A DNA stretch of 64,000 nucleotides from Methylobacter tundripaludum SV96 (GTDB lineage Bacteria; Pseudomonadota; Gammaproteobacteria; Methylococcales; Methylomonadaceae): contig NZ_JH109153.1 of assembly GCF_000190755.2 (NCBI RefSeq), forward strand, positions 558,001 to 622,000, written 5' to 3'. The translations under genes were made by a program, and so were the position numbers. Of this stretch, positions 1-64,000 are shown one piece after another. The first letter of the stretch is position 1; every line of letters starts with the position of its first letter. The notes beneath the pieces were generated by a model. It was given only the letters and a program-made list of their open reading frames with translations, searched no databases and was not told the DNA's origin.

Positions 1-123
1 GGTCGGGTCAAAACCCGCCTTAATTCGAAGGGGCCGTCCCTCTTCCAATTTTTTAATTAACTCTTGCTTGATTAAAACCTCATCAGTCCCTCTAAGAAGG
101 TGTGCCAATACGTCCTCTTGCAA
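1..123 (-). CDS. tyrS: Tyrosyl-tRNA synthetase, N-terminal part (runs off the window)
   Basis: Reading the minus strand from 123 gives 41 uninterrupted codons to the window edge. They end in [13 protein letters not shown], the segment that begins the class I catalytic domain of bacterial TyrS, which attaches tyrosine to its tRNA in the cytoplasm. The start is inferred to be TTG at 121-123, because GGAG lies 7 bases upstream and no ATG is available. The gene is divergent from the M23 peptidase, an arrangement common in Gammaproteobacteria. Only the first tenth of the protein is present, so catalytic motifs such as KMSKS cannot be checked. Confidence 0.82.
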
Positions 124-302
124 TTTCTTTCTCCAAATATCTATAAATAATCCATTATAGAATTAATAATCAGCTCGGCTGAATAAAAACTTTTATATAA
201 CCTAATTAATTGGCAAAAACCTTTAAAACCACTTAAAATGAAGCCATAAAATCATTAAACGCCCTCCGATTTATATAATTTTCAATTACTTAGCATAGCC
301 TA

Positions 303-1775
303 GTGAAAAATAGAATCTATACATCCGTGCTCTTTGGAATTAGCGTAGCCTTTTCGATAACCGGCCACACACAAACAAAACCCACGCACGCACCAGCCAA
401 AACCATTTATGCCGCCCCCCTTCACTCAAATCACACCAAACCGGATAATAAGAAAAACTCTGCATCAACTCTTAACGCCAAGCCAAGCACCAAAAAAGCA
501 CCTGTTACATCAAAGTCCGCCAACAAAAAAGACACTATTGCTACGACCAAGCTAACAACGCAAAAAAAATCTGCTACACCGCCTAAATCCACGATAAAAA
601 AGCAACCCACCGTTTCCGCCAAGTTAAAAAACAACAAACAATCTATTATTTCTCCCAAATCGAGCCACAAAACTAACGCTGTTGCTTCTTTTGATCCATC
701 CGCCAGAAAACATACCGTTATTTCTTCCAAGTCGATCGAATCCGTATCCGTCAAACCTCTCAACTATAAGAAACTGCAAAAACACACTCCCGCCAATCCG
801 GACTTGGATAATGCAGAGTCGGATCAAATCATCCACACAAATAATGACAAACAACTCCATCGAACCATACTCGAGCATCCGCAAATCACAAAAATCAACA
901 CGGCTCATGTATCTATAGAAACCTCCTTATTTCTGGATGGACTCGAAGCCGACTTATCAAAAGAGCTGATCCTGCAACTTACCGATATTTTTGCATGGGA
1001 CATCGATTTTGCCACCAATCTACGTCCTGGCGATCAATTCACGATTGTTTATGGAAAGAAAATAGTTGATGGCAAAGAAACCGACAGCGACGAAATCATT
1101 GCCGCTGAGTTTATTAACCAAGGATCCGCACACACCGCGGTCAGATACATCAATGAATTCGGCATTGCCAGTTATTACACCCCCGACGGACAGTCCATGC
1201 AAAGGGCTTTTTTAACGACGCCTGTTGACTTTGCAAAGATCAGCTCCCCTTTTGACATGCACCGTAAGCACCCCATACTTAACAGAATTCGCGCTCACAA
1301 AGGCATTGATTATGCCGCAAGAATCGGCACACCCGTAAAAACAACAGGGGACGGAATCGTCACCTTCAGCGGCAACAAAGGCGCTTATGGACAAGTGGTC
1401 ATTGTTCAACATAATGACCACTACGAAACACTTTATGCGCACATGTCCGATTTTAAAAAAGGCTTAGCAGTCGGCAATCATGTTAAACAGGGCGATGTTA
1501 TCGGCTTTGTGGGCCAAACCGGTCTGGCCACCGGCCCCCACCTACATTATGAGTTTCATGTGGACGGGCTTTATCGCGACCCCGAGACGGTTAAAATACC
1601 GCATTCAATGCCTATAAGCAGCGTATTACTGGCCGACTTCAATGCTCAAACCCAGCCGTTCTTTACTCAACTTGTTCAGGCCAAAGCCAAAAGTTTATTT
1701 GCAAAAACCCCTTCGGCAATTGCTCCCGGCATTGCCCTACCTCCTGCGTCTATGCAGTCGTCTCGTTACGATTAA
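303..1775 (+). CDS. M23 family murein DD-endopeptidase, exported
   Basis: A 490-residue peptidoglycan hydrolase of the LytM/M23 type, expected to cut peptide cross-links in the periplasm. Residues 1-24 look like a signal peptide. Residues 25 to about 165 are a low-complexity Lys/Thr/Ser/Pro-rich spacer. A Csd3/OapA-like domain follows (FATNLRPGDQFTIVYGKK). The LytM domain holds the zinc ligands H332 and D336 (HKGID) and the HxH pair H413/H415 (GPHLHYEFH), so it should be active. The start is GTG at 303 with no convincing ribosome site; a nearby alternative is possible. It ends 9 bp before anmK, so murein cutting and recovery of anhydro-MurNAc are probably co-expressed. The basic spacer may help bind the wall; that is inference. 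Confidence 0.88.
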   Translation: MKNRIYTSVLFGISVAFSITGHTQTKPTHAPAKTIYAAPLHSNHTKPDNKKNSASTLNAKPSTKKAPVTSKSANKKDTIATTKLTTQKKSATPPKSTIKKQPTVSAKLKNNKQSIISPKSSHKTNAVASFDPSARKHTVISSKSIESVSVKPLNYKKLQKHTPANPDLDNAESDQIIHTNNDKQLHRTILEHPQITKINTAHVSIETSLFLDGLEADLSKELILQLTDIFAWDIDFATNLRPGDQFTIVYGKKIVDGKETDSDEIIAAEFINQGSAHTAVRYINEFGIASYYTPDGQSMQRAFLTTPVDFAKISSPFDMHRKHPILNRIRAHKGIDYAARIGTPVKTTGDGIVTFSGNKGAYGQVVIVQHNDHYETLYAHMSDFKKGLAVGNHVKQGDVIGFVGQTGLATGPHLHYEFHVDGLYRDPETVKIPHSMPISSVLLADFNAQTQPFFTQLVQAKAKSLFAKTPSAIAPGIALPPASMQSSRYD

Positions 1776-1784
1776 CCAAAACCG

Positions 1785-2942
1785 ATGCCTGAACTTTATA
1801 TTGGACTCATGTCCGGAACCAGCCTGGATGGCATTGACGCCGCTCTTGTGGATTTTAAAAACCATAAAGCCCGTCTTGTCGAATTTGAATATCTGCCTTT
1901 TCCCGACGATGTTCAAAGTACAATCCAGCACCTTAGCAAGCCTGACACGCTAATTTCGCTCAAAGAATACGGCACAATGGATGCCCGACTCGGCCACTTA
2001 TTCGCAAAGGCCGTTAATGCCTTGCTTGCTAAAGCCGACATTCCCGCCTCATCGATCAATGCCATCGGCAGCCATGGACAAACCATTTACCATGCGCCTG
2101 ACATCCGATTTCCTTTTTCCCTGCAAATCGGCGATCCCAATATAATTGCCGAACTTACCGGCATTACCACCGTGGCCGATTTCAGACGCCGGGATATTGC
2201 AGCCAAAGGCCAAGGCGCACCGCTGGTTCCGGCTTTTCATCAAGCCGTTTTCCACCACCCAAATGAACATCGCTGCATCGTAAATATCGGCGGCATAGCC
2301 AATATTACCGTCTTGCCTAAACAGCAGTCGGCAGAAGTCATCGGCTTTGATACCGGCCCCGGCAACACCTTAATGGATCTATGGATCAAGCTGCACCGGA
2401 ACCAATCGTATGACAAAAGCGGCGCTTGGGCCAAAACCGGCAATATCGATCATGGTTTGGTAGCGCTATTAAAACAAGATGCTTATTTCAACGCCGCCCC
2501 GCCAAAAAGCACCGGCAAAGAATATTTTTCACTTCCCTGGATTTATCAGTATTTCGACGCATTCAGTTACAAAGCCGAAGACATACAAGCCAGCCTGTGT
2601 TTTTTGACGGCGATAACGATTTGCGATGCGATCAAAAAGCACGCACCAGCTACTGAGCGCATATTGATTTGCGGCGGCGGCATTCACAATGAATATTTAC
2701 TGGAACTCATCCAACAAAACATTGAATGCCCTGTTGAATCAACAGAGCGGTACGGCCTTCATCCAGACCATGTTGAAGCCGTTGCTTTCGCGTGGCTGGC
2801 CAGACAAACCATGAACAATCTGCCGGGCAATCTTAAAGAAGTAACAGGGGCGATTGAGTCTGTCATTCTTGGGGGAATTTATCAGGGAAACAAAAAGGGC
2901 GACACCCTGTCGCCCAACGAGGGGGGAGAAACTATAAAATAA
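1785..2942 (+). CDS. anmK: Anhydro-N-acetylmuramic acid kinase
   Basis: A 385-residue member of the AnmK family (E. coli AnmK is about 370). The enzyme opens and phosphorylates 1,6-anhydro-MurNAc in the cytoplasm, giving MurNAc-6-phosphate for wall recycling. The N-terminal phosphate-binding motif LMSGTSLDGIDAAL is intact, as are the central motif GFDTGPGNTLMDLW and the late CGGGIHNEYL segment. The last 15 or so residues (GDTLSPNEGGETIK) look like an extension of the usual C-terminus. The start ATG lies 9 bp after the M23 peptidase stop. The stop codon abuts, without a single spacer base, the stop of the convergent erpA gene. Confidence 0.95.
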   Translation: MPELYIGLMSGTSLDGIDAALVDFKNHKARLVEFEYLPFPDDVQSTIQHLSKPDTLISLKEYGTMDARLGHLFAKAVNALLAKADIPASSINAIGSHGQTIYHAPDIRFPFSLQIGDPNIIAELTGITTVADFRRRDIAAKGQGAPLVPAFHQAVFHHPNEHRCIVNIGGIANITVLPKQQSAEVIGFDTGPGNTLMDLWIKLHRNQSYDKSGAWAKTGNIDHGLVALLKQDAYFNAAPPKSTGKEYFSLPWIYQYFDAFSYKAEDIQASLCFLTAITICDAIKKHAPATERILICGGGIHNEYLLELIQQNIECPVESTERYGLHPDHVEAVAFAWLARQTMNNLPGNLKEVTGAIESVILGGIYQGNKKGDTLSPNEGGETIK

Positions 2943-3275
2943 CTACGCGGAAAAAGAAGACCCGCAACCGCAGGTAGTGGTCGCGTTAGGGTTACGGATA
3001 ACGAACTGAGCGCCTGACAAATCTTCTTTATAATCGATTTCAGCGCCGGTTAAATATTGAATACTCATCGAGTCAATCAATACCGTGACACCGCCGTTTT
3101 CAACGCAGGTATCATCTTCATTGACTTCTTCATCAAAAGTAAAGCCATATTGAAACCCTGAACACCCCCCTCCTGAAACATAAACTCTCAGCTTCAGATT
3201 ATCATTACCTTCCTCGGCTATTAATTCACCCACCTTGGAGGCGGCGCTGTCAGTAAAAACTATCGGATTAGACAT
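2943..3275 (-). CDS. erpA: Iron-sulfur cluster insertion protein ErpA
   Basis: A 110-residue A-type carrier that passes [4Fe-4S] or [2Fe-2S] clusters to apoproteins, including isoprenoid-pathway enzymes. The three conserved cysteines are present: C38 in [12 protein letters not shown], and C102 and C104 in the C-terminal CGCGSSFSA. Length and ending match ErpA better than IscA or SufA, and the anmK/erpA/argC neighbourhood supports the assignment. It is convergent with anmK with zero intergenic bases, so transcripts of the two must overlap. A 97-bp gap separates it from argC upstream. Confidence 0.95.
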
Positions 3276-3372
3276 ACATGTAACACTATAAAAATGAAGT
3301 TGGAAGAAATTATGACTATACCCAGCTTTTTAGTCAAGAATTATGAAGGTGTGTACAACTGATTATTTGCCC

Positions 3373-4404
3373 CTACGGATAAAGCGCAATTATCTTTAAT
3401 CCCGAGTCTTCCTTTAGCCCGAACATCAGATTCATATTTTGCACCGCCTGCCCCGCCGCGCCCTTAACCAGGTTATCAATCACCGATAACACCACGATAG
3501 TTTGACCGCCCTGCGGCCGGTGAATCGAAATCTGGCAGTTATTGCTGCCCCGTACATTTCGGGTATCAGGATGCGAACCTTGCGGCAATACATCAACAAA
3601 CGCTTCATTGGCATATCTTTTTTCGTACAAAGCCTGCACATCATCCAGGTTTCCATGCGCCTGACCATATAAAGTAGCGTGTATCCCTCGAATCATCGGC
3701 GTCAAATGCGGCACAAAGGTCAATCCGACCGATTTTCCAGCCACCAACTCAAGCCCTTGAGCAATCTCAGGCAAATGCCGATGGCCGCCAACCGCATAAG
3801 CTTTAAAACTCTCGCCGGTTTCACTCATTAACGTCGCCAACTCCGCCTTGCGCCCCGCCCCGCTGACACCGGATTTAACATCGGCAATTAAATGCTTAAC
3901 ATCAATCAGATCGTTTTCAAGTAACGGCAAAAATCCCAGCTGCACAGCGGTTGGATAGCAGCCCGGACAAGCGATTAAATTACTCTGTTTAATTGCCTCG
4001 CGATTTAGTTCCGGCAAACCGTAAACAGCTTCCGCGATTAAATCAGGACAGGCGTGCTCCATGCCATACCATTTGCTCCATTCCTTTGCGTCTTTTAACC
4101 TGAAATCGGCGGACAGATCGATAACTTTTACGCCACGCGCCAATAACTGCTCCGCCATCAGCATCGCCGTGCCGTTCGGCGTCGCAAAAAACACCACATC
4201 GCATTCGGCCAAGGTTTCGAGCTCAGGCAAGCTAAATACCGCATTGATAGCGCCGCGCAGACTGGGATAAAGCGCATCCACCCTAAGTCCGGCATCGGCA
4301 CGCGACGTGACGACCGTCACCTCCACATCCGAATGCAACGCTAAAATCCGCAATAGCTCAACACCGGTATATCCGGTTCCGCCCACAATACCTGCACGAA
4401 TCAT
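3373..4404 (-). CDS. argC: N-acetyl-gamma-glutamyl-phosphate reductase
   Basis: A 343-residue enzyme of arginine biosynthesis (type 1 ArgC) that reduces N-acetyl-glutamyl phosphate to the semialdehyde with NADPH. The Rossmann motif [10 protein letters not shown] is at the N-terminus, the catalytic cysteine lies in ACPGCYPTA, and GGHRHLPEI supplies the active-site histidine region. I start it at the ATG at 4402-4404 because AGGA precedes it by about 8 bases and the family begins MIxAGIVGG; a GTG six codons upstream would contain that ribosome site. The gene faces away from the island: its promoter region is the native half of the duplicated argC/qor junction. Confidence 0.95.
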
Positions 4405-4436
4405 CTGTTTTATCCTACCCACACATTGTTTATGAA

Positions 4437-4552
4437 AATAACTGAGGCATATAATAACCGCAACTTAGCTTATTGACGATGTTGTAACTATGCCGCCTCC
4501 TGAACAGATGATTGCCATTGAAATTGACAACGGCGTCTTAAAACCGGCAAAG
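4437..4552. repeat. Left copy of the ~115-bp island-flanking direct repeat
   Basis: This segment repeats at 12699-12812 in the same orientation. I count about 12 substitutions and one 3-base indel, i.e. roughly 89% identity. It covers the argC/qor intergenic region (GGCATATAATAACCGCAAC) and the first 20 codons of a qor-like gene. Most coding differences are silent or conservative, so both copies evolved under selection before one was truncated. This looks like two diverged alleles brought together rather than a fresh duplication. Confidence 0.85.
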
Positions 4553-4772
4553 CACATGACAGGTTATCGTTTTGTTCAATCCTGAGAACCTTTCGTGTCG
4601 CTAACTGCACAGGAGCATCCTCACCAACGGCGATAGGCGCTCCTTCCGACCATAACACAGCATATTGCCCAAGTCGCCGCTTGCGATCCAGCGTCTTCGT
4701 AACAGCTAAACGCAGACAGTCGAGCATGGCTTGTGTTTCCGGACTGGGGGTTGGGGGCGTTTGATCACTCAT
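4488..4772 (-). CDS. Small hypothetical protein, C-terminus running into the island junction
   Basis: A 94-residue frame. Residues 1 to about 75 look like a genuine small protein (ETQAMLDCLRLAVTKTLDRK, then RRLGQYAVLWSEGAPIAVGE). This resembles a widespread family of short uncharacterised proteins, but I know no function. The last 20 or so residues are read antisense through the qor fragment, so the native C-terminus was probably replaced when the island inserted. It is the last gene of the minus-strand island operon, 90 bp after vsr. A short frame from about 4842 to 4765 overlaps its start by a few bases and could couple translation. A toxin-antitoxin or accessory role is possible but unsupported. 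Confidence 0.5.
   Translation of the reverse strand: MSDQTPPTPSPETQAMLDCLRLAVTKTLDRKRRLGQYAVLWSEGAPIAVGEDAPVQLATRKVLRIEQNDNLSCALPVLRRRCQFQWQSSVQEAA
4490..4585 (+). pseudogene. Truncated 5' fragment of a qor-like reductase gene
   Basis: The frame starts with ATG at 4490. Its first 21 codons (MPPPEQMIAIEIDNGVLKPA and a lysine) parallel the start of the intact reductase at 12749 (MPFPKQMIAIEIENGVLKPA). After codon 21 the similarity stops abruptly and the frame ends at TGA 4583-4585. It is the stump of a 327-residue reductase and marks the left junction of the island. It stands in the native position beside argC, so it may be the resident allele, with the intact gene at the right end supplied by the incoming DNA. 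Confidence 0.8.
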
Positions 4773-4861
4773 TGTTGAGCCTTTGTTGCAAAAGTTGAAA
4801 AAATTCGTGATGGAATACCAGCCCAGGCATTCTGTCGTTGTTCATGAAACAAAATGTCTGG

Positions 4862-5290
4862 TTAGCCAGCGCACAGAGATGTGATAGAACCAATACATTC
4901 TCGAATAATTCTATTAAGAAGTTCCTCTTTTTTTGTTTCGCATTCCCAAATAACACAAACACGCCATCCTTGTCGGCGGAGCTCTTTTTCTGCTCGCTCA
5001 TCTCTTTCCATCGTTCCTTGGAATTTTGTTACCCAAAATTCGTGGTTGAATTCGGGTATCGTTGCGCGTTTACATCCCGGATGTTGATGCCAAAAACAGC
5101 CGTGGACAAAAATACAAAGATGATACCGAGGGAGAACAATGTCAGGCTTTCCGGGTAAATCTTTCCGATGCAATCGGAAGCGGTAGCCCATTTTATGCAA
5201 CATTCGTCTGACTCGGATTTCAGGCGTAGTGTTTTTTCCTTTCACTGCCGCCATATTCAGTGAACGCTGCTCGGAACTAAGTTTGTCCAT
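4862..5290 (-). CDS. vsr: Vsr (very short patch repair) DNA endonuclease
   Basis: A 142-residue Vsr nuclease. The family nicks beside T:G mismatches produced when 5-methylcytosine deaminates, protecting sites modified by a partner C5 methyltransferase. Visible are the entry SLNMAAVKGKNTTPE, the catalytic aspartate D50 (GKPDIVLPRY) and the His/Cys metal cluster (FVHGCFWHQHPGC, residues 62-73). The late WRVCVIWECE strand is also present. Length is close to E. coli Vsr (156). It is separated by 32 bp from the receiver-domain gene and belongs to the same transcript as the methyltransferase. Vsr-fold nucleases also serve as restriction enzymes in some systems, so a role as the cutting effector here cannot be excluded. 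Confidence 0.92.
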   Translation of the reverse strand: MDKLSSEQRSLNMAAVKGKNTTPEIRVRRMLHKMGYRFRLHRKDLPGKPDIVLPRYHLCIFVHGCFWHQHPGCKRATIPEFNHEFWVTKFQGTMERDERAEKELRRQGWRVCVIWECETKKEELLNRIIRECIGSITSLCAG

Positions 5291-5322
5291 GTATTGAGTT
5301 GCTAACCCTATTTCTTTTTCGA

Positions 5323-7116
5323 CTAGGATTGAAAGTCAAGCCCAACTCTTGAAAATGAAACTGCTAACCGTTGTAAAAGATTCAGCGCATATTCGTAGCG
5401 AAGATGAGCTACTACTTGTGCGGAAGGTTCAAGCACGATTAATTGTTCTTGTTGGTTGCCAATTCTGCGTAGACTGATAATTCTGGCATCATCAGTAAAT
5501 ATCCCCTGGTTAATCGCGAACATTTGCTCCCATCTAGGAGTTGAGGATGTTGAATCGTCTGGTAAAAAGTTAAATGCCTTTATCGCTGAATCTATTTTTA
5601 GAAAAAGATGGTTTCCGTTGTTTACCAACTTTAAGGCTTTTTTAAGATTATTTTCTTCATATAACCGTACAGCTTTAAACGGCATATTCGGTTTCAAGTT
5701 TTTCGACCAATCTTTTTTCTCTTGCCCAGGTACTAAGTCGCAGGCAGGAGAAAGACAAAGCCAATACTCGGTGTCTATTTTTAAAACATGTCCAGTCGTT
5801 AGATGATTTCCCTCAATGGTTTTAGTGCAGTGGTAACAGTTTGCTGCGGCTAGAATTTGAGTTCTGTCGCTATTAGAACCACCATCAGGACAATGGGTTT
5901 CGTATGCTTTTACAGAACCAAGGCCGCAAAGATAGTCAGTCACTTTAGATGCAAAGTGGGCAACTTCGGTTTGAACTGAATCTCCCAGACCTTCCCAATG
6001 CCTTTCAATAGTTTTATTAACATTTAGCTTTCTTTGCGAAGCGTCATCAATCAGCAACTCATCAAACCAAGCTATCTGTAAAAAGGAATTTTCCAATATC
6101 TCCTGTTCCGCCAAAGTACCCCGTGTATCAAGCGCAGCTCGCATTTTTGTCATCAGTAGACGATGAGGCTTGGGACACCAGTGATTTAACGCTTCAATCA
6201 ATTTATCCGGCAATGAATCTGGATTATTTTGCTCTTTATGGATAACGGTTATAAATAAGCGACTGGTTCTTATCCAGTTTATGCCGTTTTCGGAAGAGCG
6301 GAAGGCGACATGCCCCAGATTGCTTGGAGACAATTTGCTGTCTAACTCTTTTTGTTGCTCATGAACTAACCAATGCAATAATAATGAAAGCTTCAGTTTG
6401 GATGGTTTATTTGGATTACTATTAAATAATAAAACAGCTTCTTGGAATTCAGGCATGTCTTTTATTTTTTCCCAATCAATGTCGATTTGGTGATTTACAA
6501 TCAAGTAAGCACTCTCGTTAATTGTTATTTTTAATTTATCCGTAATTCCTTCCTCTTTTAATTCCCATTCCTCAATATAATCATTCACCTCATCTAAATT
6601 TTGAGATTTTAGTGTTAGAGCAGAATTATTTGATGAAAGACCTAATGCAATTTCCCCTATGACGCGATCAAGGTTACCAGCGTCGATCCCATAACCTTTT
6701 GTATAAATGATGACCATATTGAAATAATCGTTATCAGCCAGCTCTCTAAGGATAGCTATCGCTTTATCTCCGCTGCCGTCATTACCGTCAAGATGATAAT
6801 CTAGAATCATCAGGTCGCTTTGATGTAGGTGAGACGCGATGCATTGATCGTCATTCGTCGAAATTGTTTTTCCGTCATGAACGTCTACCAGCCAACGTCG
6901 GTCTTTATGTCTACAGGCCTTCAGAATATTTCTAACCTTTTCGGCATTTTCCTCTGTTCCGCCCCTTCCTTTTTCCCCATACCATTTTTCAGCAATCAAC
7001 CCATCTAACGACGGAAACTCATCATCTATTACAACCACCGTGCGAATTGGGTCTATATAAACTTCCTTGATCAGGTCGCGGTACTCAATCGGTGTTGCAG
7101 CGACAGAATTATTCAT
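5323..7116 (-). CDS. Receiver-domain protein with a large uncharacterised C-terminus (island system)
   Basis: A 597-residue protein. Residues 26-145 look like a two-component receiver: acidic pair D31/D32 (VVVIDDEFP), likely phospho-acceptor D106 (LMILDYHLDG), and a beta-4 strand with T139/K140 (VIIYTKG). The remaining 450 residues match no domain I recognise. Around 430-460 there are paired cysteines (CYHC, CLSPACD) that could bind zinc. The C-terminus (RYEYALNLLQRLAVSFSRVG) is helical and probably an interaction surface. No DNA-binding helix-turn-helix is evident, so it is not an ordinary transcription factor. It overlaps the upstream ATPase gene by 8 bp, with AAGGAG placed before its ATG, implying coupled translation. 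A relay from the kinase-like ATPase to this protein is a reasonable inference. Confidence 0.8.
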   Translation of the reverse strand: MNNSVAATPIEYRDLIKEVYIDPIRTVVVIDDEFPSLDGLIAEKWYGEKGRGGTEENAEKVRNILKACRHKDRRWLVDVHDGKTISTNDDQCIASHLHQSDLMILDYHLDGNDGSGDKAIAILRELADNDYFNMVIIYTKGYGIDAGNLDRVIGEIALGLSSNNSALTLKSQNLDEVNDYIEEWELKEEGITDKLKITINESAYLIVNHQIDIDWEKIKDMPEFQEAVLLFNSNPNKPSKLKLSLLLHWLVHEQQKELDSKLSPSNLGHVAFRSSENGINWIRTSRLFITVIHKEQNNPDSLPDKLIEALNHWCPKPHRLLMTKMRAALDTRGTLAEQEILENSFLQIAWFDELLIDDASQRKLNVNKTIERHWEGLGDSVQTEVAHFASKVTDYLCGLGSVKAYETHCPDGGSNSDRTQILAAANCYHCTKTIEGNHLTTGHVLKIDTEYWLCLSPACDLVPGQEKKDWSKNLKPNMPFKAVRLYEENNLKKALKLVNNGNHLFLKIDSAIKAFNFLPDDSTSSTPRWEQMFAINQGIFTDDARIISLRRIGNQQEQLIVLEPSAQVVAHLRYEYALNLLQRLAVSFSRVGLDFQS

Positions 7117-9820
7117 ATTTAGCTCCTTTAAAATCGATCATGAAATTTGCCCCCGACAACTTTTTCAGATCGCCGTTTTTAATATAATCAATGGTATGTC
7201 CGCCTGCCGCTAAGTTGGCTCGACACAGATAAAGCCCAACACCACGCCCGCCGCGAAGTTTTCGGGTAAAAAACAAGGTAAACAGGTGTTTAAGATCATC
7301 ATCTTCCACCCCAGGCCCGTTATCGGCGATAACGACCTTGCCGTTGACAATATCCAGCAATATCCTTTTCGAGTCCTCACCGGTCTGACATACCCAATAA
7401 GCGGCGTTGTTAACCAGATTGATGAATACGGGATAGATACGTGCTGGCTGTTCGTAGATGCTGAAATGCCTAAACGCTGGTGTTGCGTCCAAAATAATGT
7501 TTCGGTGCGTTAAGTTGTCGCCCATAAAACCCTGAATATATTCAACGAGCTTATTGCCGGTGAGCCAGACTTTCATTTTTTCGCCCGATAATTTCAGCGG
7601 CGATAAAAAGTGTAGCCTATCTGTCAATGCCTCATGCGCCGTTTTGACGGCTTCATAGGCCTGTGTAGCCTTGATTTGATCCGGCATTTCGCGCAATCCA
7701 CGGGAAATCGTCATATCCAAGCCTTCTATCTCATGACCGATAAATTCGACGGTAATGCCGAGTTGCGCCAGCGAATTCAGATCCACAAGCTTTTTGTTCA
7801 ATTCCCACGACTCTCCCAGAGTAAAACTAATCATCGTTTCGACATCGATGCTTTCTTGAAGATTTTTAAGAACTGAAATATACGGTTCAAACACCTCAGT
7901 ATTTTTCCGATCCTGCCTGTCGCGTTCCCTATCGAGATCATCAAGGACCTGAGTCAGTGTGGTGCGTTGGTGTTCCAGATCATCCAAACGCGGCAGCATT
8001 TCAAGATGATAGCTTTTGTTTCGCTCATCGGTCAGCTGCGAAATACGTTGTAGTTCCGAATTTAGAATTTCTTTGGCTTCCTGACTCCATTTACGTAAGC
8101 GGTTGTGCAGAAAGGCAGCGTTCCGATTCAACTCTGAATACGCAGTTTCTGCGGGCGATTTGGGCTTTAAGATTTCCAGCTTTTTAATCAACGTGTCGTT
8201 CAACTGCTCAAGCAGTTCGGCGACTTCCCTACTGTCGCGGCGATAATCTTTGTATGCGTCTTCCAATATACCCAAAGTTTTGGGCGGCACTCCCAGAGAC
8301 AATTCTCGAACATCATTCTTCAAATCTGATACTCGTTCTCTGAGTGCCAGAATTTGCGTTTCGTCGTCAGATAGCCCTATTCTTGCTTGCTCTGCAAATT
8401 CTTGAAGTTCAGTCAACGACTTGCGTAACTTGGGAGAGAGCTCTTGAAGATTCTTTCGAAACTCTTTGCGTTTACGAGCATTAACCTTCTTTTGTGCCTC
8501 TTCGGCTTTAGCTTTTTGCCTTAAATTGGCATTATCTTCCTGAATTGACGGTAACAATTGTTGACGCACTTCCGCGTTAGTACCGAAATATCTATAGGCG
8601 GATGCGATTAGAATATTCTCGACAATATCCCGGAAAATTTTCGATGCCTTATTATCTATAATACCTTCACGCCCCGCCTTATCTCTGAGATTTGGATTGT
8701 GTTCCCGTGTTAATGCCACTCGCCCGAAAGTTCGTCGATTTGACCAGAATTCGCGCCCTGCGTTAAAACTGCGTCTTTTCTCAATTTCAAAAAAATCGTT
8801 ATCTTCCCTCCCGTAAGGCATTACTCTCAGGGCGTTTCTATACATCAAAAGTCCACCATACCGTTCTGATTTTTCTTTTAAACTAGCCCAAATTGCAGGA
8901 GGGAGTGTTGAATTAGTTTCTAATCCTTCATAAGATCCTAAGCGAATACGAAAAAATCCGATTTTACTGTCGGATCGGGTTGAAACATTTACTTTCGGCA
9001 GGATTTGAATTTCGCCATCCAGCCATTGACCAAATGCCTTGATGCGGCCTCTAAAAATACCGAAATCGTCAACGGTACCAACTATGATATGCTCAAGTTC
9101 TTCAAAGTCGCCCAGGTCGAACTCACGTTCATCGGAAATAATCGAGCGACTCAATAGACCTTTCCACGCTGTGACCGAAAAATGAAAGTCTTCTGCGGCG
9201 TAACCATCCGTGATTTCAGCCTGATCGACAAAGGGATCAGTAAAATTATGTAAAGTCTCATACAAGCGTTGTTGTGCCTGTTTTGCGGTGTTTCCTTCGT
9301 TCAATGCGACTTGACCATCCAATTGAGCTTCCAGATCGAAAGAAATATTCCCCATCAGCAGTGCCGTACCGTGTGTTTTTGTACCGTTCCAGATCGGCCA
9401 TTGCTGCAAATGCCGGTTTTCAAAAACAGCAGCTATCAGCACTCGCTCAATTGCTTCCCGAGTCAGTGGTTTATTTTCGGATTGTTCTAATTGGTCAAAA
9501 CTCAGCCAAGCGGCTTTAATGCGCTCCTTTCTTGCCAAGTCATAATCATCGTCTGGAAGCTGCTTATCTTCTGACTTTTCCGGGTGATCTGAAGTAACAG
9601 TAATTTGTTTTGCACTTACCGTACTGGGATCATTGTCTGGCAAATTACCCAGCAATTGTTTAAACATGTTTGGCAGGTGGCCTAACAATTCGTCTTTGTC
9701 GAAAAATTCAATTATTGGAATTTCGATGTCTTGCAGATAGAGAAATGGATTTTCAAATAGCCGCCAATCGATTAATGCGGCAACAAATGGCTGGTCTATT
9801 CTTTTTGAAATCAGCAGCAG
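7109..9820 (-). pseudogene. Island ATPase, large C-terminal fragment (gene split by an IS630 element)
   Basis: This frame continues the ATPase whose N-terminus is at 10935-11286. Joining 10935 through one TA to 9820 restores an uninterrupted frame of 1021 residues from ATG 11286. The fragment holds a central region of unknown fold (ALRVMPYGREDNDFFEIEKR, then RRTFGRVALTREHNPNLRDK), long coiled coils, and a histidine-kinase-like end. That end has an H-box-like motif (VEFIGHEIEGLD, His near 814), an N box (NLVNNAAYW), a G1 box (VIADNGPGVEDDD) and a G2 box (GRGVGLYLCRAN). If expressed from the inner TTG at 9688 it would yield 859 residues lacking the N-terminal ATPase. Whether that product functions is unknown; the original gene is broken. 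Confidence 0.85.
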
Positions 9821-9857
9821 TAAGTAGTAATGCGAAAGTTATTAGGAAGTAAATTTA

Positions 9858-10331
9858 TTGTGTCAAACTGGAAACGATTGCAATAACAGACAAAAATTAG
9901 GAGTCCACCTGAAATTCATCGCCAAACTGACCCCGGAAGAGGAAGTAACGTTAACCGAAGCCTATCGTAACCACCCATTATTCCGGGTTAGACAACGGGC
10001 ACATGCTATCTTATTGAATAATAGAAGGTATGTAATTGCACGGCTGAGCGAATTGTTTGAGTCCCAGCATGAGACTGTCAGCTCATGGTTAGACAAATGG
10101 GAAACAGAGGGATTAATAGGGCTTTACGATTGTCCACGAAGCGGTAGGCCTGTGCGCTTCACGGTTGAGGAACAAGCCGTTTTTCTGGGCTATATTGACA
10201 AAAACCCACACCAACCCAAGGCCGCCGCAGCACGATTGCTGGAGGAGACGGGCAAGGAAGCCAGCCTTGACACCTTTAAACGAATTTTAAAAAAAGTGCC
10301 TATGCCTGGAAACGTTGTCGGCAATCAGTGA
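9858..10331 (+). CDS. IS630 transposase, first frame (DNA-binding half)
   Basis: 157 residues with paired helix-turn-helix segments typical of the IS630 N-terminus (ARLSELFESQHETVSSWLDK, then WETEGLIGLYDCPRSGRP). The frame ends at a TGA just after ATG of the second frame. A run of seven A's followed by G at about 10290 (TTTTAAAAAAAGTG) precedes the overlap. A -1 slip there would join this frame to the next as ...LKKSAYAWKRCRQS..., giving one transposase of about 356 residues, the usual family size. The start is uncertain: TTG at 9858 is the longest choice, but AGGAG at 9900 lies just before a CTG at 9909. Confidence 0.85.
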   Translation: MCQTGNDCNNRQKLGVHLKFIAKLTPEEEVTLTEAYRNHPLFRVRQRAHAILLNNRRYVIARLSELFESQHETVSSWLDKWETEGLIGLYDCPRSGRPVRFTVEEQAVFLGYIDKNPHQPKAAAARLLEETGKEASLDTFKRILKKVPMPGNVVGNQ

Positions 10332-10927
10332 AGGGAAAGCGTAATGAAGCAGATTTCCAACGTGATAAGGCATATCTGAAGGCCTTGAAACAGCAAGAAG
10401 ATGATGGGGAATTGAAGCTTTACTACTTTGACGAATCCGGATTTAGCACGACACCCTGTGTACCCTATGGATGGCAACGGATTGGCGAGACCCGACAAAT
10501 ACCCTGCTATCGTAGCAAGCGCATGAATGTGTTAGGTTTTTTGAGTCGCAGCAATGATCTGTTTTTCCACAGCTCCGAACAATCGGTGACAACGGATACG
10601 GTTGTCAATGCCTTTGATGCGTTTGTCGAAACGTATGCAGGCAAGTACGAAGAAACTAAAGTGCCGTGCTGTGTGGTGTTGGATAATGCTTCCATTCATC
10701 GTAGCGGCGTATTCAAAGAAAAGCTGGCGGGCTGGCAACAACGTGGTGTGTGCTTACATTTTCTTCCGCCTTACAGCCCGGAGCTGAACCTGATCGAAAT
10801 ACTCTGGCGTAAAGTTAAGTACGAATGGTTGCCGCTTGATGCCTATCAAAGTTACGGACACTTGAAAAAGTGGGTGTTGGAAATCCTGAGTGACGTCGGT
10901 AAAAAATTCCAAATAACTTTTGCGTAA
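10328..10927 (+). CDS. IS630 transposase, second frame (DDE catalytic half)
   Basis: 199 residues carrying the full catalytic triad of the family: D in YYFDESG, D in VVLDNASIH, and E in PPYSPELNLIEILWRKVKYE. It sits in the -1 frame relative to the upstream half and overlaps it by 4 bp. It probably has no independent role and is made as a fusion by ribosomal slippage at the A7G tract. Alternatively the frame change is a disabling mutation, but the exact homopolymer position and the good continuity of the fused sequence favour programmed slippage. Confidence 0.87.
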   Translation: MKGKRNEADFQRDKAYLKALKQQEDDGELKLYYFDESGFSTTPCVPYGWQRIGETRQIPCYRSKRMNVLGFLSRSNDLFFHSSEQSVTTDTVVNAFDAFVETYAGKYEETKVPCCVVLDNASIHRSGVFKEKLAGWQQRGVCLHFLPPYSPELNLIEILWRKVKYEWLPLDAYQSYGHLKKWVLEILSDVGKKFQITFA

Positions 10928-11286
10928 CTACTTAACGATCCCAAGTTGGCTGAGGATAGTCGGCCTATGCCTTTTTGCCCCTGTTTTGGACGAAACGGCA
11001 GACCGTTACGATCTGAGTCCGGCGTTACTGTATTGGAGGCTTTGGACTCGGTACCGACCACCAGCCATTTTTCGATAAACTCTTCTCGGCTCATACCGTG
11101 ACCATCGTCGACTATCGCTGCAATCGGCACTTCGCCGTCGAAAATATGAAGTGCTACTTCCCGCGCATAAGCGTCGTAGGCATTTTTCCACAATTCGGAA
11201 ACAGCGGTCGGGCAATCGGCAATCTGCTCACGACCGAGATGGTCTATAGTTCTGGCTCGGGTTTTAAATGCTGCGGTTTCAATCAT
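10852..11286 (-). pseudogene. Island ATPase, N-terminal GHKL fragment (cut by IS630)
   Basis: The first 117 residues belong to a GHKL ATPase of the MutL/MORC/Hsp90 kind: N box E31/N35 (ELWKNAYDAYA), Bergerat glycine motif (IVDDGHGMSREEF, D60-G64) and the lid GQKGIGRL (about 103-110). From 10932 down to 10852 the frame reads into the insertion sequence and ends in a foreign tail. I start it at ATG 11286. A TTG at 11322 would add 12 residues and overlap the methyltransferase stop by 11 bp. MORC- and MutL-like ATPases are known in bacterial restriction-modification operons. Paired with a second, kinase-like GHKL module in the same protein, the original product had an unusual double-ATPase architecture. 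Confidence 0.85.
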
Positions 11287-11311
11287 GCGATTCTGCTGTA
11301 TCTTTGGGTTG

Positions 11312-12391
11312 CTATTTATCAAGCTTAAAGTTTAGGCCTTCCGCAATAGTGCGTAATAGAACTTCACCGAGTTTTACCGGTACGGCATTACCGATTTGTT
11401 CACCTGCGGCAATAAGCCCCCCCTTAAACACGAACCGATCTGGAAAGGTTTGAAAACGTGCGGCCTGTCGTAAGGTAATGCCGTGATGTTCGGTCGGATG
11501 TACAAATCTGCCTTTAGATGGATTAATGCAGGCCGTAGTCATCGTCGGGCCGGGCTGTGTCGGATCAATTCTACCGTAAACATCCTTATGTCCATTATGT
11601 TTTTCGTGACACGGCAAAACACGATTGGAGTCTCGACGACTACCGCCGTTTAAAGGCGTAGATTTGAATACTTCAATCAAATCGGAGGAATGATTCATGT
11701 GGATGTTATTTTCATCATCTTCAGGAACAGAATCTTTAAATACTTCAGTTGCCGGTATCCAAGGATGCAACGACGAATTTTTTTCTATTTCTTTTTCGAT
11801 GCCGTGCGTAGCTGCCGGCGGCCATACTGAATTAAATTCAATATCGGATCTTATGCCCAGTATGAATACTCTTTTTCTTCTTTGCGGCAAACCATAATCT
11901 CTGGCATCAAGAGTCACCGGCTGCATTAACTGGTATCCGGCTTTTTTCCCTTCTGCATAAAATGCGTCTAAAAACTTCTTATGTCTGGACCACAATATGC
12001 CAGGTACATTTTCCATAAGAAAAACTTTTGGCTTTAAGACTGCAACATATTCAAAATAACGCAGAATAAGTTTGTTACGGGGGTCATCGATACCTGCGTC
12101 CTTAATTCTATGGACTGAAAATCCCTGACAAGGCGGGCCGCCTAAGACAATATCGCATACAGCTCCATCCATAAAATGAGCATGCTTAATTTCTTCAGGA
12201 GCCAGTTCAAGTATATTTTTTTGATATAGCTTTGTTGAATTGCCTTCGATGAGATTTTGTCGGTACGTTGTACAAGCGTGGTTGTTTATTTCGATGGCAG
12301 CGGACACTTTGAAGCCAACATTTTTTGCTGCCAACGAGAATCCTCCGGCTCCCGCAAATAAATCTATACAATTCGGACGATTTTCCTTCAT
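11312..12391 (-). CDS. dcm: DNA (cytosine-5-)-methyltransferase
   Basis: A 359-residue C5-cytosine methyltransferase with the ordered family motifs: motif I DLFAGAGGFSLA (residues 10-21), motif IV GGPPCQGFS with catalytic C88, motif VI FLMENVPG, motif VIII QRRKRVF, and the C-terminal motif region with GNAVP. The target-recognition region lies between about 200 and 290, and its specificity cannot be read. It heads the island operon and a vsr gene closes it, matching the usual pairing of C5 methyltransferases with Vsr. With the ATPase gene broken, it may now act as an orphan methyltransferase. No clear ribosome site precedes the ATG. A 22-codon frame (12468-12400) ends just upstream and might be a leader; this is weak. 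Confidence 0.95.
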   Translation of the reverse strand: MKENRPNCIDLFAGAGGFSLAAKNVGFKVSAAIEINNHACTTYRQNLIEGNSTKLYQKNILELAPEEIKHAHFMDGAVCDIVLGGPPCQGFSVHRIKDAGIDDPRNKLILRYFEYVAVLKPKVFLMENVPGILWSRHKKFLDAFYAEGKKAGYQLMQPVTLDARDYGLPQRRKRVFILGIRSDIEFNSVWPPAATHGIEKEIEKNSSLHPWIPATEVFKDSVPEDDENNIHMNHSSDLIEVFKSTPLNGGSRRDSNRVLPCHEKHNGHKDVYGRIDPTQPGPTMTTACINPSKGRFVHPTEHHGITLRQAARFQTFPDRFVFKGGLIAAGEQIGNAVPVKLGEVLLRTIAEGLNFKLDK

Positions 12392-12748
12392 AAAAACTAT
12401 TACTTGTTACTTACAGGGCTCTTAGGTCTCTTGCGTTTTATCGTGTAGGGTACCTTATCGCGTACCATTTTCAAAACACCATCCCAATCTCAATAAAACT
12501 ACGCAAGCCAAGTAAAGTGAGCGTTGCCTCCCTTTTCAAAGCCCAACCGTACTAGAAATCTTGATACCCGAAAAAATAACCCGGTCATTCTGGTATTCGT
12601 AAATGATGCGCGGAGCGGGCTCTCCCCATATTTTAAAAATCCGTTTAAACCCGTCTAATCAGACGCCATCAGTGTTCCATTATTTAAGTTATCAGATCAA
12701 TAACTGCGGCATATAATAACCGCAACTCAGTTTATTGACGTTGTAACT
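12392..12748. other. Intergenic region with the right island boundary
   Basis: No confident gene. It should hold the divergent promoters of the methyltransferase operon and the qor-like gene. On the minus strand, short open stretches around 12600-12500 and 12468-12400 read like gene ends (...GGNAHFTWLA stop) but lack a credible start. They may be remnants of DNA displaced at the right junction. The last 50 bp belong to the direct repeat that begins at 12699. Confidence 0.5.
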
Positions 12749-12812
12749 ATGCCGTTTCCCAAACAGATGATCGCCATTGAAATAGAAAACGGTGTTTTAA
12801 AACCGGCAAAAC
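12699..12812. repeat. Right copy of the ~115-bp island-flanking direct repeat
   Basis: Partner of the segment at 4437-4552, same orientation, about 89% identical with a 3-base gap. Here the repeat continues directly into an intact qor-like gene. The pair encloses about 8.1 kb containing the methyltransferase/ATPase/receiver/Vsr operon and the IS630 copy. No integrase or tRNA lies at either end, so homologous or illegitimate recombination is more likely than site-specific integration. Confidence 0.85.
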
Positions 12813-13732
12813 GTACCATACCCACGCCGCCAGCTAACCAGGTGTTAATTAAGGTCTCTGCCGCCGGTGTCAATCGACCCGATGTGATGCAGCGCCAAGG
12901 CCTGTATCCGCCCCCACCCGATGCACCCGACATTCCGGGACTTGAAGTTGCCGGAACCATTCAGGCATTGGGTGACAACATCCATCATTTAAATAAAGGT
13001 GATAAGGTCTGCGCACTGGTGACCGGCGGCGGTTACGCCGAATATTGCCTCGCTTCGGCGGCGTTATGCCTGCCTATACCGGAAGGCCTGTCTTTTACCC
13101 TGGCTGCCGCATTGCCGGAAACTTTCTTTACCGTCTGGAGCAACGTCTTTGACCGCGCCCAGTTGCAGCCCGGCGAAACGCTACTGGTACATGGCGGTAC
13201 CAGCGGCATAGGCACGACGGCGATACAACTGGCCAAAGCCTTTAACGCCAAGGTCATAGTCACCGCTGGCTCGGAAGCTAAATGCGAGTTCTGCCTGCAA
13301 CTGGGCGCTGATGCCGCGATCAACTATAAGGAACAGGATTTCGTTGACGAGATCAAGCGCCTTACAGACAACAGAGGCGTCGATGTTATTCTGGACATGA
13401 TCGGCGGCGACTATTTCCCGCGCAATCTAAAATGCATGGCTGACGACGCCAGACTGGTGCAAATTGCCATTCAAAACGGCCCGAAAGCCGAAATAAACTT
13501 ATTGCCCGTCATGCTCAAACGGCTGATCATCACCGGCTCCACCTTGAGGGCTAGGGACGATACCTTTAAAGCGGCAATCGCAGCCAAGTTACTTGAAAAG
13601 GTTTGGCCTTTATTAGCATCCGGCCAAATCAAACCGGTTATCCATTCAACTTTTGCACTCACCGATGCCGCCTTAGCCCATCAACTCATGGAAAGCAGCC
13701 GACACGTCGGCAAAATCATCTTAACGGTATAA
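12749..13732 (+). CDS. NAD(P)H quinone oxidoreductase, PIG3/zeta-crystallin type
   Basis: A 327-residue zinc-less medium-chain dehydrogenase/reductase that probably reduces quinones or enals with NADPH in the cytosol. The N-terminal GroES-like fold has NRPDVMQRQGLYPPPP, typical of the PIG3 branch. The nucleotide-binding motif is HGGTSGIGTTAIQLAKAF (about 147-165). The cysteines that bind zinc in true alcohol dehydrogenases are absent. It ends 4 bp before the sulfurtransferase gene, so the two are cotranscribed. Its first 21 codons exist as a diverged stump beside argC, showing that argC and this gene were direct neighbours before the island arrived. Confidence 0.9.
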   Translation: MPFPKQMIAIEIENGVLKPAKRTIPTPPANQVLIKVSAAGVNRPDVMQRQGLYPPPPDAPDIPGLEVAGTIQALGDNIHHLNKGDKVCALVTGGGYAEYCLASAALCLPIPEGLSFTLAAALPETFFTVWSNVFDRAQLQPGETLLVHGGTSGIGTTAIQLAKAFNAKVIVTAGSEAKCEFCLQLGADAAINYKEQDFVDEIKRLTDNRGVDVILDMIGGDYFPRNLKCMADDARLVQIAIQNGPKAEINLLPVMLKRLIITGSTLRARDDTFKAAIAAKLLEKVWPLLASGQIKPVIHSTFALTDAALAHQLMESSRHVGKIILTV

Positions 13733-13736
13733 AACT

Positions 13737-14582
13737 ATGACTTACTCGACACTCGTTTCCACAGAAACACTCCATCAACAACTTAATCATCCCGACTGGA
13801 TCATCATTGATTGCCGGTTCTCATTAGCGGATACCGAAGTCGGTGCCAAAGCCTATCGACACGGACATATCCCCAATGCCCACTACGCCCATTTGGACAA
13901 GGACTTGTCCTCGGCCATCACCGACTTTACCGGCCGCCACCCTTTGCCGAACTTCGCTTTATTGGCAAAAAAACTGGGCGACTGGGGCGTAACCAACACC
14001 AGCCAAGTCGTGGTTTATGACGATGCAGGCGGCGCTTTTGCAGACCGTCTCTGGTGGCTATTGCGCTGCATGGGCCATGACAAGGTTGCGGTATTAAATG
14101 GCGGCATCAAACAATGGCAAAAACAAGGCCTACCCGTCACCACAACCTTGCCCACCGTTAAGCCCGCCACATTCAGGCCGTCTCTGAACGATGTTGCATG
14201 GCTTAGCGCCTTGCAAGTGCAAAACAACATGGCAAAAAAATCCATTTGCCTGATCGACGCCAGAACGCCTGAACGCTATCGCGGCGAACAAGAACCTATC
14301 GACCCGGTTGCAGGCCATATTCCCGGCGCATTAAACCGAGCCTTCCAATTAAACCTGGACAGCAACGGTTTGTTTTTATCGGCGGAACAATTGCGCGAAC
14401 AATTTAACCAACTTATCGGCGCCACCGCACCCGAACAAGTCGTTCATTATTGCGGCTCCGGCGTAACCGCCTGCCATAACTTGCTGGCGATGGAATATGC
14501 CGGATTAACCGGTTCCAAGCTTTATGCGGGATCGTGGAGTGAATGGATCAGGAATAAAAACAGGGCGGTTGCTAAAGACTAA
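13737..14582 (+). CDS. sseA: 3-mercaptopyruvate/thiosulfate sulfurtransferase (tandem rhodanese)
   Basis: 281 residues, the size of E. coli SseA, with two rhodanese domains. The first (about 10-130) is inactive-like. The second carries the catalytic C239 in the loop CGSGVTA, the signature that separates mercaptopyruvate sulfurtransferases from thiosulfate-preferring CRKGVT forms. The family moves a sulfane sulfur from 3-mercaptopyruvate to cyanide, thiols or proteins. It is probably cotranscribed with the upstream reductase (4-bp gap), and it sits 2.4 kb from a persulfide oxidation cluster, which suggests a shared theme of sulfane sulfur handling, though not shared control. Confidence 0.88.
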   Translation: MTYSTLVSTETLHQQLNHPDWIIIDCRFSLADTEVGAKAYRHGHIPNAHYAHLDKDLSSAITDFTGRHPLPNFALLAKKLGDWGVTNTSQVVVYDDAGGAFADRLWWLLRCMGHDKVAVLNGGIKQWQKQGLPVTTTLPTVKPATFRPSLNDVAWLSALQVQNNMAKKSICLIDARTPERYRGEQEPIDPVAGHIPGALNRAFQLNLDSNGLFLSAEQLREQFNQLIGATAPEQVVHYCGSGVTACHNLLAMEYAGLTGSKLYAGSWSEWIRNKNRAVAKD

Positions 14583-14661
14583 CTTCAAATTTAAAGAAGC
14601 GGCAATAGATTGACGTTGTCAACGTTAAGAGCCGGCAGCCCATCAAAAGCCATATCCTTTA

Positions 14662-14695
14662 TTGAGTGTAGTCGTTGAGTTCCACTACATCTCAA
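14662..14695. terminator. Stem-loop after the sulfurtransferase gene
   Basis: TTGAGTGTAGT pairs with ACTACATCTCAA about 11 bases downstream, with one bulge. The hairpin lies 80 bp after the sulfurtransferase stop and before the convergent Uma2 gene. No strong T-run follows, so termination is inferred from position. Confidence 0.45.
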
Positions 14696-14801
14696 TAAAG
14701 CCCTGCCCAAAAAGCTTGCTTCTTTTCTTATCCCGAACGAGTTAACTTAATACATGAGAGCGTAGCCAAGGCGCACTGCGCCACGATCCACGATAAATAC
14801 A

Positions 14802-15395
14802 TCAATACGGCGATTCTACATCCCAGTTATCCAAAACTTTGTCGTAAACCTCGCGCAAGCTGAGGACGCAGTCTATGCTTTCCAGCGGCACGTCGGCCTC
14901 AAGTCCCACCGCCTCCGTTAATATCCAAACGTCGCCTTGCCGCAGATAGCGTTCGATACTTGGCTGGTCTTGGGCAACCAACAGGTATTCGCGCAATGTA
15001 GGGATTTTACGATAATGGGCGAACTTACCTCCTCGGTCATAAGCTTCAGTGGAAGGCGACAGCACCTCGATTAACAATGTAGGATTGAGCAAGGTATCGA
15101 CATGTGAGTCTTCAAATTGCGGCGTACCGCAGGCAACAACGATATCCGGATAATGGTAGCTGCGCGCTTCCGCTGCCTTGACACGCATATCGTTGACATA
15201 GGCCTCGCAGGGACGTTTTTTGAGTTGTATGCTTAATTCTCCTGCAATATTAATGGTTACCAAATTATGTTCCCGGTTTGCGCCGGTCATCGCATAAATT
15301 TGACCGTCGTGGAATTCGCTTTTACAGGAAGCGCTACGCTCCAGCGTTAAATATTCTTCGGCGCTAAAATGACTAGGTGTAAGTACGGAAGACAT
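14802..15395 (-). CDS. Uma2 family (DUF820) putative endonuclease
   Basis: 197 residues of the Uma2 family, a PD-(D/E)XK-fold group that is very abundant in cyanobacteria and scattered in other bacteria, of unknown biological role. The family core is visible: an N-terminal glutamate region (KSEFHDGQIYAMTG), the aspartate strand (YHYPDIVVACG) and the E-x-hydrophobic strand (PTLLIEVLSPSTEAYDRGGK) that completes the nuclease site. YRKIPTLREYLLVAQD is a further hallmark. It stands alone between convergent and same-strand neighbours and shows no partner gene. Function in DNA processing is assumed from fold only. Confidence 0.88.
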   Translation of the reverse strand: MSSVLTPSHFSAEEYLTLERSASCKSEFHDGQIYAMTGANREHNLVTINIAGELSIQLKKRPCEAYVNDMRVKAAEARSYHYPDIVVACGTPQFEDSHVDTLLNPTLLIEVLSPSTEAYDRGGKFAHYRKIPTLREYLLVAQDQPSIERYLRQGDVWILTEAVGLEADVPLESIDCVLSLREVYDKVLDNWDVESPY

Positions 15396-15471
15396 GAATC
15401 ACCTCGTTAAAAGGAAATAGCTTACTAAATATTAAGAACATCATAGCGTTTAACAGCGGCGTGAAGACTAT

Positions 15472-16830
15472 TTAAACCCCATAACTCTTGCGTTTACGCC
15501 AGAACGTTGCCCTGCTCATACCCAGCGAACGGGCGGCCTGGGTCACCCTGCCATTGCTTTGCTCCAGTGCCTGACGGATTGCGGCGGATTCCTCGTCCGC
15601 CGACAGCGGCCTGTTTTGCATAGCTTGCGGCAGGGCGGTACGCGACTCCCTGAACTCAGGCGGTAATTCAGAGCAGCGCAAGGTCGTCCCCCTGCCTACC
15701 GCAAAAGCGTATTCCACCACATTATGCAGCTCCCGGATATTGCCCGGCCACGCATAATCCAGCAAAGCGCGCATGGCCTGCGGATCGATTTTTTCGATTT
15801 TCCGGAAATTGGCGGCATTATGCTGCTGAATAAAATGCCAGATCAGCAAACTTATATCTTCCCGGCGTTCCCGCAGCGGCGGAATAAAAATGGGCACGAC
15901 CCTGAGCCGGTACATCAGGTCTTCACGGAACCGCCCGTTTTTTACTTCCTCGCGCAATGAACGATGAGTCGCGGCGACGATGCGTACATCGACATCAATG
16001 GAACGGTCGCCGCCGACCGGAATATAATTTCTTTCCTGGATGACCCGAAGCAGCTTGGCCTGCAATTCAAGCGGCAGTTCAGCCACTTCATCCAGAAACA
16101 AGGTTCCGCCGTGTGCGCGTTGAAACAGGCCGCTATGATCCTTGATCGCACCGGTAAACGCGCCGCGTACATGACCGAACAACTCGCTGTCCAGCAAGCT
16201 ACTGGACAAGGCCGCGCAATTGATCGCCAAAAAAGGCGCGTTGCGTCGGACGCTCAGATCGTGAATGGCCTTGGCAACCAGTTCCTTACCGGAACCGCTC
16301 TCGCCTCTTACCAATACCGTAGCTTCCGTTTCTGCGGCATTTTGAATAATCTGGAACACCGCCTGCATGGCCGGTGAGCGGCTTAACAGACCTTGAAACC
16401 CCTGCTTCCCGGAATCAGGCATTGCTCTTGAGTCTTTCGGCGAAGTCGTGTTTTCCGATTGTTCCGAGGCGGGGAGCAACAATCCCAAGCCACCGGCAAA
16501 AACGCCCTCTTGGTCATGCAAAACGTGAGTCATCTTATTCAACTCAATTTCATGTCCATCAGCTTGAACTAATTTTATGAGTTGTTTTTGATGGTCGCCG
16601 CCCTCGGTAATCACGTATTCTTGCAAACAGGGCTTGCCTGTGACATCTTCGGCGTTCAATCCCGATAACTGTTCCGCGCCCCGGCTCCAGTGAATAACCT
16701 GTTGATCCCGGTCAACGATATAGGGAGCTGCAACATCGCAAAGATCGAGCAGCTTTAAAAACAACGGCTGCAATGGCTGCTGTGCCAGCCAGCCTGACAA
16801 GGGTTCGGAAAGCTGTTTCGTTTGTTTCAC
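15472..16830 (-). CDS. Sigma-54-dependent transcriptional activator of the sulfide cluster (inferred)
   Basis: 452 residues: a PAS-like sensory domain (about 25-120), a sigma-54 AAA+ domain with Walker A GESGSGKE (176-183) and the sigma-54-contacting loop GAFTGA (223-228), and a Fis-type helix-turn-helix at the end ([19 protein letters not shown]). Two cysteines, C31 and C68, lie in the sensory region and could react with persulfides, as proposed for FisR-type regulators of sulfide oxidation; that is inference. The gene starts at GTG 16830 and is divergent from the persulfide dioxygenase gene, whose upstream DNA has a -24/-12 promoter. Palindromes beside its own start suggest autoregulation. 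Confidence 0.9.
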
Positions 16831-16834
16831 GGGC

Positions 16835-16868
16835 GTCTCACTGAATCAAATAGATGTTTCACTGAAAC
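16835..16868. promoter_or_regulatory. Putative paired activator sites for the sigma-54 regulator
   Basis: Two related palindromes: GTCTCACTGAATC (16835-16847) and GTTTCACTGAAAC (16856-16868). Their centres are 21 bp apart, two helical turns, which suits cooperative binding by a dimeric Fis-type domain. They lie about 100-135 bp upstream of the -24/-12 promoter and immediately before the activator's own start codon. Binding is inferred. Confidence 0.6.
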
Positions 16869-16881
16869 AATATATGAAACG

Positions 16882-16957
16882 GGCGAAAGGCGCAAGGCAA
16901 AGGGCTAAAGGTCCGTACTTTAACTATGCGCCCTTTGCCTTTAGCCCTTCGCCCTTC
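16882..16957. repeat. CGCCCTT-type repeat forming an inverted pair
   Basis: AAGGCAAAGGGC (16894-16905) is the exact complement of GCCCTTTGCCTT (16930-16941). Further CGCCCTT/GCCCTTT units lie on either side. The same motif family recurs at 19515-19545 and 21336-21377, the two other gaps of the sulfide cluster. Here it occupies the stretch between activator sites and promoter. An ATG at 16874 opens a frame through this repeat into the dioxygenase gene, but it is not a credible start. Confidence 0.7.
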
Positions 16958-16969
16958 GTCTTAACCTTC

Positions 16970-16985
16970 TGGCACAGGCCTTGCT
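16970..16985 (+). promoter_or_regulatory. Sigma-54 (-24/-12) promoter of the sulfide operon
   Basis: TGGCAC, five bases, then TTGCT matches the RpoN consensus TGGCAC-N5-TTGCW exactly. Transcription should begin near 16996, about 28 bases before the dioxygenase ATG at 17024. The divergent gene encodes a sigma-54 activator, which supports the call. Confidence 0.85.
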
Positions 16986-17023
16986 ATAACCAGATATACC
17001 CCATACCCAACCGGAGACACATC

Positions 17024-18121
17024 ATGCTATTCAAACAATTATTCGATCAGGAAACCTGGACTTACACTTACTTGATTGCCGATCCGGTCAGTAAGGACGC
17101 CATCCTGATTGATCCTGTCAACACCCATATCGATGAATATATTGAGCTGCTGGCAGCGCACGGCCTGCAACTGAAATATTCGCTGGAAACCCATGTTCAT
17201 GCCGACCATATCACCGCCAGCGGCCTGCTGCGCCAACGCTTGGGCGCGCAAACTGCGGTGAGCGGGCTGTGCGGGGCCGAGTCGGCCGACATTCAAATTC
17301 AGGACGGCGATATTTTCAAATTTGCCGGCGACGAACAGATCAAGGTCATCGCCACACCGGGACATACGCGCGGCAGTATTTCTTTTTTATGGCGCGACCG
17401 CCTGTTCACCGGCGACTCTTTATTGATAGGCGGTTGCGGGCGCACCGATTTTCAGGGCGGCGATGCCGGGGCTCTTTATGACTGCATTACCCAACGCTTG
17501 TTTACTCTCCCTGATGAAACGCTGGTCTATCCGGGCCACGATTACCAACAGCGCTGGGTCAGCAGCATCATGCAGGAACGCACCACCAATCCGCGTCTGG
17601 CCGGCAAGACCCGCGAGCAATTTATCGAGATCATGAACAACCTGAATTTACCCAAACCCCGATTGATTGACGAAGCAGTTCCCGCCAACCGTTATTGCGG
17701 CCTGGATGAAAATGAGCGCCAGGATGCCGTAGCACTCAGGGACGCATCGCTGCCGGTCCGCGCCACGACAAGAACCGAAGACATGGTGGCGGAGGCCAAG
17801 CAACACATCGTTGAAATCGATGTCGCCAAATCGAAACAACTGCTTACGAAAGGCAATGTCGTGCTGGTCGATACCCGCGAAGAAAGCGAATACGCCGCCG
17901 GGCATGTTGACGGCGCGCTATTGGTGCCGCGCGGGATGCTGGAATTCAAAATCGGCAACATGCCTGAACTGGCCGACAAGTCGAAAGCGGTGCTCATCTA
18001 CTGTCGTTTGGGCAATCGCTCGGCACTGGCGGCGCAGACCCTGCAGCAATTGGGTTACACTAATGTGCTGTCTATGGCCGGTGGATTTGAAGCGTGGAAA
18101 AAAAGCCAAGAGGCAGAATAA
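17024..18121 (+). CDS. Persulfide dioxygenase-rhodanese fusion protein
   Basis: 365 residues. The N-terminal metallo-beta-lactamase domain is of the ETHE1 type, with H57-x-H59-x-D61-H62 (THVHADHITASG) and later metal ligands (TPGHTRGS, YPGHDY). It oxidises glutathione persulfide to sulfite using iron and oxygen. The C-terminal rhodanese domain has its cysteine in IYCRLGNRSA and can exchange sulfane sulfur between thiosulfate/sulfite and glutathione. Such fusions are known in bacteria. The start at ATG 17024 is chosen because GGAG lies 7 bases upstream and the sigma-54 promoter falls between this ATG and any earlier one. It acts downstream of the sulfide:quinone oxidoreductase encoded next. 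Confidence 0.92.
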   Translation: MLFKQLFDQETWTYTYLIADPVSKDAILIDPVNTHIDEYIELLAAHGLQLKYSLETHVHADHITASGLLRQRLGAQTAVSGLCGAESADIQIQDGDIFKFAGDEQIKVIATPGHTRGSISFLWRDRLFTGDSLLIGGCGRTDFQGGDAGALYDCITQRLFTLPDETLVYPGHDYQQRWVSSIMQERTTNPRLAGKTREQFIEIMNNLNLPKPRLIDEAVPANRYCGLDENERQDAVALRDASLPVRATTRTEDMVAEAKQHIVEIDVAKSKQLLTKGNVVLVDTREESEYAAGHVDGALLVPRGMLEFKIGNMPELADKSKAVLIYCRLGNRSALAAQTLQQLGYTNVLSMAGGFEAWKKSQEAE

Positions 18122-18137
18122 TAAAAAATAGGTGGAT

Positions 18138-18169
18138 GACAAAATGTGTGTTGTTTTACACTTTTTGTC
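18138..18169 (+). promoter_or_regulatory. Stem-loop between dioxygenase and sqr
   Basis: GACAAAATGTGT pairs with ACACTTTTTGTC (one mismatch) around an 8-base loop. It lies between two genes read in the same direction, so it is more likely an RNA-processing or partial attenuation element than a full terminator. It could set the ratio of the two enzymes. Confidence 0.5.
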
Positions 18170-18212
18170 GTGCATCGAAATCTTCCACTCACTACAGGCT
18201 TAAGAGGAATTT

Positions 18213-19466
18213 ATGTCAAACCAACACCATACCCTGCTAATCATAGGAGGAGGCGCCGCCGGCGTTTCCGTTGCCAACAACATGCGTCGTCAAAACGCCG
18301 ATATTGATATTGCCATCGTTGAACCGTCCGAAGTCCACTATTACCAGCCGGGCTTCACCATTATCGGCGGCGGCGCTTATACCTTAAAAGAAACGACACG
18401 CAATGAAGTCGATTTGATTCACCCGACCGTCACCTGGATCAAGGATTACGCGGAAACCTTTCATCCGGATGACAACAGCGTCAGCCTGCGTTCCGGCGAT
18501 ACCGTCAGTTACGACTATCTGGTGGTCTGCCCCGGCCTGCAACTGGATTGGGACAAAATTGAAGGCTTGAAAGAAACGCTGGGCAAAAACAATGTGTGCA
18601 GCAATTATTCCGCCGAAACCGTGGAATACACCTGGGAATGCATCCAGGCCATTAAGGAAGGCACAGCGCTGTTCACCCAACCGCCGATGCCGATCAAATG
18701 CGCAGGCGCGCCGCAAAAAATCATGTATCTGGCCGCGGATCGCTTCCGCAAAAGAGGCACGCTGGACAAATTCAACATTGAATTTTTAAATGCCGGCCCC
18801 GCCCTGTTCGGCGTACCGTTTTTCGCCAAAGCACTCAGTAAAGTGGTCGCCGACTACGGTATTAAAACCAGTTTTAACCACAACTTGGTTGCCATTGACG
18901 GCCCGGCCAAAATCGCCACTTTCGAAACCACCGACAGCGAAGGCAACAAGCAACGCATTACCAAAGCGTTCGACATGATTCATGTCACGCCGCCGCAAAG
19001 CGCGCCGGATTTCATTAAAAAAAGCCCTCTTGCCAATGCGGCAGGCTGGGTTGATGTCAATCCCAACACCCTGCAACATACTAAATACAGCAATATTTTC
19101 GGCCTGGGCGACGCAGGTTCAACGCCGAATGCCAAAACTGCCGCAGCGGTGCGCAAGCAGGTGCCGGTCGTGGTTGATAATATTCTTAGCCTGGAAAACA
19201 GCAAGGATGTCCAAGGCGGCTATGACGGTTACGGTTCCTGTCCATTAACCACCTCACTGAGTAAAGTGATGCTGGCTGAATTTGCCTATGACGGCAAGGT
19301 AACGCCTTCCTTCCCGCTGCTCGACCCAAGAAAAAGCCGTGCTATCTGGTGGTGGGGTAAAACTACCGGCTTTCCGTGGTTATATTGGCATTTGATGCTC
19401 AAAGGTTACCGCATCGATATTCCTCATCTGGAATGCTATGCCAAAAAGTTTATGAAAGAGGAATAA
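18213..19466 (+). CDS. sqr: Sulfide:quinone oxidoreductase
   Basis: 417-residue membrane-associated flavoprotein that oxidises sulfide, passes electrons to quinone and releases sulfane sulfur. The FAD-binding Rossmann motif is LLIIGGGAAGVSVAN. Cysteines at LVVCPGLQ and PIKCAGAPQK are the redox-active positions of the family. The length and the C-terminal pattern fit the type II group, which usually hands its persulfide to a thiol acceptor such as glutathione. That product is the substrate of the dioxygenase encoded 90 bp upstream. AGAGGAA precedes the ATG by about 5 bases. Probably driven by the sigma-54 promoter at 16970. Confidence 0.93.
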   Translation: MSNQHHTLLIIGGGAAGVSVANNMRRQNADIDIAIVEPSEVHYYQPGFTIIGGGAYTLKETTRNEVDLIHPTVTWIKDYAETFHPDDNSVSLRSGDTVSYDYLVVCPGLQLDWDKIEGLKETLGKNNVCSNYSAETVEYTWECIQAIKEGTALFTQPPMPIKCAGAPQKIMYLAADRFRKRGTLDKFNIEFLNAGPALFGVPFFAKALSKVVADYGIKTSFNHNLVAIDGPAKIATFETTDSEGNKQRITKAFDMIHVTPPQSAPDFIKKSPLANAAGWVDVNPNTLQHTKYSNIFGLGDAGSTPNAKTAAAVRKQVPVVVDNILSLENSKDVQGGYDGYGSCPLTTSLSKVMLAEFAYDGKVTPSFPLLDPRKSRAIWWWGKTTGFPWLYWHLMLKGYRIDIPHLECYAKKFMKEE

Positions 19467-19514
19467 GTTTTAGTCGGCGAAAGGCGAATAAAACCGCTTT
19501 GCACTCCGCGCTTC

Positions 19515-19545
19515 TCCTTTCGCCCTTTGCCCTTTGCCTTTCACC
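19515..19545. repeat. CGCCCTT-type repeat upstream of the SulP gene
   Basis: CCTTTCGCCCTTTGCCCTTT and adjoining GCCTTTCACC are further copies of the heptad family at 16882-16957 and 21336-21377. An opposite-strand unit (GGCGAAAGGCG) lies at 19477-19487, so RNA could fold here. The repeat runs up to the SulP start and leaves no room for a normal ribosome site. Confidence 0.6.
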
Positions 19546-19556
19546 TTTTTTCCCCC

Positions 19557-21290
19557 ATGCCCCATTCACAATCCAACAACTCACGATTAACACAGTTATT
19601 TCCGATTGCAGGCTGGCTAAAATCCTACACTCGCCAGGAATTTAACAGCGATGTGTTCGCCGGTATCATTACCGCTATTTTGTTGGTTCCGCAGGGTATT
19701 GCCTATGCGATCCTGGCTGGTTTGCCGCCGCAACTAGGGCTTTATGCCAGCATCCTGCCGCCGGTGCTGTATGCGCTGCTCGGCACCAGTCGCACGCTGT
19801 CGGTCGGGCCGGTTTCGATTGCCGCCATCATGATCGCCAGCGCATTGACGGCCCCGGAAATCAGCGCGTTGGGCAACCCTGTCCAAAGCGCACTGATTCT
19901 GTCGGCGGAAAGCGGAATCATCATGCTGCTGATGGCGCTGCTACGCATGGGCGGGCTGGTGAATTTCATCAGCCACCCGGTGCTCACCGGCTTTACCAGC
20001 GGTGCCGCGCTATTGATTATCGGCAGCCAATTACCGCAGTTGCTCGGCTTAAAAACACCGTCATGCGGCGTTGATGTCATCTGCTACAGCCATTATTTTT
20101 CAGGCCTCGTGCCGGTCACCTTATTAATTGGCCTCGCCGCGATTGGCTTACTGGTATTTTTCGGCAAGCCGCTGGTTTTTATCCTTAAAAATACCGGCAT
20201 GCAACCTTATCTCATCACGGCGATCAGCAAATGCGGGCCATTATTGACCATCATGCTGGCAACGCTGGCAGTCGGTTACTTCGATCTGACCGGTCAACAG
20301 AATGTGGCGGTTGTCGGCCAGGTTCCGTCCGGTTTCCCGGCTTTAAACATGGATTTCTCCCCTATTGAAAAATGGTACGCACTACTGCCCTACTCCGGCT
20401 TTATCGCGTTGATTGCCTATGTGGAAAGCGTAGCCATTGCCAAAGTCACCGCCAATTTCAGAAACGAAAAAATCATCCCCAATCAGGAGTTGATCGCGCT
20501 GGGCGTTGCTAATCTGGCTGCCGCCGTTTCCGGAGGAATGCCGGTAGCGGGAGGATTTAGCCGTACTATGGTGAATTTTGCTGCCGGTGCGCGCACTCAA
20601 ATGGCTATGCTGATCGCCGCCGGACTTCTAGCGCTGGCGGTCATTTTCTTTAGCCCGTTATTTGAAAATATTCCCAAAGCGGCGCTGGCTGCGATCATTC
20701 TGGTCGCCATTATTCCTTTGGTGAAACTGAGCGACATTGCCCACACCTGGCGTTACGATCGCGGTGACGGTATCGCCGAAACCGCTACTTTATTGGGCGT
20801 TTTAGTCTACGGGATTGAAGAAGGCATCACTCTGGGCATTATCCTGACCCTGATCAGCCACTTGCGTAAAACCAGCCAGCCGCATATTGCCGTGGTCGGG
20901 CGCATACCCGGCACTGAACATTACCGCAATATCAAACGCCATAGCGTGGAAACCTGGCCTCACCTGCTATTACTGCGTGTCGATGAAAGCATCACTTTTG
21001 CCAATATCAATTATATCGAGGAGTTCATCAACGCCGAGTTAAGGCGGCAGCCGAATCTTAAGCATATCGTGCTTATTTTTACCTCAATCAGCGACATAGA
21101 CACCACGGCGCTGGAGGTGCTGGAGAATCTGAACCATACTTTGCAAGCATCGAAAATGACCCTGCACATCTCGGAAGCGAAAGGCCCGGTACTCGATAAA
21201 CTTGAAAAAACCGACTTTCTCAGGCAACTGAAACCCGGTAAGGCATTTTTCCATACCGAGGATGCGGTTAGAGAATTAGCTAAAGGCTAA
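19557..21290 (+). CDS. SulP family anion transporter with STAS domain
   Basis: 577 residues: about a dozen hydrophobic segments with the SulP signature region (AIILLVPQGIAYAILAGLPP, LGTSRTLSVGPVSIAA) and a cytoplasmic STAS domain from about 450 (LLLRVDESITFANINYIEEF). The family moves sulfate, bicarbonate or related anions. Beside persulfide dioxygenase and SQR, a role in clearing sulfite or sulfate made by sulfide oxidation is plausible, but bicarbonate import is also possible. An in-frame ATG at 19527 lies inside the CGCCCTT-type repeat, so I prefer 19557; neither has a good ribosome site. Gap to sqr is 90 bp, in the same direction. Confidence 0.88.
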   Translation: MPHSQSNNSRLTQLFPIAGWLKSYTRQEFNSDVFAGIITAILLVPQGIAYAILAGLPPQLGLYASILPPVLYALLGTSRTLSVGPVSIAAIMIASALTAPEISALGNPVQSALILSAESGIIMLLMALLRMGGLVNFISHPVLTGFTSGAALLIIGSQLPQLLGLKTPSCGVDVICYSHYFSGLVPVTLLIGLAAIGLLVFFGKPLVFILKNTGMQPYLITAISKCGPLLTIMLATLAVGYFDLTGQQNVAVVGQVPSGFPALNMDFSPIEKWYALLPYSGFIALIAYVESVAIAKVTANFRNEKIIPNQELIALGVANLAAAVSGGMPVAGGFSRTMVNFAAGARTQMAMLIAAGLLALAVIFFSPLFENIPKAALAAIILVAIIPLVKLSDIAHTWRYDRGDGIAETATLLGVLVYGIEEGITLGIILTLISHLRKTSQPHIAVVGRIPGTEHYRNIKRHSVETWPHLLLLRVDESITFANINYIEEFINAELRRQPNLKHIVLIFTSISDIDTTALEVLENLNHTLQASKMTLHISEAKGPVLDKLEKTDFLRQLKPGKAFFHTEDAVRELAKG

Positions 21291-21335
21291 AGGCTAAAAT
21301 TGCACAAGGTCTTAATCTTCAATGCAAGCTTTTTT

Positions 21336-21377
21336 CGCCCTTCGCCCTTCGCCCTTCGCCCTTCGCCCTTTGCCCTT
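21336..21377. repeat. Tandem CGCCCTT heptad array
   Basis: Five perfect head-to-tail copies of CGCCCTT (21336-21370) followed by TGCCCTT. Just upstream, 21281-21297 has complementary-type units (TAAAGGCTAAAGGCTAAA). The array separates the SulP gene from a convergent membrane-protein gene. Copy number in such arrays commonly varies between strains. Confidence 0.85.
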
Positions 21378-21394
21378 TATCTTCCGTCTTTTTC

Positions 21395-22456
21395 CTATTT
21401 CGAAAACGCAATAAACCGCCGATAAGGCGAACCCTGCTTCCAGGTAAATGCCTCGGTGTAATAATGCATTAGCGCCAGATAACCCAGCACGCCCAGAGTA
21501 ATCGCCTTATTAATCTCCATGCCGAAAAAGAATTCGGTTACCGCATTGACCGCGCTGTCCCCGTAAGACTCCAACACAAACGCCAGTGCAAATGAACACA
21601 GGGGCAAAACGATAAAAACGGGCAGATGACAACGCGCCGCATAGCGATACATGGAATTCTGCGGTTGCCGGTGGTGCTTGTTGTAATCATGCACCACATA
21701 GAAAATATAGGCCGTCGCGTCATGCACCAGTCTTGGCACCAAAATCGCGAGGAAATAATACTGCTGAACAAAAAGATAAAACGTGCTTAGTACCAATAAA
21801 ACATTGGACCACAAAAAACACCTGCCCGATTGCGTGGTCACATAGCGCTCGCATAGCAACGCACTGCAAATCAGCCCTACACATAAACTGCCCGAAACAA
21901 GCTTGATAAACTCCAGTTGTTGCACATCCAGGCTGTTTTTCAGGAAGATACCGATGTAAACAAATAGGCCCGCCGTCACACTCAGCCACAATAGCAGGTA
22001 AAAAACCCAATCGGGCAGACGATATAGACCACGCCCCACGCCCAATTGCTGTTTGAGTACGTGGTACACGGTCCAGGCAGCCACTGTGACATAAAGCGCT
22101 TTATAGGGAATAAACAGGCTGCCCACGCCGAAAGCCGTGATAATGGCAACCGTCATCAAAATGAGCTTCAACTTATAAAATTTCAGGTATTCGGTATTGC
22201 TCACCAGCAAGATGGAGCTGGCGACAATATGCGGCGTTCCAAAAATAATTTGAAACAATAAAAACTGCTTCGGACTGCTCGGTAAATTATGCTGTAAAAA
22301 GCCCTGCCAAAACCAACCGTCAAACAGCTGTAACAACAAACACAAAGGAATGATTGCGTACAGCCCCAACAATAACCGAAACGAGACGGACAACTGATTG
22401 CCATCAGGTACATCTTGAGCTGAAAGGGCCTTATCTGAAATGGTTGTAGCAGACAT
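21395..22456 (-). CDS. Multi-pass membrane protein of unknown function, histidine-rich
   Basis: 353 residues with about nine to ten hydrophobic segments. I do not recognise the family. Conserved-looking polar residues sit within or beside membrane spans: FGTPHIVAS, WTVYHVLKQQLG, HDATAYIFYVVHDYNKHH and LMHYYTEAFTWKQGSPYR. Clustered histidines in membrane helices resemble integral-membrane metal oxygenases/hydroxylases or haem proteins, so a metal-dependent membrane enzyme is conceivable but unproven. It is convergent with the sulfide operon and divergent from the HIT protein gene, so it is a single transcription unit. GAGGAC precedes its ATG. Confidence 0.75.
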   Translation of the reverse strand: MSATTISDKALSAQDVPDGNQLSVSFRLLLGLYAIIPLCLLLQLFDGWFWQGFLQHNLPSSPKQFLLFQIIFGTPHIVASSILLVSNTEYLKFYKLKLILMTVAIITAFGVGSLFIPYKALYVTVAAWTVYHVLKQQLGVGRGLYRLPDWVFYLLLWLSVTAGLFVYIGIFLKNSLDVQQLEFIKLVSGSLCVGLICSALLCERYVTTQSGRCFLWSNVLLVLSTFYLFVQQYYFLAILVPRLVHDATAYIFYVVHDYNKHHRQPQNSMYRYAARCHLPVFIVLPLCSFALAFVLESYGDSAVNAVTEFFFGMEINKAITLGVLGYLALMHYYTEAFTWKQGSPYRRFIAFSK

Positions 22457-22564
22457 AAAACTGTCCTCCTGTTATTGTTATATTCTCAGTCGAAATATTA
22501 AGTTAAACTGATTATTTAACGATTTTCAAGCATTGCTTTTAGTTTTTTCAGGATAAATAGACTC

Positions 22565-22972
22565 ATGACATTTCAGCTACACCCGCGCCTGGAACAGGAT
22601 TGCATAGCCATTGGCCGTTTTGAGTTATGTCGATTATTAATGATGAATGACAGCCAGTATCCCTGGTTTATACTGGTGCCGGAACGAGCGGACTTGCAGG
22701 AAATTTATCAGCTGAACAAAGCTGAGCGTGAATTGCTGACCGAGGAATCCAGCTATCTTGCCGAAAACATGGCCGCGCTTTATAAAGCGGACAAAATGAA
22801 TATTGCCGCAATAGGCAATAAGGTTCCTCAATTGCATATCCACCATATAGTCCGCTATCAGGTTGATAAAGCATGGCCTGCGCCGGTCTGGGGGAAGTTT
22901 GACGCCGTTCCTTATACCGAACGGCAAATTGCGGATAACTTAACTCGCATTAAAGCTCAGTTGGGAATGTAA
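22565..22972 (+). CDS. HIT family nucleotide-binding protein
   Basis: 135 residues of the histidine triad superfamily, close to Fhit/diadenosine-polyphosphate hydrolase-like proteins. The active-site triad is seen as QLHIHHIVRY (H-x-H-x-x pattern) at about 90-99. WFILVPERADLQEIYQL is the usual early beta strand and helix. Substrates in this branch are nucleoside phosphoramidates or dinucleotides; the exact one cannot be told. Single gene, followed by a strong hairpin. Confidence 0.88.
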   Translation: MTFQLHPRLEQDCIAIGRFELCRLLMMNDSQYPWFILVPERADLQEIYQLNKAERELLTEESSYLAENMAALYKADKMNIAAIGNKVPQLHIHHIVRYQVDKAWPAPVWGKFDAVPYTERQIADNLTRIKAQLGM

Positions 22973-22976
22973 AACA

Positions 22977-23005
22977 GGCACAAGGCCTTTGGCCTTGCGC
23001 CTTAA
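22977..23005. terminator. Bidirectional terminator between HIT and FliL-like genes
   Basis: GGCACAAGGCC and GGCCTTGCGCC pair around a TTT loop, with A-rich DNA before and TTAAAAATC after. It lies between convergent genes, 5 bp after the HIT stop, and could serve both. Confidence 0.7.
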
Positions 23006-23010
23006 AAATC

Positions 23011-23475
23011 TTAATCAACCAAAAATTCAGTAAAATAGGCTTCTTTAAAACCTTCTTCATGCCCGGCCTTACCCTCCTCTTCGGAATGCTCTTTCTCTGC
23101 GGGCTCGCCATGCCCTTTGTCACCTTCTTCCATCTTTTCCAGCGTCTTACGAATAACCGCTGTGGTTTCCTGACGCAATGCTTCGCGCTGTTCCATGGTT
23201 TGCAATGCTTCAGACGACCTGCCGCTGTATAACATAATTAATTCGTGTCTTAATGCCGGCATGTGCTTTTTTACCGCAGCAATAGTGCCGGCGCCTTCAA
23301 CCAATAATTGAACATTTAGCAGCAAAAACTTTTTTGGTTCCGCCAAATTAACGGTAAACTTGGGAGTCATTTCCACATATTTTACACCGGCTTCCGCTTC
23401 CGATTCTTTTGCCCCTTCATTCGCAACAGCAACAGACATGAACAGAAGACTTAATACCACAACCCATAAACGCAT
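23011..23475 (-). CDS. FliL-like exported protein
   Basis: 154 residues with a signal peptide (to about 19) and a periplasmic FliL-like domain: YVEMTPKFTVNLAEPKKFLL, then VKKHMPALRHELIMLYSGRS and the closing AYFTEFLVD. FliL helps flagellar motor torque, but no flagellar gene is near. Here an acidic insert rich in Glu/Gly/His (about 117-142, EEGDKGHGEPAEKEHSEEEG) interrupts the C-terminal part. Single-gene FliL-like proteins outside flagellar operons are common in Gammaproteobacteria and their job is unclear. Confidence 0.78.
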   Translation of the reverse strand: MRLWVVVLSLLFMSVAVANEGAKESEAEAGVKYVEMTPKFTVNLAEPKKFLLLNVQLLVEGAGTIAAVKKHMPALRHELIMLYSGRSSEALQTMEQREALRQETTAVIRKTLEKMEEGDKGHGEPAEKEHSEEEGKAGHEEGFKEAYFTEFLVD

Positions 23476-23561
23476 AACAGACTCCGTGTAACTGGAAAAT
23501 AATGGTCTAGTATAAGGCCAACCCCATCAATTTTAAAACGAATCCAAGTACTGACAAGGCA

Positions 23562-24572
23562 ATGACAACCAATCTCCCCATCGGCCCGATAATGCTGGAT
23601 GTTGCAGGCTTAACCCTGACACAAGCTGAAAAAGAAAAAATAAACCATCCCAACACCGGGGCGGTCATCCTTTTTTCGCGCAATTATCAAAATCCCGAAC
23701 AAGTTACCGAGCTGATTAACGCTATTCGCGCGGCGCGCAATGGCGACATACTGATCGCCGTCGATCAGGAGGGCGGCAGGGTCCAACGCTTTCAACAAGG
23801 CTTCACTCGCTTGCCGCCTGCATCAAGCTACGCACAAAGCCCTGAATTGGCGGAACCGGCAGGCTGGTTGATGGCTGCCGAATTACTGGCTGTCGGTGTC
23901 GATTTCAGCTTTGCGCCGGTTTTGGATATTGATTGCGGCGTTAGCGAAATCATCGGCAACCGTTCATTTTCAACCGATCCGGCGCTTGCAACCCGCCTTT
24001 CAAGCTTATTCAGGAAAGGTATGAATGAAGCGGGCATGGCCGCAACCGGCAAGCATTTCCCCGGACACGGCGCAGTAGCGCTAGACTCGCACCTGACCTT
24101 GCCGGTAGACGAACGGGAGTTGGACAGCATCAGGGCAAAAGATTTGCTGCCCTTTAAACAACTGATCGCGGAAGGCCTGGAAGGCATTATGCCTGCGCAT
24201 GTGGTCTATCCGAAAATCGACCCGAATCCGGCCGGTTTTTCGCCGTTCTGGATACAACAGATTTTGCGCAAGGAATTAAACTTTAACGGCACGGTATTCA
24301 GCGACGACTTGAGCATGGAAGGCGCGGCATCGGTCGGCGGCTTCCCGGAACGCGCCAGACTGGCGCAACATGCCGGATGCGATATGATCCTGGTCTGCAA
24401 CAACCCGACCGCCGCCGAGCAAGTGCTTGATGCCTTGCCGCTAACCCACAATCCCGTCAGAGAACAACGACTGCGTAGGATGCAAGGCAAACCGCAAATG
24501 AACCGCGAGCAACTCATGCAGTCCGAAAAATGGCAGCAATTATCAACCCTCATCATCAACCACACTCTATAA
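23562..24572 (+). CDS. nagZ: Beta-N-acetylhexosaminidase NagZ
   Basis: 336 residues, glycoside hydrolase family 3. It removes GlcNAc from anhydro-muropeptides in the cytoplasm during wall recycling. Motifs are GNRSFSTDP, the catalytic loop KHFPGHGAVALDSH, and the nucleophile aspartate in VFSDDLSMEGA. Length matches E. coli NagZ (341). It complements anmK at the other end of the window in the same pathway. The ATG of the next gene begins 2 bases after its stop, giving the conserved nagZ-hpt-mtnP operon. Confidence 0.95.
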   Translation: MTTNLPIGPIMLDVAGLTLTQAEKEKINHPNTGAVILFSRNYQNPEQVTELINAIRAARNGDILIAVDQEGGRVQRFQQGFTRLPPASSYAQSPELAEPAGWLMAAELLAVGVDFSFAPVLDIDCGVSEIIGNRSFSTDPALATRLSSLFRKGMNEAGMAATGKHFPGHGAVALDSHLTLPVDERELDSIRAKDLLPFKQLIAEGLEGIMPAHVVYPKIDPNPAGFSPFWIQQILRKELNFNGTVFSDDLSMEGAASVGGFPERARLAQHAGCDMILVCNNPTAAEQVLDALPLTHNPVREQRLRRMQGKPQMNREQLMQSEKWQQLSTLIINHTL

Positions 24573-24574
24573 CC

Positions 24575-25114
24575 ATGCTTGAAGAAATCAAACACGTCCA
24601 GGCGACGGCCGATTTGCTGCACAGCGAACAGGAAGTTGAAGCCGCCATCGATAACATGGCTCAGGAAATCAACACCGCGCTTGCCGATCGCAACCCACTG
24701 TTGCTCTGCGTTATAAACGGAGGCATCGTCACCGTCGGTAAATTACTGACCCGATTAACCATCCCGTTAACCATTGACTCCATCCATGCCAGTCGCTATC
24801 AAAATCAGACTTCAGGCGGCAACATCAAATGGCTGGTTAAACCGGACACACCGCTTAAAGATCGCACTGTTCTTATCGTCGACGATATTCTCGATGAAGG
24901 CATCACCCTTGAAGTTATCTATCAGTATTGCCGGGAACAAGGCGCAACAGCCGTCTACAGCGCCGTGTTAGTGGATAAAATCCTCGACCATGAAAAACCA
25001 GTCACCGCCGACTTTATCGGACTGAAGGTGGAAAACCGTTACTTGTTCGGCTACGGCATGGACTACAAAGGCTATTTACGCAACGCACCGGGCATTTTCG
25101 CCTGCAAGGAATAA
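24575..25114 (+). CDS. hpt: Hypoxanthine-guanine phosphoribosyltransferase
   Basis: 179 residues from ATG 24575. It salvages hypoxanthine or guanine with PRPP. The PRPP-binding motif is VLIVDDILDEGITL, and an early HASRYQ region forms the flexible loop. An in-frame ATG at 24530 would add 15 residues read from inside nagZ and is unlikely. In the nagZ-hpt-mtnP operon it probably converts hypoxanthine released by the thioinosine phosphorylase encoded next. Confidence 0.92.
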   Translation: MLEEIKHVQATADLLHSEQEVEAAIDNMAQEINTALADRNPLLLCVINGGIVTVGKLLTRLTIPLTIDSIHASRYQNQTSGGNIKWLVKPDTPLKDRTVLIVDDILDEGITLEVIYQYCREQGATAVYSAVLVDKILDHEKPVTADFIGLKVENRYLFGYGMDYKGYLRNAPGIFACKE

Positions 25115-25119
25115 ACATC

Positions 25120-25848
25120 ATGACTACACTTGCCATCATCGGCGGCACCGGCCTGACCCAACTGAGCGACTTAACCATCATCAACCGCGAGCAGCTGGAC
25201 ACGCCTTACGGTTCGCCTTCCGCCGAGTTTGTTACCGGCGAGCTGAACGGCAGCCGGATTATATTCCTGGCCCGGCACGGCAACCCCCATACCATCGCGC
25301 CCCACAAAATAAACTACCGGGCCAATATCTGGGGACTTAAACAGCTCGGCGTCGAGCAGATTATCGCCGTCGCCGCGGTGGGCGGCATCACCTGCGAAAT
25401 GGCTCCGGCGCATATTGCCATCCCCGACCAAATTATCGATTACAGCTATGGCCGCCTGCATACTTTTTTTGAAGACGAAGCGGTGCAGCATATCGACTTT
25501 ACCTATCCGTACAATCAAAAGCTGCGCTCTCGCTTAATTAACGCCGCAGCCACAGCCAACATAAAGATCAGCCCGCTAGGCACCTACGGCTGCACCCAAG
25601 GTCCGCGCCTTGAAACCACTGCGGAAATCCAGCGTATGGAAAGAGACGGCTGCGACCTGGTCGGCATGACCGGTATGCCTGAAGCGGCACTGGCCAAAGA
25701 ACTCGGTATCGATTATGCCGCAATCAGCGTCGTCGCCAATTGGGCCGCAGGAAAATCGGAAGGGGAAATAACCATGGAAGAAATTGAGCGGCATCTCCAT
25801 AAAGGCATGGCGAATACCGCTGAATTACTAAAGGCTTTTGTAGGCTAG
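25120..25848 (+). CDS. mtnP: S-methyl-5'-thioinosine phosphorylase (MTAP/PNP family)
   Basis: 242 residues of the PNP/MTAP phosphorylase 2 family. Motifs are IIGGTGLTQL, ARHGNPHTIAPHKINYRANI, GLKQLGVEQIIAVAAVGGI and the C-terminal DLVGMTGMPEAALAKEL. In Pseudomonas the orthologue in the same gene order cleaves methylthioinosine to hypoxanthine and methylthioribose-1-phosphate. The linked hpt gene supports that substrate over methylthioadenosine. The start follows hpt by 5 bp. Confidence 0.88.
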   Translation: MTTLAIIGGTGLTQLSDLTIINREQLDTPYGSPSAEFVTGELNGSRIIFLARHGNPHTIAPHKINYRANIWGLKQLGVEQIIAVAAVGGITCEMAPAHIAIPDQIIDYSYGRLHTFFEDEAVQHIDFTYPYNQKLRSRLINAAATANIKISPLGTYGCTQGPRLETTAEIQRMERDGCDLVGMTGMPEAALAKELGIDYAAISVVANWAAGKSEGEITMEEIERHLHKGMANTAELLKAFVG

Positions 25849-25891
25849 ATTGCTACAAAATGTAACGACTCAGCTGCTGGAAAAATAGACC

Positions 25892-25947
25892 GTAGGCCGG
25901 AATAAGGCCACCCACGCGCATAGCGTGAGGTGGCGTTTCCGGCCTAC
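25892..25947. repeat. REP-like imperfect palindrome
   Basis: GTAGGCCGGAATAAGGCCAC at the left pairs with the segment ending in TTTCCGGCCTAC at the right; inner arms (ACGCG/AGCGT) also pair. It lies between convergent mtnP and slyD and has the look of repetitive extragenic palindromes seen in many Gammaproteobacteria. It may also end both transcripts. Confidence 0.7.
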
Positions 25948-25978
25948 CGCTAAAGGTTTTTGTGGGTTAGATTACGGC

Positions 25979-26458
25979 CTAATGATGACAACCGGCGCCG
26001 TGGATATGTCCATGTTCGGCTTCCTCTTTAGTCGCCGGTCTAACGTCCACAACTTCCACATCAAAAGTTAAGGCCACTCCTGCCAGCGGGTGGTTGCCGT
26101 CAATGGTAATATCATCGCCTTCGATCTTAACGATAGTGACTTCGCCGGAACCGGAACTGACGTCGGCATGAAATTGCATGCCGACTTCAATCTCATCAAT
26201 GCCTTCAAACATGGCTCGTGGGATTACCTGAATCATCTCATCATTTTGTTCGCCATAAGCATCTTTGGCCGCAATGCGCACATTAAATTTGTCACCGACA
26301 GCTTTGCCTTGTAGAGCATCTTCCAAGCCCGGAATGATGTTTCCCGTGCCGTGCAGATAAACCAAGGCATCATCACCTATTGAACTATCCAGCACTTCGC
26401 CTTCATCATTAGTTAAAGTATAGTGAATTGAGACAGCCATATTGTCAGCTACTTGCAT
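25979..26458 (-). CDS. slyD: FKBP-type peptidyl-prolyl isomerase SlyD
   Basis: 159 residues. FKBP domain with an inserted flap: DNMAVSIHYTLTNDEGEVLD, then GNIIPGLEDALQGKAVGDK and the flap region, ending in a short histidine-rich tail HGHIHGAGCHH that binds nickel in this family. It assists folding and metal delivery in the cytoplasm. I start at ATG 26456-26458, with AAAGG at the right distance; a longer in-frame start at 26542 would overlap the divergent greB leader. Confidence 0.93.
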   Translation of the reverse strand: MQVADNMAVSIHYTLTNDEGEVLDSSIGDDALVYLHGTGNIIPGLEDALQGKAVGDKFNVRIAAKDAYGEQNDEMIQVIPRAMFEGIDEIEVGMQFHADVSSGSGEVTIVKIEGDDITIDGNHPLAGVALTFDVEVVDVRPATKEEAEHGHIHGAGCHH

Positions 26459-26564
26459 GATAAAACCTTTTTCGTAATTTAAAAGCCGACTATGATAAAG
26501 AGTTGCAGCTGTTTTGTCTGAAAAATTATTTCCATCCATCATAATTATCTACAGGAAATCAATC

Positions 26565-27065
26565 ATGTCGCGCTGGAAACCGCCGGGACCAAAGTCATCC
26601 CCTTACATCACGCCGGAAGGCTATCAATCGCTGGAGATTGAATTGAGAGACCTGTGGACCAAACGCAAAGAGGTCACCCAGGCTCTATCGGCGGCGGCCG
26701 CGGAAGGCGATCGCTCGGAAAATGCCGAGTACATCTACCGTAAAAAGGAATTACGCGGCATAGACCGACGCATTCATTATCTGCAAAAACGCCTGCCTTC
26801 CCTTAATATCGTATCCCAACCGCCTGACGACCAGGACAGGATTTTCTTTAGCGCCTGGGTAACCCTGGAGAATGAAGCGGGCGAGGAAGTGACCTACCGC
26901 ATTGTCGGAGCTGATGAACTTAATCCCAAAAAACACTACATCAGCCTCGATTCGCCGCTGGCGAGAGCGCTGCTAAAAAAAACCTTTGATGATGCCGTCG
27001 CCATTAAGAATGAGCTTAAAGAAACCCGGTACACCGTCGTTGATATTAATTACGGCAACAGGTGA
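26565..27065 (+). CDS. greB: Transcription elongation factor GreB
   Basis: 166 residues. The N-terminal coiled coil carries the acidic tip that enters the polymerase channel (EGDRSENAEYIYRKKELR, with the D/E pair), followed by the FKBP-like C-terminal domain (GADELNPKKHYISLDSPLAR). It stimulates transcript cleavage by backtracked RNA polymerase. RKKELRGIDRRIHYLQKRL is typical of GreB rather than GreA. AGGAAA is 8 bases before ATG 26565; the in-frame ATG at 26514 is a poorer start. Confidence 0.94.
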   Translation: MSRWKPPGPKSSPYITPEGYQSLEIELRDLWTKRKEVTQALSAAAAEGDRSENAEYIYRKKELRGIDRRIHYLQKRLPSLNIVSQPPDDQDRIFFSAWVTLENEAGEEVTYRIVGADELNPKKHYISLDSPLARALLKKTFDDAVAIKNELKETRYTVVDINYGNR

Positions 27066-27187
27066 AGCCTATTCTGTAACCGTTCAGAATACATTCCGTT
27101 GCCCTGACTTCGAACTGCAGTATTTTCGGTTGAAATAAAGAATTAATATTGCAATAAATATAACACCCTATATAATACGCCGGGTAT

Positions 27188-27277
27188 GGAGAGGTGGCTG
27201 AGCGGCCGAAAGCGGCGGTCTTGAAAACCGTTGAGGGTTGATCCCCTCCCAGGGTTCGAATCCCTGCTTCTCCGCCA
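27188..27277 (+). tRNA. tRNA-Ser (anticodon UGA)
   Basis: 90 bases with encoded CCA. The acceptor GGAGAGG pairs with CTTCTCC (one G-U). The anticodon loop CTTGAAA has anticodon TGA at 27222-27224. A long class II variable arm (TTGAGGGTTGATCCCCTC) and the T arm GGGTTCGAATCCC are clear. It reads UCA and, with wobble, other UCN codons. A terminator follows directly. Confidence 0.97.
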
Positions 27278-27284
27278 TATACAT

Positions 27285-27322
27285 AAAAGGCAGCTTACTT
27301 TTAGTCAGCTGCCTTTTTTATT
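27285..27322 (+). terminator. Rho-independent terminator of tRNA-Ser
   Basis: AAAAGGCAGCT and AGCTGCCTTTTTT form a 10-bp stem with a T-run, 8 bases after the tRNA end. Confidence 0.9.
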
Positions 27323-27460
27323 TCAGCCCCTTTCTAAAAGTGTCGACCCCAAAGACACGTCTTTTATTCTTGCCGAACTGGTCACCAAGTTCGTACACGC
27401 CACAAGCCTCCAACTTACGTTGAACTTCTCTGGAACTGTCCATCTATCGCGTGACCTTAA

Positions 27461-28561
27461 CTAAAGCTCCGCTTGCAGGCCAGGTATGCCAATACGTTGG
27501 ATACGCATAGCATTATCGCCTTCTTCATAAACCGGCAGTTTTCCCTCTATTTTCCAGAGCCGGAAAGCGAGCGCATGCGATAAAACACGAATCGGATAAT
27601 CGCGCGGCAATTGTTGTAAATAAGGCTGTATGGTGACGAAATCGATCGCGCCATACTGCTGCATGATAAAGCGAAGACCGCCATTGGCGGGACCGATGTT
27701 ATAGGCCAGCAAGCCCAGAAACAGGTCGTTATGCATCTCGGTCAGATAGTATTTTAATGTGGCGGCGGCGATAAAAGCATTGTGCCTCGGATCGAGCACT
27801 GAAGGTTTGCTCACCTCCAGTTGTTTACCGGCCTGCGCCATGACCGCTTTAGGCACTTGGGTAATTTGAAATAATCCATGCCCGCCATCCCGACTGTCTC
27901 TGGGCAAAAAGGAGGATTCTGTCGCGGCGATGCCTTGCAGAAGATTGGGATCAATATCGAACACCTTGGCCGCTTCGACAATAGCCGGATTATAGGTCTC
28001 TGCCCGGTTAACCATCTGTAGCAATTGTGCCGTATCATAACGCCGGTAAGCGGCATAGACCTGATGCGCCAGCGTAACCCGACTGGCTTCCTGCTTGCCG
28101 CCGACCAGCATGCGAAAATGCCCGAACGCTTGGGCAAAATGGTTTTGCAGCACAAACCAGCCGATAACCAGCGCAAAGCTGAGTGCCAAAATCGGGGCTA
28201 ATATCGCCGCCCTGCCCTGCAACCATTTACGCAGTTTCCACCAGCCTATCAGCAACACAGCGGCCGCAACGATCAATGCCAATACGCCGATGGCAAACGG
28301 CAATAAACTGGTGAAAAAACGGGTGCCGGAAAACCAGCCCGCCGAATAACCCAACAAAATCATCACCGCAGAAACCGCCGTTATCGCCAAACCCAGCACT
28401 TCAAGGCCGATCATCAACAGCCGGTGTTTGAAGCTGCCAACCGGCGGTTTGGGCAACTCTTTTTTTGATGTTTTCCGTGTCGTTCGGGGTTTAGGTTTAG
28501 GTTTTGGAGCTGTCTCCAGTTTGACACTGGCCCGTTTTCGAGGTGCTGCCGGTTTATTCAT
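27461..28561 (-). CDS. Membrane-anchored lytic transglycosylase (SLT domain)
   Basis: 366 residues. The N-terminus is Lys/Pro/Arg-rich (about 1-45, likely cytoplasmic), followed by three hydrophobic segments (about 48-75, 85-107, 117-140). A soluble goose-lysozyme-like SLT domain follows. The catalytic glutamate is in IAATESSFLP, followed by HGLFQITQVP and LAYNIGPANGG. It should cut glycan strands between MurNAc and GlcNAc, forming anhydro-MurNAc that NagZ and AnmK recycle. The triple-span anchor is unusual for family members, which are normally lipoproteins or periplasmic. Confidence 0.85.
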   Translation of the reverse strand: MNKPAAPRKRASVKLETAPKPKPKPRTTRKTSKKELPKPPVGSFKHRLLMIGLEVLGLAITAVSAVMILLGYSAGWFSGTRFFTSLLPFAIGVLALIVAAAVLLIGWWKLRKWLQGRAAILAPILALSFALVIGWFVLQNHFAQAFGHFRMLVGGKQEASRVTLAHQVYAAYRRYDTAQLLQMVNRAETYNPAIVEAAKVFDIDPNLLQGIAATESSFLPRDSRDGGHGLFQITQVPKAVMAQAGKQLEVSKPSVLDPRHNAFIAAATLKYYLTEMHNDLFLGLLAYNIGPANGGLRFIMQQYGAIDFVTIQPYLQQLPRDYPIRVLSHALAFRLWKIEGKLPVYEEGDNAMRIQRIGIPGLQAEL

Positions 28562-28642
28562 ACAAACAGATTATCCAGTTTCGGTAAGGGTCGAAGTCGT
28601 AAGATTATAGCTTGAAAGACCGTCATCCGCAGACCGAACACG

Positions 28643-29155
28643 CTAATCATGCTTGGCAAAAATAAGCTGATCGGTAGCAAAACCCAGCGCCTTGGCCCGA
28701 TCGATCAATGTCTGCAAAGTCGCCTCGGGCAGTTGTTTGGTTCGGGATAATATCCAGAAATAAGAGCGATCCGGCCCGGCGATCATCGAATAAGCATAAT
28801 CTTTTTTATCCAGTTCAATAATATTGTAGCCTCCATAAAACGGCCCGAAAAAAGACACTTTCAGCCTCCCTTTATCCGGCTGTTCGACAAAATAAGCCTT
28901 GCCTTGCGCCTCGTGCCATTCCCCGGCCTTCACATCCCAACCCTTATTCAGCACATCAACGCCGCCATCGTCCCGCAAGGTATAGGTTGCAGAAATATTC
29001 TCCAAGCCCCGCTCGAATCGATGATCGAGCCGCGCGATTTCGTACCAGGTGCCCAGATAGCGGTTAACCTCAAAACCGTCAACCGCCGTCACCCCTTCGG
29101 GAATGCCGGTGCAGCTTGTCAATAAGGTAAAAATCAGCATACATAATGCTTTCAT
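28643..29155 (-). CDS. blc: Outer-membrane lipocalin lipoprotein (Blc-like)
   Basis: 170 residues. A lipoprotein signal peptide ends in LLTSC, so the mature protein is lipid-anchored. The lipocalin signature is YLGTWYEIARLDHRFERG, followed by SATYTLRDDGGVDVLN and the closing YFWILSRT. Bacterial lipocalins bind fatty acids or lysophospholipids and respond to envelope stress. I choose ATG 29153-29155, with AAAGGGA 6 bases upstream; a TTG two codons earlier lies too close to that site. Confidence 0.92.
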   Translation of the reverse strand: MKALCMLIFTLLTSCTGIPEGVTAVDGFEVNRYLGTWYEIARLDHRFERGLENISATYTLRDDGGVDVLNKGWDVKAGEWHEAQGKAYFVEQPDKGRLKVSFFGPFYGGYNIIELDKKDYAYSMIAGPDRSYFWILSRTKQLPEATLQTLIDRAKALGFATDQLIFAKHD

Positions 29156-29536
29156 GCGCAATCCCTTTTAAAAGTGTTTTATAAATCAGTCGGCTAACTG
29201 TAACCGCCAAACCTCCGGCAATCAACTTAAAGGCATTAGACAAGCCATTCATCCGGCGGCAACAACGGCAATCATTTGCCGGTTGATAACAAACTGCACG
29301 ATTTTTTCCAGACCATTCTTTCGGGATGCGCCATCAATTTAACATTGGCCGAAAATCCTTAACATTCTTTAACTTAACTTTACCTTTACGAGCCTGTTCT
29401 GACTCCCTTGCCGGCCGCTATATTGCTCAAGAACTTATGTAGTTCCGTTAAGTCAGTTAGACGCTGTCTTACAAGAACGGCAATACGGACGGCCAACCGG
29501 CCATCCATCAATGATAACCAAGATGAGGATAAAATC
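29156..29536. other. Intergenic region upstream of the EF-hand gene
   Basis: No gene seen. At 29359-29389 a string of TTAAC/TTTAC units (TTAAC, TTTAAC, TTAAC, TTTACC, TTTAC) resembles loosely the CpxR-type half-sites found at two nearby promoters, but the 10-bp spacing is not kept. Confidence 0.35.
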
Positions 29537-30439
29537 ATGAGCATTAGCAGTATAAACAGCAGCAGTTCGGCAATGATGTCAGGCGCAATGAAGCGCCCCG
29601 ATCCGACGAAAATGGCCGAAGATTTATTTTCGAAACTGGATACCACGGGGAAAGGCTATATTGAAAAAAGCGATTTGCAATCCGCGCTTGGCAACGTGTC
29701 GCAATCGGATAGCTCAAGCAGTTCCACTTCCGCTGATGACATGTTCTCCAAAATGGATAGCGATGGCAACGGCAAGGTCACCAAAGAGGAAATGTCGGCG
29801 ACTATACAAAAAATAGCATCGGAACTGGATGGACAATCCCCGAGAATGCGCATGCAGGGCGACATGCCTCCACCGCCACCGCCCGGCGGCGCTCAAGGCG
29901 CCCAAAAATCAAGTTCGACAGACAGCTCAAGCTCCAACCAGGACATCGAGCCGGCAGATGCCAACGAGGACGGCACGGTGAGCGCTAAAGAGGCGCAGGC
30001 CTATGCGGCATCGCAAGCCTCGTCCGATACGTCATCGACGTCAAGCGCCGATGCGCAGTTAATGCAAATGTTGGCAGGCGGCATGCCACCGCCGCCGCAA
30101 GAGGGCGGCCAAGGCGATCAAGGCTTTACCAAAGATCAACTGACCTCAATGTCAAAAGACCTGAGTTCGACAGACAGCGAAAGATCCAAGGTAATGAGCG
30201 ATGTAGCCGCCAATTTCGATGCCGCCGATACTAACGGCGACGGCAAGGTGAGCGGTAGCGAAGCGAGGACTTTTGAGGATTCGAAAAACGCGTCCGGCTC
30301 CGGCAGCAGTACCGATACGTCATCAACGTCTTCTGCCTCAAACGCCGATGCGCAGTTCATGAAACAGATGGTGCAATTGCTGAAATCTTACGGCTTCGAT
30401 CAGACGGCGGAAAGCAGCGGCTTTTCGACATCCGCTTAA
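29537..30439 (+). CDS. EF-hand calcium-binding protein with Pro/Gly and Ser-rich linkers
   Basis: 300 residues with four EF-hand loops: LDTTGKGYIEKSDL, MDSDGNGKVTKEEM, ADANEDGTVSAKEA and ADTNGDGKVSGSEA. The linkers are serine-rich or carry PPPPPPGG and PPPPQEGG. It resembles EF-hand proteins of the XopAW type; there is no secretion gene here to support effector status. No classical signal peptide is seen, although the Ser-rich start could be exported by another route. GAGGAT precedes ATG 29537; an earlier in-frame start at 29408 is rejected. Convergent with the sensor kinase. Confidence 0.88.
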   Translation: MSISSINSSSSAMMSGAMKRPDPTKMAEDLFSKLDTTGKGYIEKSDLQSALGNVSQSDSSSSSTSADDMFSKMDSDGNGKVTKEEMSATIQKIASELDGQSPRMRMQGDMPPPPPPGGAQGAQKSSSTDSSSSNQDIEPADANEDGTVSAKEAQAYAASQASSDTSSTSSADAQLMQMLAGGMPPPPQEGGQGDQGFTKDQLTSMSKDLSSTDSERSKVMSDVAANFDAADTNGDGKVSGSEARTFEDSKNASGSGSSTDTSSTSSASNADAQFMKQMVQLLKSYGFDQTAESSGFSTSA

Positions 30440-30465
30440 TTTAAACCCTGCCGTTACGTAATTTT

Positions 30466-30528
30466 CACCACGAAGACACGAAGAGCACGAAGTTTTATTT
30501 TTTTCTTCGTGCTCTTCGTGGTGTTTTT
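30466..30528. repeat. CACGAAG-type inverted repeat, probably a bidirectional terminator
   Basis: CACCACGAAG followed by ACACGAAG and AGCACGAAG units, a T-rich loop, then CTTCGTGCTCTTCGTGGTG and TTTTTAT. One 8-base unit is unpaired. It sits between convergent genes and ends in a T-run. Related copies occur at 33582-33644, 36895-36921, 39753-39774 and 45676-45722. Confidence 0.8.
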
Positions 30529-30582
30529 ATGTGACTTACAAAGTATCGCTCCCCTCTGCCCGACATCGTCGCGCTGAAACAT

Positions 30583-32010
30583 TTACTCGGTAAAAGGAAT
30601 ATTTATTTCAATACGCAACCCGCCTTGCGGGCGATTGCTAGCTTGTATGCGCCCGGCATGGGCCTCTATCGCACGATAGGCGATGGCTAATCCCAGACCT
30701 ATACTGTCGGCTTTGCCTCGATCGCCGCTACGGAAAAATGGTTCGAAAATCGCCGCCAAATCGCTTTCGGCAACGCCCGGTCCCTGGTCATAGACCGCCA
30801 CCTGTAAGCGGCGTTTACCGGTATCGAAACGAACTATAACCGCCACCTCACCGCCTTTTTTGCAATGCTGCAACGCATTACGCAATACGTTTTCAATCGC
30901 GCGATGCAGCAATTCGCTACGGCCTTTGACCACCGTTTCTTCAATGCCGTCATAGCGAATAACAACCCCATACTGCTCGGCTTCAAAACGGGCATTTTCG
31001 ACAATATCGTCCAGCAATCCGCCGATGTCGAAATCATGGCTTTCGCTGCCGGAAACACCGGCTTCCAAACGGGACAGCACCAATAATTCGCCGACCAGGT
31101 CGCTGATGCGTTGCGATTCCCGTTCAATACGTTCCATCATCGCCATAATCTTTTCCGGTTGTTGCTGGGCCAGACCGATAGCGGCCTGTATCCGCGCCAG
31201 CGGCGAACGCAATTCATGGGAGACATCGTGCAGCAAGCGTTGCTGGGCATGCACCAAACTATGAATCTGTCCGGCCATGTGATCGAAGTTTTGCCCCAGA
31301 TCGGATAATTCATCGCGACGCTTTCCCATCGATGAACCGACCCGGGTATCCAGATCGCCTTGCGCTAGCGCGGTAAAAGCGTTGCGCAAACTGCGAATCG
31401 GCTTGGCAAAATACCAGGCCAGCGCCGCACTGAATATCAGGCTGGCAAAAGTACCGGCCAGAATCGGCAACAGCGGCGATGGCGGCACACGCGGCGGCCG
31501 GGGAGGACGCGAAAAATGACCCTCAGGAGGCGGCGGAGCAAAACCGGCATCCGCTTCTTCACCCGGCATGCGCGGCGGACGATCGGCAAAACCGTGTTCC
31601 GGCAGCGGCACAAACAGCAAATAACGATGTCCATCCTCTGTCGACACCCTACGAATCGCCTCAGGATAGGCGGCCTGCAAGAATAGTGTACGCGCCTGCT
31701 GCAAAACCTCGGGTACTACGCTACGCTGTAGCAGTTCCCGGTCTTGATCGTCAACCGCATAAACCGGCGGAAAAGGAGCGTCACGCATGGCCTCAAGAAA
31801 GTTGCGCAACCCAGCAACTCCGCCATGCCGGATAGCATTATCCGCAACAGCGACAAACGATGCCGCGTGCCTGACATCAATCGTATGCTTGACCGTTTCA
31901 GTTCCCTGCCACGCGTTATGCCTTAACCAGACCGCCGTGCCGACACCGATACCGGCCACCAGCAAAGCCAGCCAGAAGGTAAGGAAAAACTTCCAGAACA
32001 AACGCCCCAT
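30583..32010 (-). CDS. CpxA-like sensor histidine kinase
   Basis: 475 residues: N-terminal membrane span (about 8-30), a periplasmic domain to about 180 with a proline-rich end (APPPPEG, RPPRPPRVPPSPL), a second span (about 182-203) and HAMP. Then HisKA with H in HDVSHELRSPLARI, and an ATPase domain with N box IENVLRNALQH, G1 YDQGPGV and G2 GLGLAI. The overall plan fits CpxA/RstB-type sensors. It follows the response regulator by 4 bp. The proline tract just before the second span is unusual and matches tracts in neighbouring exported proteins. Confidence 0.9.
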   Translation of the reverse strand: MGRLFWKFFLTFWLALLVAGIGVGTAVWLRHNAWQGTETVKHTIDVRHAASFVAVADNAIRHGGVAGLRNFLEAMRDAPFPPVYAVDDQDRELLQRSVVPEVLQQARTLFLQAAYPEAIRRVSTEDGHRYLLFVPLPEHGFADRPPRMPGEEADAGFAPPPPEGHFSRPPRPPRVPPSPLLPILAGTFASLIFSAALAWYFAKPIRSLRNAFTALAQGDLDTRVGSSMGKRRDELSDLGQNFDHMAGQIHSLVHAQQRLLHDVSHELRSPLARIQAAIGLAQQQPEKIMAMMERIERESQRISDLVGELLVLSRLEAGVSGSESHDFDIGGLLDDIVENARFEAEQYGVVIRYDGIEETVVKGRSELLHRAIENVLRNALQHCKKGGEVAVIVRFDTGKRRLQVAVYDQGPGVAESDLAAIFEPFFRSGDRGKADSIGLGLAIAYRAIEAHAGRIQASNRPQGGLRIEINIPFTE

Positions 32011-32014
32011 GCCC

Positions 32015-32710
32015 TTACTCCTTCACCAACTGGTAACCCTGACCGCGCACCGTCTGAATATAAGAGCGCCCATCGTTCTGACAGCCCAGTTTCTGGCGAA
32101 TGCTGCTCATATGCACATCGATACTTCTATCGAAACGCGCCAAAGGCCGTCCCAGCGCTTTTTCCGACAATTCGTTTTTGGTGACGATACGGCCAACATT
32201 CATCGCCAGCGTTTCCAGCAAATTAAACTCGGTACTGGTCAGATCCATATCCTGATCGAACCATGACGCCTTGCGTTTTTCGCTCCAGATTTTCAAAGGG
32301 CCGGCAACAATCGGCCCGTTGCCGACGGCATCGCTTACAGACTGGGTTCGACGTAAAATTGCGCGGATACGCGCCGCCAGCTCCCTTGGCGTGCAGGGCT
32401 TGGGCACATAATCGTCCGCTCCCGATTCCAATCCGATAATCCGGTCGACATCATCGCCTCTGGCGGTAAACATCAGCACCGGAATACGGCTTTCCATACG
32501 GATGCGCATTAAGACCTCGGTGCCTTTTATATCCGGCAACATAATGTCGAGTATCACCAGCTGGTAGTCGCCCGACAAAGCCAGCCGCCGCCCAGACTCG
32601 CCCTGATGGGTCACGTCGACCGCGAAGCCATCCTGTTCCAGATAATCCTTGAACAGCCCCGCCAGTTCCACATCATCGTCAATGATTAAAATTTTCGTCA
32701 CGCTCGCCAC
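32015..32710 (-). CDS. CpxR-like response regulator (OmpR family)
   Basis: 231 residues. Receiver with acidic pair D11/D12, phospho-acceptor D55 (LVILDIMLPD), T in MFTARG and K in VPKPC; then an OmpR/PhoB winged helix (TSTEFNLLETLAMNVGRIVT, SIDVHMSSIRQKLG). It is the partner of the kinase encoded immediately downstream and divergent from a CpxP-like gene, the same arrangement as E. coli cpxP/cpxRA. A matching CpxR-type operator lies in the shared promoter region. Confidence 0.92.
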   Translation of the reverse strand: MASVTKILIIDDDVELAGLFKDYLEQDGFAVDVTHQGESGRRLALSGDYQLVILDIMLPDIKGTEVLMRIRMESRIPVLMFTARGDDVDRIIGLESGADDYVPKPCTPRELAARIRAILRRTQSVSDAVGNGPIVAGPLKIWSEKRKASWFDQDMDLTSTEFNLLETLAMNVGRIVTKNELSEKALGRPLARFDRSIDVHMSSIRQKLGCQNDGRSYIQTVRGQGYQLVKE

Positions 32711-32776
32711 CTTAATTACTTTGTTGACGGCATCATAACTTCACACCGTGACAACCGCCACAATCCGCCCACTGGA

Positions 32777-32812
32777 TTTACCTGAATTTACATTTCAATA
32801 ACAGCGCTTTAC
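32777..32812. promoter_or_regulatory. CpxR-like operator upstream of the CpxP-like gene
   Basis: TTTAC-CTGAA-TTTAC (32777-32791), the reverse form of the E. coli CpxR box GTAAA-N5-GTAAA, with a third TTTAC at 32808-32812. The same triple layout, with identical 10- and 21-bp steps, occurs at 33664-33699. It lies between the divergent regulator and CpxP-like genes. Confidence 0.75.
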
Positions 32813-32889
32813 CTGCATTGGAGTGATACTGGACAAGACGGAATCAACCCTGTTCCGTCGCCTCTTTTATTAAATACACGGAGATTTTT

Positions 32890-33384
32890 ATGCGCAAACT
32901 GCTGTTGATTCTGCCCTTATTACCGGCGATAGCCTTAGCTAACCCGCAAACGCCCGGCGAACCGCCTTTATTACCGGAGATAGCCCTGGCTGACCCGCAA
33001 ATGTACGGCGAACCTCCTTTCGGAGGCATGCCGCCATCCAAACATCATCGACCCGAGCACGATGAAGCGCACTTGCCGGGTTTTTTGCATCAACTCGATC
33101 TGGGCGAAACACAACAAAGTGAAATCAAAGCGCTGGTCAAAGCCCATCGCGCCGAACTCGATGCCAAGCTGAAAAATGCAATAAGCATTGGCAAGGAGAT
33201 TCATCAGCTAAGCTTTTCCAACGACTACAGTGATGACAAAATCCAGACGCTGCTTGACAAGGCGGACGCCATTCACAAAGAAACGGCATTACAGAAAGCC
33301 AGACTGGACAATGCCATTTTCAAACTGTTAACCAAGGAGCAACAAGAGAAATTGCAAAGCAAAATGGCTCATTTCGAAGATTAA
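32890..33384 (+). CDS. CpxP/Spy-like periplasmic protein
   Basis: 164 residues with a signal peptide (about 1-18). A duplicated ~15-residue segment follows (LPAIALANPQTPGEPP / LPEIALADPQMYGEPP), then GGMPPSKHHRPEHDEAH, a likely metal-binding His/Pro tract. The remainder is helical and of the CpxP/Spy/heavy-metal-resistance type (LGETQQSEIKALVKAHRAEL, LTKEQQEKLQSKM). Such proteins chaperone envelope proteins or inhibit the CpxA sensor. It stands divergent from the CpxR-like gene behind a CpxR-type operator, so it is probably a feedback partner. Confidence 0.82.
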   Translation: MRKLLLILPLLPAIALANPQTPGEPPLLPEIALADPQMYGEPPFGGMPPSKHHRPEHDEAHLPGFLHQLDLGETQQSEIKALVKAHRAELDAKLKNAISIGKEIHQLSFSNDYSDDKIQTLLDKADAIHKETALQKARLDNAIFKLLTKEQQEKLQSKMAHFED

Positions 33385-33581
33385 TTCAGACCACTGCATT
33401 CTGCGCCCGGTCGTTGGCTGGGCGCAATTCTCAAGACCGAAAACCCTGTTTTCCGGTTCCCAAGCTTTTCTCGTTCCCACGCGCTGCGTGGGAATGCAGT
33501 GCTGGACGCGCTGCGTCCCGCATTCGCAAAACGTTGGTCGTGACTTGCGGCGCAGCGCATGGGAACGAGGTCGGCATTCTT

Positions 33582-33644
33582 CACCACGAAGAAAAATACT
33601 TAATTAATTCATTGAAAACTTCGTGTTCTTCGTGTCTTCGTGGT
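33582..33644. repeat. CACGAAG-type inverted repeat
   Basis: CACCACGAAGA at the left pairs with TCTTCGTGGT at the right; between them lie extra TTCGTG units. Same family as 30466-30528. The loop is long (about 25 bases), so the hairpin would be weaker than at 30466. Confidence 0.7.
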
Positions 33645-33663
33645 TATTCTTACTGTCGCCGCA

Positions 33664-33699
33664 TTTACCCAATTTTACATTTTGCTAACATTGATTTAC
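33664..33699. promoter_or_regulatory. CpxR-like operator upstream of the lipoprotein hydrolase
   Basis: TTTAC-CCAAT-TTTAC (33664-33678) plus a third TTTAC at 33695-33699. Spacing equals that of the operator at 32777-32812. It ends about 55 bp before the ATG at 33755, a good place for activation. Confidence 0.72.
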
Positions 33700-33754
33700 C
33701 CGTAATTCCGGCATACTGAATCCTTCATATCAAGCACCACTCCCTCAAATCGCC

Positions 33755-35035
33755 ATGAACAAAACTACGGCTTATTTTCCGGCGATTATCGCCTGTGCAG
33801 TTTTCCTGACCGGTTGTTTTTTCCGCCCGTCCCCGCCAACATCGGAAGAGCAGGCTGAAAAGGTCGGACAGTTTATTGCCGAGGGCGGCTACGCTCCCGC
33901 GCACAGCTATGCGATCGATTCGATCCGCGAAACTTGGCGGCATGATGGTCAAGCCGTGGAAATTTCAATGCTTGCACCGACGGCTCCGGGCGTTTATCCG
34001 CTGATTATTTACCTGCCGGGCTTGGGCGAGCATGCCGATGGCGGCCGACTCTGGCGCGAAACCTGGGCTAAAGCCGGTTACGCGGTTTTCAGCGTGCAAC
34101 CGCTTGAAATCGGCGAAGCGCTTAAAGAACTGGGGCCAATGCAAGGAATGGGCGACGATGCCGGACTGCCCGGACCTCCCGAAGACGAGCGGAGTCCGCC
34201 TGGCGACAACAAATCCATGCCGTCGAAAGCCCTCAGAAACAGTGAGCTGCACTATCTGGGGCATGAGCATTTCTCGCATGAATCCCTGAACAAACGCATC
34301 AACCACCTGCTCTGGGCTCACGCTCAACTCAAGCTGAGGTCAACGTCAGGCAAAGGCTTGTTTGCGGCCGCGGATTTGTCGCGATTGATCGTTGCCGGTT
34401 ACGACCTCGGCGCGCAAACAGCGGCGGCGATGATTGGCGAGAAATCCGGGGCCGATCTGTCCCAAGCGCAAGACTTCAAGCCGCTTGCCGCGATTTTATT
34501 CAGCCCGTCCGTCGATATGGCGCTCGGTCAGGTCGCAACCCGTTACAAAAACATTTCCATTCCCTTGCTGGTGGTGACCGGCAGCGAGGACGACGATCCT
34601 TACGGGATCAGTTCTCCTTACGTGCGCACGGCAATCTGGGAATACGCACCGCTTGGCAATAAATATTTGCTGCTATTAAATAAAGGCAATCATCAACTAT
34701 TGGCAGGATCTAACTTGGAACACCGGCAAGAGCCGGGTTCACCTCAGGAATCCAGCGGAAAAACCGGCCCCGGCGACGCCATGCCGCGCTTTGGCGGTTC
34801 TTTTCAAGGCGGGGGCGGCCCGGCCGGTGGCCCTCCTCCGGGAGGCATGATGGGCGGGCCTCCGCATGGCGATCGGCAGGACAGCGAACAGGATTTTAAA
34901 CATATCGCCGCCGTATTCAGCGTATCCAGCGCATTTTTAGACAGCATCGGCAAGTCCGACGCCGTTGCCCAATCGTGGATTTCGGGGAAGCCCAATCACT
35001 GGCTGAAGAAGTCGTCAAACCTGAAAATGAAGTAG
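33755..35035 (+). CDS. Alpha/beta-hydrolase-fold lipoprotein, Asp at the nucleophile elbow
   Basis: 426 residues. A lipoprotein signal with lipobox LTGC is followed by an alpha/beta hydrolase fold related to dienelactone hydrolase/PAF-acetylhydrolase-like proteins (YPLIIYLPGLGEHADGGRLW). The expected GxSxG elbow reads GYDLGAQ (in IVAGYDLGAQTAAAM), so the serine is replaced by aspartate. Later acid and histidine positions look present (TGSEDDDPYG, KGNHQLL). It may be inactive as a serine hydrolase or use Asp as nucleophile, as dehalogenases do. A Gly/Pro/Met-rich insert (about 350-372) follows. The upstream CpxR-like operator suggests envelope-stress control. Confidence 0.8.
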   Translation: MNKTTAYFPAIIACAVFLTGCFFRPSPPTSEEQAEKVGQFIAEGGYAPAHSYAIDSIRETWRHDGQAVEISMLAPTAPGVYPLIIYLPGLGEHADGGRLWRETWAKAGYAVFSVQPLEIGEALKELGPMQGMGDDAGLPGPPEDERSPPGDNKSMPSKALRNSELHYLGHEHFSHESLNKRINHLLWAHAQLKLRSTSGKGLFAAADLSRLIVAGYDLGAQTAAAMIGEKSGADLSQAQDFKPLAAILFSPSVDMALGQVATRYKNISIPLLVVTGSEDDDPYGISSPYVRTAIWEYAPLGNKYLLLLNKGNHQLLAGSNLEHRQEPGSPQESSGKTGPGDAMPRFGGSFQGGGGPAGGPPPGGMMGGPPHGDRQDSEQDFKHIAAVFSVSSAFLDSIGKSDAVAQSWISGKPNHWLKKSSNLKMK

Positions 35036-35307
35036 CCTATCGATGAGAGCGACAAAGAAAAATACGTTGCGGTGCTGATAGGTGTTCCCTGATTACCGGC
35101 AAACGGGAACACTACCGTATTTTTAGCGCCGCCATACCCGCAATACTGTTGGCTCAAGCAGGGCAAAGTCCTCGCGGCACACCGCTAAGCGGGCAGCATT
35201 CCCCCTCCTCCACGCCACAAATTTTTAAAGACAATTATCGCCTCGCCTGTCAAAATCGAGGGTGTTTCAATCGAACCGATTCGTCACCCAGCGGAGCCCT
35301 AACTGCC

Positions 35308-36534
35308 ATGCAACAGCAACACGTTGATATACATAATGCCATTACCGCATTGAGTTGCGCGCTGGATTTAGTCGGCGTTGACGAAGTCAGGCACGGCAAG
35401 CGCGTGGCGATCATGGCCCGGGCTATTGCCCGGCACTTGAACTGGTCGGAAGTTGACTGCCTGTCCATTCTTTACGCCGGTATGCTGCATGATTGCGGGG
35501 TTTCCAGAGTTCATGAGCACCACCAACTCACGGAAACACTGGAATGGGACGGTGCGGAAGATCATTGCATCCGCGGCGCCGATTATTTGTCGGCCTGTCC
35601 GCCGTTGGCGCATTTGTCCGCCGAGATTCGCTACCATCACACCCGCTGGGAAGACCTGCTGGCTTCGTCTGTCGATCATCGCCTTTGCTTGCGTACCAAT
35701 CTGCTGTATCTGGCGGATCGCATCGATATGCTGCAAGCGCCTTTCCTGAGCACCGGCCATATACTGACCGAGTATCCGGCGATTATCGCGCAAATCAAAA
35801 CGCTGTCCGGCATCTTGTTTGCACCGGAGCTGGTGGATGCCTTTGCCGAAATCGCCGATGTCGAAGCTTTTTGGCTGGCCATGGAACCCGAATATCTGGA
35901 TGAAGATTTACGCAGCATCGGCAGCCATATTCCAACGACCTTGCTGGATATTCCTGCGCTCAAAGAACTGGCGCGGCTGTTTTCGCGCGTAGTGGATGCC
36001 AAATCCCCGTACACCGATGAACACTCGCAACGGGTGGCGCATATCGCCCGGCAATTGGCTATGGATTTCGGCATTAAAGGCTACGAGCTGGAGCAGGTTG
36101 AAATCGCCGGGCTGTTGCACGACATCGGCAAATTGCGGGTATCGGAAGACATCATCGACAAACCGGGCAGCCTGACGCCGGAGGAACGGGCCACCATGCA
36201 TCGGCATAGCTACGACACCTTCCGCATCCTGCAACGGGTGTTTGACGACTCGAAGATTCCGCTGTGGGCAGGGTTCCACCATGAAACTTTGATCGGCGAC
36301 GGTTATCCTTTTAAAAACGGCACCAAAGAACTGGACCTGGAATGCCGCATCATTACCGTTGCCGATATTTTCCAGGCCTTAGCGCAAGAAAGGCCTTATC
36401 GCCATACCATGAGCCTTGAATATATTCTCGACGACTTACAGTCGCGCGTTGCCAGCGGCCATCTCGATGCGGGAGTGGTGGCTAAATTGACTGAAAATGC
36501 AGCGCTTTATTACCGGCTGGCTGTGGCTGGATAG
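35308..36534 (+). CDS. HD-GYP domain protein with tandem HD domains (putative c-di-GMP phosphodiesterase)
   Basis: 408 residues from ATG 35308. The N-terminal HD-like domain contains HGKRVAIMARAIARHL and YAGMLHDCGVSRVHEH. The C-terminal HD-GYP domain contains HSQRVAHIARQLAMDFG, AGLLHDIGKLRVSEDIIDKP, HHETLIGDGYPF and ADIFQALAQERPYR, so the HD and GYP motifs are complete. The family hydrolyses cyclic di-GMP and so affects motility and biofilm. A longer frame opening at TTG 35149 has an N-terminus with no domain character and is not preferred. The duplicated HD module is less common than single HD-GYP proteins. Confidence 0.85.
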   Translation: MQQQHVDIHNAITALSCALDLVGVDEVRHGKRVAIMARAIARHLNWSEVDCLSILYAGMLHDCGVSRVHEHHQLTETLEWDGAEDHCIRGADYLSACPPLAHLSAEIRYHHTRWEDLLASSVDHRLCLRTNLLYLADRIDMLQAPFLSTGHILTEYPAIIAQIKTLSGILFAPELVDAFAEIADVEAFWLAMEPEYLDEDLRSIGSHIPTTLLDIPALKELARLFSRVVDAKSPYTDEHSQRVAHIARQLAMDFGIKGYELEQVEIAGLLHDIGKLRVSEDIIDKPGSLTPEERATMHRHSYDTFRILQRVFDDSKIPLWAGFHHETLIGDGYPFKNGTKELDLECRIITVADIFQALAQERPYRHTMSLEYILDDLQSRVASGHLDAGVVAKLTENAALYYRLAVAG

Positions 36535-36957
36535 ATTGGCTTGTGGAAGCGGGAAAATGATCAGGCCCTAAAAAAGGTTCTCAAAGCTATGTTGTTCCTA
36601 ATCATCGTGAAGTACTTTAGGATATGGTCAGTAATAACTCCCCGATATGGATTGGGTGAAATTTTTCCGTTCGCTCTGAGCTTGTCGAAGGGTGAGCGGG
36701 AAAATTTCAGGCTACCGCGTCAAGCCGATCATGCTTCGACAAGCTCAGCACGAACGGCTCGACGATCGAAAATAGTGGTTTCGGGAAGTTATTTTAAACC
36801 AAATCCTTAAGCGACGATCTCAAGCAAGCTGGGGTTTCTGTTGACGAGTTTTTCAATGCTCTTAATTCCGTAATACCCGATGAAAAACATAAAACTTCGT
36901 GTCCTTCGTGCCTTCGTGGTGAATTAATGCTTTCGACCAACGGCTTAAGCGCCGATT
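36535..36957. other. Intergenic region with CTGAGCTTGTCGAAG inverted repeat
   Basis: No gene supported. CTGAGCTTGTCGAAG (36676-36690) and its complement CTTCGACAAGCTCAG (36734-36748) form a long inverted pair flanked by CGTTCG/CGAACG. This palindromic unit is common between genes in environmental Proteobacteria. A half copy of the CACGAAG-type repeat lies at 36895-36921. Confidence 0.65.
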
Positions 36958-37830
36958 TTACGTACTGCTCAAATTAACGATCAATGCCTGCAATTCCGAC
37001 TTTGCTGATGTCTGGTTGGTATGAATCGCATAAACCTGACGGCTGATTTCAGGCTCCGATAGATAACGATAACTGATGTCCGTTGCCTGTTTGGGCAGGG
37101 TATATTCAGGCATCAATGCAACACCGATACCCTCCTGCACCATGCGCAAAATCCATTCTTCGCTGTTACTGCGGTAAGCGGCGTAAAGATTGATTTCCTG
37201 ATTCTGGCAAATGCATTTCAAATCTTCTCTCAACTCGCAATTTAACCGGTCTAAATAAGGCTCCGACTGTATCGCTTTCAGATCGACTTTTTGCAGTTGA
37301 TTAAAACGATGGGTATTGCTGAATGCGACCACGTAGCGTTCTTCATAAAGCAAGGTCGATTGATACGGTACTGCCGGTAATTGCGCCGGGGCGCTGATCA
37401 CCAGATCCAGTGAGCCTGAATCCAGTTGCTTCAATAAACTCGCTTCGCTATCGACGATTAATTCCAGTTCGATATTCGGGTATTCCTGCTGATACCACGC
37501 AAGACAAGGGCTTAGGCGTTGCGCGCCTATCGTGGTCATCAGGCCGATGCGCAAGGGAATGGTGTTTAACCGGGTAAAACGAATCGCTTCCGCTTTGGTC
37601 GCCTGAAGGTCTTTGTAAATCTTGCGCAGATTGGCTTCAACCATGCGACCTAACGGCGTTAACAGGCAACCGGAGCGAGTGCGCGTAAATAATTCCCCGC
37701 CCATTTCCTCTTCAAGTTTTTTTATCGCCTGTGTCAAAGACGGTTGCGAGACGTAAGTGAGTTGCGCGGCGTGGGTGATTGTTCCCTGATCGCAGACTGC
37801 CAAAAAATAGCGGATTTGCTGCATTTCCAT
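36958..37830 (-). CDS. LysR family transcriptional regulator
   Basis: 290 residues. Winged helix-turn-helix at the N-terminus (MQQIRYFLAVCDQGTITHAA, then SQPSLTQAIKKLEEEMGGEL) and a substrate-binding domain (PLRIGLMTTIGAQRL onward). The start at ATG 37828-37830 is set by AGGAGG six bases upstream; a longer frame from 37902 lacks such a site. It is divergent from the exported protein/esterase pair, the usual LysR arrangement with its target, so it probably controls them. The ligand cannot be inferred. Confidence 0.92.
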   Translation of the reverse strand: MEMQQIRYFLAVCDQGTITHAAQLTYVSQPSLTQAIKKLEEEMGGELFTRTRSGCLLTPLGRMVEANLRKIYKDLQATKAEAIRFTRLNTIPLRIGLMTTIGAQRLSPCLAWYQQEYPNIELELIVDSEASLLKQLDSGSLDLVISAPAQLPAVPYQSTLLYEERYVVAFSNTHRFNQLQKVDLKAIQSEPYLDRLNCELREDLKCICQNQEINLYAAYRSNSEEWILRMVQEGIGVALMPEYTLPKQATDISYRYLSEPEISRQVYAIHTNQTSAKSELQALIVNLSST

Positions 37831-38033
37831 GAGAGCCTCCTGATATAGCAAAAAGCTATTGTTCCATAGAAAGTCAGTATTATACAAACCTTTGTATTTC
37901 ACTATACGATTGCGCTTATCTTATAAAAACGATATGAGAAAGCTATGAAAGCGACAATCTTGAATACAGTCGCTTTAGTGATTTTAGGCATTAATGCCGA
38001 TAAGATGCTGTTTACGAGCGAGAGGTTTTAAAC

Positions 38034-38639
38034 ATGAAAAAGAACATTCTGTTCCCCCCATTAATCAACACCTTAGCCTGTAGTTGCCGCGCTTTAGGTT
38101 TATTTGGATTATTGGCCGTCGCTTTGCCGTCGGCCGTCTATGCTCATCGCGGGGCGAATAATGAAGTCGATGCCTGCAATATCCTGGTGGGTCATGAGCG
38201 GGTACACTTTACCGCTTATACACCGGCATTGAGCAATGACAAAGAGTATTGCCAGATTATTCCGCATCTGGGCTCCACTAATCTGGTATTCGATTATGAA
38301 GGCAAAGGCCTGCGTAATTTAACCGTCGAATTTGAAGTCACCAAAGAACCGGAAGGAACCCGGGTTTTCTATCTGGAACCGACGAAAATAAAATCGGGCA
38401 CGGTGAATGGCGTGGTTGATTTCAGTAAATTCGGTGCGGGCAATTATCTGGCCCATGTCGCGATAGTGCATCAAGACAAAAGCATCGATAGCCATATCCC
38501 GCTTTCGATAGGTCTTGAGCAAGAAGCTTCAGACAATTTGCCGATAAAATCTCTATTCGTCGTGGTGCTTATCGCAGGAGTTGTTTACTTAATGAAACGC
38601 GCCGTCGGCAAACATGCAGCGAGGCCATCCGATGCTTAA
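38034..38639 (+). CDS. Exported protein with C-terminal membrane anchor, unknown function
   Basis: 201 residues: signal peptide (cleavage after VYA, about 37), a periplasmic beta-rich domain (about 38-165, EVDACNILVGHERVHFTAYT, GSTNLVFDYEGKGLRNLTVE) and a C-terminal span (SLFVVVLIAGVVYLM) with a positive tail, so most of it faces the periplasm. I do not recognise a named family. Its last 8 bases overlap the ATG of the esterase gene, so the two are translated together. A divergent LysR regulator suggests inducible expression. It could present or bind a small molecule or metal; HRGANNEVDAC at the mature N-terminus offers His and Cys. Confidence 0.75.
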   Translation: MKKNILFPPLINTLACSCRALGLFGLLAVALPSAVYAHRGANNEVDACNILVGHERVHFTAYTPALSNDKEYCQIIPHLGSTNLVFDYEGKGLRNLTVEFEVTKEPEGTRVFYLEPTKIKSGTVNGVVDFSKFGAGNYLAHVAIVHQDKSIDSHIPLSIGLEQEASDNLPIKSLFVVVLIAGVVYLMKRAVGKHAARPSDA

Positions 38640-39504
38640 AGCCTACCTGGATAAATCGACTTTGCGGAACAACGTTTTCAAGTTACTGTTCTTGCTACCT
38701 ATTGTTATAACGCTGATAGTTTTTTTCAGCGAAGATAATGACGAGTACTCTCAAGTAGGCAGCGCGTCTTATGCCGGAGAAAACGCAAATCCGCAATGCG
38801 TTGCCGGTAAGCTCGACGGAGAATCCGGCATCGTCAATGGCGAATCGACGCTGGAAGGCATTAAATACAATATACGCACGCCATTGAATTATGATGCCAC
38901 TATCGCTCATCCGTTGCTGCTGGTCTTTTCTCCGGCAGGCTCAAACCGGGCAAAAACCGAGAAAACGACCGCACTTACGCTGAAAGCAACGACCGCCGGA
39001 TTTATCGTCGCTTATGCCGATCATCCCGATTTATCGCCTACCTCTACCATCGAACTCGGAACTATTCCCGGCCTGATTGCCAAGCAATGGTGTGTTGATA
39101 AAGAACGTATTTTCCTTACCGGGCATTCTGACGGCGGTACTGCTGCGATGGCTTTGGCGTTTATGTCCGGCACCAAGCATATTCCCAAGGCGATTGCGCC
39201 TAGCGCAGCAGGAATCGATTATCAGGATTTGCGTGATCATAAATGCCCGGCTCCGATTCCTGTGATGGTCATGCACAGCGTGAACGATCGCTTGTTCCCG
39301 AAGTATGGTCAGCAGTCTTCCGGCTGGTGGGCGGCGTGCAATCAATGCGAGCCTATACCTGAAAAGATTGCCAATGGCTGCATGGCTTATTCCGGTTGCG
39401 CTAAGGGTGTAAAAACCTGGTATTGCGAAGGCGATAAACCCCATGCGCAGTGGCCGGGCATTAATGATACATTGCTGGATTTCTTGATTTCGGTGGGTCG
39501 TTAA
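38632..39504 (+). CDS. Membrane-anchored PHB-depolymerase/feruloyl-esterase-like hydrolase
   Basis: 290 residues from ATG 38632, overlapping the preceding gene by 8 bp. One N-terminal span (about 17-32) probably holds the enzyme in the periplasm. The alpha/beta hydrolase is of the poly(3-hydroxybutyrate) depolymerase/LpqC-like type: LLLVFSPAGSNRAKTEKT, nucleophile elbow GHSDGGTAAMAL, acid region HSVNDRLFPKYG and a late histidine KPHAQWPG. Cysteines in the C-terminal part (CNQCEP, GCMAYSGC, WYCEG) suggest disulfides. The substrate is unknown; a short-chain ester or polyester is likely. Confidence 0.82.
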   Translation: MLKAYLDKSTLRNNVFKLLFLLPIVITLIVFFSEDNDEYSQVGSASYAGENANPQCVAGKLDGESGIVNGESTLEGIKYNIRTPLNYDATIAHPLLLVFSPAGSNRAKTEKTTALTLKATTAGFIVAYADHPDLSPTSTIELGTIPGLIAKQWCVDKERIFLTGHSDGGTAAMALAFMSGTKHIPKAIAPSAAGIDYQDLRDHKCPAPIPVMVMHSVNDRLFPKYGQQSSGWWAACNQCEPIPEKIANGCMAYSGCAKGVKTWYCEGDKPHAQWPGINDTLLDFLISVGR

Positions 39505-39919
39505 GCGTCACGGCCTACGCTTAATGATTGCAATTCTTACATTCACCTCGTTCCCACGCGCCGCGCGCTCGTTGTCATACATGAGTATTTTCAAGCGCGT
39601 CATTCCGGCAGTGATTGCCGGACCCGTTAAAGCGCGTAGCGAATCCAGAGCACATGGATATAAAACTGTCTACTGGCACTTCGCATCGATCAAACACCTA
39701 CAAGCCGCCAAGTTACCTTCCATGACATTGGATTCACTTCGCGACTGATGGGCTTCGTGTCTTCGTGGTGAATTAACTACTTAGCCATAAACATTAATTT
39801 CAAAATCCCCGCAATTTTAATTGGTCTATCACCCGTTTTACTGTCACTATCGGGTTAATGCTGTTTGGGCATTAATAAAAGTTTTCCAAATCAATCTTAA
39901 TGGTTATGAGGACACGATT
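39505..39919. other. Repeat-bearing intergenic region
   Basis: No gene supported. It carries a partial REP-like unit (CTCGTTCCCACGCGCCGCGC at 39546), a small hairpin (CCGGCAGTGATTGCCGG, about 39605) and a half copy of the CACGAAG-type repeat (39753-39774). The epimerase promoter must lie in the last 100 bp. Confidence 0.5.
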
Positions 39920-40822
39920 ATGAACATTCTTATTACCGGAGGTACCGGTTTTATTGGCAGTGCATTGACTAAAAACCTGATCGATCAAGGTCATGCCGTT
40001 ACGGTGTTAAGCCGCAGTCCCGAGAAGGTTGGCAAAATATGCGGCTCGGGCGTTAATGCGCTGGGCAGCCTCTCGCAACTTAAAGCGGAAGACAGCTGCC
40101 AGGTCATCATCAATCTTGCCGGTGCGCCGATTGTCGACGCCCGCTGGAGCGAGGACCGCAAACAGCTGATCAGGGCCAGCCGTATCGACCTGACCGAACA
40201 CTTGATAACCTGCATTGATCGCATGAGCGTTAAACCCGAGCTGTTAATCAGCGGTTCCGCGATCGGCTATTACGGCAATCAGGGCGACACGGTGTTAACC
40301 GAACAATCGACGCCCTATGAAGATTTCTCGGAGCGGCTTTGCGCCGATTGGGAAGCCGCCGCAAAACAAGCCGAACAATTCGGCGTCAGGGTCTGTCTGA
40401 TCAGGACCGGCTTGGTTATTGGCAATGGCGGCGGTTTTCTGCAACGCATGTTGCCGCCGTTTCGTTTGGGATTGGGCGGGCGCTTGGGCGACGGGCGGCA
40501 ATGGATGTCCTGGATTCATCGTCAGGACTGGATCAATATCGCCCTGACCATGATTGCCGATTCAACCATGCACGGCGCTTATAATGCGACCGCGCCGAAC
40601 CCTGTTACCAATGCCGAATTTACCCGGACATTGGCGCAATGCCTGAAACGCCCCGCCCTGCTGCCGGTTCCGGCCTGGCTGTTGAAAATACTGCTCGGAG
40701 AAATGTCACAACTGGTGTTGGGCAGTCAGCGGGTGATACCGGAACGGCTGTTGGCGCACGGTTTCAAGTTTCAATATGACGAGCTTGCCGCTGCGTTGCA
40801 TGAGGCGTTATCGCATAAATAG
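39920..40822 (+). CDS. TIGR01777-type NAD-dependent epimerase (YfcH-like)
   Basis: 300 residues, extended SDR fold. Nucleotide-binding motif ILITGGTGFIGSAL; VIINLAGAPIVDARW and SGSAIGYYGNQGD are hallmarks of the YfcH/TIGR01777 group, and the C-terminal DUF1731 region ends with QRVIPERLLAHGFKFQY. The substrate is unknown. GAGG lies 9 bases before ATG 39920; an in-frame start at 39821 lacks a ribosome site. Convergent with the photolyase gene, which these epimerases often neighbour. Confidence 0.9.
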   Translation: MNILITGGTGFIGSALTKNLIDQGHAVTVLSRSPEKVGKICGSGVNALGSLSQLKAEDSCQVIINLAGAPIVDARWSEDRKQLIRASRIDLTEHLITCIDRMSVKPELLISGSAIGYYGNQGDTVLTEQSTPYEDFSERLCADWEAAAKQAEQFGVRVCLIRTGLVIGNGGGFLQRMLPPFRLGLGGRLGDGRQWMSWIHRQDWINIALTMIADSTMHGAYNATAPNPVTNAEFTRTLAQCLKRPALLPVPAWLLKILLGEMSQLVLGSQRVIPERLLAHGFKFQYDELAAALHEALSHK

Positions 40823-40858
40823 ATGCCGCCGACTTTGAACAAGCTTTTCAACCCAACG

Positions 40859-42220
40859 CTACCTACTGGCCGCCTCCTTAAACCGGGCCTTGCTGAGTTG
40901 GCTCTCACGGGCATGATCGATAATCGGTGCCGGGTAACTGCAAGCACTGTGTTTCTTATCCCATTGATGAATGGTTTTGGGCGGAAAAGCTTGCAGTTCC
41001 GGCAACCAGCGATAAATGTACCGGCAGTCCTGATCGAATTTAAGCTGCTGTAGCCAGGGGTTTAAAATCCTGAAATACGGTTGCGCATCGCAACCGGTCG
41101 ATGCGGTCCATTGCCAGTTGCCGTTATTGACGCAAGGATCGTAATCGACCAGATGCCGGGCAAAATAACGCTCGCCCCAACGCCAGTCGATATGCAGGTC
41201 TTTGACCAGAAATGAGGCGGTGATCATCCGCACCCGGTTATGCATATACCCGGTGGCGTTGAGTTCGCGCATCCCTGCATCCACTATCGGAAAGCCGGTT
41301 TTGCCATCGCACCAAGCTTGAAAATAATCGGGATTATTATCCCAAGTCAGATCGGCAAACTTTTCCAAAAAAGCCCGCCCGAAAACCTGCGGGAAGTGAT
41401 AAGCGATATGGGTAAAAAAGTCGCGCCAATACAGTTGCCGAATCAGCGGATGCTCGCTGCCGAGTTGTTCGGTAATGGCGTAAAACACTTCCCGGACCGA
41501 ACAGGTGCCGAACTTTAAATGTGCGGAAAGTTTGCTGGTCGCATCCAGTGCCGGGAAGTCGCGGGTATTTAGATAATCGACGTAGTCGCCAAGCCGGTCC
41601 AGTATTGCCAGCGCCTGTTTGCGACCGCCTTTGATTGCGGGTTCCGTGACTGATAAATCGAGCTGGTCGATGGTAAATTCGGAAGCCGCCGCCAAAAAAT
41701 TAGACTTAACCAAAACTTCCGGCAAGGCAACCGGGAACTGTTTGGCATTGTTATAAAACGCCGTAAATACTTTATAGGGCGTTTTATCCATTTTTACAGC
41801 CTGCTCCGGCTCATTAAGCAGGCTATCGGGGAGCGTATGCAGGGCAATGCCCAGCTGCTTGCAAACAGCGGCCAACTCATCGTCACGTCGCCGGCTGAAA
41901 GGCGTGTAATCGCGATTGATAAACACGGCTTGTATTTGTTGCTGTTCGACCAGCTGCCTTACGACCTGCTCCGGCAACGCATGATAAAGCGCCAGTTTGC
42001 CGCCTGCCGACTGCAACTGCTGTTGAAGATCTTGAATGGACTGCAACATAAACTGCAAGCCCGGTTTGCTCTGGTAAGGATGCGGTTCAATCTGCCGGGG
42101 ATCGAAAATAAAGCAGGGAATCACCTGCCCCGAAAGCCGCAGGGCTTCAAGTAACGCGGTATTGTCTTGAAGGCGCAGGTCGCGACGGAATATGAACAGC
42201 GAGGTTGAGTATTGAATCAT
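40859..42220 (-). CDS. phrB: Deoxyribodipyrimidine photolyase (class I CPD)
   Basis: 453 residues, typical for folate-type CPD photolyases. The N-terminal antenna domain opens with LFIFRRDLRLQDNTALLEAL. The FAD domain holds RQLYWRDFFTHIAYHFP, DAGMRELNATGYMHNRVRMI and NNGNWQWTASTGCDAQPYFR, with the tryptophans used for electron transfer. It repairs UV-made cyclobutane dimers with blue light. The DUF1499 gene lies 15 bp upstream in the same direction, so both may be cotranscribed. Confidence 0.95.
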   Translation of the reverse strand: MIQYSTSLFIFRRDLRLQDNTALLEALRLSGQVIPCFIFDPRQIEPHPYQSKPGLQFMLQSIQDLQQQLQSAGGKLALYHALPEQVVRQLVEQQQIQAVFINRDYTPFSRRRDDELAAVCKQLGIALHTLPDSLLNEPEQAVKMDKTPYKVFTAFYNNAKQFPVALPEVLVKSNFLAAASEFTIDQLDLSVTEPAIKGGRKQALAILDRLGDYVDYLNTRDFPALDATSKLSAHLKFGTCSVREVFYAITEQLGSEHPLIRQLYWRDFFTHIAYHFPQVFGRAFLEKFADLTWDNNPDYFQAWCDGKTGFPIVDAGMRELNATGYMHNRVRMITASFLVKDLHIDWRWGERYFARHLVDYDPCVNNGNWQWTASTGCDAQPYFRILNPWLQQLKFDQDCRYIYRWLPELQAFPPKTIHQWDKKHSACSYPAPIIDHARESQLSKARFKEAASR

Positions 42221-42235
42221 CGAAGGTTTACCCGA

Positions 42236-42664
42236 TCATTCAATCACATGAGCCTGTTGCAGTTGCGATCGGAGCATTTCCACCCGTTTGCGATTAACCC
42301 CGAAATCGCCGTAACCGGTACGCGATGCGGAACGGATATGAATTAACCTGGCGTCCTTATCCAGTATCGCGTCTACATCATCCACAAAGCGAAACACCAG
42401 ACTGGTTGCCTGGGCATGAAGCGTGTTGCCGGTTTCGTCGGTGATCACCGTCCGGCTTTGGCTGATCAAGGCTTTTTTCAGTGCCGTCCAAGCCTCTTCG
42501 ACATCGCCGACGATTTTAAACGGCGCAATAGCATGATCGGCATCCGTCGCCTGACTGGAAACGCAGTTGGGACTGCTTGGACACGGTGGTAGTTGTTTTC
42601 CTGATGCCTGAGTTGCTGTGCTTAGCGTCATAACGATAATATAAAGAATGGTTTTAAACGTCAT
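42236..42664 (-). CDS. DUF1499 family exported protein
   Basis: 142 residues with a signal peptide (about 1-20) and the DUF1499 domain: LPPCPSSPNCVSSQATDADH at the mature start, then AHATSLVFRFVDDVDAILDK and RSASRTGYGDFGVNRKRVEM. The domain is widespread and uncharacterised. It precedes the photolyase gene by 15 bp, a pairing that hints at a light- or stress-related role, which is inference only. Confidence 0.88.
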   Translation of the reverse strand: MTFKTILYIIVMTLSTATQASGKQLPPCPSSPNCVSSQATDADHAIAPFKIVGDVEEAWTALKKALISQSRTVITDETGNTLHAQATSLVFRFVDDVDAILDKDARLIHIRSASRTGYGDFGVNRKRVEMLRSQLQQAHVIE

Positions 42665-42718
42665 CAGTGTAACTCCTTAAATGGATTTGCGGTATTGGGC
42701 ATTGGTGAGGACTGCTTA

Positions 42719-42976
42719 CTAAAAGTAAAACGGCAACACATTTGCGTAACGTTGAGACTTGCGTTGATGCAGCTTTTCACTAACCGACCCTCTTAATGCG
42801 TCATACTGATAACCATTGTAAATCAACATGACCGGCAGCCCTCCGCATACAGCATAAACGCCAACATTTTGATGAAGGACATAGCCGCCTGCCGAGTCAT
42901 CACGCCAAGGATAATGGCGACACCAGCCACCGACACTAAAATAAGCAAACCTGGACTGAGCTCGAAACCATTCCAT
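42719..42976 (-). CDS. Small hypothetical protein
   Basis: 85 residues (VGGWCRHYPWRDDSAGGYVL, GVYAVCGGLPVMLIYNGYQY). The codon choice looks like real coding sequence, but I do not recognise the protein and there is no clear ribosome site. The ATG directly follows the stop of a decayed copy of the 26-residue frame upstream (43036-43116). It may be a real short protein or a piece of a larger dead gene. Confidence 0.38.
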   Translation of the reverse strand: MEWFRAQSRFAYFSVGGWCRHYPWRDDSAGGYVLHQNVGVYAVCGGLPVMLIYNGYQYDALRGSVSEKLHQRKSQRYANVLPFYF

Positions 42977-43628
42977 TCAAAACAACATCAATAGGATATT
43001 AATCAATACTTCGGATACTTAGTGCTCCTCCATGATCAGCTCTTATACCTCAACAACATCAATATCAAAACAGTGCCCCAGATATTAATCAACAATTCGG
43101 ATATGTGGTATTCCATGATCACTCCTTAGCTCATCGGCTTGAGTAAACTTCGTTGGATGACAGGCAACTTGCGGATTTATGTTAGGGCCGGTGATAGCGA
43201 TCAGTAAGTCCATAATTTGAGATTGATAAATAAAAGCACGAAGAACCCGAATCGAACTGCAGAAATAGATCTTCGTTCCTTCGGCAACTGCTCTTGTATT
43301 GCTCCCACCTCCTGCGTCCATGCGTTGGTAAAGCGCCTACGTTGGCCGCTTTACCTCCCGCCATCCTTGGAGGCGCCATGCCGCCTGCATCCCCCTTTGG
43401 AGAAGGAGCACACTGAGTCAGGCCCCCATCTTGTAGAATAGAGAGTTCAATTTCTTCAATCAATAAGTGCCATTACCTAGCAAGTGAACCCGCTATTGGG
43501 CCGATGTCTTAGCCGAATGATTAAATCTTCCTCCCCGCCCCTGCTAAAACGAAAGACCATAAATCGATTGAAAAATCCGGCAAAGCCGATAGACTCGATC
43601 ACTCGTTCATTCAATACTCCTCAAATCC
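42977..43628. other. Intergenic region with tandem small-ORF duplication
   Basis: Apart from the 26-residue frame and its broken copy, no gene is convincing. The DNA of the two units (GATATTAATCAA...TTCGGATA...CCATGATCA) repeats at about 42993-43036 and 43081-43120. Longer frames at 43085-43463 have unnatural composition. Confidence 0.5.
43036..43116 (-). CDS. Putative 26-residue membrane peptide
   Basis: ATG at 43116 follows AAGGAG by 5 bases, an excellent ribosome site. The product MEYHISELLINIWGTVLILM plus LLRYKS is one hydrophobic helix with a positive end, as in small membrane proteins. Immediately downstream (43033 to 42978) is a diverged copy with the same layout (MEEH, stop, VSEVLINI...LLMLF, stop) that is broken. 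Too short to be sure; possible role as a small regulator of a membrane complex or a toxin is speculation. Confidence 0.38.
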   Translation of the reverse strand: MEYHISELLINIWGTVLILMLLRYKS

Positions 43629-44564
43629 ATGAAAAAAATTCCTATCGGCATCAGCAGTTGTTTATTGGGTCAAAATGTCCGCTTTGATGGAGGACACAAA
43701 CGGGATTCTTATATTACCGGCACCCTGACTGAATACTTTGATTTTCATCCCTTTTGCCCGGAAGTAGAAATCGGCCTGGGTACGCCTCGCCCCACTATTC
43801 ACCTGGTAAAAATCGACAATGCAATACGCTGTGTAGGTATTAAAGACCCTGAAATGGATGTAACCGAGCGCTTACGCAGCCGCGCTGAATATCAAAAAGA
43901 TTTACACGCCGACTTATGCGGTTATATTTTAAAAAAGGATTCGCCCAGTTGCGGCATGGAGAGGGTGAAGGTTTATGTCGGCGCTCAACCGCACAAGGAT
44001 GGGGTCGGCATTTATGCTCAGGAAATGATGCGCAATAACCCGTTGTTGCCGGTAGAGGAAGAGGGCCGACTAGGCGACCCCGGACTGCGCGAGAATTTTA
44101 TCCAACGCGTTTATGTGCTCTACCGCTGGAAATTAATGCTGGCCGAGGGATTAACACCCGGCAGCCTGACTAATTTTCATGCGCGCCATAAGCTCATCAT
44201 CATGAGTCATGAAGATTATCGCGACCTAGGGCAACTATTAGCAGGACTCACCAAAGCCAATCTTGCAGACGTTGCAGAACAATACATTTTGCAGCTGATG
44301 ACTACCCTTAAAAAGGTCGCTACCCGTAAAAATCATGTCAATGTCTTGCAGCATATTCAAGGTTATTTAAAAAAGGCGTTAAGCGCCGACGATAAGGCCG
44401 AACTTTGCGAAGTGATTGAACGTTACCGCAACGGCTACGTCCCATTGATAGTCCCTTTAACCCTGCTTAAACATCATTTCCGCAAGACACCCGATCCGTA
44501 CATCGAAGAGTCCTATTACATGTCGCCTTATCCGCAAGAACTGCAACTCATCAATCAATTATAA
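43629..44564 (+). CDS. DUF523/DUF1722 two-domain protein (YbgA-like)
   Basis: 311 residues. The N-terminal DUF523 domain (about 1-150) begins PIGISSCLLGQNVRFDGGHK and contains FCPEVEIGLGTPR and SPSCGMERVKVY; its cysteines may bind a metal or cluster. The C-terminal DUF1722/YbgA domain (about 190-300) contains FHARHKLIIMSH and LLKHHFRKTPDPYIEESYYM. YbgA-type genes often neighbour photolyase genes, as here (2-3 kb away). The biochemical role is not established. A SDR gene follows after 2 bp. Confidence 0.88.
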   Translation: MKKIPIGISSCLLGQNVRFDGGHKRDSYITGTLTEYFDFHPFCPEVEIGLGTPRPTIHLVKIDNAIRCVGIKDPEMDVTERLRSRAEYQKDLHADLCGYILKKDSPSCGMERVKVYVGAQPHKDGVGIYAQEMMRNNPLLPVEEEGRLGDPGLRENFIQRVYVLYRWKLMLAEGLTPGSLTNFHARHKLIIMSHEDYRDLGQLLAGLTKANLADVAEQYILQLMTTLKKVATRKNHVNVLQHIQGYLKKALSADDKAELCEVIERYRNGYVPLIVPLTLLKHHFRKTPDPYIEESYYMSPYPQELQLINQL

Positions 44565-44566
44565 CC

Positions 44567-45409
44567 ATGGCAAAAATTTTAATTGTCGGCTGCGGCGCGA
44601 TAGGTTCGGAACTTGCCGGGGTTTTATCGACCCAGGGTCGTGATGTCACCGGGCTAAAACGCAAGCCGCCTTTATCCGCGTCCGGCCCTATCCACTATGT
44701 CGTTGCCGATATAAGTTCAGCCGCCGACTTGGCGAATTTGGGCACCGACTTTACGCAGGCATTTTTTATCGTTTCGCCTGACGAACGCAATGAACAAAGC
44801 TACCGCGCTGTTTATGAAACCGGCTTGAATAACCTGCTTGCGAGACTACCGAAAACGCATTGGCTAATGGTCTCGTCCACCAGCGTCTACGGACAATCGG
44901 CAGGCGAATGGATCGATGAAGACTCAGCCGCGGAACCGGCCAATATCACCAGCCGGTTGATCAGGCAAGCCGAACAAAAATTGATGGATTCGAACCCGGC
45001 TAATATCGTGGTGCGTTTTTCCGGCATTTACGGACCGGGGCGGGAATACTTGTTAAGACTGGCGCTGCAAGCACCGGCCATACAGCAAACTCCGCCTTAT
45101 TTTACCAACCGGATACATCAACAGGATTGTGTCGGCGTTTTATCTTTTTTACTGGAACAGCGCTTGGCGGGAAGGGCCTTAGCTCAATGTTATCTGGCCA
45201 GCGATGATGATCCGGCACCGACCTGGGAAGTCATGACCTGGCTGGCGGATCGGCTGCATTGCCCGCCACCGACTGTTAAAGCAGTCGATGCGGATGCCGG
45301 AATGAATAAGCGCTGTAGCAATACTCGCTTAAAAGCGTTGGGTTATCAGTTCGACTACCCAAGCTATAAAGACGGCTATATGGAATTAATCGCCGCAAGG
45401 GATGGCTGA
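44567..45409 (+). CDS. SDR/epimerase-like oxidoreductase (YeeZ-like)
   Basis: 280 residues of extended SDR fold: KILIVGCGAIGSELAGVLS (nucleotide-binding), HWLMVSSTSVYGQSAGEW (Ser/Tyr active-site region) and VVRFSGIYGPGREYLL. It is similar to E. coli YeeZ, whose substrate is unknown. Cotranscribed with the DUF523 gene (stop-to-start gap 2 bp). Confidence 0.87.
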   Translation: MAKILIVGCGAIGSELAGVLSTQGRDVTGLKRKPPLSASGPIHYVVADISSAADLANLGTDFTQAFFIVSPDERNEQSYRAVYETGLNNLLARLPKTHWLMVSSTSVYGQSAGEWIDEDSAAEPANITSRLIRQAEQKLMDSNPANIVVRFSGIYGPGREYLLRLALQAPAIQQTPPYFTNRIHQQDCVGVLSFLLEQRLAGRALAQCYLASDDDPAPTWEVMTWLADRLHCPPPTVKAVDADAGMNKRCSNTRLKALGYQFDYPSYKDGYMELIAARDG

Positions 45410-45414
45410 AAATG

Positions 45415-45447
45415 TACTCGTTCCCACGCGCTGCGTGGGAACGAGTA
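45415..45447. repeat. REP-like perfect palindrome
   Basis: TACTCGTTCCCACGC, loop GCT, GCGTGGGAACGAGTA: all 15 arm bases pair. The core CGTTCCCACGCGCTGCGTGG also occurs at about 33473 and in part at 39546. It begins 5 bp after the SDR stop. Confidence 0.85.
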
Positions 45448-45675
45448 CAGGCGCGCTGTGCCGAATGAAGTCATGGGAAACAACAAGATTGAATGCTAGT
45501 TCCCAAGCTCCAGCTTGGGAATTCGGTGTGGGAAGCTCCAGCTTCCCGTCTCGCGAAACTATGACTTGCATGAATGCATGAGCTAGAGCAACGCAGGAGC
45601 GGTTGCCGAGAGCTTCGTCACCTGGGATCCCCAGCGTAAAACGGTTATTTAATCGCCGCACGGCGATGATTTTTT

Positions 45676-45722
45676 CACCACGAAACACGCTTCTTCTTCG
45701 TGTTCTTCGTGTCTTCGTGGTG
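45676..45722. repeat. CACGAAG-type inverted repeat
   Basis: CACCACGAAACACG at the left, then CTTCTTCTTCGTGTTCTTCG and TGTCTTCGTGGTG at the right. The same family as 30466-30528, here between convergent genes. Confidence 0.75.
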
Positions 45723-45740
45723 TTCTTTTGACTTACTCCC

Positions 45741-46835
45741 TCACGCACCCACATACTTCGGGTAATCGGTATACCCCTTTTCATCCCCACCATAAAAAGT
45801 CGCCTGATCGGGCGCATTCAGCGGCAGGTTTTTCGCGAACCGCTCCGGCAAATCCGGGTTAGCGATAAATAACTTACCATAGGCCACCATGTCGGCATGC
45901 CCCTGTTCAATGGCCTCGTTGCCGCGTTCCAGGTCATAGCCGTTATTAGCCATGTAGAAACCGGCAAAACAGTTTCTTAATGCCGCATAATCCACCTGCC
46001 GCTCGCCGGTCAGCATGTCGCCTTCCAGAACATGCAGATAGGCCAACGGATAATCGGATAATTTTTTAGCGACGGCATTAAAGGTCTGTTGCGGCTGACT
46101 GTCTTTAATATCGTTAAAGCTGTTTTCCGGCGACACTCGCACGCCGACACGACCCTCCCCCCAAACAGCGATGACTTTTCCGACAACTTCGACCAACAAG
46201 CGCATCCGGTTGACAATATCGCCGCCGTAGCCGTCTTCCCGGCGGTTGGTGCCGTCCCTTAAAAACTGATCCAGCAGATACCCGTTGGCGGCATGAATCT
46301 CCACGCCATCGAAACCGGCCGCTTTGGCGTTTTGTGCAGCAGTTGCATACTCGGCAACAATACCCGGCAACTCATCGAGAGTTAATGCATGCGGCGTTTC
46401 AAAATCATGCAAGCCCTCATAAGTCATAGCCTGACCGGCGGCTTTCAGCGCAGAGGGGGCGACCGGCAAAATATGATCGGGTTGCAGCGATGAATGGGAG
46501 ATTCTGCCGGTATGCCAAAGCTGGATAAAAATCCGGCCACCTTCATCATGAACGGCATCGGTGACACGCTTCCAGCCTGCAACCTGCGCTTCGGAATGAA
46601 TGCCCGGAGTTCCAGGGTAGCCAATGCCGCTAGCCGATATTTGGCTGCCTTCGCTAATAATCAAACCGGCCCCGGCTCGTTGGCGGTAATATTCAACATT
46701 CATATCCTGAGGCACATTGCCCTCACCCGCCCTGTTGCGCGTTAAGGGCGCCATGATTATCCGGTTGGCTAATACCATGTCCCCCAACAATATAGGCGAA
46801 AACAGGTTGTTTTTATCACTTGTGACTAATGTCAT
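45741..46835 (-). CDS. nemA: Old yellow enzyme-type alkene reductase
   Basis: 364 residues, FMN-dependent TIM barrel of the NemA/OYE family. It opens FSPILLGDMVLANRIIMAPL and contains GAGLIISEGSQIS, IQLWHTGRISH (active-site HxxR region), DGVEIHAANGYLLDQFLRDG and the C-terminal GKLFIANPDLPERF. It reduces activated alkenes, nitro compounds or N-ethylmaleimide using NADPH. Single gene with its promoter in the following spacer; GGAGG lies about 5 bases before its ATG. Confidence 0.93.
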   Translation of the reverse strand: MTLVTSDKNNLFSPILLGDMVLANRIIMAPLTRNRAGEGNVPQDMNVEYYRQRAGAGLIISEGSQISASGIGYPGTPGIHSEAQVAGWKRVTDAVHDEGGRIFIQLWHTGRISHSSLQPDHILPVAPSALKAAGQAMTYEGLHDFETPHALTLDELPGIVAEYATAAQNAKAAGFDGVEIHAANGYLLDQFLRDGTNRREDGYGGDIVNRMRLLVEVVGKVIAVWGEGRVGVRVSPENSFNDIKDSQPQQTFNAVAKKLSDYPLAYLHVLEGDMLTGERQVDYAALRNCFAGFYMANNGYDLERGNEAIEQGHADMVAYGKLFIANPDLPERFAKNLPLNAPDQATFYGGDEKGYTDYPKYVGA

Positions 46836-47502
46836 GATGTCCTCCCATTTGAATAACGTGATACAGGTAACTTTTAAAATCCAACGAAAAATGCTTTAGT
46901 TTCACTTATAAAGACCGTCTTTATTTTTTGTATTAAATCATCAAACTGTATTTGCTGCATGTTTATAAATGCGTCAAATCTTACAAGATTTGTTGCGTTA
47001 TTCGGTTCATCCTGAGGATGCAGTATTATGCTATGGCCCTAAACGGGATATAGAAGAAGCCTTAAGTGGAAAGCTTGGTCGCTGATTTACAGTTGCCAAT
47101 CCTGGAGCGAGATTAGCACAACTGATTTGTTCACTTTTAAAAACAAATCAACACCAGTAACCGCTTTATAATTAGTAACTTGCCAAGATTTATGGTTGCC
47201 GAAAGCCGACTGTGATAATATGAAAACGCTGATTCCTGGCGGTTCCGGTATGATTACCGACAATCAAGCAAAAAAACCAGCGTGCCGGATCAGCCCATCA
47301 ATTTAATTTACCACGTTGAAAATCCTAATTATCAATGGTTGATTCTGATTACCCATTAACGATACAGCTGAAAAAACATTACCTCTATTTCCCCTGTTAG
47401 AACAATTTAATAGCTCGATAGTTCATTTATATCAAATCCCCCCGTTCAATTGCAGCTTGCTGTTTATGAGCAGTTGCGGGTCTATTCACGATAAAACTTA
47501 GT
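46836..47502. other. Long spacer with decayed coding fragments
   Basis: No intact gene. Besides the interrupted frame at 46969-47160, a start at 47219 reads MKTLIPGGSGMITDNQ, which resembles the nucleotide-binding start of a TIGR01777-type epimerase, but stops after 28 codons. The region appears to be former coding DNA. The promoter of the YegD-like gene must lie near its right end. Confidence 0.45.
46969..47160 (+). pseudogene. Short decayed frame with one internal TGA
   Basis: MRQILQDLLRYSVHPEDAVL continues for 38 codons to TGA 47083-47085, then the same frame continues in plausible coding sequence (FTVANPGARLAQLICSLLKT) to TAA 47158-47160. It reads like a 63-codon gene or gene piece with a single nonsense mutation. 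The family is not recognised. Confidence 0.3.
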
Positions 47503-48801
47503 ATGAAAACATTCAAAAGACAGGAATCCAATGAAATTGCATGTGGAATCGATTTCGGAACCTCGAACACAACGGTAGCGATTGCCCAGGGAAATGACGA
47601 TCCAATAACATTGGTTCCAGTAGAAGACGAACACTTAACCATCCCTTCGACAATTTTTTTCCCGACAGAAAGCCCAACTGTTGTTTTTGGCCGCAAAGCA
47701 ATTACGGCTCATATCGCTCGAGAGGATGGGCGATTTATGAGAAGTTTTAAGCGTGTACTTGGAACATCCCTGATGAAAGAAGGAACCTATATCAGCGGAA
47801 GAAAAACAAATTTCGAAAACATTATTGGGCATTTTATTGAAGATATAAAACGTAAAGCAGAGCTATCGGCCGACAGGGAAATCAACAACGTAGTTGCAGG
47901 AAGACCGGTTCATTTTGTCGACGGCAATGACAAAGCAGACAAAGAGGCGGAAGCCCAGCTCGATGCCATATTTGCGGCCGCCGGTTTTAAAAATATTCGC
48001 TTTCAATACGAGCCGATTGCCGCCGCATTTGCTCATGAATTAACGATGGGCGATACAGAACGTTTAGCCGTCGTTATGGACATTGGCGGCGGCACATCCG
48101 ACTTTACGGTAATGCGTTTATCGGAGCGCTATATCAAAAAGCATGATCGCCAGGAGGACATTCTGTCTAATGCAGGGATTCGAATGGGCGGCAATGATTT
48201 TGACCGCGCTTTGAGTATGAAGTGTTTCATGCCACTACTAGGACTGGGTTCGCTTTGGGGTTGCAAAGGGCTGGGTTTTCCAATAACGCCTTTCTTCGAC
48301 CTTTCAGAATTGAGCAAAATTCAGTCTATGTATACGCAAAAATACAAAAGGGATTTAAGGCAGCTAATTGGCCAATCAAATGATAAAGTCCTTACCAATA
48401 GACTGCTGTCAATCGTAGAGGAAGAGCAGGGTCACGCCTTGATGTCTATCGTTGAGGAAGCCAAAATCCGTCTTAGCGCCTGCGAGCAAACATCGGCTGA
48501 CCTTTCTTTCATTGAAACAGACTTGCAAGTGCGCCTAGATCGGGCAAAATTCGAGGATAGTTTGCATGGATGTATTGAGAGCATCCAAAAAACCATCAAT
48601 GCCTGCATTGTTATGGCGGGGATAAAAACAGATGAAGTTGCCTTGGTCATTCTAACAGGCGGCGGTACCGCTATTCCGCTGATTCAACAAATCACTCATC
48701 GCACATTTCCACATGCCGAAATTTCTGATGGCAACCGCTTATCAAGCGTTGGGTTTGGTTTAGCGTGTGATGCAAGACGTTATTATTTAGGTGCTAATTG
48801 A
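47503..48801 (+). CDS. yegD: Hsp70-like chaperone, YegD family
   Basis: 432 residues with the actin-like ATPase core of Hsp70: phosphate-1 ACGIDFGTSNTTVAIAQ, connect-1 region RFQYEPIAAAFAHEL, phosphate-2 VVMDIGGGTSDFTVM and adenosine motif ILTGGGTAIPLIQQ. It lacks the DnaK peptide-binding domain, as E. coli YegD (450) does. Function is unknown; ATP-driven chaperone or regulator. No J-protein or GrpE gene is nearby. Single gene. Confidence 0.9.
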   Translation: MKTFKRQESNEIACGIDFGTSNTTVAIAQGNDDPITLVPVEDEHLTIPSTIFFPTESPTVVFGRKAITAHIAREDGRFMRSFKRVLGTSLMKEGTYISGRKTNFENIIGHFIEDIKRKAELSADREINNVVAGRPVHFVDGNDKADKEAEAQLDAIFAAAGFKNIRFQYEPIAAAFAHELTMGDTERLAVVMDIGGGTSDFTVMRLSERYIKKHDRQEDILSNAGIRMGGNDFDRALSMKCFMPLLGLGSLWGCKGLGFPITPFFDLSELSKIQSMYTQKYKRDLRQLIGQSNDKVLTNRLLSIVEEEQGHALMSIVEEAKIRLSACEQTSADLSFIETDLQVRLDRAKFEDSLHGCIESIQKTINACIVMAGIKTDEVALVILTGGGTAIPLIQQITHRTFPHAEISDGNRLSSVGFGLACDARRYYLGAN

Positions 48802-48984
48802 CCCCTGTCATCTAAATCGATCACCGTGTTGATGGGAGACTCGATTGCTAAAACCGGCAAATGCCGTGGCGTCGAATTTGAACTAAACGAATAGACTTAA
48901 CCTGACAGCTACCGGTTTATTAAAGGCACCTATCAGGTTAAATTCAGTTTATCGGTTGTTTATTCCGGGCGACTTTCCCGTCAA

Positions 48985-49008
48985 GCGCCATGGGTGCCAT
49001 CATGGCGC
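48985..49008. terminator. Hairpin between yegD and the cupin gene
   Basis: GCGCCATG and CATGGCGC pair around GGTGCCAT, 13 bp before the cupin stop. It lies between convergent genes. No T-run, so this is a weak call. Confidence 0.45.
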
Positions 49009-49020
49009 ATAATTCGGAGA

Positions 49021-49311
49021 CTAAATGCCGTTGGGATAATCGTAGCTGTAATGCTTGCGTAATGGCTTGACCACTTCCCATTGACTGTCCAACCCTGCAT
49101 GGAACGACACCAGATCGCCAGGCAGAATTCGTACCGGCTCACCGCCCGCCGGCGTTACCAAAATCTCGCCATCCAGAACATAGGCACATTCAGTTTCATC
49201 AAAATCTATTGGGAATTTTGAAATTTCTTTTTCCCAGATTTCCCAGTTGGCAACACCCAGCTCTTTTAATCGCTCTTCGCTAGGATTGTGTTCGATGGTA
49301 ATTTTGCTCAT
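49021..49311 (-). CDS. Small cupin domain protein
   Basis: 96 residues, a single cupin barrel of the DUF861 type: VANWEIWEKEISKFPIDFDE, TECAYVLDGEILVTPAGGEP and RILPGDLVSFHAGLDSQWEV. The usual metal-binding histidines are mostly replaced, as in ureidoglycolate-hydrolase-like and sugar-binding cupins, so enzymatic activity is uncertain. I start at ATG 49311, with AGGAAG six bases upstream; a longer frame from 49398 has no ribosome site. Confidence 0.87.
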   Translation of the reverse strand: MSKITIEHNPSEERLKELGVANWEIWEKEISKFPIDFDETECAYVLDGEILVTPAGGEPVRILPGDLVSFHAGLDSQWEVVKPLRKHYSYDYPNGI

Positions 49312-49862
49312 GTTCTTCCTAAAAATTAAACTTGTTGAAAGAGTAATTCTAACATCAGGCCTGTCAAAAAGCGCTGAAAACTTACCCATAAAGAGCACCG
49401 AAGTTTATTAACAATTACTGCTATCGTATTGTTTTAATAATGGATACTACTTAACCGACCGGAAAAAACTGACGCTATTTTTAGCCCCTCCAAATTGGAA
49501 GCTCGACGGGCCGGCTTTGAAAAAACATATCAGTCCCTGCCGGTTGACGGGCGCTGCTGGGTCCTCGGCCTCATTGCAGAGCAATGAGACATAGACCTGC
49601 TTAGCGTTGCGTCAGGCGAATTCAAGCTTTCTCGGATCCCGGTTATTGACTAAGAGAGGGGAGATTTTGCACCCTAAATAAAATACTTTAGATCGTTAAT
49701 TACTTTTATTTGAGGTGCGCTGAATTCCTGGAACCCGTTAATTCATTCTAATATTCACAAGAGTTATGATAAAGTCCACATTGTCATGTAACTAATTAAA
49801 TATGCTTAATATCTAGGCAGTTACAGACCTAATAATAATAACTACAACGAGGATTACATCAC
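49312..49862. other. Long spacer, possible decayed gene end
   Basis: No intact gene. At about 49495-49590 one frame reads KLEARRAGFEKTYQSLPVDG then RCWVLGLIAEQ and stop, which looks like the end of a former gene without a start. The remaining 270 bp before 49863 should include the promoter of the exported protein. Confidence 0.4.
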
Positions 49863-50375
49863 ATGAAATTATTAAAAAGCGCTGTCGTAGCGACTACATT
49901 GGCACTTTCTTTAGGATCTTTTTCGGCTACTGCTGACACCTGTTTGGGTATGGCATGTATGTACAATAGAATGACGCCCATTGAAGGAATTGAGGCTACT
50001 TTAGGCCAAGTTGCTGAAGCATTGAACGCTATTCAAGTAAGAAACAGCGGTGGCGCGGCAGACATTGGCAAAGCTGGCGACGATGTCATTATCAGCAATA
50101 TCAAAGATGCATTAAAGTTAAGTAAAGAAATCAATGCTAACGATAAACTTGACCGTAATCGTAACCGTGCTAATGATTATTTGAAAAAAGCTCGAGCAGC
50201 GGTACAAGAGGGTGATTTGGTTAAAGCAACAGAAGACCTAAAAGAAGCTGAGAGACGTTTTTCAGATCTTAAAGGTATGATCGACTTAACTCAAGCGGAT
50301 AGAGTATCACAACAGACCAACCTGCTAAACCGCATTATGGACACACCCGATAAGGCAGCTGGCGCCCGTAAATAA
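49863..50375 (+). CDS. Exported helical protein, unknown function
   Basis: 170 residues. Signal peptide (cleavage after ATA, about 24); the mature part starts with two cysteines close together (DTCLGMACMYN) and is otherwise helical (AGDDVIISNIKDALKLSKEI, YLKKARAAVQEGDLVKATED). It is probably a small periplasmic helical bundle. I know no family name. GAGGA lies 9 bases before the ATG. A strong hairpin follows the stop, so it is a single-gene unit, possibly highly expressed. Confidence 0.75.
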   Translation: MKLLKSAVVATTLALSLGSFSATADTCLGMACMYNRMTPIEGIEATLGQVAEALNAIQVRNSGGAADIGKAGDDVIISNIKDALKLSKEINANDKLDRNRNRANDYLKKARAAVQEGDLVKATEDLKEAERRFSDLKGMIDLTQADRVSQQTNLLNRIMDTPDKAAGARK

Positions 50376-50407
50376 TACAGCCATCAACTTCACAACAATG
50401 AAACCAA

Positions 50408-50448
50408 GGGGGCAGAGTAAACTTAAATATACGCTTACTCTGACCCCC
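50408..50448 (+). terminator. Terminator after the exported protein gene
   Basis: GGGGGCAGAGTAA pairs with TTACTCTGACCCCC around an AT-rich loop, 33 bp after the stop, followed by GTTATTT. Confidence 0.75.
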
Positions 50449-50563
50449 GTTATTTCCTATCTAAATACAAAAACGGGGAATTGCCGTCCAGCGGCAAGGT
50501 TCGGGGCTAGTTTGGTAGCACCCAAGGTCAGACTGCCTTCGCGTATAGACTTAGGAATTGTCT

Positions 50564-50821
50564 TTATGACTTTTTAGGTTCTATATGTTGCTGCAATACT
50601 TCGATGCCCTTTTTTCGCTGTATCCGGATGATTTCCAATTCAGTTTGATATTGCTTAATTAAGCAATCATCATCTGCCTGTAACAGGGTATAGGCGATTT
50701 TCCGCTCTTTTTTCTTGAGCTTAATGAGTACTTTTTTTAACTCCTGAATATGTTGTCTTTTTTTGTGGCTGTCCGTGTCAAAAAAGGCCTGTAATTTGTG
50801 TAGAAACTTTTCTGTTTTCAT
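50564..50821 (-). CDS. Small charged coiled-coil protein, unknown
   Basis: 85 residues, very rich in Lys/Glu/Gln, predicted as one or two long helices (KKRQHIQELKKVLIKLKKKE, KIAYTLLQADDDCLIKQYQT). No domain known to me. It may bind nucleic acid or form a coiled coil. No clear ribosome site. The coding character is good over its full length. Confidence 0.6.
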   Translation of the reverse strand: MKTEKFLHKLQAFFDTDSHKKRQHIQELKKVLIKLKKKERKIAYTLLQADDDCLIKQYQTELEIIRIQRKKGIEVLQQHIEPKKS

Positions 50822-51130
50822 GATTAGTTGATTGGCAGATAATTCAGTCGGTATCTTGTGTATTAACCTTGCCGTTTTCTGATTTACATACTACGCCACC
50901 AAGCTTCCAGTCGCCGTCTATATCTGGCATGGGCTCGCTCAGCTAAATGATGCAGCCCTGCTTCCCGTTCCGCTGAATGTCTATATTTAAAATTAAAGTA
51001 GATTATTTTTTATACAGGAACCATGCTTGTATTGTTAATTCTTTTGGCGTCATAGCATCATCCTTTGTCGTCAGTCGATGACAAAATCATGTTGAAATGG
51101 CTATTGCGATTTTCTACTATTTTCTTGGTG
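50822..51130. other. Spacer, nothing recognised
   Basis: I see no gene, strong repeat or hairpin here; it is AT-rich and probably contains the promoter of the gene at 50564-50821. Confidence 0.4.
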
Positions 51131-51457
51131 TCATAGTTTGGTCAGGGTTTTTAAAGTGATGTTGAAGTCGTCCACGTTGACACCCAGTCTATCAGCCAAT
51201 GCTGCATTGCAGCTTGCGTCTAACTCATTACACCAGAGCAGAATTGCGAATCTATTTTTGCCCGCTAATATGCTCTGCTGGTCTTGGATGTAGTCCTCAT
51301 CAAAACCAAGTTCTTTAAAGATATCAAGGATTTCTTCCCCTAAGTCATCCATTAGCCAATCCGTTTTTCTCTTTATCCATAATTTTTTTCCATCTTTCTT
51401 AACGGATTTTTCTTTTGTTTTTTTTGATGAATCAGTAGTCTTTTTTTTATTTTTCAT
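51131..51457 (-). CDS. Small hypothetical protein with basic N-terminus
   Basis: 108 residues. The first 33 are almost all Lys/Ser/Thr (KKTTDSSKKTKEKSVKKDGK); the rest is a compact acidic/hydrophobic domain (WLMDDLGEEILDIFKELGFD, ILLWCNELDASCNAALADRL). The basic tail suggests contact with nucleic acid or polyphosphate. Family unknown. It lies upstream of glgP on the same strand, separated from it by 2.6 kb of glgP itself and is not in its operon. Confidence 0.58.
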   Translation of the reverse strand: MKNKKKTTDSSKKTKEKSVKKDGKKLWIKRKTDWLMDDLGEEILDIFKELGFDEDYIQDQQSILAGKNRFAILLWCNELDASCNAALADRLGVNVDDFNITLKTLTKL

Positions 51458-51596
51458 GGTCTTACTCCTATTGTCGCGGTAGGTATTGCATTATTGGCTT
51501 TAAGTGCCAGTAATGAGTTTAAAGGAGTGTATGATTTTATTTAACTGCGGTTTACAGCGATTTCTTCACTCTCAAGCTGAAGTGATTGAGAAATTA

Positions 51597-54101
51597 TTAA
51601 TTCTTTACGGGTTGCGGTTTTAATTTCCAGATATCCCGGTTATATTCACTGATCGTCCTATCGGTAGAGAATTTGCCACTGTTCGCACAATTTAAGATGC
51701 TCATTTTGGTCCAATGGTCTTTATCCCGATAGGCATCTTCAACGCGTTTTTGGGCATCGACAAAACTTCTAAAATCGGCAATCGTCATCCAGGGGTCGTG
51801 CGGGCTTTTGATCGAGTTGATCAGGTCGTCGAATATGCCCGGCTCGAACTGGTTGAAATAGCCGGATTCCAGCAGATGCATGACCCGTTGCAAGTCTTCA
51901 TCCTGGTCGATCATTTCGAGCGGATCGTAGTGGGCTCGTCTGGCTTCGATTTGCTCTTCGGTCAAGCCGAACAAAAAGAAGTTTTCATCGCCCACTTCTT
52001 CGCGTATTTCAATGTTGGCTCCATCCAGTGTGCCGATGGTGATCGCGCCATTCATCATCAGCTTCATGTTGCCGGTACCTGACGCTTCCTTGCCGGCGGT
52101 GGATATTTGTTCGGACAAATCGGCGCCGGGACAGATTTTTTCCATGGCCGAAACGCGGTAATCCGGCAAAAACAGCAAGGTCAATTTATCGCCTACCTCG
52201 GGATCCGAATTAATAACCTGGGCGACATTGTTGATCAGTTTGATGGTTTTTTTCGCCATGCGATAGCCGGGAGCCGCTTTGCCGCCGATTAACACGCAGC
52301 GTGGCACTCGGTCAGCGTCGCCTTTTTTAATACAGTTATAAAGATGAATAACATGCAATACATTGAGCAGTTGGCGCTTGTATTCATGAATGCGCTTAAC
52401 CTGCACATCGAATAAGGCATCGACGCTAAAACGCAGTTCCGTACCGTGTTTGATTTTTTTGTAGTCGATCAAACGCTGTTTTGCGGCCTGTTTGATGGCA
52501 TGCCAGCGTTGCCTGAATTGGGCATTCTCGGCATAGGGTTCCAGTCTTTTCAGTTGCGATAAATCGGTAATCCAGCGGTCGCCTATGGTTTCCGTTATCA
52601 GGCTTGCCAACTCGGGATTGCAGGCGGCTAACCAGCGCCGTGGCGTCACCCCATTGGTTTTGTTGTTGAATTTATGCGGCCACAAGGCGTAAAAGTCTTT
52701 GAACAAGTCTTGTTGCAATAACTGGGAATGCAACTGGGCAACGCCGTTCACGGAAAAACTGCCGACGATAGCCAGATGGGCCATTCTGACTTGTTGCTCA
52801 GCACCTTCTTCGATGACGGACATTCTGCTTAAGCGTTCGCCGTCGGCGGGCCAATGCATCGCAACTTCAGCCATAAAGCGGGCATTGATTTCAAAAATGA
52901 TTTCCGTCAGGCGCGGCAATAACCGTTGCATCAGGCTGACCGGCCATTTTTCCAGCGCCTCGGGCAACAAGGTGTGGTTGGTATAGGCCATGGTGTTTTT
53001 GGTGATGGCCCAGGCTTGATCCCAGCTCAAGCCGTGCATGTCCATCAGCAGGCGCATCAATTCGGCTATCGCAATACTCGGATGGGTGTCGTTTAGCTGG
53101 AAGCAGCTTTTTTCAACAAAACGTTCGAAATTATCGCCGTGCATACCGGTCCAGTGGGCAATAACATCCTGCAAGCTGGCGGAAGCCAGGAAATATTGTT
53201 GCCGTAATCTCAGCTCTTTGCCGTTTTCATTGGCATCATTGGGATACAGCACCATGGTGATATTTTCAGCGGTATTTTTTGCCGCGACGGCTTCGGCATA
53301 ATCGCCGGCATTAAACTCGTCCAGGTTGAATTCTTCGGTAGCTACGGCCTTCCAGAGTCGCAACGAGTTCACGGTCCCATTTTGATAACCGGGTATCGGC
53401 GTATCGAAAGGTACGGCCAATACATTACTGGTGGACATCCAGCAATGCCGTTGCTTGCCGCTTTCATCGGTTTGGATTTCGGTATGGCCGCCGAATTTAA
53501 TGGAATGCGAATATTCCAGCCGCTCGATTTCCCAGACGTTGCCGTGACGCAGCCAATGATCGGGCTTTTCGACCTGTTCGCCATTGACAATAGTCTGGGT
53601 AAACATGCCGTACTCGTAACGTAAACCGTAACCTATGACCGGCAGCTGCAAGGTCGCGCAACTGTCTATAAAGCAAGCGGCGAGACGACCTAAGCCGCCA
53701 TTGCCCAGCCCTGCATCCTGCTCGCTGCTGATCAACTCTTCGATGGCAATGCCGAGATCGTACATGGCCTGGGTAACGGGCTCGGTTACACCCAGATTAA
53801 GCAGGGCATTGCTCAATGTCCGGCCCATCAGAAATTCCATCGACAGATAATATCCGCGTCGGCAGTCATTGCTTTTATAGGTTTGATGAGTGGCCTTCCA
53901 GCGCTCCATCAAGCGGTCGCGAATCGCCTGCGATAAGGCTTCCCCGGCATAATAGGGCGACCGGCAGTTTTCGTCCCGGCCCAGTAAATGGACATAATAT
54001 TGTTTGAAGTCGTCAATGAAATCCGTTTTTTTTCGACCCTGTTCGGGGAGCTTGGTGATTGATGGCTTGGGTTTGCTGATTACAAATTTGTTGCTGGGCA
54101 T
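51597..54101 (-). CDS. glgP: Glycogen phosphorylase
   Basis: 834 residues, normal for the family. It releases glucose-1-phosphate from glycogen ends. The N-terminus has YYLSMEFLMGRTLSNALLNL and DAGLGNGGLGRLAACF; the pyridoxal-phosphate lysine is in EASGTGNMKLMMNGA; KRIHEYKRQLLNVLHV and GGKAAPGYRMAKK are further signatures. GAGGATC precedes the ATG. It follows the pyruvate-kinase-like gene by 30 bp, giving an operon that joins glycogen breakdown to the end of glycolysis. Confidence 0.96.
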   Translation of the reverse strand: MPSNKFVISKPKPSITKLPEQGRKKTDFIDDFKQYYVHLLGRDENCRSPYYAGEALSQAIRDRLMERWKATHQTYKSNDCRRGYYLSMEFLMGRTLSNALLNLGVTEPVTQAMYDLGIAIEELISSEQDAGLGNGGLGRLAACFIDSCATLQLPVIGYGLRYEYGMFTQTIVNGEQVEKPDHWLRHGNVWEIERLEYSHSIKFGGHTEIQTDESGKQRHCWMSTSNVLAVPFDTPIPGYQNGTVNSLRLWKAVATEEFNLDEFNAGDYAEAVAAKNTAENITMVLYPNDANENGKELRLRQQYFLASASLQDVIAHWTGMHGDNFERFVEKSCFQLNDTHPSIAIAELMRLLMDMHGLSWDQAWAITKNTMAYTNHTLLPEALEKWPVSLMQRLLPRLTEIIFEINARFMAEVAMHWPADGERLSRMSVIEEGAEQQVRMAHLAIVGSFSVNGVAQLHSQLLQQDLFKDFYALWPHKFNNKTNGVTPRRWLAACNPELASLITETIGDRWITDLSQLKRLEPYAENAQFRQRWHAIKQAAKQRLIDYKKIKHGTELRFSVDALFDVQVKRIHEYKRQLLNVLHVIHLYNCIKKGDADRVPRCVLIGGKAAPGYRMAKKTIKLINNVAQVINSDPEVGDKLTLLFLPDYRVSAMEKICPGADLSEQISTAGKEASGTGNMKLMMNGAITIGTLDGANIEIREEVGDENFFLFGLTEEQIEARRAHYDPLEMIDQDEDLQRVMHLLESGYFNQFEPGIFDDLINSIKSPHDPWMTIADFRSFVDAQKRVEDAYRDKDHWTKMSILNCANSGKFSTDRTISEYNRDIWKLKPQPVKN

Positions 54102-54131
54102 GATCTGATCCTCAAAGAGAATTTAAGCTAC

Positions 54132-56012
54132 TTACCAGTGCAAGGCTCTCAAGCGGGAGAATTTTTTCCTTTGATGTTCGTGCATGCGAATCATAACGTT
54201 CACCAGCGCTTCTATAGCATCAAGGATATAGGGGCCTTTATTCAACATAACGCATTCAGCCCTGACCGCCATGGCCGCATCGGTAAACTCAGGCCTTGAC
54301 CGGGTGTCTTTTTTAGCAATAGATTCGAGTACTTGAGTTGCCCAGATGACAGGGACATGAGCCGCCTCACATAACCACAGGAGTTCTTCCTGAATTTCAG
54401 CGAGTCTGGCACTGCCTAATTCTACGGCTAAATCACCTCTGGCAATCATGATGCCGAGATTACGCCTGCCGATAGTCCCTAATAGAATATCGGGAAGATT
54501 TTTTACCGCGAGGTTGGTTTCAATGTTAGCGATAATAGGCAGTTCTGATGCATTCCGCTTTGCCAGTTCTGACATCAAAAACTCCATGTCTGCCAGCGTT
54601 TCTACAAATGAAAAACCGACTAAATCGGCATGCACACAAACAAAGTCAAGATCGGCTAAATCTTTCTGGGTTAGCGGCGGTAAATTAAACTCGGCTTCCG
54701 GAAAATTAATCCCTTTGTCACTTTGTATACGAACTCCACTGGTTTTTGCCACTGTTACACGTAACAATGCACCCTGCTCGGTCACCACCTCGACGATCGC
54801 CCCCAGTTTTCCATCATCAATCCAGACCGTTTGACCTATTTCAAGTTTTTCTATTGCCGAAGAAAGCGTACAACCAATTTGAGCAGGATGAATCAAGACC
54901 CCGCTATCGTCATATTCAGCGGGCTTACCGTCGATATTACCGGTAGTTAACAATAACAATTGATTTTTAAGTACACGGATATCCAGAGGCTCGCCTGCAA
55001 ATTTCCCCAATGTAAACTTATCAACTGATTTCCGGTGCCCTGCCGTTGCAAGCATTAATGTGCAACCTGGAACAAGATAAGCCGTTCTTTCACAACTCAC
55101 CAACCAATCCGTGTCAGAAAGCGCTTTTTCAACTTTCAAGCAACGCTGTTTGTTTTGATTATCAATAAAACTTAGGCACACTTCTGGTGCAAGTTTCTTA
55201 TGAAGCGGCTTGGGGATGGATACTCTGAATAATGAGCTATCCACAGACGGGCTTTCAGAGTCGGCTGTTAAAATCAGATACCCTGGAGCAACGATCTTTC
55301 CCGTCCGATCTTTTTGTACACGGATGTGATGAATCGAAGGCCCCAGAGCAACGGGGCCGGTGCGAACCTTATGCCCGGCAAGATCCATAAGAATACGGCA
55401 GGGACGGCCCATTTTTGTTTCTGCGCGCCGGATATTTGTTATCATTCCCTGCCAGACAACAGGATCATCGTGTGCACAATTGATACGCGCACAGGTCATA
55501 CCCTTTTCAAGCAATGAACTTACCAGCGTATAATCCCAAGAGGCCTCTGTAGACAAGGTCACCATAACATGCGCTCTGCCGTGTTCATGAAAGGGCCCGA
55601 ATAATTCAATAGCATGCTGCTCCAGCAGCTGCTGGCCCCGGTTAAAGCCATATTCGCTTGGTTTTTTTTCACCCGGTAGATAGTGTTTGTCTGTTGCCCG
55701 TTTCAATACCTCTATCAACGAATCCAACGTCGATAATACCGATGCTTCAGCTCTACCCAGCGAAGATAAACCGGCCTGAGCCAAGCGATCTTGTAAATGA
55801 CGCAGATCAAATTGCCGCATGGCAAGATAATGCGCAAGATTACAGGCGCTTTTAGAAAAACGACCGGAATGATAGTAGCCCTGATATTTTTGCAGGCGCT
55901 GATTTGCATTGATTTCAATTTTTTGGCGTAGCTCAGCGACCTCTGCAAGAATTTGTTTCAGAACATCTTTGTAGGGATCTGTAGTAACTTCTTTAGTGGC
56001 TATCATATGCAT
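54132..56012 (-). CDS. Pyruvate kinase-like protein with N-terminal extension
   Basis: 626 residues, 130-150 more than normal PykA/PykF. About 130 N-terminal residues are helical and not part of the fold (KDVLKQILAEVAELRQKIEI). Then the barrel: VMVTLSTEASWDYTLVSSLL, GMTCARINCAHDD (in place of RLNFSHG), ILMDLAGHKVRTGP, IMIARGDLAVELG and PVIWATQVLESIAKK. The usual SGETA after CVML is replaced by NKGPY, and the family's C-terminal regulatory domain appears missing. Substitutions at these sites raise doubt about ordinary catalysis. It may be a divergent pyruvate kinase or a related phosphotransfer enzyme acting with glgP. Confidence 0.82.
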   Translation of the reverse strand: MHMIATKEVTTDPYKDVLKQILAEVAELRQKIEINANQRLQKYQGYYHSGRFSKSACNLAHYLAMRQFDLRHLQDRLAQAGLSSLGRAEASVLSTLDSLIEVLKRATDKHYLPGEKKPSEYGFNRGQQLLEQHAIELFGPFHEHGRAHVMVTLSTEASWDYTLVSSLLEKGMTCARINCAHDDPVVWQGMITNIRRAETKMGRPCRILMDLAGHKVRTGPVALGPSIHHIRVQKDRTGKIVAPGYLILTADSESPSVDSSLFRVSIPKPLHKKLAPEVCLSFIDNQNKQRCLKVEKALSDTDWLVSCERTAYLVPGCTLMLATAGHRKSVDKFTLGKFAGEPLDIRVLKNQLLLLTTGNIDGKPAEYDDSGVLIHPAQIGCTLSSAIEKLEIGQTVWIDDGKLGAIVEVVTEQGALLRVTVAKTSGVRIQSDKGINFPEAEFNLPPLTQKDLADLDFVCVHADLVGFSFVETLADMEFLMSELAKRNASELPIIANIETNLAVKNLPDILLGTIGRRNLGIMIARGDLAVELGSARLAEIQEELLWLCEAAHVPVIWATQVLESIAKKDTRSRPEFTDAAMAVRAECVMLNKGPYILDAIEALVNVMIRMHEHQRKKFSRLRALHW

Positions 56013-56454
56013 GAATCATTGTTTAATAAATCATTACATTTCAATGAATCGAGACTACTTAAGAAATGTGACAGCTTGATGACAAAAGGAGCTTGTGTAA
56101 GAAATTAATTACACAGAATCCTATCCAGTTTGGGAAGACGATTTGAAGAAAATAAGAACTGATTCAATCGCCTTATACGAAAACGGCAGGTCAGAAAATG
56201 TTAATCCAGTAAAAAATTAGCCTGTTTCAACTGATCACTATGTTCAGTGTCAGTAGTTTGGTCTTTTAAATTAACACCGGAAAACTGTAGTTTTTCGGCT
56301 TCATTGAGTAAAAACAGCAGTTTTTTTTCATTGAAGATTAAACTTCCTCACTGTGACGCCCGTATGACAACCAACTGAGGATATGCGATCAAAATAAAAC
56401 CGCAAAACAGCATAAACCGTCTATACTGTTTATGACTTAAATAAAAGGAGACCA
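56013..56454. other. Spacer with a possible decayed minus-strand gene end
   Basis: On the minus strand from about 56346 to 56201 a frame without a start reads LIFNEKKLLFLLNEAEKLQF, then SGVNLKDQTTDTEHSDQLKQ and stops. It looks like the C-terminal remnant of a helical protein. The rest should hold the promoter of the pyruvate-kinase-like gene. Confidence 0.35.
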
Positions 56455-56637
56455 ATGCGGGGAGTCGCTATTTTTGCGAAAGCTTTTATGGGCATCCTTG
56501 CCCAACAAGCGGCAAAAGCTACGCGACCGCTAATGCCTGCGGCTGCCCCAGCCGTCCTGCTTCATTCGTTAGATACCCAACGACTCGACGCGATGTCGGA
56601 AAGCCTGCATTTTCACTACGCAAAAAGCGCTTCGTGA
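56455..56637 (+). CDS. Short hypothetical frame
   Basis: 60 residues (MRGVAIFAKAFMGILAQQAA...). AAGGAG lies 4-5 bases before the ATG, the only support. Composition (Ala/Leu-rich) is not clearly protein-like, and the surroundings are full of broken genes. I would not rely on it. Confidence 0.28.
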   Translation: MRGVAIFAKAFMGILAQQAAKATRPLMPAAAPAVLLHSLDTQRLDAMSESLHFHYAKSAS

Positions 56638-56959
56638 AAACACATGCGCTATCGCTTCTGGGGACTACTCGACTCCTGTCTCGCAGCGAACGCCGGATGA
56701 AGTCTATAAAACGGCTAGAGGCGGCGGGGCAAAGATTGTGGATAAATTTAACGGTACGGCTGAAATATCAGACCTCGTGCCCGCAAAACTGGGACAGCGC
56801 CATTCAGCTGGAGTGTGAACAGGCCTCTATCTTAAATTAAGGTATTTTTTGTCTGGACAATGGGGTCCACTTTAGAGTTTGTTGGGGTTTAAGAACGTCA
56901 CAACGTACCGAGTAAATCTGTAATCTTACTGAGATCGTTTTAAGGAATCGGAGAATAGT
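56638..56959. other. Spacer, nothing recognised
   Basis: A 68-codon frame (56634-56840) has no ribosome site and unnatural composition. I see no repeat or hairpin of note. The PRC-barrel gene promoter should lie near the right end. Confidence 0.35.
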
Positions 56960-57452
56960 ATGAAAACATTAAATCCCATTGTAACCGTACTTTTTTTGAG
57001 TGCGACATTCGTGGTTACTTCCTGTGCGGTCAAAGAAACGCAGAAGGAACTCAAACAAGAGAGCCGAGGAGAGTCGGTCGAGCATGTCCAGGCGTCCAAT
57101 GAGTCGATGCAGCAGATGACCCGGGCCAGCAAGATCATCGGTACCCCTGTGAAAAATCCTAACGGAGACAATCTCGGCGACATCAAGGAGTTAGTACTCG
57201 ATCCTCGGAGTGGCAAAGTAGCCTATGCCGTCGTTTCTTTCGGTGGTGTATTGGGTATGGTGGACAAGCTCTTTATTATTTCCCTGGAAGCCACTTAATT
57301 GGCCTAGCGGCAAGGAGTATTACGCCCTCGATTTGGATAAAACCGCCTTAACATCGGCTCCGGAATTTGATAAGAAGCACTGGCCAGATAGTTCGAATGA
57401 ATGGGAACTGCAGCGCGATGGACTCAATCAGTTTTATCATAATAAACCCTGA
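56960..57452 (+). pseudogene. PRC-barrel domain lipoprotein, frameshifted
   Basis: The first frame (56960-57298) gives a lipoprotein signal (lipobox VVTSC), then a PRC-barrel domain: ASKIIGTPVKNPNGDNLGDI, KELVLDPRSGKVAYAVVSFG, GMVDKLFII. It ends early, but the next frame continues the domain as PWKPLNWPSGKEYYALDLDK and PEFDKKHWPDSSNEWELQRD to 57452. One extra T at ATTATTTCCCTGG (about 57282-57287) explains the break. Without it the protein would be about 163 residues. Such PRC-barrel proteins are stress-related photosynthetic-reaction-centre-barrel paralogues of unknown role. A sequencing error is possible. Confidence 0.8.
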
Positions 57453-57709
57453 AAAATGGCTTCAACGGGGGCAGCGATCTTTGGAATGATTTGGCAATAG
57501 CTTGCACTAATCATGAAGCGAAATGGGGAACACAAACCGGCTGGAATCGACAACCAAATCATTGATCTGGCCCCGTGAAGTACTAACTTCATTCGGCATG
57601 AGCCTGACCAAAGGCCAGAAGGTAGCAGGCTCAGCCCGAACGATTTCAAACATTTATCAAAATTGAATTATTTAGGCCGTTAATTCCTCTTTACCTCCCA
57701 ACTGGAGAG

Positions 57710-59045
57710 ATGCCGAATGCACCCCCTTTCATTTTTCGCCTGCTCGTCTGCCTGTTAATACTTAATCTTGACGCCTGTGGTGACGTCGCGACATTGCCGG
57801 AACAGGCGGGCGTCGGTCCCCATCCGAAGCTAACGCCGCCGAACCTCACGCTATTACCTACTGTCAATATAGCCCCGGCCAAAGGCTGGCCTGCTGGCAT
57901 AACGCCAAGGGCTGCCGCTGGCCTTGCAGTGAAAGCCTTTGCGACTGGCCTCGACCACCCGCGCTGGCTCTATGTTCTCCCCAACGGCGATGTGTACTGG
58001 TTGCCGAAACCAATGCCCCACCCCAGCCCGAAGATAGTAAAGGCCTTAAGGGCTGGTTGATGAAGCGGGCCATGAAATACGCGGGGGCGGGGCGTACCGA
58101 GCGCTAATCGCATCACCCTGTTGCGCGACGCAAATGGCGACGGCATCGCGGAAACGCGAACAGTCTTCCTGCAGGGGCTAAACTCACCCTTTGGCATGAC
58201 GCTCGTGGGCAACGACTTTTATGTTGCCAATTCCGATGGACTTGTACGCTTTCCCTATCGCACCGGCGAAACACAGATCAATGAGCCCGGCGTAAAGGTG
58301 CTTGATTTGCCCGCAGGCCCGATTAACCATCACTGGACCAAAAATGTGCTCGCCAGCCAGGATGGTTCGCGCCTGTATGTCAAGGTCGGCTCGAATAGTA
58401 ATGTCGGCGAAAATGGTGTGGAAAACGAAGTCAACCGCGCCGCCATCTGGGAAGTTGATCCGGTAACAGGCGGTTCGCGCATCTTTGCCTCGGGCTTGCG
58501 CAACCCCAATGGCCTTGCCTGGCAACCGTAGCGCGGTACACTCTGGACTACCGTCAACGAACGCGATGAGACCGGCAGTGACCTGGTGCCCGACTATATG
58601 ACCTCGGTAAAAGACGGCGCCTTCTACGGATGGCCCTACAGCTATTACGGCCAGCATGCCGATACGAGAGTGAAGCCGCCACGGCCTGACCTGGTGGCTA
58701 AAGCAATTGCGCCGGATTATGCGCTTGGCGCCCATACAGCCTCTCTCGGGCTTGTCTTCTATACGAGCAATTTATTGCCGAAACGCTTTATGGGCGGGGC
58801 GTTCATCGGTCAGCACGGCTCCCCCGAACCGTCAACCCCGGAGTGGTTACAAGGTGATTTTTGTGCCGTTCGCCGGCGGACACCCGGCAGGGACACCTGA
58901 GGATATACTCACCGGTTTTGTCATTGCGCAAGGGGAGGCGCTGGGCCGTCCGGTCGGCGTGGCCATAGACCGAGCAGGCGCACTGCTTGTCGCCGATGAC
59001 GTTGGCAACAGCGTATGGCGAGTGACCCCCGCTATGCCGAAATAA
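57710..59045 (+). pseudogene. Sorbosone/glucose dehydrogenase-like beta-propeller lipoprotein, multiply broken
   Basis: Fragments in several frames make one gene: a signal peptide with lipobox-like LDAC, FATGLDHPRWLYVLPNGDV, then [75 protein letters not shown] and finally [20 protein letters not shown] and [15 protein letters not shown] see frameshifts near 57992, 58087 and 58815 and an in-frame TAG at 58529-58531, probably from TGG. The intact family (about 430 residues) binds PQQ or calcium and oxidises sugars in the periplasm. The number of lesions rules out sequencing error and shows long decay. Confidence 0.85.
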
Positions 59046-59232
59046 GGCTGCATATAGTCTTTCATAGCTTAAAAAGTTACCTTCTTTTCATATCCAGAAA
59101 TCAGGAAGCTGTTGTGTACGGCAACGCACAGACCCCCGCCGACAAATGCGGGATGATATTTTTGTTTAAAAGTCGAATAAAGAGGGTAGCAATATATACA
59201 CGTTGCCGTCGCGCAAAATCAATTGGAGATTC

Positions 59233-61350
59233 ATGATGACCAAAGCAAATACAGGGGTTCAACCAGTCAAGGGCAAAACGGCAAAGTCCGGACCAGAAGA
59301 CGTAACCGTTTCAGTAGGCAGCGGCGGAGAGTGGCACCAGACTGCCATCGGCGATCAGCCAGTGTTGACAACCAATCAGGGTTTGCCGATTTCCGACAAT
59401 CAGAACTCCCTGAGAGCTAATCCGAACGGTCCGACGCTGTTGGAAGATTTCATCCTGCGCGAAAAAATCACCCATTTCGACCACGAGCGAATTCCCGAGC
59501 GCATCGTTCATGCCCGCGGCACGGGTGCACACGGCTTTTTCGAACTGACCCAATCCCTGGAGCAATACACTACCGCCAAAGTGCTGACCGAAGTGGGCGA
59601 ACAAACGCCGCTGTTCACGCGTATCTCAACCGTAGCCGGCGGGTCCGGTTCGGCCGATACCCCGCGCGATGTTCGCGGCTTTGCCGTCAAGTTTTACACG
59701 AAAGAGGGCAACTGGGATTTGGTTGGCAATAATATCCCCGTGTTTTTCATTCAGGATGCCATCAAATTTCCCGACCTCATTCATGCCGTCAAAATGGAAC
59801 CCGATCGTGGCTTTCCTCAGGCAGCGTCGGCGCACGACACCTTCTGGGACTATATTTCACTGACACCGGAATCGATGCATATGGTGATGTGGATCATGTC
59901 CGATCGCACCTTGCCGCGTTCGGTGCGGATGATCGAAGGCTTCGGTATTCATTCATTCCGTCTGGTCAATGCAGCGGGCGAATCAACCTTCGTGAAATTC
60001 CACTGGCGGCCGAAACTCGGTTTGCAATCGACCCTCTGGGATGAAGCGGTCAAGATTGCCGGTGCCGATTCCGACTTTCATCGCCGCGACCTGTTCGATG
60101 CAATCAGCGCCGGCGATTTTCCGGAATGGGAATTGGCGGTTCAGCTGTTCTCCCAAGAGGAAGCCGATGCCTTCACGTTCGATCATCTCGATCCGACCAA
60201 ATTGATACCTGAAGAATGGGTGCCGTTGCAAGTTATTGGGCGCATGGTACTCAACCGCTGGCCGGACAATTTCTTTGCGGAGACTGAACAGGTGGCGTTC
60301 TGTCCGTCCCATGTCGTGCCCGGCATCGATTTCTCGAACGACCCGTTATTGCAGGGGCGCCTGTTCTCGTATCTGGACACGCAGTTATCCCGTCTGGGTT
60401 CGGCGAATTTCCACCAGATACCTGTCAATGCGCCGCAGTGCCCGTTCGCCAATCACCAGCGCGATGGTCATATGCAAATGGCGCAACCGGCCGGACGCGT
60501 GTCCTACGAACCGAATACCCTGGCAGCGGATTCCCCACGCGAACAACTGGAGACTGGCTTTCGCAGTGCGGCGGTGGACGAAACTGGTGCAAAAGGCCGG
60601 ATACGGGCGGAGAGCTTTGCCGACCATTACAGTCAGGCACGGCAGTTTTATCGCAGCCAAAACGCCTTCGAACAGGCGCATCTTGCCTCCGCTTTGGTAT
60701 TTGAGCTCTCGAAGGTCGAGCATCCACATATCCGTGAAGCCATGGTCGGTCACTTGCGTCATGTCGAAGAGGACCTCGCACAACGGGTCGCCTTTGGCCT
60801 CGGGATGAGCAAACTGCCACAAGCGCCAGCTGCTGCTGTTGCGGTACAGGAGTTAGACCTATCCCCGGCGCTGCAACTCATTGGCAAGATGAAGGATACC
60901 CTCGAAGGTCGGGTTGTCGGGGTATTGATTGCGGATGGATCGGACGCGACAAGCATCGACGCTGTCAAGCAGGCAGTCACTGCTGCAGGCGCAAAAGTGA
61001 AGATTATCGCCGCTAAAATCGGCGAAGCGAAACTCACCGATGGCTCGCTTTTGAAAGTCGATGGCCAATTAGCCGGTACGCCGTCGGTGATGTTCGACGC
61101 GGTCGCCATCATTCTCTCCGATAAAGCCGCCGCGTTATTGGGCAAGGAAGCCGCCGCCATCGATTTCGTGCGCGACGCCTTCGGTCATCTGAAAGCGATT
61201 GGCGTTGACAAGGGCGGCGAAGCCTTGCTGAAAACCGCGGCTATCGAACAAGACGCCGGTGTCATTGCCATCGGTACCCTGGATCGCTTCATTGCCACAG
61301 CCAAGACACGTCAGTGGGAGCGGGAAGCGAGTGTCAGAACACTCGCTTGA
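59233..61350 (+). CDS. katE: Large-subunit catalase (HPII type)
   Basis: 705 residues, typical of clade II catalases. Haem-site motifs are ERIVHARGTGAHGFFE (distal His), NIPVFFIQDAIKFPDLIHAV (Asn) and RLFSYLDTQLSRLG (proximal Tyr). A C-terminal flavodoxin-like domain (about 550-700, VVGVLIADGSDATSIDAVKQ) is present as in E. coli HPII. It breaks down hydrogen peroxide. GGAG lies 6 bases before ATG 59233; an in-frame ATG at 59203 is less suitable. Single gene flanked by pseudogenes upstream and a hairpin downstream. Confidence 0.95.
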   Translation: MMTKANTGVQPVKGKTAKSGPEDVTVSVGSGGEWHQTAIGDQPVLTTNQGLPISDNQNSLRANPNGPTLLEDFILREKITHFDHERIPERIVHARGTGAHGFFELTQSLEQYTTAKVLTEVGEQTPLFTRISTVAGGSGSADTPRDVRGFAVKFYTKEGNWDLVGNNIPVFFIQDAIKFPDLIHAVKMEPDRGFPQAASAHDTFWDYISLTPESMHMVMWIMSDRTLPRSVRMIEGFGIHSFRLVNAAGESTFVKFHWRPKLGLQSTLWDEAVKIAGADSDFHRRDLFDAISAGDFPEWELAVQLFSQEEADAFTFDHLDPTKLIPEEWVPLQVIGRMVLNRWPDNFFAETEQVAFCPSHVVPGIDFSNDPLLQGRLFSYLDTQLSRLGSANFHQIPVNAPQCPFANHQRDGHMQMAQPAGRVSYEPNTLAADSPREQLETGFRSAAVDETGAKGRIRAESFADHYSQARQFYRSQNAFEQAHLASALVFELSKVEHPHIREAMVGHLRHVEEDLAQRVAFGLGMSKLPQAPAAAVAVQELDLSPALQLIGKMKDTLEGRVVGVLIADGSDATSIDAVKQAVTAAGAKVKIIAAKIGEAKLTDGSLLKVDGQLAGTPSVMFDAVAIILSDKAAALLGKEAAAIDFVRDAFGHLKAIGVDKGGEALLKTAAIEQDAGVIAIGTLDRFIATAKTRQWEREASVRTLA

Positions 61351-61392
61351 TAAGGATGCCATTGCTCTTGGGTGTCAAACCTCTTTTAATTC

Positions 61393-61418
61393 CAGGCGTA
61401 ATATCATTATTACGCCTG
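61393..61418. terminator. Palindromic hairpin after katE
   Basis: CAGGCGTAATA and TATTACGCCTG pair perfectly around TCAT, 42 bp after the katE stop. No T-run follows, so termination strength is uncertain. Confidence 0.65.
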
Positions 61419-61492
61419 AGTTGATGAAGCCGGATTCATAGCATTCGCTCTGGATTCCACCAGTTTCGGAAACTCATCATCGCTATGATAGG

Positions 61493-62581
61493 ATGCCGAA
61501 TCGATTCATTTGGTTAAACTTGTTTTCCATGCAAAAAAATACCCCTTATATTCTTTTTCTGACCTTTGTATTGTTATTGACGGTGTCTTTTTTCCTATTG
61601 ATTAAAGATTTTTTATTAGCCTGTTTTTGGGCCATCATTCTGGCAGTAGTTTTTGATCCTGTTTATCAGCGGATTAGGCAATATTTTAAAAATTCGGAAA
61701 TACTGCCGTTATTTTTGACCATGATGATGATTATTCTGGTTTTTGTGATCCCTTTGCTGACCATAATCTTGATGATAACGGAGGAAAGTACAGGCTATTA
61801 TCAAAAAATTGCAAGTGGGGAAATAAATCCCCAAGTCTATTTTCAAGATATTCTCGCGTTAGTTTTGCCAAAATTCTATAAGCTTTCACATATACAGGCA
61901 ATAAGCGTTGAGCAGATAAGCGCCTCAGCAGGGAATGCCTTTACCCAAGCAGTAAAATATATAGCGCAACAACTCCCCGCATTAACCCAGAACCTATTAA
62001 ATCTTATCGTTCAAGTTGCCTTGGCCTTCTACATTCTGTTTTTTCTATTGCGGGATGGACAGCAATTGATAAGAAAACTCATCTCTCTTATTCCTATAGG
62101 TGACGGAATCGAAATAGAATTATTTGAGCGTTTCACCAGCGTAGCCAGAGCGACTGTTAAAGGCGGGTTAATAGTCGCTGTTATTCAAGGCAGTATCGGG
62201 GGATTTTTATTTTGGTTTGTAGGTATTCCCGCCGCTTTTTTATGGGGTATATTAATGATAGTTTTATCTTTATTGCCGATAGGCAGCACGCTAATTTGGG
62301 TTCCCGCTGCGATAATTCTATTTTTACAAGGACAAACTTTAAAAGCAGCTATCGTTTTGGCAATCGGTATTTTAGTCATTGGTATGATTGATAATTTTCT
62401 GAGGCCACGGCTGATAGGTAAAGACAGTAAAATGTCAGATTATCTGGTATTGGTATCCACTCTGGGTGGATTAACCTGGTTTTCCTTAACAGGGTTTGTA
62501 TTAGGCCCGATCATTGCCGCTTTATTCATTACTTGTTGGGACCTAATGGGACAAGAAAGCCAGGCAAGTAAACGTAAATAA
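61493..62581 (+). CDS. AI-2E family transporter (PerM-like)
   Basis: 362 residues with about seven to eight membrane spans. The family pattern is present: an early double span (LFLTFVLLLTVSFFLLIKDF, LLACFWAIILAVVFDPVYQR), a central soluble stretch, and GIPAAFLWGILMIVLSLLPI with DNFLRPRLIGKDSKMSDYLV near the end. Members export autoinducer-2, sodium or other solutes; the substrate here is unknown. An internal ATG at 61529 gives an N-terminus closer to relatives; neither start has a good ribosome site. It is convergent with the CDF gene with 1 base between stops. Confidence 0.88.
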   Translation: MPNRFIWLNLFSMQKNTPYILFLTFVLLLTVSFFLLIKDFLLACFWAIILAVVFDPVYQRIRQYFKNSEILPLFLTMMMIILVFVIPLLTIILMITEESTGYYQKIASGEINPQVYFQDILALVLPKFYKLSHIQAISVEQISASAGNAFTQAVKYIAQQLPALTQNLLNLIVQVALAFYILFFLLRDGQQLIRKLISLIPIGDGIEIELFERFTSVARATVKGGLIVAVIQGSIGGFLFWFVGIPAAFLWGILMIVLSLLPIGSTLIWVPAAIILFLQGQTLKAAIVLAIGILVIGMIDNFLRPRLIGKDSKMSDYLVLVSTLGGLTWFSLTGFVLGPIIAALFITCWDLMGQESQASKRK

Positions 62582-62582
62582 C

Positions 62583-63485
62583 TTAATCAGCGTTATCAAT
62601 CTCAAAGAATATCCATTTAACCCGCGTATGCGTTTGCTTGATTTGCCGTTCCATAGCATTGATTTCATCAACTACATTCATAACTGTCATATCGGGTTGG
62701 AGCTCGGCTTTAATGGTAACCATGACATTATTGCCGTGATTGATCGCCCACACATTCAGCACCTGTAACACACAGGGTTGGCTCTCCAGATAGTGCTGTA
62801 CGTTATCACTGATATCTTCAGCCGCCTCACCGAGCAGCAAAGAATGGACTTGTGTACCCACCACGACGGCAACGGTAATCAATAAAAATCCGATTAAAAT
62901 CGAACCTGCCGCATCATAGGCGGTATTGCCGGTAATCATTGTCAGACCCAGCATTACCAGCGCAATCCCGAGTCCTGCCAAGGCTGCCACATCTTCACCG
63001 GTAACTACCATCAATTCGCTGGACTGAGTCTCTTTAAACCATTGCCACAGGGAGCGCGTGCCTTTCTCCTGTTGCATTGCCGCCAGCGCCCCTTTTAAAG
63101 AAAAATATTCCAAACCCAACGCAATCAGCAAGACGAGCAATGCGACACCCTCATTTTCCACTGTGTGCGGATGGGTATATCGCTGCCATCCTTCATAAAT
63201 GGAAAAGACGCCTCCCACGGAAAATAATATGAAAGCCACCATCATGGACCAGATATAAGATTCTCGCCCGAAACCCATCGGATGTTTGCGGGTCGCTTCT
63301 TTTTCAGATCGTTTCATACCGATAAACAGTAAGACCTGATTGCCACAATCGGCAAACGAGTGAATCGCTTCGGCTAATAAAGAGCCTGAACCTGTCCAGA
63401 AAGCTGCACCGGTTTTCGCTGCCGCGATACCTAAATTAGCCGCAAAGGCATAGAGAATAGCGATGGTTGGGGTGGGAGATGACAT
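62583..63485 (-). CDS. Cation diffusion facilitator (CDF) transporter
   Basis: 300 residues with about six spans. The metal site is seen in LLAEAIHSFADCGNQVLLF (H and D in span 2) and in ELMVVTGEDVAALAGLG (D in span 5). A cytoplasmic C-terminal domain (about 205-300) ends WIFFEIDNAD. The extended region near HPMGFGRESYIWSMM resembles the ZNT9-like/CDF group often annotated as zinc transporters. It likely exports zinc, iron or manganese; selectivity cannot be told from the sequence alone. Single gene. Confidence 0.9.
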   Translation of the reverse strand: MSSPTPTIAILYAFAANLGIAAAKTGAAFWTGSGSLLAEAIHSFADCGNQVLLFIGMKRSEKEATRKHPMGFGRESYIWSMMVAFILFSVGGVFSIYEGWQRYTHPHTVENEGVALLVLLIALGLEYFSLKGALAAMQQEKGTRSLWQWFKETQSSELMVVTGEDVAALAGLGIALVMLGLTMITGNTAYDAAGSILIGFLLITVAVVVGTQVHSLLLGEAAEDISDNVQHYLESQPCVLQVLNVWAINHGNNVMVTIKAELQPDMTVMNVVDEINAMERQIKQTHTRVKWIFFEIDNAD

Positions 63486-63607
63486 GGATGATTTTGACTA
63501 CGTTAAGTTAGAATCAAATTTTTCAGAGATAAGTTCCTAGCAAACAGGGACGCGTTATCAAGGATAGAAAATCATCAAAATTTTTAACTTGAATAATACT
63601 TACCCAC

Positions 63608-63844
63608 TTAATTTTCTCTCAACAAACAATCTAATTCATCCACGAGCTCGCACCAATCCGAATCCTCTGCTACCGCTTCAGCCAGAAACGCAGCCTGTGC
63701 TTCGTTCCAGAAAGCTGCCTCGGACAAGGCAATATTACGGGGTAACGGTCTGTGCCTTTGAATAAAAGCATTAATCTGTTCCTCGTCGCCCGCTAAACCT
63801 AATTGACAAAATAACGTTTGCATCGTGTGTATTGAAGCATCCAT
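63608..63844 (-). CDS. DUF2789 family protein
   Basis: 78 residues matching the small DUF2789 family: IHTMQTLFCQLGLAGDEEQI, FIQRHRPLPRNIALSEAAFW and AVAEDSDWCELVDELDCLLR. All-helical, function unknown, found in Gammaproteobacteria. No partner gene is adjacent; the next gene on this strand is the CDF transporter 120 bp downstream. Confidence 0.87.
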   Translation of the reverse strand: MDASIHTMQTLFCQLGLAGDEEQINAFIQRHRPLPRNIALSEAAFWNEAQAAFLAEAVAEDSDWCELVDELDCLLREN

Positions 63845-64000
63845 TTGAATCCCCGGAAACTATTAAAGCTTTACGCAAAGACCGGATTTGACTTCGGCGT
63901 ATTTTTTCATTTTAGTGAAATTCAAATTCTTTAACTTTTATTTTTGTCATCATTAACATTACCAACAACGCCGGCTGTTGCGATAAAACGCAGAGCATCC

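Follow-up and report, generated by a model that had tools for sequence, protein, structure and literature searches.

A three-gene core of C5 methyltransferase, MORC-like ATPase and receiver protein in Methylobacter tundripaludum SV96: a possible phosphorelay-gated defence system, probably inactivated by an insertion sequence

Organisation of the locus

The window, a stretch of 64,000 nucleotides, contains genes of a C5-cytosine DNA methyltransferase, a double-GHKL ATPase, a receiver protein and a Vsr mismatch endonuclease (Table 1), all four of them found on the minus strand in the order given by the initial annotation. The methyltransferase, described as a Dcm-type enzyme with C88, matches PF00145 and has this cysteine in its PPCQG motif. 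The span of 4586-12391 assigned to the set does hold the four genes, but its first part (4586-4861) lies outside Vsr; a 94-aa ORF at 4488-4772 has no match to any Pfam, PADLOC or NCBIfam family.

Table 1. Features of the locus (positions in the window)
Feature	Position	Strand	Remarks
Direct repeat, argC-side copy	4437-4551		87% identical to the other copy over 115 columns
Vsr mismatch endonuclease, 142 aa	4862-5290	-	TIGR00632 145.3 bits, cut-off 97.85
Receiver protein, 597 aa	5323-7116	-	Response_reg_2 63.2 bits, cut-off 27
Asp106 codon of receiver	6799-6801	-	Phosphoacceptor candidate; Asp in 73/73 aligned receivers
ATPase remainder	7109-9820	-	Rest of MORC-like module, long coiled coil, HEF_HK (DHp-like), HATPase_c (CA); fold taken from intact relative L011
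His652 codon of ATPase C-piece	7733-7735	-	Phosphoacceptor candidate; His in 72/72 aligned ATPases
IS630-family insertion sequence, 1114 bp	9821-10934	+	Terminal inverted repeats; interrupts ATPase gene
Double-GHKL ATPase, N-piece	10935-11286	-	Bergerat-fold motifs SELWKNAYDA, DDGHGM, GQKGIGRLSS
C5-cytosine DNA methyltransferase, 359 aa	11312-12391	-	PPCQG/ENVPG/QRRKR/GNAVP motifs; PF00145 E 2.4e-61
Direct repeat, oxidoreductase-side copy	12699-12810		Partner of argC-side copy

The ATPase was earlier taken for a protein of about 1021 residues with two GHKL modules; the double GHKL composition stands, but the gene is split by an IS630-family element. The transposase of this element is encoded by two ORFs (9858-10331 and 10328-10927), and 19 further near-full-length copies, 98-100% identical, are present in the genome. 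The mechanically called ORF of the N-terminal piece runs from a TTG at 11322 into the insertion sequence as far as 10852, and that of the C-terminal piece occupies 7109-9688. When translated separately, the flanks on either side of the insertion are open throughout and align with an intact relative, and comparison with this relative (L011) makes ATG 11286, rather than TTG 11322, the likely start of the ATPase. Since the ATPase gene is cut, the gene set is probably inactivated and non-working in this strain. Relatives with an uninterrupted junction possess only one copy of the direct repeat.

Domain composition of the ATPase and the receiver

The N-terminal piece of the ATPase matches HATPase_c_3 (46.8 bits, cut-off 25), and the C-terminal piece matches HEF_HK (26.4 bits, curated cut-off 24.1) and HATPase_c (43.6 bits, cut-off 26.4). 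In the predicted structure of the intact relative, the GHKL domain together with the domain downstream of it matches SMCHD1, MORC3 and MORC4; by prediction, this protein carries a GHKL module of MORC/SMCHD1 type, resembling Hsp90 as well, fused to a histidine-kinase core. The putative phosphotransfer residues of both partners are invariant (Table 1). In assembling the fold alignments, three plasmid rows were left out, length limits removed loci whose ORFs were broken or unusually long, and more rows were removed by hand; locus L048 (Brucella gallinifaecis) was excluded from the fold and neighbour-family sets and retained for the linkage, identity and tree comparisons.

The receiver is predicted to have a REC fold interrupted by a mostly helical insertion of roughly 145 residues. 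Its C-terminal part, predicted to be helical and beta, is without a recognised relative: sequence searches with it found none, Foldseek searches of the viral and PDB sets, made with the whole receiver model, returned nothing at E 0.001 or better, and comparison of the receiver profile with PDB sequences gave a single match (E 0.49). A glycine, two cysteines, an aspartate and an arginine of the C-terminus are kept in 8/8 sequences from two clades. No DNA-binding output domain was recognised in the receiver. No nuclease domain was recognised in the methyltransferase, the ATPase or the receiver with Pfam models at the thresholds used, or in the latter two proteins by further profile and fold searches. 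Deposited phage records contained no receiver match and three weak partial matches to the ATPase of one related locus (L158).

Conservation of the gene set

Linkage was assessed in 83 loci chosen by their receiver. The ATPase adjoins the receiver in all 83 and the methyltransferase adjoins the pair in 80, which agrees with the earlier suggestion of one linked system as far as the methyltransferase is concerned. The linkage survives rearrangements, the host titles span several phyla, and it is kept in five sister-clade loci with an ATPase identity of 26-29%, one of which has no separate receiver ORF. Identities of receiver and ATPase co-vary (r 0.92) and those of the methyltransferase do not (0.31-0.36); in one pair of loci (L050/L052) the ATPases and receivers are 94 and 93% identical and the methyltransferases 59%.

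Vsr, initially listed with the set, was found in the fetched stretch of only 35/83 loci, and it is therefore an accessory gene, the core consisting of methyltransferase, ATPase and receiver. It lies directly downstream on the same strand in 12/83 loci, and its presence requires at least 19 changes on the tree, which together with the 35/83 count rules it out as a core part; some of the 48 stretches without Vsr stop at a contig edge. Joint movement of Vsr and the methyltransferase as a pair was rejected, their identity correlation (0.31) not exceeding that of Vsr with the receiver (0.36) or with the ATPase (0.39). In 21 related genomes, 15 places matching C5 methyltransferases were found in 8 genomes, a single gene in some cases accounting for more than one place, and all 7 Vsr places were within about 6.3 kb of such a match, so that Vsr accompanies these enzymes generally.

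When 910 ORFs near the loci were clustered (blastp, E 1e-5), no family was present in more than 11 loci, and a conserved fourth gene was rejected. A cluster of 190-aa ORFs (L022, L024, L050, L051, L052), judged by eye to be HNH nucleases, had no Pfam match above the cut-off, and this assignment was dropped.

Distribution and genomic context

The set is sporadically spread, being detected at E 1e-30 in 9/301 genomes from the order. In two genomes of the same genus, the same argC gene has type I restriction genes or McrBC-like ones as neighbours, and in one P2-like prophage the three-gene core sits at the old/tin site of P2. In E. coli, 212/5426 genomes contain DNA resembling a portion of the ATPase, and related operons were present in the three regions viewed. 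The defence-like, restriction-modification-like setting proposed for the locus is upheld, with relatives sharing their sites with defence genes.

Proposed function and alternatives

Sequence or predicted structure shows that the genes are linked, which domains they encode, that catalytic residues are conserved, that the set is mobile and that it shares locations with defence genes. We propose, at about even odds, that the core is a mobile anti-phage system guided by methylation and gated by a phosphorelay, and that the insertion sequence has probably inactivated it here. The methyltransferase would mark host DNA as self. The MORC/SMCHD1-like GHKL module would clamp or track DNA in an ATP-dependent manner and may respond to unmarked DNA, turning on, via the long coiled coil, the histidine-kinase core of the same protein. 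This core would then hand phosphate from the conserved histidine to the conserved aspartate of the receiver, whose C-terminal part might perform or recruit the anti-phage action. Where present, Vsr would repair T:G mismatches arising from deamination of methylated cytosine. The initial suggestion of phosphorelay-controlled restriction or repair gains from the full set of phosphorelay residues and the MORC-type module, but its restriction part stays putative, no nuclease being recognised in the core. Somewhat tentatively, it may also be supposed that the core cuts no DNA at all, and that a MORC/SMCHD1-type clamp silences incoming DNA without (or with) the C5 mark and signals the event, via the histidine kinase of the same protein, to a receiver whose output domain would be new, Vsr and methyl-dependent nucleases being optional.

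It is unlikely that the ATPase and the receiver form an ATP-dependent type II-like restriction endonuclease, with an undescribed nuclease site in the receiver C-terminus and with kinase and receiver domains serving as a structural switch without phosphorelay. Such an enzyme is suggested by matches of the N-terminal GHKL module to the BbrUII/HgiDII family (NF050001; E 2.2e-17, L011 residues 12-135) and to PADLOC REase_II (E 1.1e-8), as well as by the invariant residues of the receiver C-terminus and the Foldseek result, but the former match spans only about 120 of 659 positions and reaches 62.9 bits against a family cut-off of 550, none of the Pfam nuclease models gave a hit to the core proteins at the thresholds applied, and every phosphotransfer residue is kept. 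The divergence of the methyltransferase beside the near-constant ATPase and receiver in L050/L052 may also be awkward for an endonuclease that has to recognise the same sequence as the methyltransferase. A regulatory two-component system unconnected with defence, sensing the cytoplasmic state and controlling the methyltransferase or other genes, seems quite doubtful. The complete kinase and receiver residues agree with it, and signalling is favoured by the authors of a 2021 study, in which such genes were activated in potato tubers (PMC8011034); however, the receiver lacks a recognised DNA-binding output domain, and sporadic spread, prophage carriage and defence-gene sites fit mobile defence better.

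A repair module for methylcytosine damage, with a MutL-like ATPase and Vsr jointly acting on T:G mismatches at methyltransferase sites, is very improbable: Vsr adjoins the operon here and the ATPase N-terminus has MutL matches, but these are weak, SMCHD1, MORC and Hsp90 are among the fold matches listed for the N-terminal half, and the patchy occurrence of Vsr and its general association with C5 methyltransferases point elsewhere. Defence islands gather unrelated genes, and further nucleases lie nearby. A chance drift of neighbours may account for Vsr and the other nucleases; for the core it is scarcely credible in view of the linkage across rearrangements, phyla and sister-clade loci, and because C5 methyltransferases are few in the 21 relatives yet stand beside the pair in 80/83 loci.

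If the anti-phage proposal holds, the locus would represent a signalling form of restriction, in which a MORC-like DNA ATPase and a methylation mark are coupled directly to a His-Asp phosphorelay. The role of prokaryotic MORC relatives could then be tested in E. coli, which already has related operons. If silencing is the true function, the system would combine DNA-methylation-guided silencing with signalling immunity, as a functional counterpart of MORC/SMCHD1 silencing.

Comparison with known systems

MZA includes a GHKL ATPase (MzaB) within a defence operon, and Detocs is a two-component-like defence; we take the gene sets of both to differ from that in the window. The N-terminal ATPase piece scored 13.8 bits with MzaB (cut-off 850), which was absent from the best 25 of 31 families for the intact relative (E 0.001). 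As in type II restriction-modification, a DNA methyltransferase is present, but no nuclease domain was recognised in the ATPase or the receiver; the restriction enzymes BbrUII/HgiDII have a related N-terminal GHKL domain, far under the family cut-off. Classical two-component systems share the DHp and CA fold, the receiver fold and the conserved His and Asp, whereas here the receiver has a large insertion and no recognised output domain, and a MORC-like half takes the place of the sensor.

Prokaryotic MORC-type members occur in restriction-modification operons alongside cytosine methylases and nucleases of the Vsr type, according to Iyer, Abhiman and Aravind 2008 (PMC2292703). Unlike in the MORC/paraMORC and SMCHD1 ATPases, a coiled coil ties the module here to a histidine-kinase core, and its partner is a receiver protein; the word "receiver" is absent from the searched text of that paper. 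Literature searches for a tested system led to this paper and the 2021 in-silico study, and no experiment on the ATPase/receiver pair was found.

The initial annotation knew of no named, tested system with this exact set, but the HEF_HK/Response_reg_2 pair of ATPase and receiver, the association of the pair with C5 methylases and with Vsr, and the placement of the Vsr gene immediately after that of the receiver were described in silico in 2021 by Bellieny-Rabelo, Pretorius and Moleleki (PMC8011034), a study mentioned or cited in PMC10663231, PMC8895600 and PMC9953108. The protein pair is the same, and the HATPase_c_3, HEF_HK and HATPase_c layout corresponds to their group 1; in their system a C5 methyltransferase is frequently upstream and Vsr, where present, mostly directly downstream of the receiver gene. 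The copy in the window differs in being interrupted by an insertion sequence. Its HEF_HK and Response_reg_2 scores are above the cut-offs, with methyltransferase and Vsr nearby, and stand at 26.4 and 63.2 bits for the window clade versus 94-104 bits in four sister-clade ATPases and 98-151 bits in four sister-clade receivers. The window copy belongs to a divergent clade of the known HEF_HK/Response_reg_2 kind.

Operon Layout and the Interrupted ATPase Gene

The four genes that the initial annotation had assigned to one strand were indeed found on the minus strand of the window, a part of a 4.85 Mb genome, in the order C5 methyltransferase, double-GHKL ATPase, receiver protein and Vsr. The reading frames of the ATPase and the receiver overlap by 8 bases (7109-7116), and a gap of 32 bases separates the receiver gene from Vsr. 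The fold predicted for the GHKL module of an intact relative of the ATPase resembles Hsp90 as well as MORC, so that a MORC-type fold is a candidate assignment.

Features of the operon and its flanks
Feature	Position	Strand	Remarks
C5 methyltransferase	11312-12391	minus	
Double-GHKL ATPase		minus	between methyltransferase and receiver gene; interrupted
IS630-family element	9821-10934		inside ATPase gene
Receiver protein	5323-7116	minus	
Vsr	4862-5290	minus	
Direct repeats	4437-4551 and 12699-12810		two copies of about 115 bp, 87% identical; flank operon

The insertion of the IS630-family element is presumably recent, since a search of the strain's own genome, which listed 29 match places, found 19 further copies of approximately full length with 98-100% identity. 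The ATPase flanks of the element, each translated separately, retain open frames and both align with the intact relative L011 from Methylobacter sp. LH_M5. The break lies directly after the GHKL glycine motif, and a working ATPase is therefore probably absent from this strain; the C-terminal piece, which contains the kinase domains, could in theory still be produced by itself. The ATPase frame is likewise split in loci L041, L062 and L068, and in L148:3070-6170 (genome G437) a transposase gene (4888-5856) appears to split the receiver gene. A 94-aa ORF of the window (4488-4772), located between argC and Vsr and overlapping a direct repeat, had no family match at the thresholds applied to Pfam, PADLOC and NCBIfam.

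Conservation of the Core and Its Neighbours

The linkage was tabulated in 83 loci, comprising the best 80 of 89 relatives from a genome search with the receiver alignment and three plasmid matches; this set favours the window's clade because it was picked by receiver patterns and only the best 80 were kept. A relative of the ATPase C-terminal piece adjoins the receiver in all 83 loci and that of the N-terminal piece in 82, the exception, L046, beginning at a contig edge. The C5 methyltransferase is present in 80 loci; of the others, L025 begins at a contig edge, and L031 and L044 have none nearby. Vsr was found in 35 of the 83 loci (fetched stretch, up to 10 kb per side), and in only 12 is it placed as in the window, on the same strand directly downstream of the receiver. 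Consistent linkage with methyltransferase and Vsr, proposed initially as a check on one system, is thus seen for the methyltransferase but not for Vsr. The three-gene core is real and conserved as one system, and Vsr is accessory. In 21 related genomes, the background comprised C5 methyltransferase matches in eight (15 places) and Vsr in six (seven places).

After correction by hand of L034, L035 and L085, where an over-long ATPase frame had misled the automatic labels, the methyltransferase lies upstream in 65 loci; where it lies downstream, 11 loci have it on the same strand and four on the opposite one. On a receiver tree built by a quick method, with L077 on one very long branch, its position changed at least six times and the presence of Vsr at least 19 times. 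A single open frame directly before the ATPase (L045:5246-7042) matches both Vsr and methyltransferase and is likely to encode their fusion. In L031, which has no methyltransferase, a further GHKL protein gene (HATPase_c_3, 97.7 bits) is followed by two large ORFs (867-6281), perhaps a second defence operon.

Among 142 neighbour proteins scanned, RE_AspBHI_N was found in four and HNH_2 in seven. Genes of methyl-directed restriction enzymes (PADLOC mREase_II, best model E 2.1e-147 or better each) lie near the core in four different arrangements (L021:11872-13164, L037:4183-5583, L039:8829-10136, L044:5543-6835). Three of these loci also contain the C5 methyltransferase, so that a predicted cutter of methylated DNA adjoins a methylating enzyme. 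HNH_2 was confirmed by Pfam in L009, L056, L067, L084 and L085; the L009 ORF cluster also holds L023, L043 and L045.

Identity Patterns and Clades of the Core Proteins

Across 3403 pairs of loci, receiver identity and ATPase identity correlate at 0.92, compared with 0.31 for receiver and methyltransferase (3240 pairs) and 0.36 for ATPase and methyltransferase (3160 pairs); these values are descriptive, because the pairs are not independent. Loci L050 and L052 have ATPases 94%, receivers 93% and methyltransferases 59% identical. The methyltransferases differ along the whole length, and the receivers fall to 47-62% identity at residues about 540-600. The comparison of the window with L011 revealed a mosaic, with protein identities of 95% (methyltransferase), 76% (ATPase C-terminal piece) and 44% (receiver) and DNA identities of 88.7% across the methyltransferase and the first part of the ATPase, 75-79% in the remaining part of the ATPase and 84% for Vsr. 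The window receiver, 44% identical beside a 76% identical ATPase, is thus an exception to the pairing. Overall, the ATPase and the receiver appear to evolve as a pair and the methyltransferase seems replaceable, which would fit a sensor pair reading the methylation state rather than an enzyme tied to one sequence.

A relative of the ATPase C-terminal piece (E 1e-30) is encoded in nine of 301 genomes of the order. Four belong to the window's clade (its own genome, two at 76% and one at 52% identity), and the other five show 26-29% identity. The loci of this sister clade (L143-L147) possess methyltransferase and ATPase nearby and mostly also receiver and Vsr. L143 and L144 have the four-gene order of the window; in L145 Vsr is located on the other strand; L147 has the methyltransferase on the other strand and no Vsr in the fetched stretch. 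The 1217-aa ATPase frame of L146 (5848-9498, genome G379), directly before Vsr and with a HATPase_c match in its N-terminal region, has no separate receiver ORF alongside, possibly a fusion or a deletion. Four sister-clade receivers score 98-151 bits with Response_reg_2, versus 63 for the window receiver, and four ATPases 94-104 bits with HEF_HK, versus 26. From these lower scores we infer that the window represents a divergent clade of the family underlying both Pfam models.

Genomic Locations of the Operon

The operon is located between argC and an oxidoreductase gene, and the stretch enclosed by the direct repeats in the window showed no integrase gene. The site was compared in 12 other genomes of the genus, argC being located in 11. 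G371, G374, G376 and G377 have an uninterrupted junction with a single repeat copy, and G378 and G379 carry other cargo between two copies. In G380 other cargo adjoins argC, the far side lying beyond the fetched stretch, from which it is also absent in G369, G372, G373 and G375. The cargo differs among these genomes: type I R-M genes (HsdM_N/N6_Mtase, Methylase_S, ResIII/EcoEI_R_C) with an AAA protein in G380; a DUF2357/PDDEXK_7/McrBC protein, an AAA_5 protein, a WYL regulator and two proteins without family in G379; a single KAP NTPase/YCF48 protein in G378.

The receiver was also found on six virus-collection contigs, five of them with methyltransferase and ATPase (in L157 the receiver is the first gene, at the edge of the contig) and one with Vsr. 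Phage genes near the core were confirmed in the four contigs checked: the core adjoins tail-fibre genes in L155, an integrase is nearby in L156 and an endolysin in L159, and in L158 the core has a replication nickase gene on one side and a portal gene on the other. According to the accessible part of Rousset et al. (PMC9122126), the P2 genes old and tin are located between gpA and gpQ, and old-tin and three of eight further cloned systems from this hotspot are defensive. The core of L158 occupies this kind of site. The initial annotation had proposed nearness to other defence genes as a sign of one system; the repeat site, with R-M-type cargo in other genomes of the genus, and the P2 old/tin site are places where defence genes occur as well. 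In E. coli, a DNA match to a portion of the ATPase occurs in 212 of 5426 genomes, spanning 6-13% of the query among the 15 matches listed; three of these regions were viewed, and each contains methyltransferase, ATPase and receiver, with no annotated Vsr within the stretch.

Comparison with Described Systems

No nuclease was recognised in the three core proteins. A literature search, with most subscription papers and all preprints outside its coverage, found no experiment on the PF19191/PF19192 pair, and the accessible sections of PMC8011034 report no functional test of the HEF_HK/Response_reg_2 pair. The same sections name both domains and give a linkage of 91.6% in 644 regions; R-M genes are over-represented, and C5 methylases are frequently upstream. 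Vsr is recorded there for 20 genera, and its commonest place is immediately downstream of the receiver gene. In the accessible text of PMC2292703, ATPases of the MORC and paraMORC groups are linked to R-M operons that contain cytosine methylases and nucleases of the Vsr type. The initial annotation knew of no named, tested system with this exact set; the system is already described in silico, and the window contains a broken copy from a divergent clade. What is added to the description, as far as these sections go, is the evidence of location (a site with R-M cargo, the P2 old/tin site and prophages), which supports a putative role in defence.
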